Source: Winogradskyella sp. (GTDB lineage: Bacteria; Bacteroidota; Bacteroidia; Flavobacteriales; Flavobacteriaceae). Taken from it: a DNA stretch of 38,988 nucleotides. The stretch covers positions 1 to 38,988 of the forward strand of contig NZ_JABSST010000024.1 in the NCBI RefSeq assembly GCF_013213975.1. Direction: 5' to 3'. The notes under the pieces are model-generated. The model was given only the letters and a program-made list of their open reading frames with translations, did not search any database and was not told the DNA's origin. A program made the position numbers and the translations under genes. Of the stretch, positions 1 to 38,988 are shown piece by piece; position 1 is the stretch's first letter; the number at the start of each line of letters is the position of its first letter.

Positions 1-1752
1 TCCTTTGGCCAAATGAATAGTCATAAGCGCTACATGATTAGGATCGCCTTTATCGCCATCTAAATCAGTTGCTAAGGCCACATCTTCTAAAAACTCTGCT
101 AAAGAACCTGTACTGTCTGCAACTTCAATTTGCCCTTCAACAAAATCCTTTATACCGTTTAACAACTCCTGAACATTATCCATCCTAGTGACACCTTCTG
201 GGGTGCCATCTTTATTAAGCTCTCTAATTAAGCCACTAGATTTTGCAACATGCTCTGCCAATTCAAAAGCATTTGCCTCTTGATTCATGACCTTGTAGCT
301 TTCTATCAGTGTCACAAAGTCTCGAAGCTTATTTTTAGTGCCATTATTAATATTGACTGCTTCGTTGTCAATATTCTTCATGATGTCGTAAATGGTCTTA
401 CCAGTGGCATTAGCAGCTACAACAAGACGATCAATCGTTGTTTGACCTATACCACGCCCAGGGTAATTAATAACGCGTTTAAGAGCTTCCTCATCTGATG
501 AGTTTAAAATTAGCCTAAGGTATGCCGTAACATCTTTAATTTCTTTACGCTGATAAAAAGAAAGACCACCATAGATACGGTATGGAATATCTCGTTTTCG
601 GAGAGCATCTTCAATAGCACGTGATTGCGCATTGGTTCGATACAAAACGGCAAAATCACTATTTGCTAGCTGATTATTCATTTTAGTTTCCCAAATGGTA
701 CTGGCAACATAACGCCCTTCATCACCATCAGTCATGGAACGATGTACAATGACCTTCTCACCAACTTCATTAGCCGTCCAGACAATTTTATCAAGTTTAG
801 TTTTATTGTGTTCAATGACTGAATTTGCAGCACCTACAATCATTTTCGTTGAACGGTAGTTCTGTTCCAGACGATAAACTTTAACACCATCATAATCCTT
901 TTGAAAATTTAAAATGTTGTTGATATTTGCACCACGAAAGGCATAAATACTTTGCGCATCGTCGCCTACTACACAGATATTTTGAAAACGATCAGCAAGG
1001 GCTCTTACTATAAGATATTGAGAGTGATTTGTATCCTGATACTCATCAACTAAGATGTACCGAAATCGACTTTGATATTGCGCTAAAACACTTGGAAAAC
1101 GGGTTAGTAGTTCGTTTGTTCTTAGCAATAGATCGTCAAAATCCATGGCACCTGCTTTAAAACAACGGTCTACATATTCCTTGTAGATATCACCCATTTT
1201 TGGGCGTCGCGCCATAGCATCAGCTTCCATCAATTCTGGATTATTAAAATAAGCCTTAACTGTTATGAGGCTATTCTTATAAGAAGATATACGACTATAG
1301 ACTTGTTTCGATTTATAAATATCCTTGTCTAAACCCATTTCCTTTATGATAGATCCAATGAGTTTTTGAGCATCTTGAGTATCATAAATCGTAAAATTAC
1401 TCGGAAATCCAAGGTGATGCCCTTCAAAACGAAGAATCTTTGCAAAAACTGAATGAAAGGTTCCCATCCACAGATTTTTTGCTTCACTGTCGCCAACAAT
1501 ATCTGCGATACGCCCTTTCATTTCACGAGCAGCCTTATTAGTAAAAGTAAGTGCCAAAATATTAAAAGCATCCACACCTTGACTCATTAAATAAGCAATG
1601 CGATAGGTTAGGACTCGTGTTTTACCAGATCCAGCGCCAGCGACCACTATCATTGGTCCATCCTTCTGCAAAGTTGGTGCTAATTGCGCTTCATTAAGTT
1701 GACTTAAATACTGTTCCAAAAGCTCATTTTTTCGAACTGTGAAAATACGCAT
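1..1752 (-). CDS. uvrD: UvrD/PcrA-type ATP-dependent DNA helicase, C-terminus cut by window edge
   Basis: Superfamily 1 3'-5' DNA helicase of the UvrD/PcrA/Rep group, used in nucleotide excision repair and in clearing proteins from replicating DNA. Reading the minus strand from ATG 1752-1750 gives 584 uninterrupted codons to the edge with no stop. Walker A GAGSGKT is at residues 39-45, followed by LTFTNKAAREM (motif Ia) and WMGTFHSVFAKILR. The Walker B-like motif DEYQDT is near residue 231, VVGDDAQSIYAFRGA (motif III) follows, and the reading breaks off inside MTIHLAKG (motif V). About 200 C-terminal residues of the usual 720-780 are missing from the window. UvrD and PcrA cannot be told apart here. 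It is divergent from the amidohydrolase at 1856. Confidence 0.95.
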   Translation of the reverse strand, partial: MRIFTVRKNELLEQYLSQLNEAQLAPTLQKDGPMIVVAGAGSGKTRVLTYRIAYLMSQGVDAFNILALTFTNKAAREMKGRIADIVGDSEAKNLWMGTFHSVFAKILRFEGHHLGFPSNFTIYDTQDAQKLIGSIIKEMGLDKDIYKSKQVYSRISSYKNSLITVKAYFNNPELMEADAMARRPKMGDIYKEYVDRCFKAGAMDFDDLLLRTNELLTRFPSVLAQYQSRFRYILVDEYQDTNHSQYLIVRALADRFQNICVVGDDAQSIYAFRGANINNILNFQKDYDGVKVYRLEQNYRSTKMIVGAANSVIEHNKTKLDKIVWTANEVGEKVIVHRSMTDGDEGRYVASTIWETKMNNQLANSDFAVLYRTNAQSRAIEDALRKRDIPYRIYGGLSFYQRKEIKDVTAYLRLILNSSDEEALKRVINYPGRGIGQTTIDRLVVAANATGKTIYDIMKNIDNEAVNINNGTKNKLRDFVTLIESYKVMNQEANAFELAEHVAKSSGLIRELNKDGTPEGVTRMDNVQELLNGIKDFVEGQIEVADSTGSLAEFLEDVALATDLDGDKGDPNHVALMTIHLAKG

Positions 1753-1828
1753 ACTCTAAGGTTTTTCAATAGCTTTGAATCATTAATTATAAACAATCTA
1801 TTAAAAGAATTGTTTCGCTAAATTTCAA

Positions 1829-1836
1829 TATCTTAG
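1829..1836 (+). promoter_or_regulatory. Probable -7 box (TATCTTAG) upstream of the amidohydrolase
   Basis: TATCTTAG fits the Bacteroidota TAnnTTnG -7 element and lies 19 bp before the ATG at 1856, in the divergent spacer with the helicase gene. No convincing -33 TTG was found at the usual spacing, so this is a motif match only. Confidence 0.4.
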
Positions 1837-1855
1837 AGGCAAATAATAAAATGAT

Positions 1856-3124
1856 ATGAAGGCTATTATTGCATTTTTATTACTTACACTTTCAATTAGT
1901 TACGCTCAAAATTCTGTAGAGCAAGATATTATTGATATCGAAGACAAATTAATTGAATGGCGCCGTCACTTTCATCAAAATCCTGAGTTATCAAATCAGG
2001 AATTTAAGACTGCCAAAAAAATAGCAGAACATCTGGAATCATTGGGCTTAGATGTGGAAACCGGAATTGCGATTACAGGCGTAGTTGGACTTTTAAAAGG
2101 GGATTTACCGGGTAAAGTTGTAGCATTAAGAGCAGATATTGATGCATTACCAGTTACCGAACGAAATGAGTTACCATTTAAATCCGAAGTAAAAACTACC
2201 TTTCTTGGTACCGATACAGGAGTAATGCATGCCTGTGGGCACGATACCCATACAGCCATATTAATGTCTGTCGCCGAAGTACTTTCTAAACATAAAGACC
2301 AAATAAGAGGCACTGTGAAGTTTATTTTCCAACCAGCAGAAGAAGGTCCGCCGCCAGGAGAAGAAGGTGGTGCAAAATTGATGATTAAAGAAGGGGTATT
2401 AGAAAACCCAAAAGTCGATGCCATTTTTGGACTCCATATAAACGCTCAAACTCCAGTAGGTATTATAAAATACAAAACTGAGGGTATTATGGCGGCTGTG
2501 GAACGATTTGTAGTTAAAGTTCAAGGTAAACAAACTCATGGTTCTCAGCCTTGGTCTGGAGTTGATCCGATTTATATTTCAGCAAAAATTGTTGACGGGT
2601 TTCAGTCGATTATTTCACGAGAATCCTATTTAATTGATGCACCAGCTGTTATAACCGTTGGAAAAATATCTGCAGGTACGCGTTTTAATATCATACCTGA
2701 ATCTGCAGAAATGATTGGAACGGTAAGAACACTCGATCCAGGTATGAGAACCTTAATTATGAAGCGAATGAATGAAATGGCTGCAGATATTGCAAAGGCT
2801 TATGGAGGAACCGCAACAATAGAATGGCAGAACAACACTGTCGTAACTTTTAATGATGTTGATTTAACCAATCAAGTATTACCTTCCTTACAAAAGGCAG
2901 CCGGTAAAGAAAATGTACAACTCATGAAAGCGACCACTGGTGGTGAGGATTTTTCTTATTTCCAAGAACTAGTTCCTGGTGTTTATTTCTTTATTGGTGG
3001 CATGACACCTGGAAATGAAGAACCATTTCCACATCATACACCTGATTTTAAAATCGACGAAAGTGGCATGCTCTTAGGAGTAAAAGCATTAACACAATTA
3101 ACTTTAGATTATTTAAACAACTAA
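1856..3124 (+). CDS. M20 family (M20D-type) metallo-amidohydrolase, exported
   Basis: Predicted di-zinc amidohydrolase of the hippurate/N-acyl-amino-acid hydrolase group (422 aa). A signal peptide (KAIIAFLLLTLSISYAQ) ends near residue 18, placing the enzyme in the periplasm or outside. Family motifs are in order: RADIDALPVTE at 92-102, HACGHDTH at 125-132 (metal ligands), PAEEG at 160-164, then the lid/dimerisation domain around 205-320. The catalytic domain resumes with TGGEDFSYF and a late HHTPDF. Likely substrates are N-acylated amino acids or peptides; the exact one cannot be read from sequence. It is followed after 3 bp by the glutamate-synthase-like gene, so the two are probably co-transcribed. 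An exported deacylase beside a glutamate-related oxidoreductase suggests amino-acid scavenging, as inference. Confidence 0.92.
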   Translation: MKAIIAFLLLTLSISYAQNSVEQDIIDIEDKLIEWRRHFHQNPELSNQEFKTAKKIAEHLESLGLDVETGIAITGVVGLLKGDLPGKVVALRADIDALPVTERNELPFKSEVKTTFLGTDTGVMHACGHDTHTAILMSVAEVLSKHKDQIRGTVKFIFQPAEEGPPPGEEGGAKLMIKEGVLENPKVDAIFGLHINAQTPVGIIKYKTEGIMAAVERFVVKVQGKQTHGSQPWSGVDPIYISAKIVDGFQSIISRESYLIDAPAVITVGKISAGTRFNIIPESAEMIGTVRTLDPGMRTLIMKRMNEMAADIAKAYGGTATIEWQNNTVVTFNDVDLTNQVLPSLQKAAGKENVQLMKATTGGEDFSYFQELVPGVYFFIGGMTPGNEEPFPHHTPDFKIDESGMLLGVKALTQLTLDYLNN

Positions 3125-3127
3125 TCT

Positions 3128-4690
3128 ATGGATTCAATTTTGGAATTCTTGAATCAAATCCCTTGGTGGTTATGGATTATTATAGCCATTCTGCTTATAG
3201 CGCTAAGAGACGTCTTATTTCAAAAATCAAGCACCATAAAACATAATTTCCCAGTTTTAGTGCATCTGCGTTACCTTCTTGAGAGTATTGGACCAGAAAT
3301 GCGACAGTATTTTGTTGCTAACAACAGAGAAGAGTTACCCTTTAATCGTATTGAGCGCAGCTGGATCTATGCCTCTGCTAAGAACGAAAACAACTATGAA
3401 GGCTTTGGTACAGATAGAGATATTTTTTCGCATCAGCATATATTTATCAATAATGCCATGATGCCTTATAAACTCAGTGACACTCATCCTAGTAAACTTG
3501 ATAAAACATTTGCGCCTTGCGCTAAGGTTATGGGTGCATATAACAAGCGTAAACGTCCCTATCGCCCAGCCTCAATAATAAATGTTTCGGCTATGAGTTT
3601 TGGTTCATTATCAGCCAAAGCCATAGATTCCTTAAATAAGGGAGTAAAAATAGCTGATGCCTACCATAATACTGGAGAGGGTGGTTTATCCCCTTATCAC
3701 AGTAATGGTGGAGATGTTGTTTTTCATTTTGGTACAGGTTATTTTGGAGTACGATCTGAAGATGGAGGCTTTTCGATGGAAAAAATGGTAAAACTTGTGG
3801 AAGACAACCCATTTATTAGAGCTATAGAAGTTAAATTATCGCAAGGTGCTAAACCTGGTAAAGGCGGTGTTTTACCTGGTAAGAAAATTACTAAAGAGAT
3901 TGCTGAAATTAGAGGTGTTGAAATTGGAAAAACCGTACTATCCCCTCCTAATCATAAAGCCTTTTCTAACGTTGCTGAGTTGGTAGATTTTGTTGAAGCC
4001 ATTGCTGATACTACAGGCTTGCCTGTTGGTATTAAAGCAGCTATTGGAAAGCTTGACGAATGGGAAGAGTTAGCAAGCATTATGGAAAAAGAAAATCGTG
4101 GTCCAGATTTTATAACTATTGATGGAGGTGAAGGTGGTACTGGTGCTGCACCACCAAGTTTTGCCGATCATGTATCATTACCTTGGATTTATGGTTTTAG
4201 CGATGTTTATAAACTATTTCAAAAGCACAATCTTACTGAGCGTGTTGTATTTGTAGGCAGTGGTAAGTTAGGATTTCCAGCAAAAGCTGCTATGGCCTTT
4301 GCTATGGGAGTTGATTGCATTAATGTGGCAAGAGAAGCTATGATGAGTATTGGTTGTATTCAAGCTCAAATTTGCCATACCAATCGTTGTCCAGCAGGTA
4401 TTGCCACACAGAGCAAATGGCTACAAAATGGTATTAATGTACCGCTGAAGTCGGAGCGATTGGCGCAATACTTTAAAACCTTTAGAAAAGAGCTAATTGA
4501 GATAACGCACGCTGCAGGTTACGAACATCCTTGCCAGTTTAATATGAATGATATTGAAATGAATGTGGATGATCATAACTTAACCAAGAATTTTGATCAA
4601 ACATTTCGTTACCAAAAAACACCAGTTCCTTTTAAAAGTATGCAACATTTAAAAGATTGTGTTTATCTTGGTGGACAAAAGAACAATTAA
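3128..4690 (+). CDS. Membrane-anchored FMN-binding glutamate synthase-like protein
   Basis: 520-aa protein carrying only the synthase (FMN, 3Fe-4S) domain of glutamate synthase, without the N-terminal glutaminase domain and without a beta subunit nearby. One transmembrane segment lies at about 12-30 (WWLWIIIAILLIAL). The TIM-barrel FMN/2-oxoglutarate motifs are NVSAMSFGSLS (152-162), NTGEGGLSPYH (181-191), EVKLSQGAKPGKGG (234-247) and IDGGEGGTGAAP (331-342). The 3Fe-4S ligands appear as C410-x5-C416-x4-C421 (CHTNRCPAG). Known relatives are annotated 'FMN-binding glutamate synthase family protein'. Their true substrate is often untested. Without the amidotransferase half, ammonia would have to be supplied by another route, or the reaction is different. 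Confidence 0.93.
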   Translation: MDSILEFLNQIPWWLWIIIAILLIALRDVLFQKSSTIKHNFPVLVHLRYLLESIGPEMRQYFVANNREELPFNRIERSWIYASAKNENNYEGFGTDRDIFSHQHIFINNAMMPYKLSDTHPSKLDKTFAPCAKVMGAYNKRKRPYRPASIINVSAMSFGSLSAKAIDSLNKGVKIADAYHNTGEGGLSPYHSNGGDVVFHFGTGYFGVRSEDGGFSMEKMVKLVEDNPFIRAIEVKLSQGAKPGKGGVLPGKKITKEIAEIRGVEIGKTVLSPPNHKAFSNVAELVDFVEAIADTTGLPVGIKAAIGKLDEWEELASIMEKENRGPDFITIDGGEGGTGAAPPSFADHVSLPWIYGFSDVYKLFQKHNLTERVVFVGSGKLGFPAKAAMAFAMGVDCINVAREAMMSIGCIQAQICHTNRCPAGIATQSKWLQNGINVPLKSERLAQYFKTFRKELIEITHAAGYEHPCQFNMNDIEMNVDDHNLTKNFDQTFRYQKTPVPFKSMQHLKDCVYLGGQKNN

Positions 4691-4694
4691 CTTT

Positions 4695-5213
4695 ATGGAG
4701 CAACAACTGATCAATCTTTTAATGTACACCATTCCTGCTTTAGTAACAGGAGCCATTGCCTATTTATTTTTTAGAGAACATGTAGAAAACGAAAATAATA
4801 GAAGAAACTTTTTAATCACTAAAGACCTACAGAAAGAAGCCTTCCCAATACGCTTGCAAGCCTACGAGCGCATGTCTCTTTTTTTAGAACGTATTGCACC
4901 AACTAAACTATTAACTAGAGTTAATCCAACTTCCTCAAATAAAGATGATTATGAGAATTTACTTGTATCAACTATTGAACAAGAATTTGAACATAATTTA
5001 TCACAGCAAATCTATGTGAGCGACCAATGTTGGAGCATTATTATGGCTGCTAAAAATGCAACTATTCAATTGATACGAAAATCAAACATGAATGAAAAAA
5101 CAGACACCGCTGATAAGTTGCGTGAAGTCATTTTAACAGAGCTTATGGATAAACAAGCACCAAGTAGCGCAGCGCTTTCTTTTATAAAACAAGAAGTTGG
5201 TGAACTTTGGTAG
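4695..5213 (+). CDS. Small membrane-anchored protein, possibly DUF7935 family
   Basis: 172-aa protein read from ATG 4695, 4 bp after the preceding stop. A GTG-initiated extension from 4659 would overlap the upstream gene by 32 bp and is less likely. One N-terminal membrane helix (about 5-24, LLMYTIPALVTGAIAYLFF) is followed by a charged, helical cytoplasmic part. I recall this pattern (RLQAYERMSLFLERI near 35-60, QLIRKSN, and the tail PSSAAL...KQEVGELW) from a conserved Bacteroidota family of unknown role. The family name is from memory and unverified. The last 21 codons occur again, diverged, at 7269-7331. It probably belongs to the same transcript as the two upstream genes. No function is claimed. 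Confidence 0.75.
   Translation: MEQQLINLLMYTIPALVTGAIAYLFFREHVENENNRRNFLITKDLQKEAFPIRLQAYERMSLFLERIAPTKLLTRVNPTSSNKDDYENLLVSTIEQEFEHNLSQQIYVSDQCWSIIMAAKNATIQLIRKSNMNEKTDTADKLREVILTELMDKQAPSSAALSFIKQEVGELW
5149..5213 (+). repeat. Upstream copy of 65-bp direct repeat (3' end of the small membrane protein gene)
   Basis: This is the natural 3' end of the gene that ends at 5213. Compared with 7267-7331, 54 of the last 63 bases match. Seven of the nine differences are silent third-codon changes. The other two fall in one codon (TTT to TAC, Phe to Tyr). The pattern indicates two homologous coding ends that diverged under protein-level selection, not a fresh duplication. Confidence 0.9.
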
Positions 5214-5264
5214 TTTTTAACTTCATTTACTTATTAAACACAACTTGACTTTAACCTTGACTTT

Positions 5265-5293
5265 TATTTATTGCAACTAAGTTGCAATAAATA
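5265..5293. promoter_or_regulatory. 29-bp perfect palindrome, probable Fur/Zur-family operator
   Basis: The left arm TATTTATTGCAACT (5265-5278) and the right arm AGTTGCAATAAATA (5280-5293) are exact reverse complements around a single A at 5279. A 1-bp centre with TTGCAAC half-sites is the geometry of Fur-superfamily (Fur, Zur, Mur) boxes. It overlaps the likely -33 region of the promoter before the DUF1826 and COG0523 genes, so a bound repressor would block RNA polymerase. Assignment to Zur rests on the known link of COG0523 chaperones to zinc limitation. The Bacteroidota Zur consensus was not checked. Confidence 0.7.
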
Positions 5294-5310
5294 TTAAATA
5301 ATTATCTTTG
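5282..5310 (+). promoter_or_regulatory. Promoter of the DUF1826-COG0523 pair (TTG-N18-TATCTTTG)
   Basis: TATCTTTG at 5303-5310 is an exact TAnnTTTG -7 box. TTG at 5282-5284, inside the right arm of the palindrome, sits 18 bp upstream and can serve as the -33 element. Transcription would start near 5316-5318, giving a leader of about 15 nt before ATG 5333. Confidence 0.65.
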
Positions 5311-5332
5311 GCTTAGATTTTTATTTTAAAAC

Positions 5333-5986
5333 ATGATCTCAAAGTTGAAATTAAGATCCGCTACAGCAACAAAGAATTGGTCGATAAGCTCCTCTTCTAA
5401 TGACCTAAAAAACATTTTCAAGAATGAAATTAATGTTGCAATTCAAAATAGAGATATTAGTCACTTAAGCAATGAAATTAACAACCTCCTAAAACTAGAT
5501 ATTAATATAAAATTAAAAGGAAATGCAAAAACTATCTTCAAAGAAATCAACAACTTAATTGATTCAGATGTTAATACGTTGGTCTTAAAGGATATTGAAT
5601 ACCTTCTACTGCTTTTTTCTGAGCTTACTAATTCTCAAGATTTACATCTGTATTTAGCCACTATTAACACAAATATGTGTCGAAGATTTCATGCGGATAA
5701 TAACGATTTAAGGTTATTATGCACCTATAGCGGACCTGGTACAATATGGCTTACTCAAAATAATATAAACTTAAAAGCTCTCAATTCTTATAAGAGTAAT
5801 GAATCAATTGTTATTGATAAAAGTAAAATTCAGCAAGCAAAAACTGGTTCTGTCGTAATACTTAAAGGATCTAAATTTCATAAAACGAGTAATAATGCCG
5901 CGGTGCACAAAAGTCCAAGTATCGAAAATTTAAATCAAAAGCGATTACTTTTAAGATTGGACACGGATAGATTTTTAAACTTTTAA
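5333..5986 (+). CDS. DUF1826 domain protein, partner of the downstream COG0523 GTPase
   Basis: 217 aa, no signal peptide or membrane segment, so cytoplasmic. The N-terminal half (1-110) is helical and weakly conserved in appearance. The C-terminal half carries the DUF1826 hallmark: CRRFH (116-120), RLLCTYSGPGTIWL (127-140), SVVILKG, VHKSP (191-195) and RLLLRLD (204-210). DUF1826 proteins are, from general knowledge, often neighbours of COG0523 metal chaperones and linked to zinc homeostasis. No activity is established to my knowledge. I note H120-x-D122, a distal H192 and R204 or R208, in the order used by Fe(II)/2-oxoglutarate oxygenases (inference). The gene sits directly behind the palindromic operator and 24 bp before the GTPase gene, so the two share one regulated transcript. 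It lies inside the repeat-bounded block. Confidence 0.8.
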   Translation: MISKLKLRSATATKNWSISSSSNDLKNIFKNEINVAIQNRDISHLSNEINNLLKLDINIKLKGNAKTIFKEINNLIDSDVNTLVLKDIEYLLLLFSELTNSQDLHLYLATINTNMCRRFHADNNDLRLLCTYSGPGTIWLTQNNINLKALNSYKSNESIVIDKSKIQQAKTGSVVILKGSKFHKTSNNAAVHKSPSIENLNQKRLLLRLDTDRFLNF

Positions 5987-6010
5987 TTAAACCAGCATAA
6001 ATTAACAATT

Positions 6011-7234
6011 ATGATTTCGAATGAAAAACTTCCTGTTACTGTATTAAGTGGTTTCCTAGGCGCAGGTAAAACAACTTTACTCAATCATATACTTCATAAT
6101 AAGGAAGGGTTAAAGGTAGCAGTTATTGTCAACGATATGAGCGAAGTAAATGTTGATGCCGAATTAGTTAAGAACGAAAATACACTTTCTAGAACAGAAG
6201 AGAAACTCGTAGAAATGAGTAATGGTTGTATTTGCTGTACATTGAGAGAAGATTTAATGGTAGAGGTTGAACGACTAGCTAAAGAAGCCCGATTTGATTA
6301 CTTGCTAATTGAGAGTACAGGAATTAGCGAGCCTGTCCCTGTTGCCCAAACATTCACTTTTATTGATGAAGATAACAATATTGATTTATCTAAATTCAGC
6401 TACATAGATACTATGGTAACGGTTGTAGACGCCTTTAATTTTTTTAATGATTTTGGAAGCCCAGAATTGCTGTTAGATCGAAAGCTTACCGATATGGAAG
6501 GAGACCACAGAACAATAGCTAACCTATTAACAGACCAGGTTGAGTTTGCCAATGTTATCGTTTTGAATAAAACAGATCTAGTCACTTCAGAACACCTAAG
6601 TAAATTAAAAGGTACTATATATACCTTAAATCCATCAGTACAAATAATAGAATCTAGTTTTAGCAAAGTAGCTCCTGAGAAAATCCTTAATACACGTCTT
6701 TTTAATTATGATGAGGCTGAAAAAAGCGCAGGTTGGATAGAGGAACTTAAAAAAGACGAACATACTCCAGAAACCGAAGAATATGGCATATCATCATTTG
6801 TATTTAAGTCTAAAAAACCATTTGATCCAGATCGCTTTTTAAACTTTAGTCGAGATTTTCCAAATTCAATTATTAGAAGTAAAGGTTTATTTTGGATGGC
6901 CTCAAGACCTGACCAAGCACTAATTTGGGGACAGGCAGGAGGTTCGCTTAATGCTAAACATGCTGGTGTCTGGTGGAGCAGTATGCCTCTAAAAAAGAGA
7001 ATGCAATTTGTGGCATTTGTTGAAAATCAGGATATCATAGAAGAAAACTGGTCCAAACCTTTTGGCGATAGAAAAAATGAAATTGTTTTTATAGGACAAG
7101 GTATGGATAAAGAGAAAATCGTTTTCGACCTTAACCGTTGTCTTTCAACAGATGAAGAACTTGCGACTTTGAAATGGAAATTAGGATATGAGGATGAATG
7201 GCTTTCTATTAATAGACCACCTAGTTCTTTTTAA
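6011..7234 (+). CDS. COG0523/CobW-family GTPase, putative zinc metallochaperone
   Basis: 407-aa G3E-family GTPase. GFLGAGKTT (14-22) is the P-loop. [10 protein letters not shown] (72-81) supplies the CxCC metal-binding motif that is characteristic of COG0523. ESTGISEP (101-108) is the switch II/Walker B-like region, VLNKTDL near 185 is the guanine-specificity NKxD, and the C-terminal CobW_C domain spans roughly 262-375. There is no long His-rich tail. The family couples GTP hydrolysis to metal delivery. Members next to Zur operators or DUF1826 (YeiR/ZigA/ZNG1-like) serve zinc allocation under starvation, while others act on cobalt or in nitrile hydratase maturation. Operator and partner favour zinc here. 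Confidence 0.92.
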
Positions 7235-7266
7235 AAGATGCAGTCTTATAATGTTCTACAAACAAA

Positions 7267-7331
7267 ATAAACAAGCCCCAAGCAGCGCAGCACTCTCTTA
7301 CATAAAACAAGAAGTGGGAGAGCTTTGGTAG
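7267..7331 (+). pseudogene. Orphan 3' end of a second copy of the small membrane protein gene (direct repeat)
   Basis: In frame, 7269-7331 encodes K-Q-A-P-S-S-A-A-L-S-Y-I-K-Q-E-V-G-E-L-W and a TAG stop, matching the end of the gene at 5213 except for one F-to-Y change. There is no 5' part: homology stops at about 7267, and in-frame upstream sequence is the tail spacer of the GTPase gene. The fragment ends at the base immediately before the stop of the minus-strand patatin gene at 7332. It is either the stump of the native gene left by an insertion, or a homology arm that arrived with it. Confidence 0.85.
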
Positions 7332-8216
7332 TTAACCAGAATGTTTCTTCTCAGCATAATCATAACCCTGTTTCCACCATTTTACCATGAGACGCTTACT
7401 AAAGATTAATGAGTTTTCGGTAAGACTTATTGGCGTGTAGTAAAGGTTAAGTTTAACATTTTTATTTTTTGCAGCCAGCTTTCCAATGACAATATCGTTG
7501 CGTTCTACCTGGTCGAGTAAATGCCCAAATAAATTCATCATTAAAGAGAATGGATTCTTGCCAAGAACCCGTTGCTTTCCCATATTTTCAGCCTCTAGAA
7601 CAATAGCATCAACCTCAGTAGCACCACGTTCTATAGCTTCACGAATTGGAATAACACAACCTAAGCCTCCATCTGCATATTCATAACCATTCACTTTAGC
7701 TAAAGACATAAATGGTATATAATTACAGGATATCCAAATCCAATTGCAAAATTCTTCATACGTACAATCGTTAATTGACTTGTACTCTACCCGATTCATT
7801 GACAAATTAGAAACGGTAACAACCACATCATGTTTAGTGTGCTTGATCTTTTGATATTCTTCTCTTGTAAAATTTCGTTTTATATTTCGCTTTAAAGCCT
7901 TACTCTCACCAAAGGTGCGTTTCATTTTTATGAATTGCCATAAGGAATTCACAAAATCAATTGACACATATTCCCTATCCCCTTTTTTGCGCTGTACAAA
8001 GGGACTTACACTAAATATATCTTGTTGCTGCACATTAGTAAAAATATCATAAAGTTTAGGAATATCATTTACAGCCAATTGCGGCAATAACAAACTTCCG
8101 GTAGAGGTGCCCAAAAACATATCGTAGTTGCGCTGTTCGTTTTGCATAAGGTATTGTGCTACACCTCCTGCAAAGGCTCCTTTACTTCCTCCACCAGATA
8201 TAACTAGTGCTCGCAT
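7332..8216 (-). CDS. Patatin-like phospholipase family protein
   Basis: 294-aa predicted lipid acyl hydrolase with the patatin Ser-Asp dyad. The oxyanion loop GGGSKGAFAGG is at 8-18, the nucleophile elbow GTSTG at 36-40 gives Ser38, and ADGG gives Asp182. There is no signal peptide, so a cytoplasmic or membrane-peripheral enzyme is likely. The length is normal for a single-domain bacterial patatin. Its start codon overlaps the stop of the M1 peptidase gene by one base (TAATG arrangement), so translation of the two is probably coupled. The stop (TAA, 7334-7332) directly abuts the duplicated gene end, which fixes the right border of the inserted block. Substrate unknown. Confidence 0.92.
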   Translation of the reverse strand: MRALVISGGGSKGAFAGGVAQYLMQNEQRNYDMFLGTSTGSLLLPQLAVNDIPKLYDIFTNVQQQDIFSVSPFVQRKKGDREYVSIDFVNSLWQFIKMKRTFGESKALKRNIKRNFTREEYQKIKHTKHDVVVTVSNLSMNRVEYKSINDCTYEEFCNWIWISCNYIPFMSLAKVNGYEYADGGLGCVIPIREAIERGATEVDAIVLEAENMGKQRVLGKNPFSLMMNLFGHLLDQVERNDIVIGKLAAKNKNVKLNLYYTPISLTENSLIFSKRLMVKWWKQGYDYAEKKHSG

Positions 8217-10186
8217 TATTCCTTGTTTTGTAGTTTTTGAGATAGTTCTTTTGAAAACTTAACCAAACGCCAATTGTGATGTGTTTTCGCATTATCTAAA
8301 TTTATTTGACAACGCTCGTCGCATGAGCGCATTAAATCCAAATACTGAAATGCTTTAATTCTAAGATTTGCATCATAACGTTCATTAGTATAACTTAATA
8401 ACTCTTCGTAAAGTCCTTGTTTATTATCGGCCTGATAAAACGGAGTATTAAGATTTAAAACAATCCAAAGCAGTCTTACATTTTTATCACTAAAACCAAT
8501 TACATTCCTGGTTTTTGATAAGTATTTTGCGCGATCTTCAGGAAAACTAGACCACAAATTATACAAGGCATTCTCAATAGTAACATAAGACTTATCATCT
8601 AACAAAGTTTCATAATCTTCTTTTAAAGCCTTAGGTATTTTAGTAACATATTGTGAAATAGCCTGACGCACCTTAAAACCATGCTTAAAGGTATCTTTAG
8701 TCACTAATTCTGGCATTTGTGATATGACTTTAACCTTAGCTTCATCAGAAACATAGTATTTCAAATAGTCTGAACATTTAGATGATTTTGCTTGACAATC
8801 TACCATGAGATATTCATTTATAAATGTGGATTGATTCTGCAGAAGGCCAAAAGCAGCATCAACTGGAAATTCTTTTTGCTTAATCCAGACACTAACAAAA
8901 GTCTTCAGAGATGTACCATACAAGGCTTCAACTTCATTAATAAAATCAGCTGTCTTTACAGAACTGAACTGATATTTTATCAAATAGTTCTTAACCGCCT
9001 TTTTAAAGACTGTATCACCAACCAAAGATCTCAAAGCATGTAAAACCCATGCCCCACGCTGATAGAACGTTAAACTACTTGATTTTGGATTTAACAGTGA
9101 TGTACCACTGCCAGCAATATCCTGGCGCCCTAATTCAACCGCAGACTCATAAAGCTTAAACATGTAATGGTTATCTCCAAAAATATCTTTCTCAGCTAAT
9201 AACGCATAGTAGGTAGCAAACCCCTCCTGTAACCAATGGTGTTCTCCAGAAGTTGCTGTAACAAGATTACCAAACCACTGATGCGCTAATTCATGAGCAT
9301 TTACATTGATGTAATTTCTGTCATTATAACCAATCTCATCAACCACATAAGCATCTGAGAAAATGGTACATCCTGTATTTTCCATTCCTGCATATAAAAA
9401 ATCATGCACTGGCACTTGCTTATAGTTTTGCCAAGGGTAATTAACACCTATTTCTTGTTCTAAAAAATCAAACATTCGTTTAGAGTAACGATAGGTAGGC
9501 TCCACTTTTAATGAGTCTTCTGGATAGTAAAAGTATTGAAGCGGCATGCCGCTTTCAGAATGCTCTGTAATGGAATTATAACGACCTAATGCCACAGCAA
9601 CTAAGTAACTGGACATAGGTTTCTGCATGTCGTATTCCCATAGAATATTGCCCAAGTTATCTGTTTTTGATTTGAGAACTCCATTGGAAATGACCTCATA
9701 CTGCCTTGGAGCGACGAATTTTAAATCAAATTCAATCTTATCATTAACATCATCAATACTTGGCAACCAATTACTAGTGTACTTCCCTTGACCTTGTGTC
9801 CAAATTTGATTTCGACCCTCATTTTCCCAACCTAAAAAGTACATGGCCTTCTTTGGTGCATTATTAAAAATAAAGCTCAGTTTTGAGACTTCACCTGCTT
9901 CGAAATCACTGTAGACAATAAGCTTTTCACCATCATTTTTAAATATTACAGCTGAATTATTGAGTGCTACATGTTTAAATTCCATATTCACTGCATCTAA
10001 AAAAATGGAATCGGTTTCTTTTAAAATTTTAAAATCCACCTCATAAGCATTATAAGTTGTACTGTCCACCGCTAATTGATTAAAAACCAATAGCGCTTCA
10101 ACACGTTGAAAATCTACAATATTACTTTGCTGGCCGTAGGAGATAACGAATGAAAGCAGTATGAAAGCAACAAGACTATTTTTCAT
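8216..10186 (-). CDS. M1 family metallopeptidase (aminopeptidase N-like), exported
   Basis: 656-aa zinc aminopeptidase. I chose ATG 10186 over an in-frame upstream start at 10249 because it opens directly with a signal peptide (KNSLVAFILLSFVISYG). A promoter-like CCAAAGTA (minus-strand TACTTTGG, 10211-10218) also lies between the two. The exopeptidase motif GMENTG is near 267-272, the zinc motif HELAH at 298-302, and the third ligand Glu321 in HHWLQEGFATYYA. The C-terminal helical region is shorter than in E. coli PepN. The product is likely periplasmic or surface-exposed and trims peptides. It is translationally coupled to the downstream patatin gene. Confidence 0.93.
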   Translation of the reverse strand: MKNSLVAFILLSFVISYGQQSNIVDFQRVEALLVFNQLAVDSTTYNAYEVDFKILKETDSIFLDAVNMEFKHVALNNSAVIFKNDGEKLIVYSDFEAGEVSKLSFIFNNAPKKAMYFLGWENEGRNQIWTQGQGKYTSNWLPSIDDVNDKIEFDLKFVAPRQYEVISNGVLKSKTDNLGNILWEYDMQKPMSSYLVAVALGRYNSITEHSESGMPLQYFYYPEDSLKVEPTYRYSKRMFDFLEQEIGVNYPWQNYKQVPVHDFLYAGMENTGCTIFSDAYVVDEIGYNDRNYINVNAHELAHQWFGNLVTATSGEHHWLQEGFATYYALLAEKDIFGDNHYMFKLYESAVELGRQDIAGSGTSLLNPKSSSLTFYQRGAWVLHALRSLVGDTVFKKAVKNYLIKYQFSSVKTADFINEVEALYGTSLKTFVSVWIKQKEFPVDAAFGLLQNQSTFINEYLMVDCQAKSSKCSDYLKYYVSDEAKVKVISQMPELVTKDTFKHGFKVRQAISQYVTKIPKALKEDYETLLDDKSYVTIENALYNLWSSFPEDRAKYLSKTRNVIGFSDKNVRLLWIVLNLNTPFYQADNKQGLYEELLSYTNERYDANLRIKAFQYLDLMRSCDERCQINLDNAKTHHNWRLVKFSKELSQKLQNKE

Positions 10187-10323
10187 ATTAAATACAATAC
10201 AAGGATAACGCCAAAGTACAAATTTTAATGCATCAAATACAGCATACACTTACAGTTATCTAATAATAAAATCACTTCAACGAATTAACAGAAAACCATC
10301 ATATTTAAACCTTTCATTAACAG

Positions 10324-10331
10324 TACTTTTG
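10324..10331 (+). promoter_or_regulatory. -7 box TACTTTTG before the universal stress protein gene
   Basis: An exact TAnnTTTG match 24 bp upstream of ATG 10356. It also argues against a longer protein initiated at TTG 10329, which would start inside the promoter. No clear -33 TTG was found. Confidence 0.5.
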
Positions 10332-10355
10332 CACAAATTTATAAAAATCAAGGTC

Positions 10356-11117
10356 ATGAAAACCTTTTTAGTTCCTATTAGCTCATTAAGAGAAAAAAAA
10401 GCAACCATTCTTTATGCTATTGACTATGCTAAGGCTGTTGGTGCAGAAATGATTTACGGTATCCAACTTCACGAAATCGAAGAAGAAGATCATTTAGAAG
10501 ACATCATGGCGCATGCAAAACAACAAGACATTGCCATAAACTTTAGATTCTTTGAAGGTGACAACTTAGATTACATCAAAGAATTTTGCGCAGACTATAA
10601 TGTCGATTTAATTGTTGCTTCGGCCAATACTCCCAAAACTAGTGACACTAAATTCTTAGATAATCTATCGGGAAGTATTGTTAAGAAAACAGACATGCCA
10701 GTACTTTTAATTCCTGAAAATTTTGAGTACAAGGGACTAAATAATGTTTTAACTGCCATAAAATCTGGTTTAGTAGACGAAAGCGCGTCTTTAAAACCAT
10801 TAGAACAAATGCTTATAGAAACTAAAGCAGAAATGACGCTTTTACAAGTAAAAACACCATCATACCTTCCTGAAGACTTAATGTTTGATAAAGACCTAGC
10901 TATTTTAACTTCTAAATATTATTCTTCCGAAAATGCCACATTATATCAAGGAGTACTGGAATATATTCATGTTATAAATCCAGACCTTATCTGTGTTTTT
11001 AGACGCAAACGTGGCTTTTTTGAAAAACTATGGAGTGATGTTACCTTAGATCATACTGTAGATAAGGCAGACTTCGAGAGTCGAGTTCCACTTCTAGTCT
11101 TAAAAGGAGAACAGTAG
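10356..11117 (+). CDS. Universal stress protein (UspA) family, tandem domains
   Basis: 253-aa cytoplasmic protein starting KTFLVPISS, the usual first strand of a Usp domain. The first domain spans about 1-125 and ends in the typical GSIVKKTDMPVLLIP. A second, more diverged domain spans about 135-253 and ends in SRVPLLVLKG. Flavobacterial Usp proteins of this length usually carry two such domains and answer starvation or redox stress. The nucleotide-binding G-x2-G-x9-G-S/T pattern is only partly visible (LSGSIVKK), so ATP binding is uncertain. It is divergent from the M1 gene and lies 57 bp before recG. Confidence 0.85.
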   Translation: MKTFLVPISSLREKKATILYAIDYAKAVGAEMIYGIQLHEIEEEDHLEDIMAHAKQQDIAINFRFFEGDNLDYIKEFCADYNVDLIVASANTPKTSDTKFLDNLSGSIVKKTDMPVLLIPENFEYKGLNNVLTAIKSGLVDESASLKPLEQMLIETKAEMTLLQVKTPSYLPEDLMFDKDLAILTSKYYSSENATLYQGVLEYIHVINPDLICVFRRKRGFFEKLWSDVTLDHTVDKADFESRVPLLVLKGEQ

Positions 11118-11174
11118 TTAAATACAAATTAAATTCAAGACTATACCTTCGTCGGAATTTGGTAAATTCGCTCT

Positions 11175-13277
11175 ATGAGCGTGAATTTACAAACCCCTAT
11201 TGATTATCTTAAAGGCGTTGGTCCTAACAGAGCCGATTTATTGCGCTCTGAGCTAGGCATTCACACCTATCAAGATCTCATTAATCTATTTCCAAATCGC
11301 TATATAGACCGCACTAAGTATTACAGCATTAATGAGTTACAACCTAACAATGCCGAAGTTCAAATTATTGGTCAGATTACAGGTTTTAGGGAAGTTGCTC
11401 AAAAACGTGGTAAACGCTTAGTTGCAGACTTTAGAGATGACACCGGTCTTATGGAACTTGTTTGGTTTAGAGGTCAAAAATGGGTTCGTGAGAGTATTAA
11501 AATTGGTCAGACCTATGTTATTTTTGGCAGAACCAATTGGTTTAGCGGCAAATATAATATGCCACATCCTGAGATGGAATTGCAAACTGAACATGAAAAC
11601 AATTTACGTTCTGCCATGCAAGCCATTTATCCTTCAACTGAAAAGCTGTCTAATAAAGGCATTAGCAATAGAGTAATTACAAAAATGGTGCAACAATTAT
11701 TTTTGGAGACCAAAGGACAATTTACAGAAAGCTTATCTAAATCGGTTAGAGGTGAATTAAAATTATTATCCAAATCAGAGGCACTTTTTAATATCCATTT
11801 TCCAAAAAATCAAAGCCTCTTATCAAGAGCCCAATCCAGATTAAAATTTGAAGAATTATTCTACATTCAATTACAATTAATTCTTAAAAACCTCATCCAT
11901 AAATCAAAAATTAAAGGCTTTACATTTGATAAAGTCGGAGACTATTTCAACACCTTCTATAACGACCACTTACCATTTGAGCTTACCAACGCACAGAAGC
12001 GTGTTCTTAAAGAAATTAGGTCTGATTTAGGTAGTAATGCGCAAATGAATCGTCTTTTGCAAGGAGATGTTGGTTCTGGTAAAACTATTGTAGCCTTTAT
12101 GTCAATGCTCATGGGACTTGACAACGGTTTTCAATGCTGTTTAATGGCACCTACTGAAATTTTGTCAGTCCAGCACTACAATGGATTATATGAATTATGT
12201 AATTCGATGAATATCAGCATTTCAATACTAACTGGATCAAGTAAAACTTCAGAACGTAAAGAAATTCACGAAAATCTTGAAAATGGCAGCTTACAGATCC
12301 TTATTGGTACGCATGCACTACTTGAAGATAAAGTAAAATTTAAGAATTTAGGTTTGGCAATTATTGACGAGCAACACCGATTTGGAGTTGCTCAACGCAG
12401 TAGATTATGGAAGAAAAACACCTCTCCTCCACACATCCTAGTGATGACTGCAACACCAATTCCGAGAACCTTAGCAATGTCTGTTTATGGTGATCTTGAC
12501 ATTTCTGTAATTGATGAATTACCTGCTGGAAGAAAACCTATAAAAACGGTCCATAGATATGACAATAATCGTCTTAAGGTTTTTCGTTTCATGAAAGATG
12601 AAATTGCTAAAGGGAGACAAATTTATGTCGTTTATCCTTTAATCCAAGAGAGTGAAAAAATGGATTACAAAGATTTGATGGATGGCTACGAAAGTATTTC
12701 ACGAGAATTCCCAACTCCGAATTATCAGATTTCAATTGTACATGGCAAAATGAAAGCCGCTGACAAGGAATATGAAATGGAACGTTTTGTTAATGGTAAA
12801 ACCAATATCATGGTGGCAACTACAGTTATAGAGGTTGGAGTTAATGTGCCTAATGCTTCTGTAATGATCATTGAGAGTGCTGAACGTTTTGGTTTGTCTC
12901 AATTGCATCAACTTCGTGGACGAGTTGGGCGTGGTGCAGAGCAAAGTTACTGTATCTTAATGACAGGACACAAGTTAAGCAACGATAGTAAAACACGATT
13001 AGAAACTATGGTAAGATCTAGTGATGGTTTTGAAATTGCAGAAGTCGATCTTAAACTTCGGGGACCTGGCGACATTATGGGCACACAACAAAGTGGTGTT
13101 TTAAATCTACGCATCGCAGATATTGTTAAAGATAAAGATATTTTAGAATGCGCGCGTTACCATGCAAAGTTGGTTTTAAGGTTAGATCCAACTTTAGCTT
13201 TACCTGAAAACAAAGTTATTCTAAATACCTACCAACAGATGAGTAAGTATCGTAACATCTGGAACTACATAAGTTAG
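11175..13277 (+). CDS. recG: ATP-dependent DNA helicase RecG
   Basis: 700-aa branch-migration helicase that reverses stalled forks and processes Holliday junctions. The N-terminal wedge/OB domain (1-150) carries the RecG signature KGVGPNRADLL at 13-23 and TGLMELVWFRGQKW near 90-103. The SF2 motor includes Walker A GDVGSGKT at 297-304, MAPTEIL, the DEQHRFG box near 397, and TATPIPRTLAM. Helicase C-terminal motifs ATTVIEVGVNVPNAS and QLRGRVGRG are followed by the RecG tail GDIMGTQQSG. Full length for the family. Confidence 0.97.
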   Translation: MSVNLQTPIDYLKGVGPNRADLLRSELGIHTYQDLINLFPNRYIDRTKYYSINELQPNNAEVQIIGQITGFREVAQKRGKRLVADFRDDTGLMELVWFRGQKWVRESIKIGQTYVIFGRTNWFSGKYNMPHPEMELQTEHENNLRSAMQAIYPSTEKLSNKGISNRVITKMVQQLFLETKGQFTESLSKSVRGELKLLSKSEALFNIHFPKNQSLLSRAQSRLKFEELFYIQLQLILKNLIHKSKIKGFTFDKVGDYFNTFYNDHLPFELTNAQKRVLKEIRSDLGSNAQMNRLLQGDVGSGKTIVAFMSMLMGLDNGFQCCLMAPTEILSVQHYNGLYELCNSMNISISILTGSSKTSERKEIHENLENGSLQILIGTHALLEDKVKFKNLGLAIIDEQHRFGVAQRSRLWKKNTSPPHILVMTATPIPRTLAMSVYGDLDISVIDELPAGRKPIKTVHRYDNNRLKVFRFMKDEIAKGRQIYVVYPLIQESEKMDYKDLMDGYESISREFPTPNYQISIVHGKMKAADKEYEMERFVNGKTNIMVATTVIEVGVNVPNASVMIIESAERFGLSQLHQLRGRVGRGAEQSYCILMTGHKLSNDSKTRLETMVRSSDGFEIAEVDLKLRGPGDIMGTQQSGVLNLRIADIVKDKDILECARYHAKLVLRLDPTLALPENKVILNTYQQMSKYRNIWNYIS

Positions 13278-13315
13278 TTTAGCACCACTGCTAGCCTACT
13301 AACAACATTAAAAAA

Positions 13316-13357
13316 TTAAAAGAAAAAAGGCCTAGCACCAACAACAACCAGACCTTT
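13316..13357 (-). terminator. Probable intrinsic terminator for the DUF2911 gene
   Basis: On the minus strand an 8-bp stem (AAAGGTCT with AGGCCTTT, one G-T pair; 13357-13350 and 13333-13326) closes a 16-nt loop and runs into TTTTTTCTTTT. On the plus strand the same stem is followed by only a weak T stretch. It lies between the convergent recG and DUF2911 genes. Confidence 0.5.
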
Positions 13358-13397
13358 CTAAAAACACGACTGTGCATGTTTCTGCTGATGAATATCT

Positions 13398-14486
13398 TTA
13401 TAAGGCTCCTAACTCTTTGAGGTTCTTTTCCGAATTCGCTTTTACATTAGCCGAAGGATTTAAAGAGAGTGACTTCTTAAAATGCTTAATAGCCACTTTA
13501 TGATTCCCTTTAGCTTTGTAGGCTTCGCCCAAACTATCATACCAGTTGGCATTATTAGGATCACTCTTTACATTCATATTAAAATACTTTAAAGCTCTAT
13601 CATAATCTTTTGCAGCAATCATAGCATAACCCATGCTATTAATTTGATTTGGTGTTGCAAGCTTCGCGGCTTCATCCATTGTAGAACCAAATCCTCCTAA
13701 ATCACCTTTTTTTTGCAGTATTTGCGCCTTTATAACTAATCCGTTAAAGGTCTTCTGACTGAAAAACTGCCCTTCTAATGCCGAATTTATCCAAATAAGT
13801 GCTTCATCCAAATCCCCTCCATTATTTAGTGAAAAGTTGGCAGCTTGTTCCCAATTTTGACTTGTAAATCCTGTCGATCCTTTAAATTGTGAGCGTATAT
13901 CATCCAGTACAATCTTGGTAACATCCACTTCAATTTTAAACGGAATCGCCTTCTTTTCCCACTTTAGAGCAGCCAAAGCAGAAGTCTTATCTACTTCATC
14001 AAAGTCAAAGGTGAGTAACTCAGTGTAATCTATATCTTTAAGCTTTACATCTACTCTTAGTGCATCGTTATCAGGATCGTAGAAATAACTTCCCCAAGCA
14101 TCTTTATCTGTGGATAAAATAATAGTGGCATTGTCCGTGTCCTTTACATTAACATGGAACCCATAAGTACCAGCAGCAATGGCTTTACCTTCAACTTTAG
14201 CATCATGTGTAAACGTAATGGTTGTATTCTCATTGGCACCAGCACGCCAGGGGGATGCTGTAGAGGTTCCAAATCCTAGATTGTTCATTCCAAAAGGTAC
14301 TAATTTCCCCCATACTTCGCGACCATTAACACTAGGTCTAGAATAGGTAATAGTAATATCTGTTGTACCTACGCGTTGCATTACTGAAGCCATTTGGCTA
14401 CCACGCGGTGTAGTGAGCTGCGCGCTAGCCTTTAAAGACACAAAGAGTAAAACGCACATTACAGCGTTCGCAATTATTGTTCTCAT
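13398..14486 (-). CDS. Exported DUF2911 domain protein with C-terminal TPR repeats
   Basis: 362 aa with a signal peptide ending in KASAQ near residue 23. DUF2911 covers about 25-170: VGTTDITITYSRPSVNGREVWG, then the region beginning WRAGANENTTITF, and later GTYGFHV. The remainder is tetratricopeptide-like, with helical repeats around 205-360 including AMIAAKDYDRALKYFN, SDPNNANWYDSLGEAYKAKG and a similar final unit. DUF2911 is frequent in exported Bacteroidota proteins and has no assigned activity. TPR repeats indicate protein binding. The gene stands alone on the minus strand, with a likely terminator behind it. Confidence 0.9.
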   Translation of the reverse strand: MRTIIANAVMCVLLFVSLKASAQLTTPRGSQMASVMQRVGTTDITITYSRPSVNGREVWGKLVPFGMNNLGFGTSTASPWRAGANENTTITFTHDAKVEGKAIAAGTYGFHVNVKDTDNATIILSTDKDAWGSYFYDPDNDALRVDVKLKDIDYTELLTFDFDEVDKTSALAALKWEKKAIPFKIEVDVTKIVLDDIRSQFKGSTGFTSQNWEQAANFSLNNGGDLDEALIWINSALEGQFFSQKTFNGLVIKAQILQKKGDLGGFGSTMDEAAKLATPNQINSMGYAMIAAKDYDRALKYFNMNVKSDPNNANWYDSLGEAYKAKGNHKVAIKHFKKSLSLNPSANVKANSEKNLKELGAL

Positions 14487-14633
14487 GATTATATTGTTTT
14501 AATTAGCCGTACTACCAAATTAGACCGATTTTAAAAGCAGCACTGTTAGGGACATGTTAAAGAATCCAGCAGTAGTGTTAATTAACGTAATCTTAAGACA
14601 ATGAGACACATACCTCAATTTCCATAAAACTAC

Positions 14634-14641
14634 TATCTTAG
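14634..14641 (+). promoter_or_regulatory. Possible -7 box TATCTTAG upstream of the AtoE-like transporter
   Basis: A TAnnTTnG match 21 bp before ATG 14663. No -33 TTG was recognised at 18-21 bp upstream. Confidence 0.4.
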
Positions 14642-14662
14642 ACGCACCAACCTAAAAAATAT

Positions 14663-16057
14663 ATGCTCACCAAACTCGGACAAAAATTTACAGACGGTTT
14701 TACCAAGTTCATGCCAAGTGCATATGTGTTTGCCCTAATTTTAACATTGCTTACTGGGATTTTAGCTTTAAGTCTTACAGATAGTCAACCTATTTCAATT
14801 TTAGAAGGCTGGTACAATGGTTTTTGGGATTTACTATCCTTTGGCATGCAGATTGTCCTCATTATCATCACAGCTTATTGCATTGCACAGTCCTCTCCAG
14901 TAAAAAGTGGTATAGACCACGTTGCTAGACTAATTAGAACGCCCACTCAAGTATATGTAATCATTATAGCTTTAGGCGCTTTACTATCTTTAATTAGCTT
15001 TGGTTTGGTGGTTATAACAGCCATTTTAGGTAGAGAGTTGGCGTTGCGCATCAAAGGCATCCACTACCCCTTTTTAGTGGCCTGCGTTTACTTTTCATTT
15101 AATGGCTGGGTTTGTGGACTATCCAGTTCTATAGCATTGCTATTAAACACTAAAAACAACTTCTTAATAGATAAAGGTATTTTAACTGATGTCATTTCCA
15201 CAGACTTTACTCTAGGATCTATTTTAAATTTAGCAATGATTGGTTTGTTTGTTGTGGTATCACCTATTTTAATATGGTTACTTATACCAAATATAACCGA
15301 AGGTAAGGAATTAAGGGACTTACAGACCTCACTATACGACGAGGAAGATTCAGTCAAGGATGAAGCCTTATCCTATAAACTTCCTTTTCGAGCACTATCT
15401 GACCTACTTAATAATGCAGGTTGGTTACAAATTACAGTGGCATTATTAGGTGTAAGCTACATTGGCTATTACTTTTATAATCATGGCTTTGAACTCAACC
15501 TTAATATCATGATATTTATTTTCCTGATTTTAGGTATGCTCTTACACATGACACCTATGCGCTACAGTATTGCTATGAAACGGGCCAGTAGTAATATTTC
15601 TGGAGTGTTGTTTCAGTATCCATTTTATGCAGGGATAATGGGTATTATGCTGGCATCAGGGTTAGGAGAAACGATAAGTAATGTTCTAGTGTCTATTGCT
15701 TCACCAAAGAGCTATGCGTTTATATCTTATATCACAGGTGGTGTTATTAATTTTGCTATTCCATCGGCAGGTGGCGAATTTGCCGTTATTGGCCCAAGTA
15801 TTATTACCATGGTGCAGGAATTGGGGACCAACCTCCCGGCTGCCGAAGTCACAGCTATGACAGCAAGAGCATCAATGTCTGTTGCTTATGGCGAAAGTTT
15901 AAGTAACTTACTACAACCCTTCTTTTTATTGATTATATTTCCGGTAATGAGCAAAGGCATTAAAATACAAGCTAGAGATGTCATTGGTTATCTTTTTATA
16001 CCTTTTATAGTTTTATTTGCGACACAGGCCTTAATGGTTACATATTTACCACTTTAA
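14663..16057 (+). CDS. Short-chain fatty acid transporter, AtoE family
   Basis: 464-aa polytopic inner-membrane protein with about 10-12 hydrophobic segments across its whole length. It resembles E. coli AtoE and the TIGR00366 family: start LGQKFTDGFTKFMPSAYVFA, LGALLSLISFGLVVITAILGRELA near 105-128, PFYAGIMGIMLASGLGETIS in the second half, and FAIPSAGGEFAVIGPSII near 365-385. AtoE members import acetoacetate and butyrate-type acids. No beta-oxidation or CoA-transferase gene is adjacent, so the substrate is open. It is the last gene of the dense left-hand region. Confidence 0.9.
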   Translation: MLTKLGQKFTDGFTKFMPSAYVFALILTLLTGILALSLTDSQPISILEGWYNGFWDLLSFGMQIVLIIITAYCIAQSSPVKSGIDHVARLIRTPTQVYVIIIALGALLSLISFGLVVITAILGRELALRIKGIHYPFLVACVYFSFNGWVCGLSSSIALLLNTKNNFLIDKGILTDVISTDFTLGSILNLAMIGLFVVVSPILIWLLIPNITEGKELRDLQTSLYDEEDSVKDEALSYKLPFRALSDLLNNAGWLQITVALLGVSYIGYYFYNHGFELNLNIMIFIFLILGMLLHMTPMRYSIAMKRASSNISGVLFQYPFYAGIMGIMLASGLGETISNVLVSIASPKSYAFISYITGGVINFAIPSAGGEFAVIGPSIITMVQELGTNLPAAEVTAMTARASMSVAYGESLSNLLQPFFLLIIFPVMSKGIKIQARDVIGYLFIPFIVLFATQALMVTYLPL

Positions 16058-16451
16058 TTTACAATTTGACCCAAAAGACTGATTATCTCAACCTTGCTCT
16101 TTGTTGCATTTTTAGTATGCACTTAGGCCGTTTAATGACGTGAAACTGCGTTTGGCAGGATAGTGTGCAATATTTAACAATCTTAAGAAAATTTAGCTAT
16201 TAGTAAAAAAACCAAGAATTATTACATGACTAGAGTGAATTTGACCTATTTGAAAATTCCATCTAAATTTTTATCGAAACATACGCACCCACTCCTAAAG
16301 ATAAAAAAGAGCTTTTGGAGTATGCTGCTGGCAACTATGAACTTAACATAGCATTGACTAAATGCACTTTGGAACGAACCATTTTATCTCAGCAATTTTT
16401 ATGTAACTTGCCGTCATACTCACTGCGTGAAGCCCTTCTTTTAAAAACAAT
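16058..16451 (+). other. 394-bp spacer opening the accessory region, with a possible gene remnant
   Basis: No intact gene. After an ACAATTTGACCC motif (16061-16072) there is AT-rich sequence. The frame 16267-16455 stays open for 62 codons without a start codon and reads TYAPTPKDKKELLEYAAGNYEL at its beginning. A phrase like LLEYAGxYEL is common in the C-terminal domain that follows beta-lactamase-like serine hydrolases. This may therefore be a decayed tail of such a gene, but it is too short to be sure. Its stop overlaps the ATG at 16452. Confidence 0.35.
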
Positions 16452-17205
16452 ATGAAGACAAACTTTTTTCCAATATTTATAGCACTGATTCTAATGCTAG
16501 CTTCTTGTAATTCTGAATCTAAAAAGAAAGATAACAACGATTTGGCTATAGAGCCATTCTGGAATTTAGAAAAAGCTAAAAAACAAGCATTAGATTTTAA
16601 TTCGTCTGACACTTGGGACACAAAAACTCTTGAAATGGAAATCGGTTATATTGATGCCCTAACGTCGTTAGACTTCCCTTTTTTTACTTCGCCATTTCCA
16701 ACACCGGAATATGAATCTCCTGGCAATGGGAATAGTTCGATTGAAACAGAAATTGGTGGTAAAAAAAATCATCGGACACACAGTCATAATTGGTAGAGGA
16801 GAACATAGTGAGCATCTATTCAAAACTATAACTGATGAATACATAACCTACTTTACCATTTTGACCATAGCAGACAGCTTGAAAACTGAAAACCCTGTTA
16901 TAGCAACTTCAAGAAATCACCCACATTATTTAGCACAAGGGAGTTTAAATAAATCAAGTAAAAGCAGAGTTGATTGGGTTGCAATTCAATTAGCAGACAA
17001 AAACGCATATAGTATTGTAAATGCACGGATTTTTGATTTAAGAGTTGGACGTTTGATTTTGGTTGCTCCTCAAAAAGATGGTTCAATTCGCTTTTATCAA
17101 ACTCAAGCACCAACGATGAATTTAAATGAGCGAGAAAAATTTATTGAAAATTTGAAAACTCAACCAAAAGCAATTGCGTTTTTTAGTGACCACAACAACA
17201 TCTGA
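16452..17205 (+). pseudogene. Lipoprotein gene broken by a one-base shift in an A8 tract
   Basis: The first frame (16452-16796) starts with a lipoprotein signal (FIALILMLASC, Cys at about 19) and acidic, Lys-rich sequence. The second frame (16711-17205) continues with GRGEHSEHLFKTITDEY and VDWVAIQLADKNAYSIV, ending at 17205. The two meet at an eight-A run, 16761-16768. Seven A's would join them into one protein of about 250 aa, linking ETEIGGKK to IIGHTVIIGRGE. The downstream part has no plausible start of its own. The family is not recognised. Three explanations are open: a real frameshift, a sequencing error in a homopolymer, or slippage that restores some full-length product. Confidence 0.75.
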
Positions 17206-17499
17206 CAACACCCTGAAGCAACAATACTCATAAGCAATACCCTATGTATTGGTTAATATATGTCAAAAACATAAATAAACAACAGCGTTTATGTAAAGAT
17301 CAAAGAGTTTTGAGTTATGAGTAAAGACAGCTTAGTATTAGCCTCAAAAAAGTTTAAAATGCCCGATGATTTAGATGCACACCTAAATTAAATATTCTTT
17401 ATCCAAATCATTGCCAACATATTTATTATTTTTCAAATCACAATACAGAACTGTGTTTATTAGGGCACGATAACATATTCGCCAAAGGCAAACATTAAA
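17206..17499 (+). other. Spacer with short open fragments and no intact gene
   Basis: Two short stretches look protein-like but lack context. ATG 17317 opens a 24-codon frame (MSKDSLVLASKKFKMPDDL...). A second frame that stays open to TAA just before 17500 reads YPNHCQHIYYFSNHNTEL. Neither is convincing as a gene. They may be parts of one decayed coding sequence in two frames. Confidence 0.3.
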
Positions 17500-18333
17500 A
17501 TGAAAATACGTTACAATATTACAATTTTAGCTTTTCTATTTAGCTTATCGGCTTGTATAGACAATAAGACTGACGTGAAACCATATGAAAGAAGTGAAAG
17601 ACTTTCAACTGATTTACAACTTGACCATTTTAATATTTGGACTAAAAATTCCACACAGGCAAAAAAACGATTAACAGAAATTGGATTTACTTCTGTACCG
17701 GATTCTCTTTCAGCAATTCACGAAGGCCAAGGCACTTCCGGCAGGTATTTTCGTTTTCTAAATAGCTATCTCGAATTAATTTTTGTTTATGACCAAAATG
17801 AACTAATTGAAAACAATAAAAAAAATCAAGATTTAGATTTTACAAAAAGAGCAAACTTTGAAAAAAATGGGGCTTCACCATTTAGCCTTGCTCTAAAAGT
17901 TAAAGATTATAACATAGATAACATCCCTTTTGAAAAAATAAGTTATCATCAAGATTGGATGGATAAAAACATGAATATATATTCAGCTAAAAATTCAAAA
18001 AAAGAGCTTAAAGAACCCTCAATTTTTGTTGTTTATCCAGAAATGGAATACGAAAAATTTGAAACATTATCTGATTTAAAGAATATTCCTGAAGAACACG
18101 CCATTTGGAGAGAATTTTATAAGCATCCTAATGGATCACAAAAAATAACTGAAATTATTATTACTTCAAGAAATTTAAACTTAAATACAGAAACAATTCA
18201 AGCAGTAAACGGAATTGAAAATTTGACAGTTAAAGATGGTGAAGAGCATTTAATGGAACTTCATTTTGATAACGATATCCAAGGAAAATCGTTTGATTTA
18301 AGACCTGAATTACCATTGATTATATATTTGTAA
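17500..18333 (+). CDS. Lipoprotein with VOC-like domain (DUF5829-like)
   Basis: 277 aa. The signal ends in LFSLSAC with the lipid-accepting Cys at about 19, so the protein is anchored in a membrane. The body has the strand pattern of glyoxalase/VOC proteins: LDHFNIW near 42-48 offers a metal His, and SYLELIFV near 90-97 offers a metal Glu. A second half (PFSLALKVKDYN, VYPEMEYEKF, then ITEIIITS) would be the second VOC module. I recall this layout as DUF5829, unverified. The substrate is unknown. It stands alone, with about 300 bp of spacer on each side. Confidence 0.7.
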   Translation: MKIRYNITILAFLFSLSACIDNKTDVKPYERSERLSTDLQLDHFNIWTKNSTQAKKRLTEIGFTSVPDSLSAIHEGQGTSGRYFRFLNSYLELIFVYDQNELIENNKKNQDLDFTKRANFEKNGASPFSLALKVKDYNIDNIPFEKISYHQDWMDKNMNIYSAKNSKKELKEPSIFVVYPEMEYEKFETLSDLKNIPEEHAIWREFYKHPNGSQKITEIIITSRNLNLNTETIQAVNGIENLTVKDGEEHLMELHFDNDIQGKSFDLRPELPLIIYL

Positions 18334-18673
18334 AAAGTAGCTTATCGTAAAACGCGCATGATGCATTGAAACCATCTGTCTACTTTCGAAAGTTCTTACT
18401 AAATTTATAACTGTCATTTATTTGTTCACTTTAGTATTTTAACACACAACAAAAGCATAAACAAATACGTTGGTAAACGCGAATTAAATAATGTTATTAA
18501 AATAATTTTTACGTTTTTATTATTACCTTCCTATCAGTTTTTTCTTAAAATATACCCAATGACAGTATCTTCGAAAAAGATAAAACTAAAATTAATGACG
18601 AGCTTAAACCCGTATATAAACCAGCAACGGTCAGCTATACTGATTCCGTATGCACAATTTAAATAATTTGATT
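18334..18673 (+). other. 340-bp spacer containing a decayed lipoprotein-like coding sequence
   Basis: The frame 18501-18662 reads NNFYVFIITFLSVFS, then a TAA stop (18546-18548), then NIPNDSIFEKDKTKINDEL and on to SYTDSVCTI with a stop at 18660-18662. A hydrophobic signal followed by a charged mature part is what a flavobacterial lipoprotein looks like. The stop replaces the expected lipobox Cys. There is no in-frame start codon. The rest of the spacer shows nothing. Confidence 0.35.
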
Positions 18674-19570
18674 ATGACCAATAAGTTAATTTTCAGTTTT
18701 ATCACTGCTGTATTTTTTTTAGCTGGATGCAAAAAAGAGGACGGCAGTACTAACACTAAAGAAACATGTTATTCAAATTTAAATGCCCAAACCATTTTTC
18801 ATGACGGATTAAATAGAGAGTATGTATTATATGTACCTAACTCATACGATGGTACGACCTCTGTACCATTAATGCTAAATTTCCATGGATTTGGAGGAAG
18901 TGCAAGTGAATTCATGGAAGAAGCTGATATGCGTTCATTAGCTGAATCAAACGTGTTTATTTTGGCATACCCACAAGGTAGTTGTTCTGAGGGTTTTTCT
19001 GATTGGAATCCTTGTCCTGTAGGAGAAGATAATAAAAGCGAGGCTGATGATTTTGGATTTGTGGAAGTTTTGATCAACCAAATTTCAACACAGTACAATG
19101 TAGATTTAAGAAGGGTTTACGCGGCAGGATATTCAAATGGTGGTATGATGGCCTATGGACTTGCAAATTACAATAGTGAATTAATAGCTGCTGTTGCATC
19201 TGTTTCTGGAACCATGTTGGATTGTATTGGTAATACGAGTCATCCACTGCCAGTGCTCCATCTTCATGGGACCGCTGATAGTGTTATTCCGTATAATGGA
19301 AATAATTATTATAATTCTACACAAAGTATATTAAACCATTGGATTAATTTCAATAATACCATCACAACCCCTATTACAAGCTCAGATAACAGCAGCGGAA
19401 TGACAATTGAGCATTCTGTTTATAACCAAGGAGATAACTTAGTTTCTGTTGAACATTACAAATACATAGGAGGAGACCATGTTTGGTTTAATTCAACGTT
19501 CCAAAATCAAAATGCTTCTGAATTGATTTGGAGTTTTGTGTCACGTTATGACCTAGATGGATTGAGATAA
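18674..19570 (+). CDS. PHB depolymerase / feruloyl-esterase-like lipoprotein hydrolase
   Basis: 298 aa from ATG 18674, chosen because it opens the lipoprotein signal directly (Cys19 in FFLAGC); an in-frame ATG at 18650 adds 8 uncharged residues. It is an alpha/beta hydrolase of the poly(3-hydroxybutyrate) depolymerase/CE1-like (LpqC) group. It shows the oxyanion loop NFHGFGG, LAYPQG, nucleophile GYSNGG with Ser154, Asp202 in HGTADSVIPY and His near 269 in GGDHVWF. Several Cys pairs suit a secreted protein. Relatives cleave polyester or plant-ester bonds outside the cell. The actual substrate is not readable from sequence. Confidence 0.88.
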   Translation: MTNKLIFSFITAVFFLAGCKKEDGSTNTKETCYSNLNAQTIFHDGLNREYVLYVPNSYDGTTSVPLMLNFHGFGGSASEFMEEADMRSLAESNVFILAYPQGSCSEGFSDWNPCPVGEDNKSEADDFGFVEVLINQISTQYNVDLRRVYAAGYSNGGMMAYGLANYNSELIAAVASVSGTMLDCIGNTSHPLPVLHLHGTADSVIPYNGNNYYNSTQSILNHWINFNNTITTPITSSDNSSGMTIEHSVYNQGDNLVSVEHYKYIGGDHVWFNSTFQNQNASELIWSFVSRYDLDGLR

Positions 19571-19606
19571 TAAGCAAGGGTATGTAACATTTCATCAAAT
19601 ACATGA

Positions 19607-19628
19607 AAACGACCGCTTATATTCACCG
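19607..19628 (+). repeat. Short diverged repeat A, first copy (AAAACGACC...)
   Basis: AAAACGACCGCTTATATTCACC here resembles AAAACGACCACATATACTTACC at about 21462-21483, with 17-18 of 22 bases the same by eye and no gap. Both copies lie shortly after the stop of an accessory gene. Confidence 0.45.
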
Positions 19629-19970
19629 ACGCTAACAATTAACCAAAGACTAAGTTTACTATGCACTTCTGTCCAGACAATGCATCTTAAACTAGATGTG
19701 TTATCTTCTTTAGGGTTAAACCAAATAATTATAAAAGCTGAAATTCAGTATATCGCTTTCAACGGACTTAGAACCAAAGCGTGCAACATCATCGGTTAAC
19801 AGTAATTTGGTTAATTTTAGAATTCCTAATCTAATAAGTCCATTGATTAGCAATAGCTAAGCCACTTAATCGTTTAGCAATAATTTGAATCAAATCCTTA
19901 AAATATCTAATATCTATCCAAATCAATGCTAACGAATTTAGTATCTTTTCATCAGAAATATAGTTCTGCG

Positions 19971-20050
19971 TATAGAAGAGCGTTGATGTACAATTCACCT
20001 AAAGGTGAACTAAGGTTACATTGTCGCTTCGCAACGATTCCCTACTTTTG
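19971..20050 (+). repeat. Diverged repeat B, first copy (MYNS block)
   Basis: The stretch CGTATAGAAGAGCGTTGATG onward aligns without gaps to CGTATACAAATCCGATTATG near 22783. Identity is 21 of the first 28 bases and continues through the AATTCAC(C/T)TAAAG core. The frame reads AYRRALMYNSPKGELRLHC here and SYTNPIMYNSLKDQLKLGHC in the other copy. Most changes are conservative, which points to a shared coding ancestor. Confidence 0.55.
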
Positions 20051-20084
20051 AGAAATGTGCATCATCGCAGTGTTAATAGCAATT

Positions 20085-21428
20085 ATGAAAACCCATTTTA
20101 GAATAGCATTTTGTATACTCGCCTTCTGTTCATGTAAGACTGAAATCAAGGAGAATCAGGCTACTGAAATTTCTATTAAAGAAAAGAAGGATAATATTAT
20201 TATTTCCCGTAAAGACTACCAAAATCAATTATACGGCTTTTGGTTGGGTAAGTGTATTGCAAACTGGACAGGTCTGGTCACTGAGATGGATAAGATTGGT
20301 AATATCGGAGAATTAAAGACCGGAGATTTCTACACCCGTGAGGATTGGGGTAAACCCGACCAACCCAGTATTTGGGGCCAGGGTGTTTCCAGTGACCTTT
20401 CGCCTACTATTGATTTTGTATTCAGAGACACCACAGAGGTATGGGGTGCTGACGATGATACAGATATTGAATACATGTATCAAAACCTGATGTATGAAAA
20501 CAAGGTAAGCAACCTAACTCCACAACATATTCGGGCGGGTTGGTTAAAACATATAAAAGCAGAAGAAGAGAACTATTTATGGGTGTCTAATCAAAAAGCA
20601 TTTGACCTGATGAGACAAGGTATTCTACCACCAGAAACCGGAAGTCCTGAGAGGAATGAACATTATGATATGATCGATGCCCAATTGACTACCGAGCTCT
20701 TTGGATTTTTTGCCCCAGGACGAGCAGATATTGCAATCAAAATCGCCGATCTTCCAATAAAAACAACTGCTCGCGGAGAAGCTGAATACATTTCAAAATT
20801 TTATGTCACAATGTATTCTCTAGCCTCATTAAAACTTGACAAGACAATGAGTGAGCGCATCCACTGGATGGCTAATCAGGCACGAAAAATACTACCTGAC
20901 AACTCATACCCGGCAAAGATGTTTGATTATTCACGTAAATTATACAAATCAGGCATACCGTGGGAACAAACCAGAGATTCAATTTACTACCGTTATCAGG
21001 TGCAACAGAAAGATGGATATGATATAACATCAAAAAACTTGTATTGTAATGGTTGTTTTGCTGCAGGGATAAACTTTGCATCTAGTTTAGTAAGCTTGTT
21101 CTATGGAGAGGGTGATTTAAAAAAAACTATACAAATCGGAACTTTAGCAGGATGGGATTCTGATAATCCAACTGCAACTTGGGGAGGTTTAATAGGCTTC
21201 ATGATTGGTAAGCATGGAATTGAAAAGACTTTCGATAGACAATTTTCTAATCGTTTTAATATTCACAGGACGAGGCAAAACTTCTTAGATGGCGGTATTG
21301 ATGATATTGATAAAATGGCCCAAAGAGGGCTAATTGTGACGGATCGAGTTGTTATTGAAGAAATTGGAGGAACAATTGACGAAGAAAATGATTTGTGGAT
21401 TATCCCATTAAAAATAGAAAATGAATAA
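20085..21428 (+). CDS. ADP-ribosylglycohydrolase-fold lipoprotein
   Basis: 447 aa from ATG 20085. An in-frame ATG at 20055 would place ten residues ahead of the signal. The signal ends in ILAFCSC, with Cys15 or Cys17 the likely lipidated residue. The ADP-ribosylglycohydrolase (DraG/ARH) fold is indicated by GFWLGKCIANWTG near 52, the first metal motif ADDDTD near 122-127, and a later GWDSDNPTATWGGLIG around 357-370 that supplies the second Asp cluster. Helices between them match the all-alpha fold. Family members remove ADP-ribose from proteins or act on related N-glycosides. An exported, lipid-anchored member is more likely to process an environmental nucleoside or glycoside. That last point is inference. 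Confidence 0.85.
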   Translation: MKTHFRIAFCILAFCSCKTEIKENQATEISIKEKKDNIIISRKDYQNQLYGFWLGKCIANWTGLVTEMDKIGNIGELKTGDFYTREDWGKPDQPSIWGQGVSSDLSPTIDFVFRDTTEVWGADDDTDIEYMYQNLMYENKVSNLTPQHIRAGWLKHIKAEEENYLWVSNQKAFDLMRQGILPPETGSPERNEHYDMIDAQLTTELFGFFAPGRADIAIKIADLPIKTTARGEAEYISKFYVTMYSLASLKLDKTMSERIHWMANQARKILPDNSYPAKMFDYSRKLYKSGIPWEQTRDSIYYRYQVQQKDGYDITSKNLYCNGCFAAGINFASSLVSLFYGEGDLKKTIQIGTLAGWDSDNPTATWGGLIGFMIGKHGIEKTFDRQFSNRFNIHRTRQNFLDGGIDDIDKMAQRGLIVTDRVVIEEIGGTIDEENDLWIIPLKIENE

Positions 21429-21683
21429 ATTTAAAAGCTGCTAATACTTTATAAACGGCATTAAAACGACCACATATACTTACCTATGGTATTAGCTTAG
21501 GATTACTTGCGCTATATGATCTAAAAACTCTAACCACACAAGCAAATGTGCCCTAACCGATCAGAAATCTAAAAAGATTGTGATGAAATAATTAGTTGCC
21601 AATACAATATTTCCAAAATCTAGGTAACGAAAATTAAACTGTATCGTCCTCTATGTAAAAATCATAAATGGCAAGATATAGAT
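21429..21683 (+). other. Spacer carrying the second copy of repeat A
   Basis: AAAACGACCACATATACTTACC lies at about 21462-21483. Around it a frame stays open for about 30 codons (PHILTYGISLGLLALYDLK) and ends in a TAA, with no start. No intact gene. Confidence 0.4.
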
Positions 21684-22502
21684 ATGATTAAAAATTTAAG
21701 CCCATTCTATTCAGGTATAGCAGTACTTGTAGGCATAAGTAGTGTAATGTTACTACCTTTTGATAGATTAATTACTGAGAAGGACTTTTCCACGTTTCAA
21801 GTTGAATATATAATATTAACATTTAAGATGTTTTTTATTTTTTCAATCAGTCTTTTACTTATAACAAGACTAAACGAAAAAGCATTATCTGGGATTAGTT
21901 TAAAATATAAATGGTCTTTTAAACACCTTAATTTAATACCTTTCTATTTATGCTTACTAGGTACTTTGGGTTTTATAAATAAGGATTTATCATCAATAGA
22001 TTTTTCTAATATGACGCTGTTACTTATTGCCTGTCAAGCAGTAGGCTTTGCAGAAGAGTTCGTATTTAGAGGTTACCTACAACCTGTTTTCATGAAAAAA
22101 TATATTTCACACAATAGAGGAATTTTTTTAGGAGTACTCTTTCCTGCTATATTGTTTGGTGCTTCACATTTACTAAACCTAACTATAAATGAAAATATTC
22201 CGCAAGTAATAGGTCAATCGTTGTACGCAATTTTTATAGGATTCTTTTTTGGTGTAGTCTTATTAAAAACCAATAAGTTAATCCCACTCGCCATTACACA
22301 CGGACTTATTAATTTTTTCTTTCTTTTTAGATTGCTCCCGGGTTTAAATAACGGTATGGATCCTATTGTTGAGCTGACACTTCACGAACAAATAATAGCG
22401 GCTGCAGGGCCTATTCTAATTTTTATTCCATTGTTTGTCATTGCGCTTGTAGTGATAAGAAAAATAACACAAGAGGATGTTCTAAAGAAAATTAACCTAT
22501 AA
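21684..22502 (+). CDS. CPBP-family intramembrane glutamic endopeptidase (CAAX protease/Abi)
   Basis: 272-aa membrane protein with about seven or eight hydrophobic segments. The family motifs are complete: EEFVFRG at 124-130 (catalytic Glu pair and Arg), FGASHLLN near 158-165 with His162, and ITHGLINF near 206-213 with His. CPBP enzymes include Rce1-type CAAX proteases and bacteriocin-immunity proteins. In bacteria the substrate is mostly unknown. There is no bacteriocin or peptide-maturation gene next to it. It stands between two long spacers. Confidence 0.9.
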   Translation: MIKNLSPFYSGIAVLVGISSVMLLPFDRLITEKDFSTFQVEYIILTFKMFFIFSISLLLITRLNEKALSGISLKYKWSFKHLNLIPFYLCLLGTLGFINKDLSSIDFSNMTLLLIACQAVGFAEEFVFRGYLQPVFMKKYISHNRGIFLGVLFPAILFGASHLLNLTINENIPQVIGQSLYAIFIGFFFGVVLLKTNKLIPLAITHGLINFFFLFRLLPGLNNGMDPIVELTLHEQIIAAAGPILIFIPLFVIALVVIRKITQEDVLKKINL

Positions 22503-23047
22503 GACATGCCCTATTAGCTATAAGCCTATGATTAGCACTTCTTTCTCTATTGGCTTGAAATAAAGATTCAAAACAAGAACTAGAACGTCTAATTGAAGGA
22601 TTTAGGACATCTATAGCCGAATAGAAAAATTTTGAAAAGTTTTCAAGTGGAAACTTCAAATAATACCTCAGATAAAAAAGCATCTAAATAATAGGAGTTT
22701 GAGTTCTAACTCGAATTGCTTTTCTGACTAAATAAGTTATAGCCTAAGTTAGAAAATAGTCTCTTAATATCTGCTACTTTTCGTATACAAATCCGATTAT
22801 GTATAATTCACTTAAAGATCAGCTGAAGTTAGGACATTGTCACTTCCTGCCAAATCTCATCCTTAAGAAATATTCATGGTCCCAGCGCTTTTTCAAATTG
22901 CTTTAGCTTAGTCCTTCAAAATATACATAATCGCCTTTAGGTGCTGTTCTAAACAACAATTCATCCTTAAAAACAAACAATTCGGAAATAAAAAGTTAGG
23001 TTAATAATCAATGAGAATTACATTTGAGTCCCTAAAAACAATACTAC
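22503..23047 (+). other. 545-bp spacer with a decayed lipoprotein start and repeat B
   Basis: The frame 22511-22663 reads LLAISL, stop, LALLSLLA, stop, then NKDSKQELERLIEGFRTSIAE, stop, KNFEKFSSGNFK, stop. This is the shape of a lipoprotein N-terminus with in-frame stops at 22529, 22556, 22622 and 22661. The second one is exactly where the lipobox Cys should be (TGA in place of TGT or TGC). Further on, repeat B lies at about 22780-22870 in a 48-codon open frame. The last 170 bp before the next gene show nothing. Confidence 0.45.
22780..22872 (+). repeat. Diverged repeat B, second copy (MYNS block)
   Basis: An open frame running to TAG near 22909 contains NPIMYNSLKDQLKLGHCHF and then LILKKYSWSQRFFKLL. 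It aligns with the copy at 19971-20050. This copy is longer and free of stops, so it may be closer to the original sequence. No known family is recognised. Confidence 0.5.
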
Positions 23048-23977
23048 ATGCAAAGACCATTTAGAATTTTAAAAAAGATAATTTTATATTCCTTCTCTAT
23101 CATTTTGCTTTTATCAGTTGTAGGTTATACATATCTCTATATACTTCCTAAAGGACCTGAAATAACTGAAATCAAAAAAATTAAAAACGGAATTGACTTT
23201 TTTGTTATGCACGCATATAAAGATAGCAAGAGAAAATCAATTAAGGTCTGGACTTATAAACCTGCAAGTTGGAATAATGAAGACAAAATTGTTTTCGTTA
23301 TGCACGGTGGTGGACGAAATGCGGATGACTATCTAAGTGCTTGGGTAAAATTAGCTGATGAAAATAACCTTTTAATAGTGGCTCCTGAATTCGAAAATAA
23401 ATTTTCAAAATACATAACAAACGATTATCAAGAGGGAAATTTATTTACTTTTTTTGGTACTCAAAACTCAAAAAGAGAATGGGCATACGCGGTGGTTGAA
23501 AATATATTTGACCATATTAAATCTGTTAACAAAATTACAAACGAACACTACGATATTTTTGGACATTCCGCTGGCGGACAATTTGTACATAGAATGGTAA
23601 TGCTTATGCCAGAATCCAGAATAAGAACAGCCATCTCTGCCAATTCTGGATTTTTCAGTTTGCCAAATGAGAAACTTGAATTTCCTTATGGGATTAAAAA
23701 TACAGATGTAGATTTACAAGAAGCTTATAAAAAGCGATTAGTAATTTTATTGGGCGAATTAGATAATGATCCAAGTTTAGGAACATTTAGAAGAACTGAT
23801 TTGGCAATGGAACAAGGAGTACACAGGCTGGAGCGTGGAACAACCTTTTTCAATGCAAACAAGAAATTGAAAAATAAGAATAATTGGACTTTCAATTGGT
23901 CTTTAGATACTATAAAGAATGTCGGTCACGATTACAAAAGAATGTCTGCAAATGCAATTGAGTGGATAAAAAACTAA
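23048..23977 (+). CDS. Alpha/beta hydrolase, membrane-anchored
   Basis: 309 aa. A single hydrophobic segment at about 10-32 without a cleavage site suggests an anchored protein facing the periplasm. The hydrolase core has the oxyanion loop MHGGGRNADDY (85-95), VAPEF, nucleophile GHSAGG at 172-177 (Ser174), a probable acid in LLGELDNDPS near 235, and His in NVGHDYKRM near the C-terminus. This is a complete Ser-Asp-His set, with homology to esterase/PHB-depolymerase-like hydrolases. The arrangement is related to, but clearly distinct from, the esterase at 18674. Substrate unknown. Confidence 0.85.
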   Translation: MQRPFRILKKIILYSFSIILLLSVVGYTYLYILPKGPEITEIKKIKNGIDFFVMHAYKDSKRKSIKVWTYKPASWNNEDKIVFVMHGGGRNADDYLSAWVKLADENNLLIVAPEFENKFSKYITNDYQEGNLFTFFGTQNSKREWAYAVVENIFDHIKSVNKITNEHYDIFGHSAGGQFVHRMVMLMPESRIRTAISANSGFFSLPNEKLEFPYGIKNTDVDLQEAYKKRLVILLGELDNDPSLGTFRRTDLAMEQGVHRLERGTTFFNANKKLKNKNNWTFNWSLDTIKNVGHDYKRMSANAIEWIKN

Positions 23978-24401
23978 CCCTATCAAAGCACAACTGTAAT
24001 TACAACGGATGCGCCTGTGTCCGAATCCATCAGGCAATATTAGCGTGAGTGCTTGATCGAAATATAGTAACTTAAAACCCGTAACGAACAATTACATTGA
24101 GCCTTTAGCAGTAATTTATAATGCGATAAAACTATTTTTGCTAATCGATGATTGTATTTAAGAATAATACCATTATACTTCTTCAGATTGATGATCTGAT
24201 GCCTTACTAAGAACTGGTACAAAGAAATAAAACTCAGTTTTAAGGATTATATAACTAATAAAGATTCAATATTAGATTGGATTATTAGTCAAGAACACGA
24301 AATAACTACTTTCTTAAGCTTAACTTAAGCAATACATTTTAAACAATAATTATCAAGGAAATAACCATAACATGTATGGTGCATCGCAGTTAAATTTCTA
24401 A

Positions 24402-24430
24402 TTGGATTTCATTACAATTGACTATCTTAG
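24402..24430 (+). promoter_or_regulatory. Probable promoter TTG-N18-TATCTTAG
   Basis: TTG at 24402-24404 and TATCTTAG at 24423-24430 fit the Bacteroidota -33/-7 pattern at 18 bp spacing. The start point would fall at about 24436-24438, giving the formyltransferase gene a leader of about 205 nt, or a separate small transcript. Confidence 0.5.
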
Positions 24431-24433
24431 CAT

Positions 24434-24514
24434 ATGAAAAAAGCCCGGGGGACATTTTCTATAACAATTGATTCACAAATCCGTGAGGTACATTTACTAA
24501 ATTTATACAGCTAA
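24434..24514 (+). CDS. Possible 26-aa leaderless small ORF
   Basis: ATG 24434 lies only 4 bp past the -7 box, so a message would be nearly leaderless. The product would read MKKARGTFSITIDSQIREV and seven more residues, ending in TAA. The local GCCCGGGGGAC run is unusually GC-rich for this spacer. It may be a leader peptide, a remnant, or chance. Confidence 0.2.
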   Translation: MKKARGTFSITIDSQIREVHLLNLYS

Positions 24515-24644
24515 AGGATAATATTAATAATGAGAATGAAACAAACTTTATGTAAATTCATTTCCATGTATCTTCTAACCTCTCCCTAATCAGCTGGCAA
24601 CAAAATCATAGCTGAGGCGGTTGTTAAACAATTGACCCTAATTA

Positions 24645-25589
24645 ATGCTTCTTAACTCAAATAAATCTGTTGTCATTTTTGCTAATTATAGTAATATAAA
24701 AAGTATCATTTTAGTTAATGAAACAATTCGTATTGCGCTAAAAAAAAATAAAATTAAGGTTTTACTTATTTGTGATACAAGTCTAAATCAATCACCATTA
24801 GCTCGAAAATTATTATGGAATATTCAAACATTATGCACTTTTAGAGGGGTAGAAATAATAATTCCAGAAAATAACAATATTAATCATCCAAAATTTATTG
24901 ATTTTTTAAAATCGAAAATTAAGCCAGATTATGCATTTTCTTTTGGCTGTGATCAAATATTTAGTGTTGAATTACTTAACATTTTTACTTCTGTTTTAAA
25001 TCATCATAATGGTATATTACCAAATTATAGAGGTTGGCTTGTAACCCCTTGGACGCTATATAATAAAGAAAATGAAACAGGCTATTCTTATCATTACATG
25101 ACAAAGGAAGTAGATCACGGACCTATTTTATTGTCAGAATCAATAATAATTGATACCAAAAACTTAAGAGATACTGAATTTGAAAAGGCAAAATTGGCCT
25201 CTTCAAAATTAAATAAGGTTATAGACGATTTTATTAATAAGGCTCTAGGAAGTCCCCAACACGGCAAACCAAATTATTACAGCAAAAAAGATTTTAATAA
25301 CATAACTACGATTAAGAACCCTTCAATTTTTACCTTAGAGGAATTACAACATAGACTGAATTCATTTGGCTTTTTAAATGTTATGGTTAACAACAATTAC
25401 ATTAAAGTAACTAATTTTAAACTTAAATCTAAACCATTTAGAAAATGCAAAAAAAATTGGTTCATTACTTCAGACGATTGTTTCGTGATCCCTCAAAAAG
25501 ACACCAAAACACATATTTGTATTCGTTTTATTAAAAGGTTATTCTTAATTTATAAACTGAACTTTGGTCTAAATAAAGTCTTGGAATGA
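24645..25589 (+). CDS. Formyltransferase-family protein with an unrecognised C-terminal domain
   Basis: 314 aa, cytoplasmic. The N-terminal two-thirds follows the formyl-tetrahydrofolate transferase fold (Fmt, PurN, ArnA and sugar N-formyltransferases). Catalytic Asn119-x-His121 leads into NGILPNYRG (122-130), then TPW, ETGYSYHYM (144-152) and Asp157 in EVDHGPIL. The active-site triad is intact. The C-terminal 100 residues (FTLEELQHRLNSFGF, then Lys-rich sequence) do not look like the Fmt OB domain. The genuine fmt should lie elsewhere. No nucleotide-sugar or LPS gene is adjacent, so the amine that is formylated is unknown. It is AT-rich and isolated, in keeping with acquisition. Confidence 0.8.
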   Translation: MLLNSNKSVVIFANYSNIKSIILVNETIRIALKKNKIKVLLICDTSLNQSPLARKLLWNIQTLCTFRGVEIIIPENNNINHPKFIDFLKSKIKPDYAFSFGCDQIFSVELLNIFTSVLNHHNGILPNYRGWLVTPWTLYNKENETGYSYHYMTKEVDHGPILLSESIIIDTKNLRDTEFEKAKLASSKLNKVIDDFINKALGSPQHGKPNYYSKKDFNNITTIKNPSIFTLEELQHRLNSFGFLNVMVNNNYIKVTNFKLKSKPFRKCKKNWFITSDDCFVIPQKDTKTHICIRFIKRLFLIYKLNFGLNKVLE

Positions 25590-25824
25590 TAAAATCATCA
25601 AGAATTGAATGACTGAGCAATGATATTAAAACAAAAGTATATTTATTTAGCAGCTTTGAAGTTAAACATAGATACTTGGTCAACTCCTATTACCCCATTT
25701 TCTTTGCTTTTATAATTTCTTCAATAGATTAAATTAAAGTCTACAGCAGAACTGCGCATAATGCCGTTTATCTATTATTAAACCAATTAAAAAAATACCA
25801 GTCTAAAAAAGAAAAGTAAATAAC

Positions 25825-26697
25825 ATGAGAAAATTTAAATTCTTAATAGCTGTCGTAATGGTTTTATTTCTGACTTGTAGTAAGGAAGAACAAACGCCTA
25901 AACCTATGGAAACACGAGGGTATAATATGCTTCTCATTGGTAACAGCTTTTTTAGACCTTATGCAGAAAAACTTAATGTCATGGCAATTGATGCTGGTTT
26001 TGTAAATCATAACAGCACTACAGTTTTTCGTGGAGGCGAAAACGGAAGACCTATCAATTTTTGGAACGATTCCACCAGCACAGAACATCAAGAGATAAAA
26101 TCTGCACTCGACACAGGTAATATTGAATACTTTGGGATGACTTTTGGACACGACTCTATCAATCGAATTGAAGGCCATCACGCTTGGATAGAATATGCAT
26201 TACAAAACAATCCAGACATAACTATTTTCATATCATTATCACCTTTTGACTTTCCTAATGGAGATCCAAATGGTACTCGACCTGATTGGAATACATTTGC
26301 AATAGATAATGGGTTCAACTCAATACAAGAGTGCTATGATTATTATATAACTGAGATCATACACAACGAAATTGTAGACGAATTGCGTTTCGAATTTCCA
26401 TCTACCAAAATATTTACTATCCCAACTGGATTGGCAACCTTTAATTTAGCACAAATGAATATTGACGGCTTATTGCTAGATAATATTAATATGTTTGGGC
26501 CACGAGAAACTTCTATTTTTACTGATCCAAAAGGACATCAAGGCAATATAGTTCGAGAAACAGGTGGTCTTATATGGTTAAATAGTATCTATCATGTCGA
26601 TCTAGACACCAACACTTATGAAACAGGATTCAATACAGATTTACACGAAATTGCAGAGCAAATCATGAACAGCCATGACCCAAATTACAAACAGTAG
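25825..26697 (+). CDS. SGNH-hydrolase-like lipoprotein
   Basis: 290 aa. The signal ends in VLFLTC (Cys18), followed by a polar linker. NMLLIGNSFF (34-43) corresponds to SGNH block I, with Ser41 in GNS. A long middle section with FGMTFGHDS may give the glycine/asparagine oxyanion elements. DPKGHQG near 234-240 would be the Asp/His block V (here D-x3-H). The spacing resembles the DUF4886-type SGNH proteins of Bacteroidota, which sit near glycan-use genes. Deacetylation of a glycan is a fair guess, not shown. No susCD pair is in sight. Confidence 0.75.
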   Translation: MRKFKFLIAVVMVLFLTCSKEEQTPKPMETRGYNMLLIGNSFFRPYAEKLNVMAIDAGFVNHNSTTVFRGGENGRPINFWNDSTSTEHQEIKSALDTGNIEYFGMTFGHDSINRIEGHHAWIEYALQNNPDITIFISLSPFDFPNGDPNGTRPDWNTFAIDNGFNSIQECYDYYITEIIHNEIVDELRFEFPSTKIFTIPTGLATFNLAQMNIDGLLLDNINMFGPRETSIFTDPKGHQGNIVRETGGLIWLNSIYHVDLDTNTYETGFNTDLHEIAEQIMNSHDPNYKQ

Positions 26698-26976
26698 ATG
26701 CATAAGACAAAATTTAAAAGGTATTTCAAACATTTCGTCGATTTATAAACATGAAGACACCTGTGCTGAGTTGAGAAATTTAAAATACAACAAAATGATC
26801 ACTTTTAATTCTTATACTAAAGTTGAAGATGTTTTACCAAAACCGCAGCTTCTGTATAACAATTTAAAGATTTATGAAGTTTCCTTATTAGAAGCTATAG
26901 AAATAATTTAATTAAACATAGATTAACCATATTGACCCCACATAAATAATAGATTCACATTATAATTCAAAGGAAG
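26698..26976 (+). other. Spacer closing the accessory region
   Basis: ATG 26796 opens a 38-codon frame (MITFNSYTKVEDVLPKPQ, ending EAIEII at 26911) with no recognisable family. It might be a small gene or a remnant. An ATTGACCC motif at 26931-26938 resembles the one at the other border (16061-16072). Confidence 0.3.
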
Positions 26977-27801
26977 TTGAAAGCATTAGTTTCTAAATCA
27001 TGGCTTAAAGAAAATCTAAACAATCCTAACCTCATCATTTTAGATGCTAGTATCTCAAAAAATGCAGCTAAAAAAGTATTTGAAAGTTCTAATATTATGA
27101 TTCCAAGGGCGAGACGCTTCGATCTTAAGAACGTTTTCTTAGATACCACAAGTCCATTTCCTAATACAGTTCCAAATCCGGAATACTTTCAGCACCAATG
27201 CCAAAAGTTAGGTATAAACAAAAACTCTGAAATTGTTGTTTATGACAATGCTGGTATTTACACAAGCCCAAGAGTTTGGTGGCTATTTAATATAATGGGA
27301 CATGATAATATCAGCGTACTCAATGGCGGACTGCCAGATTGGGTGGCCAACGGTTTTGCTACTGTTAAAGCTTATGAAACAACTTTTAAGCATGGGAACT
27401 TTAAAGTTAATTTTAATGCAGAGGCTGTCATTTTATATGAACAGATGATTCGTAATTGCAAGACGCAAGACTTTCTTACTATAGATGCTCGATCAAAAGG
27501 TCGCTTTAATGGTACCGAAAAGGAGCCCAGAATAGAATTACAAAGTGGCCATATTCCTAACTCCATAAATATTCACTACCAAGAGGTTCTAGAGGAAGGT
27601 AAGTTTAAATCAAAAACAGCACTTAAAGCACTTTTTAATAAGAAATGTAAAGGTAATAAACCCTTAGTTTTTAGCTGTGGCTCAGGCATAACAGCGTGTA
27701 TTGTATTACTCGCAAGTAATTTAGCGTATTCTAAAAACTTAAAGGTTTACGACGGTTCGTGGACCGAATGGGCTATCATTAATGAATTGTTTACCAAATA
27801 A
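26977..27801 (+). CDS. sseA: 3-mercaptopyruvate sulfurtransferase (two-rhodanese-domain)
   Basis: 274-aa tandem rhodanese. The inactive domain spans about 1-125 (LVSKSWLKENL, LDASI, VVYDNAG, RVWWLFNIMGHDNISVLNGG). The catalytic domain spans about 145-274, with the loop CGSGITA near Cys233. CGSG-type loops mark mercaptopyruvate sulfurtransferases, as opposed to CRKG in thiosulfate enzymes. It transfers sulfur from mercaptopyruvate to cyanide or thiols in the cytoplasm. Start: the family N-terminus begins just before LVSKSWL and no in-frame ATG exists there. TTG 26977, immediately after AAAGGAAG, is the best choice. An in-frame TAG at 26950 excludes a longer protein. Confidence 0.9.
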   Translation: MKALVSKSWLKENLNNPNLIILDASISKNAAKKVFESSNIMIPRARRFDLKNVFLDTTSPFPNTVPNPEYFQHQCQKLGINKNSEIVVYDNAGIYTSPRVWWLFNIMGHDNISVLNGGLPDWVANGFATVKAYETTFKHGNFKVNFNAEAVILYEQMIRNCKTQDFLTIDARSKGRFNGTEKEPRIELQSGHIPNSINIHYQEVLEEGKFKSKTALKALFNKKCKGNKPLVFSCGSGITACIVLLASNLAYSKNLKVYDGSWTEWAIINELFTK

Positions 27802-27887
27802 TTAGACGCAAATTTTTAAAGCGTTTTTAAGAATCGTTATTCAATATTCGGTAAAATTCTAACAGCTAACGTCAATCGATAGGTATA

Positions 27888-28664
27888 TTAATAACTCTTT
27901 ACAGTAAGCCCAAAAGTTAAGAATTGATCTTCGCGTTCTTGCTCAGAAACCACAATATTCTCAAAAGTGTGCAAATAGTTGATCTTAAAATTGAGGAACT
28001 TCCAAATAGGGAATTCAAGCCCAAAATCGGCTCGCCATCTATAATTATCACTTTCTTCTAATGAGGGCTGAATATAGCTTTCATGACTAAGAATGATCTT
28101 ATCTTTAAAAAGATGGTATTTACCATTGACCCAAACTGTAACTCTAAAGGTGTTAATATCGTTATTACCGTCATAGGCATCAATATTAAAATCAGTATTA
28201 TCAAAATTAGTTTGCTCGTACTCGCTAGTAAGCGAAAATTTTAACCAATCTTTACCCTTTATATACGCTTGCCAAGTAAAACCAGCACCAATTAATGAAC
28301 GTGAGCTAATTTCACGTCTAAAGTTAGTACTTAAAAAACCTAATACTTGCGGATATAAACGCTTTTCAGGGTTAAAATACAGAAAGTTGAGACTTAAGAA
28401 ATCAGCATCTGCTTTTTCTTGATCAAAAGCTTGATATACGTATGAGTTTTGAGTCTTAAACACCCACTTTTTCCAAGGTCTATAGGAGATCCCAGATTTG
28501 GCTCTAAAAATTAAAGTTTCCACATTGCCACCTTGCCAAAAGCCAGTAACTGACAAATCAGCTTTAATTTTTAATGAATCGCTTTCATTTATCTGCCCAA
28601 ATAATATAAGAGGCAGTATTAGTAAAACAAATACAACCAATTTCACGTTTAAAACATGCTTCAT
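27888..28664 (-). CDS. DUF481-type outer-membrane beta-barrel protein
   Basis: 258 aa with a signal peptide ending in LILFGQ near residue 24. The body alternates short amphipathic strands rich in aromatic residues (GFWQGGNVETLIFRAKSG, WLKFSLTSEYEQTNF, INYLHTFENIVV) and ends in an aromatic-rich strand (FGLTVKSY). These are marks of an outer-membrane barrel. GGNVETL matches the repeat signature of DUF481 (salt-induced outer-membrane protein group). No transport substrate is known. It is convergent with the sulfurtransferase gene and followed upstream by the TlpA-like gene on the same strand. Confidence 0.8.
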   Translation of the reverse strand: MKHVLNVKLVVFVLLILPLILFGQINESDSLKIKADLSVTGFWQGGNVETLIFRAKSGISYRPWKKWVFKTQNSYVYQAFDQEKADADFLSLNFLYFNPEKRLYPQVLGFLSTNFRREISSRSLIGAGFTWQAYIKGKDWLKFSLTSEYEQTNFDNTDFNIDAYDGNNDINTFRVTVWVNGKYHLFKDKIILSHESYIQPSLEESDNYRWRADFGLEFPIWKFLNFKINYLHTFENIVVSEQEREDQFLTFGLTVKSY

Positions 28665-28752
28665 TTCATATTATTATAGAAGCAAAATTATTCAATTGTA
28701 CATTTTTAAGCTCAAGTTAAGCCTAAAATTTACGAGAACGTTTTCTTAAAGA

Positions 28753-29985
28753 TTATTCGCTTAAAAGCTCTGAAACAAAGCTCTCAAACTCAGCTTTAAA
28801 CTCAGTATACTTGTCGCCAGTTGCAGGCCCATTAAATCCTGTATGTATTTTTCTAACCCTACCTTTTTTATCAATAAAAATAGATGTTGGATAAGATAAG
28901 ACATGATTGAGCATTGGTAATTTTTCTTGAGCCTTTGCTTTGTCAGAGGTACCATATTGTGCTAAAAGTACTGGATACTCAATACCTAATTTAGACTGTA
29001 ATCTATCAATACGGCTAAATGCGGTTTCTTTATCCTTGGCATATTCAAAAGCTAACGCTATAAACTCAAGATCGTCAGTCTTATTATTCTTATAGAATTC
29101 TGAATAATATTTACTCTCATCAAGGCAATTTGGACACCATGTACCCATGATCTGAACAATAATAACCTTATTCTTATAGTGGTTGTCTTTAATAGAAACC
29201 AATTTATCAGAGGTATTAGGGAATGTAAAATCTATAGTGTCATAACCTTCTTTTAAATATGTTAATTCATTAGCACTAGGCAACTCATAATTTTCGTTAC
29301 GCTTTGCAAAAAAAGGCTCTTTCCAATGATTACCAGAATAAAATGTACCTGCCATTACAGAATCAGTTACCTTAGCCGTAAATAAGAAGGCATGAGCACC
29401 GTCGAAAGTCGATAACTTCATCGTATCACCGTCCATAATACCTTGTAGATATCGGTAATCCCCTGTGGTAGTTCTAAAGGTCCCAGTAACATAATGACCA
29501 TCTTGCTTGAATATACCTTTAGCAATATATTCGCCTCCTTCGACACCCTGACTAAAAACCGTTTCCCAGACACCAGTAGCATTTTGAGTTGGCTGAAATT
29601 TACTCACTGCAAATCGTTCTGTTGGTCCATATTCAGCAAAAAAAGGAACAACACGATCTAAACTTTCTATTATGAAACTACCTTTCAAATTATCATCAAT
29701 AAAAGTTGCCGCTAAATACCCTTCAAAGACCGGAGTTGTAATAAATACCGAATCGTTTCTGTATTCAATATCATCAACCTCTATAACCTCTTCTGCATTT
29801 ATTATTTTTAACCTTTTATCTGATTTAACTTCAAAATTAAAGGGCAAAAGCTCGCCATCTTGAATGCTTAAGACACCTAAATATGTCCCAACCTTAAGTG
29901 TGTTTGATTTTTCAATCTCATTTTTAGATTCATTCTTACAAGAAAAGGCAGACAGGATCATGAGAAAAGCAAATAGATAGCGCAT
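28753..29985 (-). CDS. TlpA-like thioredoxin-fold lipoprotein
   Basis: 410 aa. The lipoprotein signal ends in LSAFSC (Cys16). Residues about 30-240 are a beta-rich DUF4369-like or unknown N-terminal part (TGTFRTTTGDYRYLQGIMDG). The C-terminal 150 residues form a thioredoxin fold of the TlpA/ResA group, with active site GTWCPNC at about 280-286 and the cis-Pro region LSYPTSIFID. Such proteins reduce periplasmic disulfides, for example in cytochrome c or outer-membrane protein maturation. No cytochrome maturation gene is adjacent. The gene is divergent from pheT. Confidence 0.88.
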   Translation of the reverse strand: MRYLFAFLMILSAFSCKNESKNEIEKSNTLKVGTYLGVLSIQDGELLPFNFEVKSDKRLKIINAEEVIEVDDIEYRNDSVFITTPVFEGYLAATFIDDNLKGSFIIESLDRVVPFFAEYGPTERFAVSKFQPTQNATGVWETVFSQGVEGGEYIAKGIFKQDGHYVTGTFRTTTGDYRYLQGIMDGDTMKLSTFDGAHAFLFTAKVTDSVMAGTFYSGNHWKEPFFAKRNENYELPSANELTYLKEGYDTIDFTFPNTSDKLVSIKDNHYKNKVIIVQIMGTWCPNCLDESKYYSEFYKNNKTDDLEFIALAFEYAKDKETAFSRIDRLQSKLGIEYPVLLAQYGTSDKAKAQEKLPMLNHVLSYPTSIFIDKKGRVRKIHTGFNGPATGDKYTEFKAEFESFVSELLSE

Positions 29986-30051
29986 ATGAAATGAATTTTT
30001 ATAATATTCGAAATAACAACAAATACCTTATATAAAAAAGCAAAGTATGCA

Positions 30052-30082
30052 TTTCATATAGAGGCAAGTATTTTTATCTTTG
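30052..30082 (+). promoter_or_regulatory. Promoter of pheT (TTTC-N19-TATCTTTG)
   Basis: TATCTTTG at 30075-30082 is an exact -7 box, and a weak -33 (TTTC, 30052-30055) is 19 bp upstream. The resulting leader of about 108 nt contains GCCC-ATAAT-GGGC (30109-30121), a small hairpin. No T-box or attenuator was recognised. Confidence 0.55.
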
Positions 30083-30197
30083 TGGCTTCATAGAACTAAG
30101 ACAATGAAGCCCATAATGGGCATTTGGTATGCAATGACCGACACCAACCAATATAATTAAATTGATTATCAATAAGCGGTCACGTAAATTTAAATAG

Positions 30198-32624
30198 ATG
30201 AAGATATCATACAACTGGCTAAAGCAGTTTATAAAGATAGATTGGGACGCTGAGAAAACTGGTAAATTACTAACAGATCTTGGCTTAGAAATAGAAGGCA
30301 TAACACCATACGAATCTGTAAAAGGTGGACTCAAAGGCATTGTTGTTGGTGAGGTCCTAACTTGCGAACAACACCCTAATGCCGATCGTTTAAAAGTAAC
30401 CACTGTAGATATTGGTGACGATGATCCTGTTCAAATCGTATGTGGAGCACCAAATGTAGCTGCAGGACAAAAAGTCCCAGTGGCAACTATAGGCACAACG
30501 CTTTATACTCCAGAAGGAGAAGCATGGAAAATTAAGAAAGGAAAAATTAGAGGTGAAGAAAGCCATGGTATGATTTGTGCCGAGGACGAGTTAGGACTTG
30601 GTGAATCACATGACGGTATTATGGTGCTTGATGAATCCTTAAACGTTGGGACTGCTGCTTCTGAAGTTTTTGAAATTGAAAACGATGACATTTTTGAAAT
30701 CGGTCTAACTCCAAATCGTGCAGATGCTATGAGTCATTTTGGGGTGGCAAGAGATCTTAAAGCCGGTTTATTACAAAAAGAATTACCTCTAGAACTTATT
30801 ACTCCATCGGTAATGTCTTATCATGTCGATGCCAGATCACTCAAAATTGATGTAGATGTTATCGATAAAGACAAGTGCCCGCGTTACTGTGGTGTCACTA
30901 TTTCTGGTGTTAAGGTAGCACCTTCTCCGAGTTGGTTACAGCACCGATTAAAATCTATAGGCCTATCTCCTATAAACAATATTGTAGACATTAGTAATTA
31001 TGTATTACATGAATTAGGTCAGCCACTACATGCATTTGATGCTAACAAAATTTCAGGCAATAAAGTTGAAGTTAGAACCTGTAGAGCTGGTACGAAATTC
31101 ACCACCTTAGATGATGTTGTTAGAGAATTGCATGAAGATGACTTAATGATATGTGATGGTGAAAAACCTATGTGTATCGCAGGTGTATTTGGCGGTATTG
31201 ATTCTGGCGTCATAGAGTCTACAAAAAATATATTTTTAGAAAGTGCCTATTTCGACCCTGTAAGTATTCGAAAGACAGCGAAACGTCATGGTCTTAACAC
31301 TGACGCATCATTTAGATTTGAGAGAGGCATCGATCCTAATATTACTGAATACGCCCTTAAACGCGCAGCTTTATTAATTACTGAAATTGCCGGTGGTGAA
31401 ATAACAAGCGATATTTCAGATTCTTATCCTAACAAGATTAAAGACTTTGAAGTTCGATTAAGTTTTGACAATGCTAAAAAGCTCATTGGAGAGGAAATAC
31501 CTAGAGAAACCATCAAAAGCATATTAACCTCATTAGAGATTAAGGTAAATAATGTTACTGAAACAGGACTAGGGCTTACGGTTCCTGCCTATAGAAACGA
31601 TGTTCAACGCGAAGCCGATATTATTGAAGAAATCTTAAGAGTCTATGGTTATAACAATGTGGGCACCACAGAAAAATTAAATGCATCGATCTCTAATTCA
31701 TCCCGTTTTGAAGATTACAAACTACAGAATGTCATTGGCACTCAACTAGCTTCGCAAGGATTTTATGAAATCATGGCAAATTCCTTGACATCTCCAAAAT
31801 ATGTAGAATTGAGTTCGGATCTGAATGAAGAGCATAATATAAAAATGATAAATCCACTGAGTAATGACTTAGAAGTGATGCGTCAATCGCTTCTTTTTTC
31901 AGGATTAGAATCTGTTTCTCACAATATTAATCGTAAAAGAAATGATCTGAAACTTTTTGAATTTGGAAAAACCTATCACCAATATTCAAAGAATAGAGAA
32001 GAGCAAAAACATTTATCCTTATTTGTTACAGGAAATAAATCTGAAGAACGTTGGAACAGTGCTACTAATCCAAGTGATTTTTTCTTCTTAAAAGGAACTG
32101 TTGAAGCAGTACTGCAACGTTTAGGTTTGAAGCGTTTAAAGTCATCACCAACAAAATCTGATGTTATTAATGAAGGCATGAGTCTCTCATTAGGTAAAAA
32201 GAAATTGGTTGATTTTGGATTAGTGAAAAAATCTATTTTAAAACATTTTGGTATAACTCAAAATGTGTTATTTGCAGATTTTAACTGGGACAATGTCTTA
32301 GAAATGGCGCAACATAATAAGATTAAGTTTTCAGAGATACCGAAGTATCCGGAAGTTCGACGAGATTTTGCTTTACTCTTAGACCATAATGTATCCTTTG
32401 AAGAGATTCATACCATCGCTAAACAAACTGAAAAGCAATTACTTAAAAATGTAAATTTGTTTGATGTGTATGAAGGCAAAAATCTTCCTGAAGGTAAAAA
32501 GAGCTATGCAGTAAGCTTTACCCTACAAGATGAGCATAAAACGTTGAATGACAAACAAATCGATAAAATCATGTCCAAGTTACAAGCCAATTTTGAAGGT
32601 AAACTTGGGGCTGAGTTGCGATAA
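30198..32624 (+). CDS. pheT: Phenylalanine-tRNA ligase beta subunit
   Basis: 808-aa beta chain of the alpha2-beta2 enzyme that charges tRNA-Phe. It starts with the family signature MKISYNWLKQFI. The tRNA-binding EMAP-like domain covers about 40-150 (VVGEVLTCEQHPNADRLK). GLTPNRADAMSHFGVARDL (168-186) begins the B3/B4 editing domain, which includes NNIVDISNYVLHELGQPLHA. The B5 domain is near 410-480, the synthetase-like core near 490-690, and the anticodon-binding FDX-ACB domain is at the C-terminus (YPEVRRDFALLLD, ending QANFEGKLGAELR). Full length. pheS is not in the window, as is common in Bacteroidota. Confidence 0.97.
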   Translation: MKISYNWLKQFIKIDWDAEKTGKLLTDLGLEIEGITPYESVKGGLKGIVVGEVLTCEQHPNADRLKVTTVDIGDDDPVQIVCGAPNVAAGQKVPVATIGTTLYTPEGEAWKIKKGKIRGEESHGMICAEDELGLGESHDGIMVLDESLNVGTAASEVFEIENDDIFEIGLTPNRADAMSHFGVARDLKAGLLQKELPLELITPSVMSYHVDARSLKIDVDVIDKDKCPRYCGVTISGVKVAPSPSWLQHRLKSIGLSPINNIVDISNYVLHELGQPLHAFDANKISGNKVEVRTCRAGTKFTTLDDVVRELHEDDLMICDGEKPMCIAGVFGGIDSGVIESTKNIFLESAYFDPVSIRKTAKRHGLNTDASFRFERGIDPNITEYALKRAALLITEIAGGEITSDISDSYPNKIKDFEVRLSFDNAKKLIGEEIPRETIKSILTSLEIKVNNVTETGLGLTVPAYRNDVQREADIIEEILRVYGYNNVGTTEKLNASISNSSRFEDYKLQNVIGTQLASQGFYEIMANSLTSPKYVELSSDLNEEHNIKMINPLSNDLEVMRQSLLFSGLESVSHNINRKRNDLKLFEFGKTYHQYSKNREEQKHLSLFVTGNKSEERWNSATNPSDFFFLKGTVEAVLQRLGLKRLKSSPTKSDVINEGMSLSLGKKKLVDFGLVKKSILKHFGITQNVLFADFNWDNVLEMAQHNKIKFSEIPKYPEVRRDFALLLDHNVSFEEIHTIAKQTEKQLLKNVNLFDVYEGKNLPEGKKSYAVSFTLQDEHKTLNDKQIDKIMSKLQANFEGKLGAELR

Positions 32625-32695
32625 ACATTATCATTTCTTTAGCAATTTAAAGCAGCGTAATGATTAACTTTATGGCATAAAAAACAAAAATTATT

Positions 32696-33196
32696 ATGGC
32701 AAACGTAACGCTCGGTGGTGCACCAGTTGAGACCGCTGGAGACTTACCTAAAGTAGGTAGTAAAGCTCCTGATTTTAAATTGACTGCAACAGATTTAACT
32801 GATAAAACAAATAGAGATTTTGAAGGATCCAGACTAGTTTTAAATATTTTTCCTAGTGTCGATACAGGCACGTGTGCGCAGTCCGTTAGAACATTTAATG
32901 AAAAAGCGAGTTCTCTGAAAAACACTAAAGTCTTATGTATTTCAAAAGATCTACCATTTGCAATGGCACGTTTCTGTGGTGCAGAAGGCATTGACAATGT
33001 CGAAAGTTATTCCGACTATAAAACTGGGCAATTTGGTAAAGATTATGGCTTAGCCTTTACAACAGGCGCATTCGAAACCTTACTATCTCGCTGTATTATA
33101 GTGTTAGATAAAGATGGTACTGTTTTACATACAGAACAAGTGTCTGAAATTGCAGATGAACCTGATTATGAAAGTGCTATAGCAAGTCTTTCTTAA
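32696..33196 (+). CDS. tpx: Thiol peroxidase, atypical 2-Cys (Tpx)
   Basis: 166-aa peroxiredoxin that reduces H2O2 and alkyl hydroperoxides using thioredoxin. It shows KVGSKAPDF at 19-27, the peroxidatic Cys60 in SVDTGTCAQSVR, and the resolving Cys94 in ARFCGAEGI. The 34-residue spacing is typical of Tpx. Length is standard. It is cytoplasmic or periplasmic without a signal here. It lies 4 bp before the diacylglycerol kinase gene, so they are co-transcribed. Confidence 0.95.
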   Translation: MANVTLGGAPVETAGDLPKVGSKAPDFKLTATDLTDKTNRDFEGSRLVLNIFPSVDTGTCAQSVRTFNEKASSLKNTKVLCISKDLPFAMARFCGAEGIDNVESYSDYKTGQFGKDYGLAFTTGAFETLLSRCIIVLDKDGTVLHTEQVSEIADEPDYESAIASLS

Positions 33197-33200
33197 TTTA

Positions 33201-33569
33201 ATGCAGAAAAAAGAATCACTCCTAGTTAATAGATTAAAAAGTGTTGGCTATGCCTTCCAAGGCATGCTGGTACTTATAAAGACAGAATCAAGTATTAAAA
33301 TCCAGCTATTTATTGCCATTGCCATAACCATAGCTGGATTTTATTTTAGTATTTCCAAAACTGAATGGATCGCTCAGATTACCATGATTGGATTAGTTAT
33401 GAGTGTAGAAGGAGTAAATACAGCCGTTGAGTACATCGCTGATTTTATTCATCCAGATCATCATCCAAAAATAGGTCTTATTAAGGATGTTGCTGCTGGT
33501 GCAGTTTTTATTGCTTCCATCGTTGCAACCATAATCGCTGGACTTATATATATACCGAAAATTTTTTAA
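33201..33569 (+). CDS. Diacylglycerol/undecaprenol kinase (DgkA family)
   Basis: 122-aa membrane kinase with three transmembrane helices (about 33-50, 57-75, 98-118). The DgkA signature is present: Glu70 and Asn73 in SVEGVNTAVEYIADFI, Glu77, and KDVAAGAV at 95-102. It recycles diacylglycerol or phosphorylates undecaprenol at the inner membrane. The Gram-positive-like layout (LVNRLKSVGYAFQGM at the N-terminus) favours the undecaprenol kinase branch, not proven. Confidence 0.92.
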   Translation: MQKKESLLVNRLKSVGYAFQGMLVLIKTESSIKIQLFIAIAITIAGFYFSISKTEWIAQITMIGLVMSVEGVNTAVEYIADFIHPDHHPKIGLIKDVAAGAVFIASIVATIIAGLIYIPKIF

Positions 33570-33621
33570 TACCAAATTAAAGGTATCAGCGTTAGACTTA
33601 TTAATTAATCAATTTAATGAA

Positions 33622-34392
33622 ATGAGAGTACAACTACTATTATGGTGTTTTTGTTTTATTGTATTTAGCTGTGTTAAAAAAAATACTTTAAATGCAAGCA
33701 ATATAGCAGCTGAAAAGAGTGATAGTATCCGCTTTCAGAAAGTTGAAACACTTCAGATTTCAAAAGATTTCGTACTAGGTAAATTTGATTACAAAAAGGA
33801 TTCAACATTTGTAATGGTTGATTCAAAATATGCAACCAAAACTATTTATCTTAAAAAAGCGACATTCGAAGCATTCTTAGAATTGGCCAAAGCAGCTAAA
33901 AAAGATGGGATCAGTTTTAATATTATTTCTGGCACACGTAGTTTTATTGAGCAAAAAGCCATTTGGGAGCGTAAATGGCAAAAGCATGCAGCGCTCGATC
34001 CGCTCAGACGTGCAAAGAAAATTTTAGATTACAGTTCTATGCCTGCATCATCAAGACATCATTGGGGAACTGATATTGATTTGAATAGTCTAAATAATTC
34101 GTATTTTAACAACGGAAAAAGATTAGTTGAATATAAATGGTTAGTAGCAAATGCAAATCGCTTCGGATTCTATCAAGTATACACTGATAAATCAACAGGA
34201 AGAACAGGCTATAAACTTGAAAAATGGCATTGGTCTTACTTGCCTTTAGCTAGTCAATATCTGGCCTATTATAATAACACCATTACCAATGATGACATAA
34301 AAGGCTTTTTAGGCTCGGAACTTTCAGAAAAACTTCATATCATTGAAGACTATGTTAATGGAATTTCTAAGCAAGCAAAAAAATATAAATAA
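33622..34392 (+). CDS. M15 family D-alanyl-D-alanine carboxypeptidase, lipoprotein
   Basis: 256 aa. The signal ends in FIVFSC (Cys17). The VanY/DacB zinc peptidase fold is shown by SGTRSFIEQKAIW (103-115), SSRHHWGTDIDLN with ligands His146 and Asp153, and EKWHWSYLP with the third ligand His203. All three zinc ligands are present. It would trim the terminal D-Ala of peptidoglycan stem peptides in the periplasm. It lies between dgkA and ftsK on the same strand, in an envelope-focused cluster. Confidence 0.9.
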   Translation: MRVQLLLWCFCFIVFSCVKKNTLNASNIAAEKSDSIRFQKVETLQISKDFVLGKFDYKKDSTFVMVDSKYATKTIYLKKATFEAFLELAKAAKKDGISFNIISGTRSFIEQKAIWERKWQKHAALDPLRRAKKILDYSSMPASSRHHWGTDIDLNSLNNSYFNNGKRLVEYKWLVANANRFGFYQVYTDKSTGRTGYKLEKWHWSYLPLASQYLAYYNNTITNDDIKGFLGSELSEKLHIIEDYVNGISKQAKKYK

Positions 34393-34400
34393 ATGAGGAA

Positions 34401-34418
34401 GTTCCGTATTTTCGGAAC
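34401..34418 (+). promoter_or_regulatory. 6-bp hairpin just upstream of ftsK, overlapping a promoter-like box
   Basis: GTTCCG (34401-34406) and CGGAAC (34413-34418) are perfect complements around TATTTT. The stretch TATTTTCG also resembles a TAnnTTnG -7 box. It ends 6 bp before ATG 34425. No T tract follows, so it is not a terminator. Confidence 0.3.
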
Positions 34419-34424
34419 ATAATT

Positions 34425-36845
34425 ATGGCGAAAAAGGCAACCAAAAAAAAACACGCTACAAAAGCAAAACATAAACCGAAGGCTAAACTAAACAGACCTT
34501 CATTAAAATTATCTAATCAACAGAAGCTTGTATTCGGAAGTTTACTGATCATTTTAGGTGTTCTATTATTTATTTCATTTTTATCGTTCATATTTACCGG
34601 TAAGGAAGATCAGAGTGTCTTAAGTAATTTTCCTGAACGCTCAGATGCTTATAAGAATTGGGCGAGCCAATTAGGTGCTTGGGTTAGCGAATTTTTCATA
34701 ACTAAAGGTTTTGGTATTCCATCATTTATATTTTCAGGCTTAATTTTTCTTTCAGGTGTTTATACTGCTCTTAACCTTAAAAAAGGAAAGCTAAGAAGAC
34801 ATTGGATTTGGGGAACCTTGATTGTCATTTGGCTTTCTATTTTCTTTGGCTTTTTTACGCACAAATACAATATACTTGGTGGCACTATTGGTTTTGAAAT
34901 GAATCATTTCTTTCAGGACTATATTGGTAAAATTGGCACATCACTCCTACTCCTTTTTGGATTAATAGCTTATCTAGCGCTTCGTTTTAAAGTTACTGGA
35001 GATTCTTTCGTGAGGTTATTTAAAAGTGCTAAAAAGGATTTTAAGGAGAATACGATTAACACTACAGAAGATGAAGAGCTCAGTGTTATCATTGATAATA
35101 GCTTAACAGAAGAAGCCGAAGCCATTAAATCTGCTTTCGAAATTACTCTTGAGAATTCAGAACCTACAATTAGCAACCATTCCAAACCAGATCCTAAAAC
35201 TAGTGATGTAAAAATGGAGGTGGGTATTAGTGAGAACGAAGCCCAAATTGAAGAACAAGAATTAAAAATGGAGGTTGAAACCGCCAAAGAAGAAAAGTCC
35301 GAATCTGATAATTTAGCAGATAAACTTGTGAAAGACTTTGGTCAATTTGATCCTACACTAGAATTAAGTAATTATCAGTTTCCACCTTTAGATTTATTAA
35401 AAAAGTATAACAATGAAGGCATTTCTATAGATCAAGAAGAACTTGAAGAAAACAAAAACCGAATAGTTGAAACCTTACTTAATTATAAAATTGGGATAAG
35501 CAGTATAAAGGCTACAATAGGACCTACAGTAACGCTTTACGAAATAGTTCCGGATGCTGGAATTCGAATTTCGAAGATTAAAAACTTAGAAGATGATATT
35601 GCCTTATCGCTAGCTGCTTTAGGCATTAGGATTATTGCTCCAATCCCTGGTAAAGGTACAATTGGAATTGAAGTACCAAATAAAAAGTCGACTATTGTGT
35701 CTATGCGTTCTGTTGTCGCATCACAAAAATTTCAACAGTCTAAAATGCAATTGCCAATTGCTTTTGGAAAAACTATTAGCAATGAAACCTTTGTAGTTGA
35801 TTTAGCAAAAATGCCGCATTTACTTATGGCTGGTGCCACAGGACAAGGTAAGTCGGTAGGTTTAAATGCTGTTTTAACCTCTTTACTTTATAAAAAACAT
35901 CCAGCTGAAGTAAAATTTGTGTTGGTAGACCCTAAGAAGGTAGAGCTTACACTATTTAATAAAATTGAGCGTCACTATCTTGCCAAGTTACCAGACAGTG
36001 AAGATGCTATAATTACAGATAACACCAAAGTAATTAATACGCTCAACTCACTTTGTATAGAAATGGATAACCGCTATGAAATGCTTAAAAATGCATTTTG
36101 TAGAAATATTTCAGAATACAATGCAAAATTTAAAGCACGTAAGCTTAACCCTAATGATGGACATCAGTTCTTACCATACATTGTATTAGTGGTCGATGAG
36201 TTCGCTGATCTTATTATGACTGCTGGTAAGGAAGTAGAAACACCAATTGCAAGATTAGCGCAATTAGCTAGAGCTATTGGTATTCATCTTATTATAGCAA
36301 CACAGCGCCCTTCGGTGAATGTAATTACTGGTATTATAAAAGCCAACTTCCCAGCGCGTATTGCCTTTAGAGTGACAAGTAAAATTGATTCAAGAACCAT
36401 TTTAGACGGTGCCGGAGCAGATCAGTTAATTGGTCGTGGTGATATGCTTTATACACAGGGTAATGACCTGATACGTTTACAATGTGCCTTTGTGGATACC
36501 CCAGAAGTAGAAAAAATTACTGAATTTATTGGTTCGCAAAAAGCATATCCAGACGCTCATTTATTACCGGAATATGTTGGTGAAGAAGGTGGCACAAATC
36601 TTGATATAGATATTTCAGATAGAGATAAATTGTTCCGAGAAGCAGCAGAAATTATTGTTACAGCACAACAAGGATCTGCCTCGCTCTTACAACGCAAGTT
36701 GAAACTAGGCTACAATAGAGCGGGACGAATAATAGATCAATTAGAGGCTGCAGGAATTGTAGGTTCTTTTGAAGGTAGCAAGGCAAGACAGGTTTTAGTG
36801 CCAGATTTAATAGCTTTGGATCAATTATTAGAGAACGAAAAATAA
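34425..36845 (+). CDS. ftsK: DNA translocase FtsK/SpoIIIE
   Basis: 806 aa. A very Lys-rich N-terminus (1-25) is followed by four transmembrane helices between about 32 and 190, which anchor it at the septum. An acidic linker spans about 210-300. The motor includes Walker A GATGQGKS near 470, VLVDPKKVELT, and Walker B IVLVVDEFADLI near 585, followed by RLAQLARAIGIHLIIATQRP. The winged-helix gamma domain at the end (SASLLQRKLKLGYNRAGRIIDQLE) reads the KOPS polarity sequences. It pumps chromosome ends apart and activates XerCD at dif. The linker is short, as in other Bacteroidota. Confidence 0.97.
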   Translation: MAKKATKKKHATKAKHKPKAKLNRPSLKLSNQQKLVFGSLLIILGVLLFISFLSFIFTGKEDQSVLSNFPERSDAYKNWASQLGAWVSEFFITKGFGIPSFIFSGLIFLSGVYTALNLKKGKLRRHWIWGTLIVIWLSIFFGFFTHKYNILGGTIGFEMNHFFQDYIGKIGTSLLLLFGLIAYLALRFKVTGDSFVRLFKSAKKDFKENTINTTEDEELSVIIDNSLTEEAEAIKSAFEITLENSEPTISNHSKPDPKTSDVKMEVGISENEAQIEEQELKMEVETAKEEKSESDNLADKLVKDFGQFDPTLELSNYQFPPLDLLKKYNNEGISIDQEELEENKNRIVETLLNYKIGISSIKATIGPTVTLYEIVPDAGIRISKIKNLEDDIALSLAALGIRIIAPIPGKGTIGIEVPNKKSTIVSMRSVVASQKFQQSKMQLPIAFGKTISNETFVVDLAKMPHLLMAGATGQGKSVGLNAVLTSLLYKKHPAEVKFVLVDPKKVELTLFNKIERHYLAKLPDSEDAIITDNTKVINTLNSLCIEMDNRYEMLKNAFCRNISEYNAKFKARKLNPNDGHQFLPYIVLVVDEFADLIMTAGKEVETPIARLAQLARAIGIHLIIATQRPSVNVITGIIKANFPARIAFRVTSKIDSRTILDGAGADQLIGRGDMLYTQGNDLIRLQCAFVDTPEVEKITEFIGSQKAYPDAHLLPEYVGEEGGTNLDIDISDRDKLFREAAEIIVTAQQGSASLLQRKLKLGYNRAGRIIDQLEAAGIVGSFEGSKARQVLVPDLIALDQLLENEK

Positions 36846-36867
36846 TAATATTACAGACATAGATATC

Positions 36868-37509
36868 ATGAAACAACTATTTATAATTGCATTTTTAACA
36901 TTTGGATTAACAGGTTTCGGACAAAACGACTCGAAAGCTGAAGTATTGCTAACTGAAGTTAGCAATAAAATAAAAGCTTACAAAAATATAAGTCTAGACT
37001 TTAAATACGTTTTAAATAACGTAAGTGAAAATATAAATCAAGAAACACGTGGTGATGTTGTTATTGAAGGTGAAAAATACAAACTTAATATTCTTGGTAT
37101 TACACGAATTTTCGATGGTAAAACGCTTTACACCATAAGCCCAGAAGATGAAGAAGTTACTATTTCCTCTAATAACACTGAAGATGAAGGAACAATAACT
37201 CCAAGTAAAATGTTATCGTTTTATGAAGAAGGCTACACCTACAAAATGGATATTATTCAAACTGTAAAAGGTAGAAAAATTCAGTATGTAAAGTTAAATC
37301 CTATTGATACCAATTCTGAAATTAAACATGTACTTTTAGGAATTGATGCTACGACAAAACACATATACAATCTTATAGAAGTAGGTAAAAACGGTACAAA
37401 AACTACATTAACCGTTAATTCTTTTAAAACAGATGAGCCTATCTCAAAAACCTTATTTACATTTGACAAGAGTAAATACAATGATTACTTTATCAATAAA
37501 ATTGATTAA
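36868..37509 (+). CDS. lolA: LolA-like outer-membrane lipoprotein carrier
   Basis: 213 aa with signal peptide KQLFIIAFLTFGLTGFG. The mature protein has the LolA/LolB-type half-barrel pattern: LLTEVSNKIKAYKNISLDFKY, GDVVIEGEKYKLNILG, IFDGKTLYTISPEDEEVTIS, and late strands KHVLLGIDATTKHIYNLIEV. It carries lipoproteins across the periplasm from LolCDE to the outer membrane. The many lipoproteins encoded in this window would depend on it. It starts 22 bp after ftsK and is followed by the LptF/LptG-type permease. Confidence 0.9.
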   Translation: MKQLFIIAFLTFGLTGFGQNDSKAEVLLTEVSNKIKAYKNISLDFKYVLNNVSENINQETRGDVVIEGEKYKLNILGITRIFDGKTLYTISPEDEEVTISSNNTEDEGTITPSKMLSFYEEGYTYKMDIIQTVKGRKIQYVKLNPIDTNSEIKHVLLGIDATTKHIYNLIEVGKNGTKTTLTVNSFKTDEPISKTLFTFDKSKYNDYFINKID

Positions 37510-37548
37510 GGTCTAAATAAATAAGATGTCTGCTATTGCGGAAATTCA

Positions 37549-38955
37549 ATGAAAATACTAGATAGGTACATACTTATCACATTTTTAAGGACGTTTTTTA
37601 GCGTCTTTATTATCTTCATGTTCATCTTTGTACTGCAAGGTGTTTGGCTCTATATAGCAGAACTCGCAGGTAAAGACTTGGATATTTCTGTTACTGCAAA
37701 ATTTATCCTGTACTACATGCCAAAGCTTATTCCTTTGGTGGTTCCATTAACGGTCTTACTGTCCTCAATTATGGTCTTCGGAAATTTTGCAGAAAACTAT
37801 GAGTTTGCCGCAATGAAGTCCACTGGTATTTCCCTGCAAAGGGCTATGCGCAGTCTAAGTGTTTTCATTGTTGCACTAGGTATTGCTTGTTTCTTTTTTG
37901 CAAATAATGTCATTCCTTGGGGCGAATACAACTTTTATAACTTAAGACGTAATATTGCAAAAGTTAAACCAGCATTAGCAATAGCTGAAGGTCAGTTTAA
38001 CGAAATAGGTAACATTAATATTAAGGTTGAATCAAAATCTGGTGACCGTGGACAATATCTTCATGGTGTAGTTATTCATCAAAAAAGTTCTACACGAAGT
38101 GGAAACTACAAAGTTATTGTATCAGAAAAAGGAGAATTAAAGAGTGCCCCAGACTCAAATGTACTTCAACTAGAATTAATTAATGGTAACTATTATGAAG
38201 AAATAGTTAATCGCGATTCTCGCAAAAACATAGACAAACCGCACGCTAGAAGTTACTTTGAGAATTACATTTTTAATGTTGATCTTGAGATTCTGAATTC
38301 TGAAGATTTAGATGAAAAAAACTATAGAGGTCGTCATACAATGCAAAATATAAGTCAACTAAACTACACCATTGATAGTTTAAACAATCAACGTAAAGAA
38401 GACTACAACATACTTTCTAAGACTTTATATAATAGAACAACTTATGCAGCCTTAAATCTAAATCTGAATACCCAAGGTCAGGATTCACTTTATCAAGGTG
38501 AGATTTTAGATTTATATACAGCCAGCAACAAGGTGCAGGTTATTAATTTGGCGCTCAATTCTGCCAACAGTACAAAGCAAATCATAGATGCAAATAAGAA
38601 GAATTTTGAATCTAAAGCCATTTGGCTTAATAAGCATATTATTGCACTACATGATAAGTTTGTTCTTGCGTTTGCATGTATTATTTTATTTTTTGTAGGT
38701 GCACCGTTAGGAGCGTTAATAAGAAAAGGTGGTTTAGGCTTACCAATGGTGATAGCTATTGTATTATTCCTTACTTATCACTTCTTCGGAATTTTTGCCA
38801 AGAACAGTGCTGAGAAAGGAAGCTTCAGTCCAATTATTGGGTCCTGGCTCTCCACTGCAGTGATGCTACCTTTAAGTATTTATCTTACAACAAGAGCCAC
38901 CAATGACAAAGGTGTTTTTCAATTCGATGCTGTTTTGGCGCCTCTTAAGCGTTAG
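37549..38955 (+). CDS. LptF/LptG family permease (YjgP/YjgQ)
   Basis: 468-aa inner-membrane component of the LptB2FG lipopolysaccharide exporter. There are three transmembrane helices at about 12-110 (opening MKILDRYILITFLRTF), a periplasmic beta-jellyroll region at about 130-350, and three final helices from about 365 to 455. KGGLGLPMVIAIVLFLTYHF is the typical coupling and membrane region. The start is ATG 37549. Whether it is the F or G paralogue is unclear, and Bacteroidota often encode two such genes. It is downstream of lolA with 39 bp between. Confidence 0.93.
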   Translation: MKILDRYILITFLRTFFSVFIIFMFIFVLQGVWLYIAELAGKDLDISVTAKFILYYMPKLIPLVVPLTVLLSSIMVFGNFAENYEFAAMKSTGISLQRAMRSLSVFIVALGIACFFFANNVIPWGEYNFYNLRRNIAKVKPALAIAEGQFNEIGNINIKVESKSGDRGQYLHGVVIHQKSSTRSGNYKVIVSEKGELKSAPDSNVLQLELINGNYYEEIVNRDSRKNIDKPHARSYFENYIFNVDLEILNSEDLDEKNYRGRHTMQNISQLNYTIDSLNNQRKEDYNILSKTLYNRTTYAALNLNLNTQGQDSLYQGEILDLYTASNKVQVINLALNSANSTKQIIDANKKNFESKAIWLNKHIIALHDKFVLAFACIILFFVGAPLGALIRKGGLGLPMVIAIVLFLTYHFFGIFAKNSAEKGSFSPIIGSWLSTAVMLPLSIYLTTRATNDKGVFQFDAVLAPLKR

Positions 38956-38988
38956 TTCACCGCTAAAAGTAAGTTACAGCTTTCAGAA

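Follow-up and report, generated by a model that had tools for sequence, protein, structure and literature searches.

The 29-base palindrome at positions 5265-5293 of the window, i.e. of the 38,988-nucleotide stretch of Winogradskyella sp. DNA that was analysed, is very probably the operator of a Zur-like repressor of the Fur family encoded elsewhere in the same genome (C129), with zinc shortage predicted to lead to expression of the DUF1826-zigA operon downstream. As judged from sequence, we put the probability of this reading at roughly 0.86. Directly visible in the sequence are the site and how it recurs, the association with the regulator gene and with metal-type genes, and the overlap with predicted promoter elements. 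The features concerned are the following.

5265..5293, no strand: perfect 14-1-14 palindrome, predicted operator, TATTTATTGCAACT-A-AGTTGCAATAAATA, arms 100% complementary
5269-5289: core 21-mer of the palindrome, TATTGCAACTAAGTTGCAATA; matrix score of the window site 31.4/31.8
5282..5284, + strand: predicted -33 element, the TTG of the right half-site, with an 18-base spacer to the -7 box
5303..5310, + strand: predicted -7 element TATCTTTG (TAnnTTTG)
5333..5986, + strand: DUF1826 protein (PF08856), 217 aa, first gene of the operon
6011..7234, + strand: ZigA-type COG0523 (cobW) GTPase, putative zinc metallochaperone, 407 aa
C129:7731-8108, - strand: Zur-like Fur-family regulator gene (PF01475), candidate repressor

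The first-pass annotation of this DNA had reported a perfect 14-1-14 palindrome that exceeds chance and lies over the -33 region of a promoter, its coordinates 5265-5310 covering the palindrome plus the -7 box. All of this was borne out. The arms are fully complementary around a single base, and the palindrome is the longest perfect inverted repeat of the window (loops of 0-8 bases; the runner-up has arms of 11), whereas 20 order-1 random sequences of equal length had longest arms of 8 to 13 bases. The TTGCAAC-N3-GTTGCAA core overlaps the -33 TTG, which lies 18 bases ahead of TATCTTTG, a spacing that fits the -33/-7 promoter class of Bacteroidota, and 39 bases separate the palindrome from the DUF1826 start codon (5333). 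The exact copy of the core at 5271 is the sole one standing out in the window, in which the core pattern with three mismatches allowed is not enriched (6 matches versus 3.4 expected).

A palindrome of this kind could also act as RNA, i.e. as a hairpin terminating the upstream DUF7935 gene or as a leader structure, and the corresponding RNA does fold to -13.1 kcal/mol (z -5.2), as is expected of any such palindrome. That said, no T-run follows it and the terminator scan was silent on it; moreover, the palindrome lies upstream of the -7 box and therefore outside the leader made from the TATCTTTG promoter. In relatives, the box is found between divergent genes and at recurring distances before start codons, which also speaks against a hairpin. 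We rejected this explanation on the grounds of position, missing T-run and terminator scan, and give it almost no credence.

Downstream of the palindrome, the zigA-type gene begins 24 bases past the DUF1826 stop and is followed by a convergent gene. The top NCBIfam match of the COG0523 GTPase is ZigA (NF038288, 540 bits, E 2.8e-162). The equivalog cut-off of 600 bits is missed by this protein and is reached in none of the 148 genomes of the order sample, and for these two reasons we use the name 'ZigA-type'. Adjoining the operon is a gene for a patatin-like phospholipase (window 7332-8216, - strand) that has weak similarity to a CBASS lipase model (34.7 bits, cut-off 200).

If the palindrome is an operator, further sites would be expected near metal genes. 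The strict form, WWYGCAACNNNGTTGCRWW, has seven exact sites in the 3.13-Mb genome and 11 with at most one mismatch, compared with none for the reversed pattern. Looser scans also picked up the reversed pattern (165 matches versus 137 with three mismatches, which is uninformative; 99 versus 60 for the looser WWTGCAAYNNNRTTGCAWW with two mismatches), and therefore only strict matches were interpreted. Among the one-mismatch sites, those at C111 and C115 were dropped, since they fall within coding frames or at a frame's end; C90 (matrix score 21.9) and C143 (17.4) are possible further sites. The strict sites are as follows.

Window 5265-5293: ahead of the DUF1826-zigA operon
C117:6386: 15-base core ending 51 bases before the second ZigA-type gene
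C129:8157: in the interval separating the Fur-family gene from an ABC-transporter operon; a weaker copy lies beside it (C129:8120)
C129:11908: ahead of two genes, for a MerC-domain protein and for GTP cyclohydrolase I
C88:58824: before a cluster of HMA-domain, DUF6702 and HupE/UreJ-type genes, with a divergent prolyl-oligopeptidase-type gene 309 bases away
C88:24492: before the gene of a secreted trypsin-like protein that carries a type IX sorting tail, no clear metal role
C2:36313: before a choloylglycine-hydrolase-family protein, no clear metal role

Metal-type genes thus lie downstream of five of the seven strict sites, namely both zigA-type genes, the Zur-like Fur-family gene, MerC/folE and HMA/HupE. 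The forecast of further sites near metal genes, made when the palindrome was first noted, therefore held, with the second zigA-type gene, the regulator gene, MerC/FolE and HMA/HupE as the additional targets. The particular targets then named, znuABC-like, TonB receptor or ribosomal-protein paralogue genes, were not recovered. That is, none of the seven strict sites has a TonB receptor or ribosomal-protein gene downstream, and ZnuA (PF01297) has no match in this genome (97% complete), whereas the same search was positive in 11 of 14 control genomes; with no PF01297 match, no Zur box of the Desulfovibrio type was found ahead of a znuABC operon. Likewise, no site occurs at any of the three ZIP genes of the genome. 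Judged by box position, both here and in relatives, the genes behind the boxes form a predicted zinc-supply regulon.

Promoter elements accompany several of these boxes: TAnnTTTG or TAnnTTTA starts 17, 18 or 20 bases after the box TTG in the window, at C88:24492, at the C2 and C117 sites, and at the DUF1826 promoter of the relative G036. In gene direction, neither motif is present at C129:11908, at C129:8157 on the ABC-transporter side, or at C88:58824, and on the regulator-gene side of C129 the sequence TAAATTTG stands directly 3′ of the proximal box. Two further observations concern individual loci. The box before the trypsin-like gene sits in the middle of a much longer inverted repeat (C88:24478-24524, L005:3979-4025), whose arms span at least 22 bases on either side of a 3-base centre and which may also serve as a terminator. 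Moreover, folE (GTP cyclohydrolase I) occurs several times, in whole or in part (C115:11837, C129:12572, C83:37413 and C31:4701), of which the C129 copy lies in the regulator neighbourhood and keeps the CEHH motif and the later cysteine.

The genome encodes two Fur-family proteins, and the candidate repressor is that of C129. It carries the Fur-family domain (PF01475, 46.1 bits against a cut-off of 23.1), its AlphaFold model has a mean pLDDT of 84.2, and the 50 Foldseek rows listed look like Fur-family entries. In a single-sequence search of the PDB the top four matches were three distinct Zur proteins. With a 12-sequence profile Zur and Fur were mixed, a Fur structure coming second, and in Foldseek Zur, PerR, Fur and Mur were intermingled. 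The NCBIfam matches are weak and all far under cut-off (Fur 34.0 bits, PerR 33.1, Zur third with 28.3, cut-off 167). Since the subfamily is not clean by sequence, the assignment to Zur rests on ligands and regulon. The residues C87, C90, C121, C124, H56, H82 and H84 are invariant in all of the best 80 of 543 orthologues; 75 of these 80 have C70. H56 and C70 align with H77 and C88 of E. coli Zur, which we take to be ligands of the regulatory site, with C88 in a sensor role. Residue conservation thus points to a structural Cys4 site plus a regulatory site containing a cysteine, and a second site that includes a cysteine is described, in the text available of PMC5786701, as setting Zur apart from other Fur-family proteins. 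The Zur proteins of E. coli, Streptomyces and Mycobacterium (4mtd, 3mwm, 2o03) share with the C129 regulator the Fur-family fold, the Cys4 site and the aligned cysteine, at 19-23% identity in fold alignments; unlike these, the C129 protein has an extra CxxC...H stretch between the aligned cysteine and the HxHF motif. The second Fur-family protein, L020 (C100:10034-10393, 150 aa), is without the CxxC pair, and no TGCAAC box occurs in the 160 bases upstream of its gene.

The operator could belong to this same protein while the metal sensed is manganese, nickel, iron or a MerC-type substrate (mercury, cadmium). Neither NCBIfam nor the fold comparison singles out Zur, and MerC-domain genes, whose Pfam name refers to mercury resistance, are frequent neighbours (two Pfam-confirmed, others alike by eye; a crude motif finds them at 54 of the 80 loci that are the best of 543). 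Against this, C70 aligns with the E. coli cysteine, the consensus equals the box predicted for znuABC-zur in Desulfovibrio, and the ZigA-type/COG0523 and DUF1826 genes behind the boxes are both tied to Zur elsewhere, according to the portions at hand of PMC2770081 and PMC5786701. We therefore consider a metal other than zinc unlikely.

The regulator orthologues provide a larger sample of boxes. The set of 80, the best of 543 named, is drawn mostly from Flavobacteriales, but also from Saprospiraceae, Cytophagales and Balneolaceae, and holds MAGs labelled Melioribacteraceae, Kapaibacterium and Akkermansiaceae, labels that can be wrong. As the 80 are related, counts over them are not independent, and all counts in this paragraph refer to these best 80 of 543. 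Within 150 bp upstream of the regulator gene, TGCAAYNNNRTTGCA with at most two mismatches was found in 75 of the 80, as against none for the reversed pattern; the five without a box are L145, L154, L175, L181 and L211, the last with only 103 bases of upstream sequence. Two or more boxes are present in 60 of the 80, most commonly at distances of 13 and 51-52 bases from the gene; in most orthologues the centres of two boxes are about 38 bp apart. The 135 sites in these promoters give the consensus TGCAAC-N3-GTTGCA. Furthermore, 67 of the 80 have TAnnTTTG no more than 45 nt from the start codon, compared with 133 of 4000 random 45-base windows, and in 47 of the 80 the box stands between TTG and TAnnTTTG at promoter spacing. 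A matrix trained solely on the 135 sites ranked the window site first, with 31.4 of a possible 31.8; the second site in the window scored 7.5, and the best of 30 random sequences 15.6.

These data also bear on whether the palindrome is instead the target of some unrelated dimeric regulator, with the Fur-family gene linked to it by a coincidence of shared targets. Palindromes with short spacers are used by many regulator families, which would allow for this. The box is nevertheless at the regulator's own promoter in 75 of the best 80 of 543 orthologues, mostly at two fixed distances, and within the genus it is tied to the presence of the regulator, which makes such a coincidence very improbable. 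That is, the forward strict site is found in 22 of 68 genus genomes and the reversed pattern in none of the 68, and among the 37 genus genomes common to the site scan and the regulator search, strict sites were found in 11 of the 14 that have a close regulator orthologue (E<=1e-40) and in one of the 23 that lack one (Fisher p 4.6e-6). In 60 relatives, where 30 of 68 regulator matches were assessed and the forward pattern was counted alone, a site of the TTGCAAC form (at most three mismatches, within 250 bases) was found for 13 of 14 close and 11 of 16 distant matches. A one-mismatch scan of the same 60 relatives for the TTGCAAC form was noisy (matches in 33 genomes, reversed in 23), because the common form elsewhere is ATGCAAC...GTTGCAT; many of its matches lie inside coding frames, e.g. 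the 546-548-aa frames of L029, L034 and L041. A possible link to ZIP in L095 was dropped, since the site is inside a methyltransferase frame.

In relatives, too, zigA-type and MerC genes lie behind boxes. The DUF1826-zigA pair of G036 has a box with a matrix score of 31.8 located 61 bases upstream; weak DUF1826 matches in G040 and G053 (23 and 20 bits) are without a box. Of 22 rows of ZigA-type loci 21 were examined, two being from the genome studied here and two from G129. A box with at most two mismatches lies within 400 bp upstream at 13 of the 21, the reversed pattern at one of 21; for comparison, 158 of 2000 random 450-base windows from regulator loci meet the two-mismatch threshold, some of them true sites. 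Two further loci, that of the window and an operon with an LCIB-type carbonic anhydrase, have the box before the first gene of the operon, two of the 21 have only a symmetric three-mismatch variant, and the box is absent at four of the 21. None of nine other or fragmentary COG0523 loci has a box within 400 bp.

Other genes near boxes in relatives deserve mention in their own right. At G049:C1:2631943 (L102), a box precedes an LCIB/C-type carbonic anhydrase gene and then a ZigA-type gene, which suggests a zinc-stress carbonic anhydrase. Genes for small lipoproteins that contain histidines adjoin the box in L028 and L053 (DUF4625 by Pfam) and in L173, L179 and L193 (alike by eye), and are candidate surface zinc binders. 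A paralogous Fur-type regulator (L035, L036, L075, L079 and L080; MKRRN... N-terminus, about 30% identity) is preceded by TTGCAATGTTGTTGCAA, which closely resembles the box and recurs ahead of this paralogous gene in the group of distant regulator matches.

The half-site had at first been thought to differ from proteobacterial Zur boxes. This does not apply to all of them, since it equals a prediction of 2004: the window site, TTGCAACTAAGTTGCAA, matches ATGCAACNNNGTTGCAT, the ZUR box that the sections available of PMC545781 predict upstream of znuABC-zur for two Desulfovibrio genomes; this is the only paper found in the open-access literature that prints the gapped consensus. The box consensus is thus not new, and by its sequence the window site extends the Desulfovibrio Zur box to Bacteroidota. 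Both are the same 17-bp palindrome with an N3 centre, and in Desulfovibrio the operon, as there described, combines a Fur-family gene with zinc uptake genes; the box stands before znuABC-zur by prediction only, and the comparison made here is one of box and gene context. The Bacteroidota box, in contrast, precedes the regulator itself, zigA-type, DUF1826-zigA and MerC genes, in a genome where znuA was not found. Zur-regulated COG0523 (yciC/zigA) operons likewise have a COG0523 gene behind a Zur site (PMC2770081, as far as its available parts go), and DUF1826 appears there as an abbreviation in the legend of a gene-cluster figure. The COG0523 Zur sites of that paper, in the same parts, are mainly from Firmicutes and Proteobacteria, with some from Cyanobacteria, whereas the window site is from Bacteroidota; neither 'bacteroid' nor 'flavobacter' occurs in its main text. 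In Francisella novicida, the Zur regulon similarly includes a gene of each of the two kinds, COG0523 and DUF1826, a likeness in gene content, but the DUF1826 gene stands apart from the COG0523-zupT operon, unlike the pair in the window (PMC5786701, from the text at hand). The window operator also differs from the E. coli Zur motif quoted in the accessible text of PMC6103462. Among open-access papers selected by title, including PMC6613475, PMC9976891 and PMC11960050 in their accessible parts, none was found that defines a Zur operator for Bacteroidota; most subscription papers and RegPrecise lie outside this scope, and an earlier box may exist there.

Taken as an operator of the Zur type, as first proposed, the palindrome is well supported by sequence, i.e. 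by the sites at metal genes, the link to the regulator and the matrix score of 31.4/31.8. We infer that the repressor binds, that zinc is its signal and that transcription is repressed, and likewise what the target proteins do. A zinc-bound Zur dimer on TTGCAAC-N3-GTTGCAA over the -33 element would keep RNA polymerase off the DUF1826-zigA promoter; Zur boxes overlapping the -35 element are described as frequent in the portion seen of PMC6103462. When zinc is short, the repressor would be released and the operon expressed, and the ZigA-type GTPase may then help to bring zinc to client proteins. The C129 repressor would in addition control its own gene, in most orthologues via two boxes. As the site recurs across related bacteria, the switch appears real but of an ordinary kind.

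At somewhat less than even odds, we tentatively propose that TGCAAC-N3-GTTGCA could be the operator that Zur generally uses in Bacteroidota, in some neighbouring phyla and also in Desulfovibrio, that the Zur zinc-starvation set may do without ZnuABC, and that the small MerC-domain membrane proteins may be zinc importers beside the ZigA-type and DUF1826 proteins. This raises the question of why one operator would be common to Bacteroidota and Desulfovibrio. A reliable box would allow zinc regulons to be read straight from the genomes of a very common phylum. For genomes that lack znuA, it suggests MerC-domain, HMA/HupE-type and DUF1826 proteins as candidate contributors to the zinc supply.
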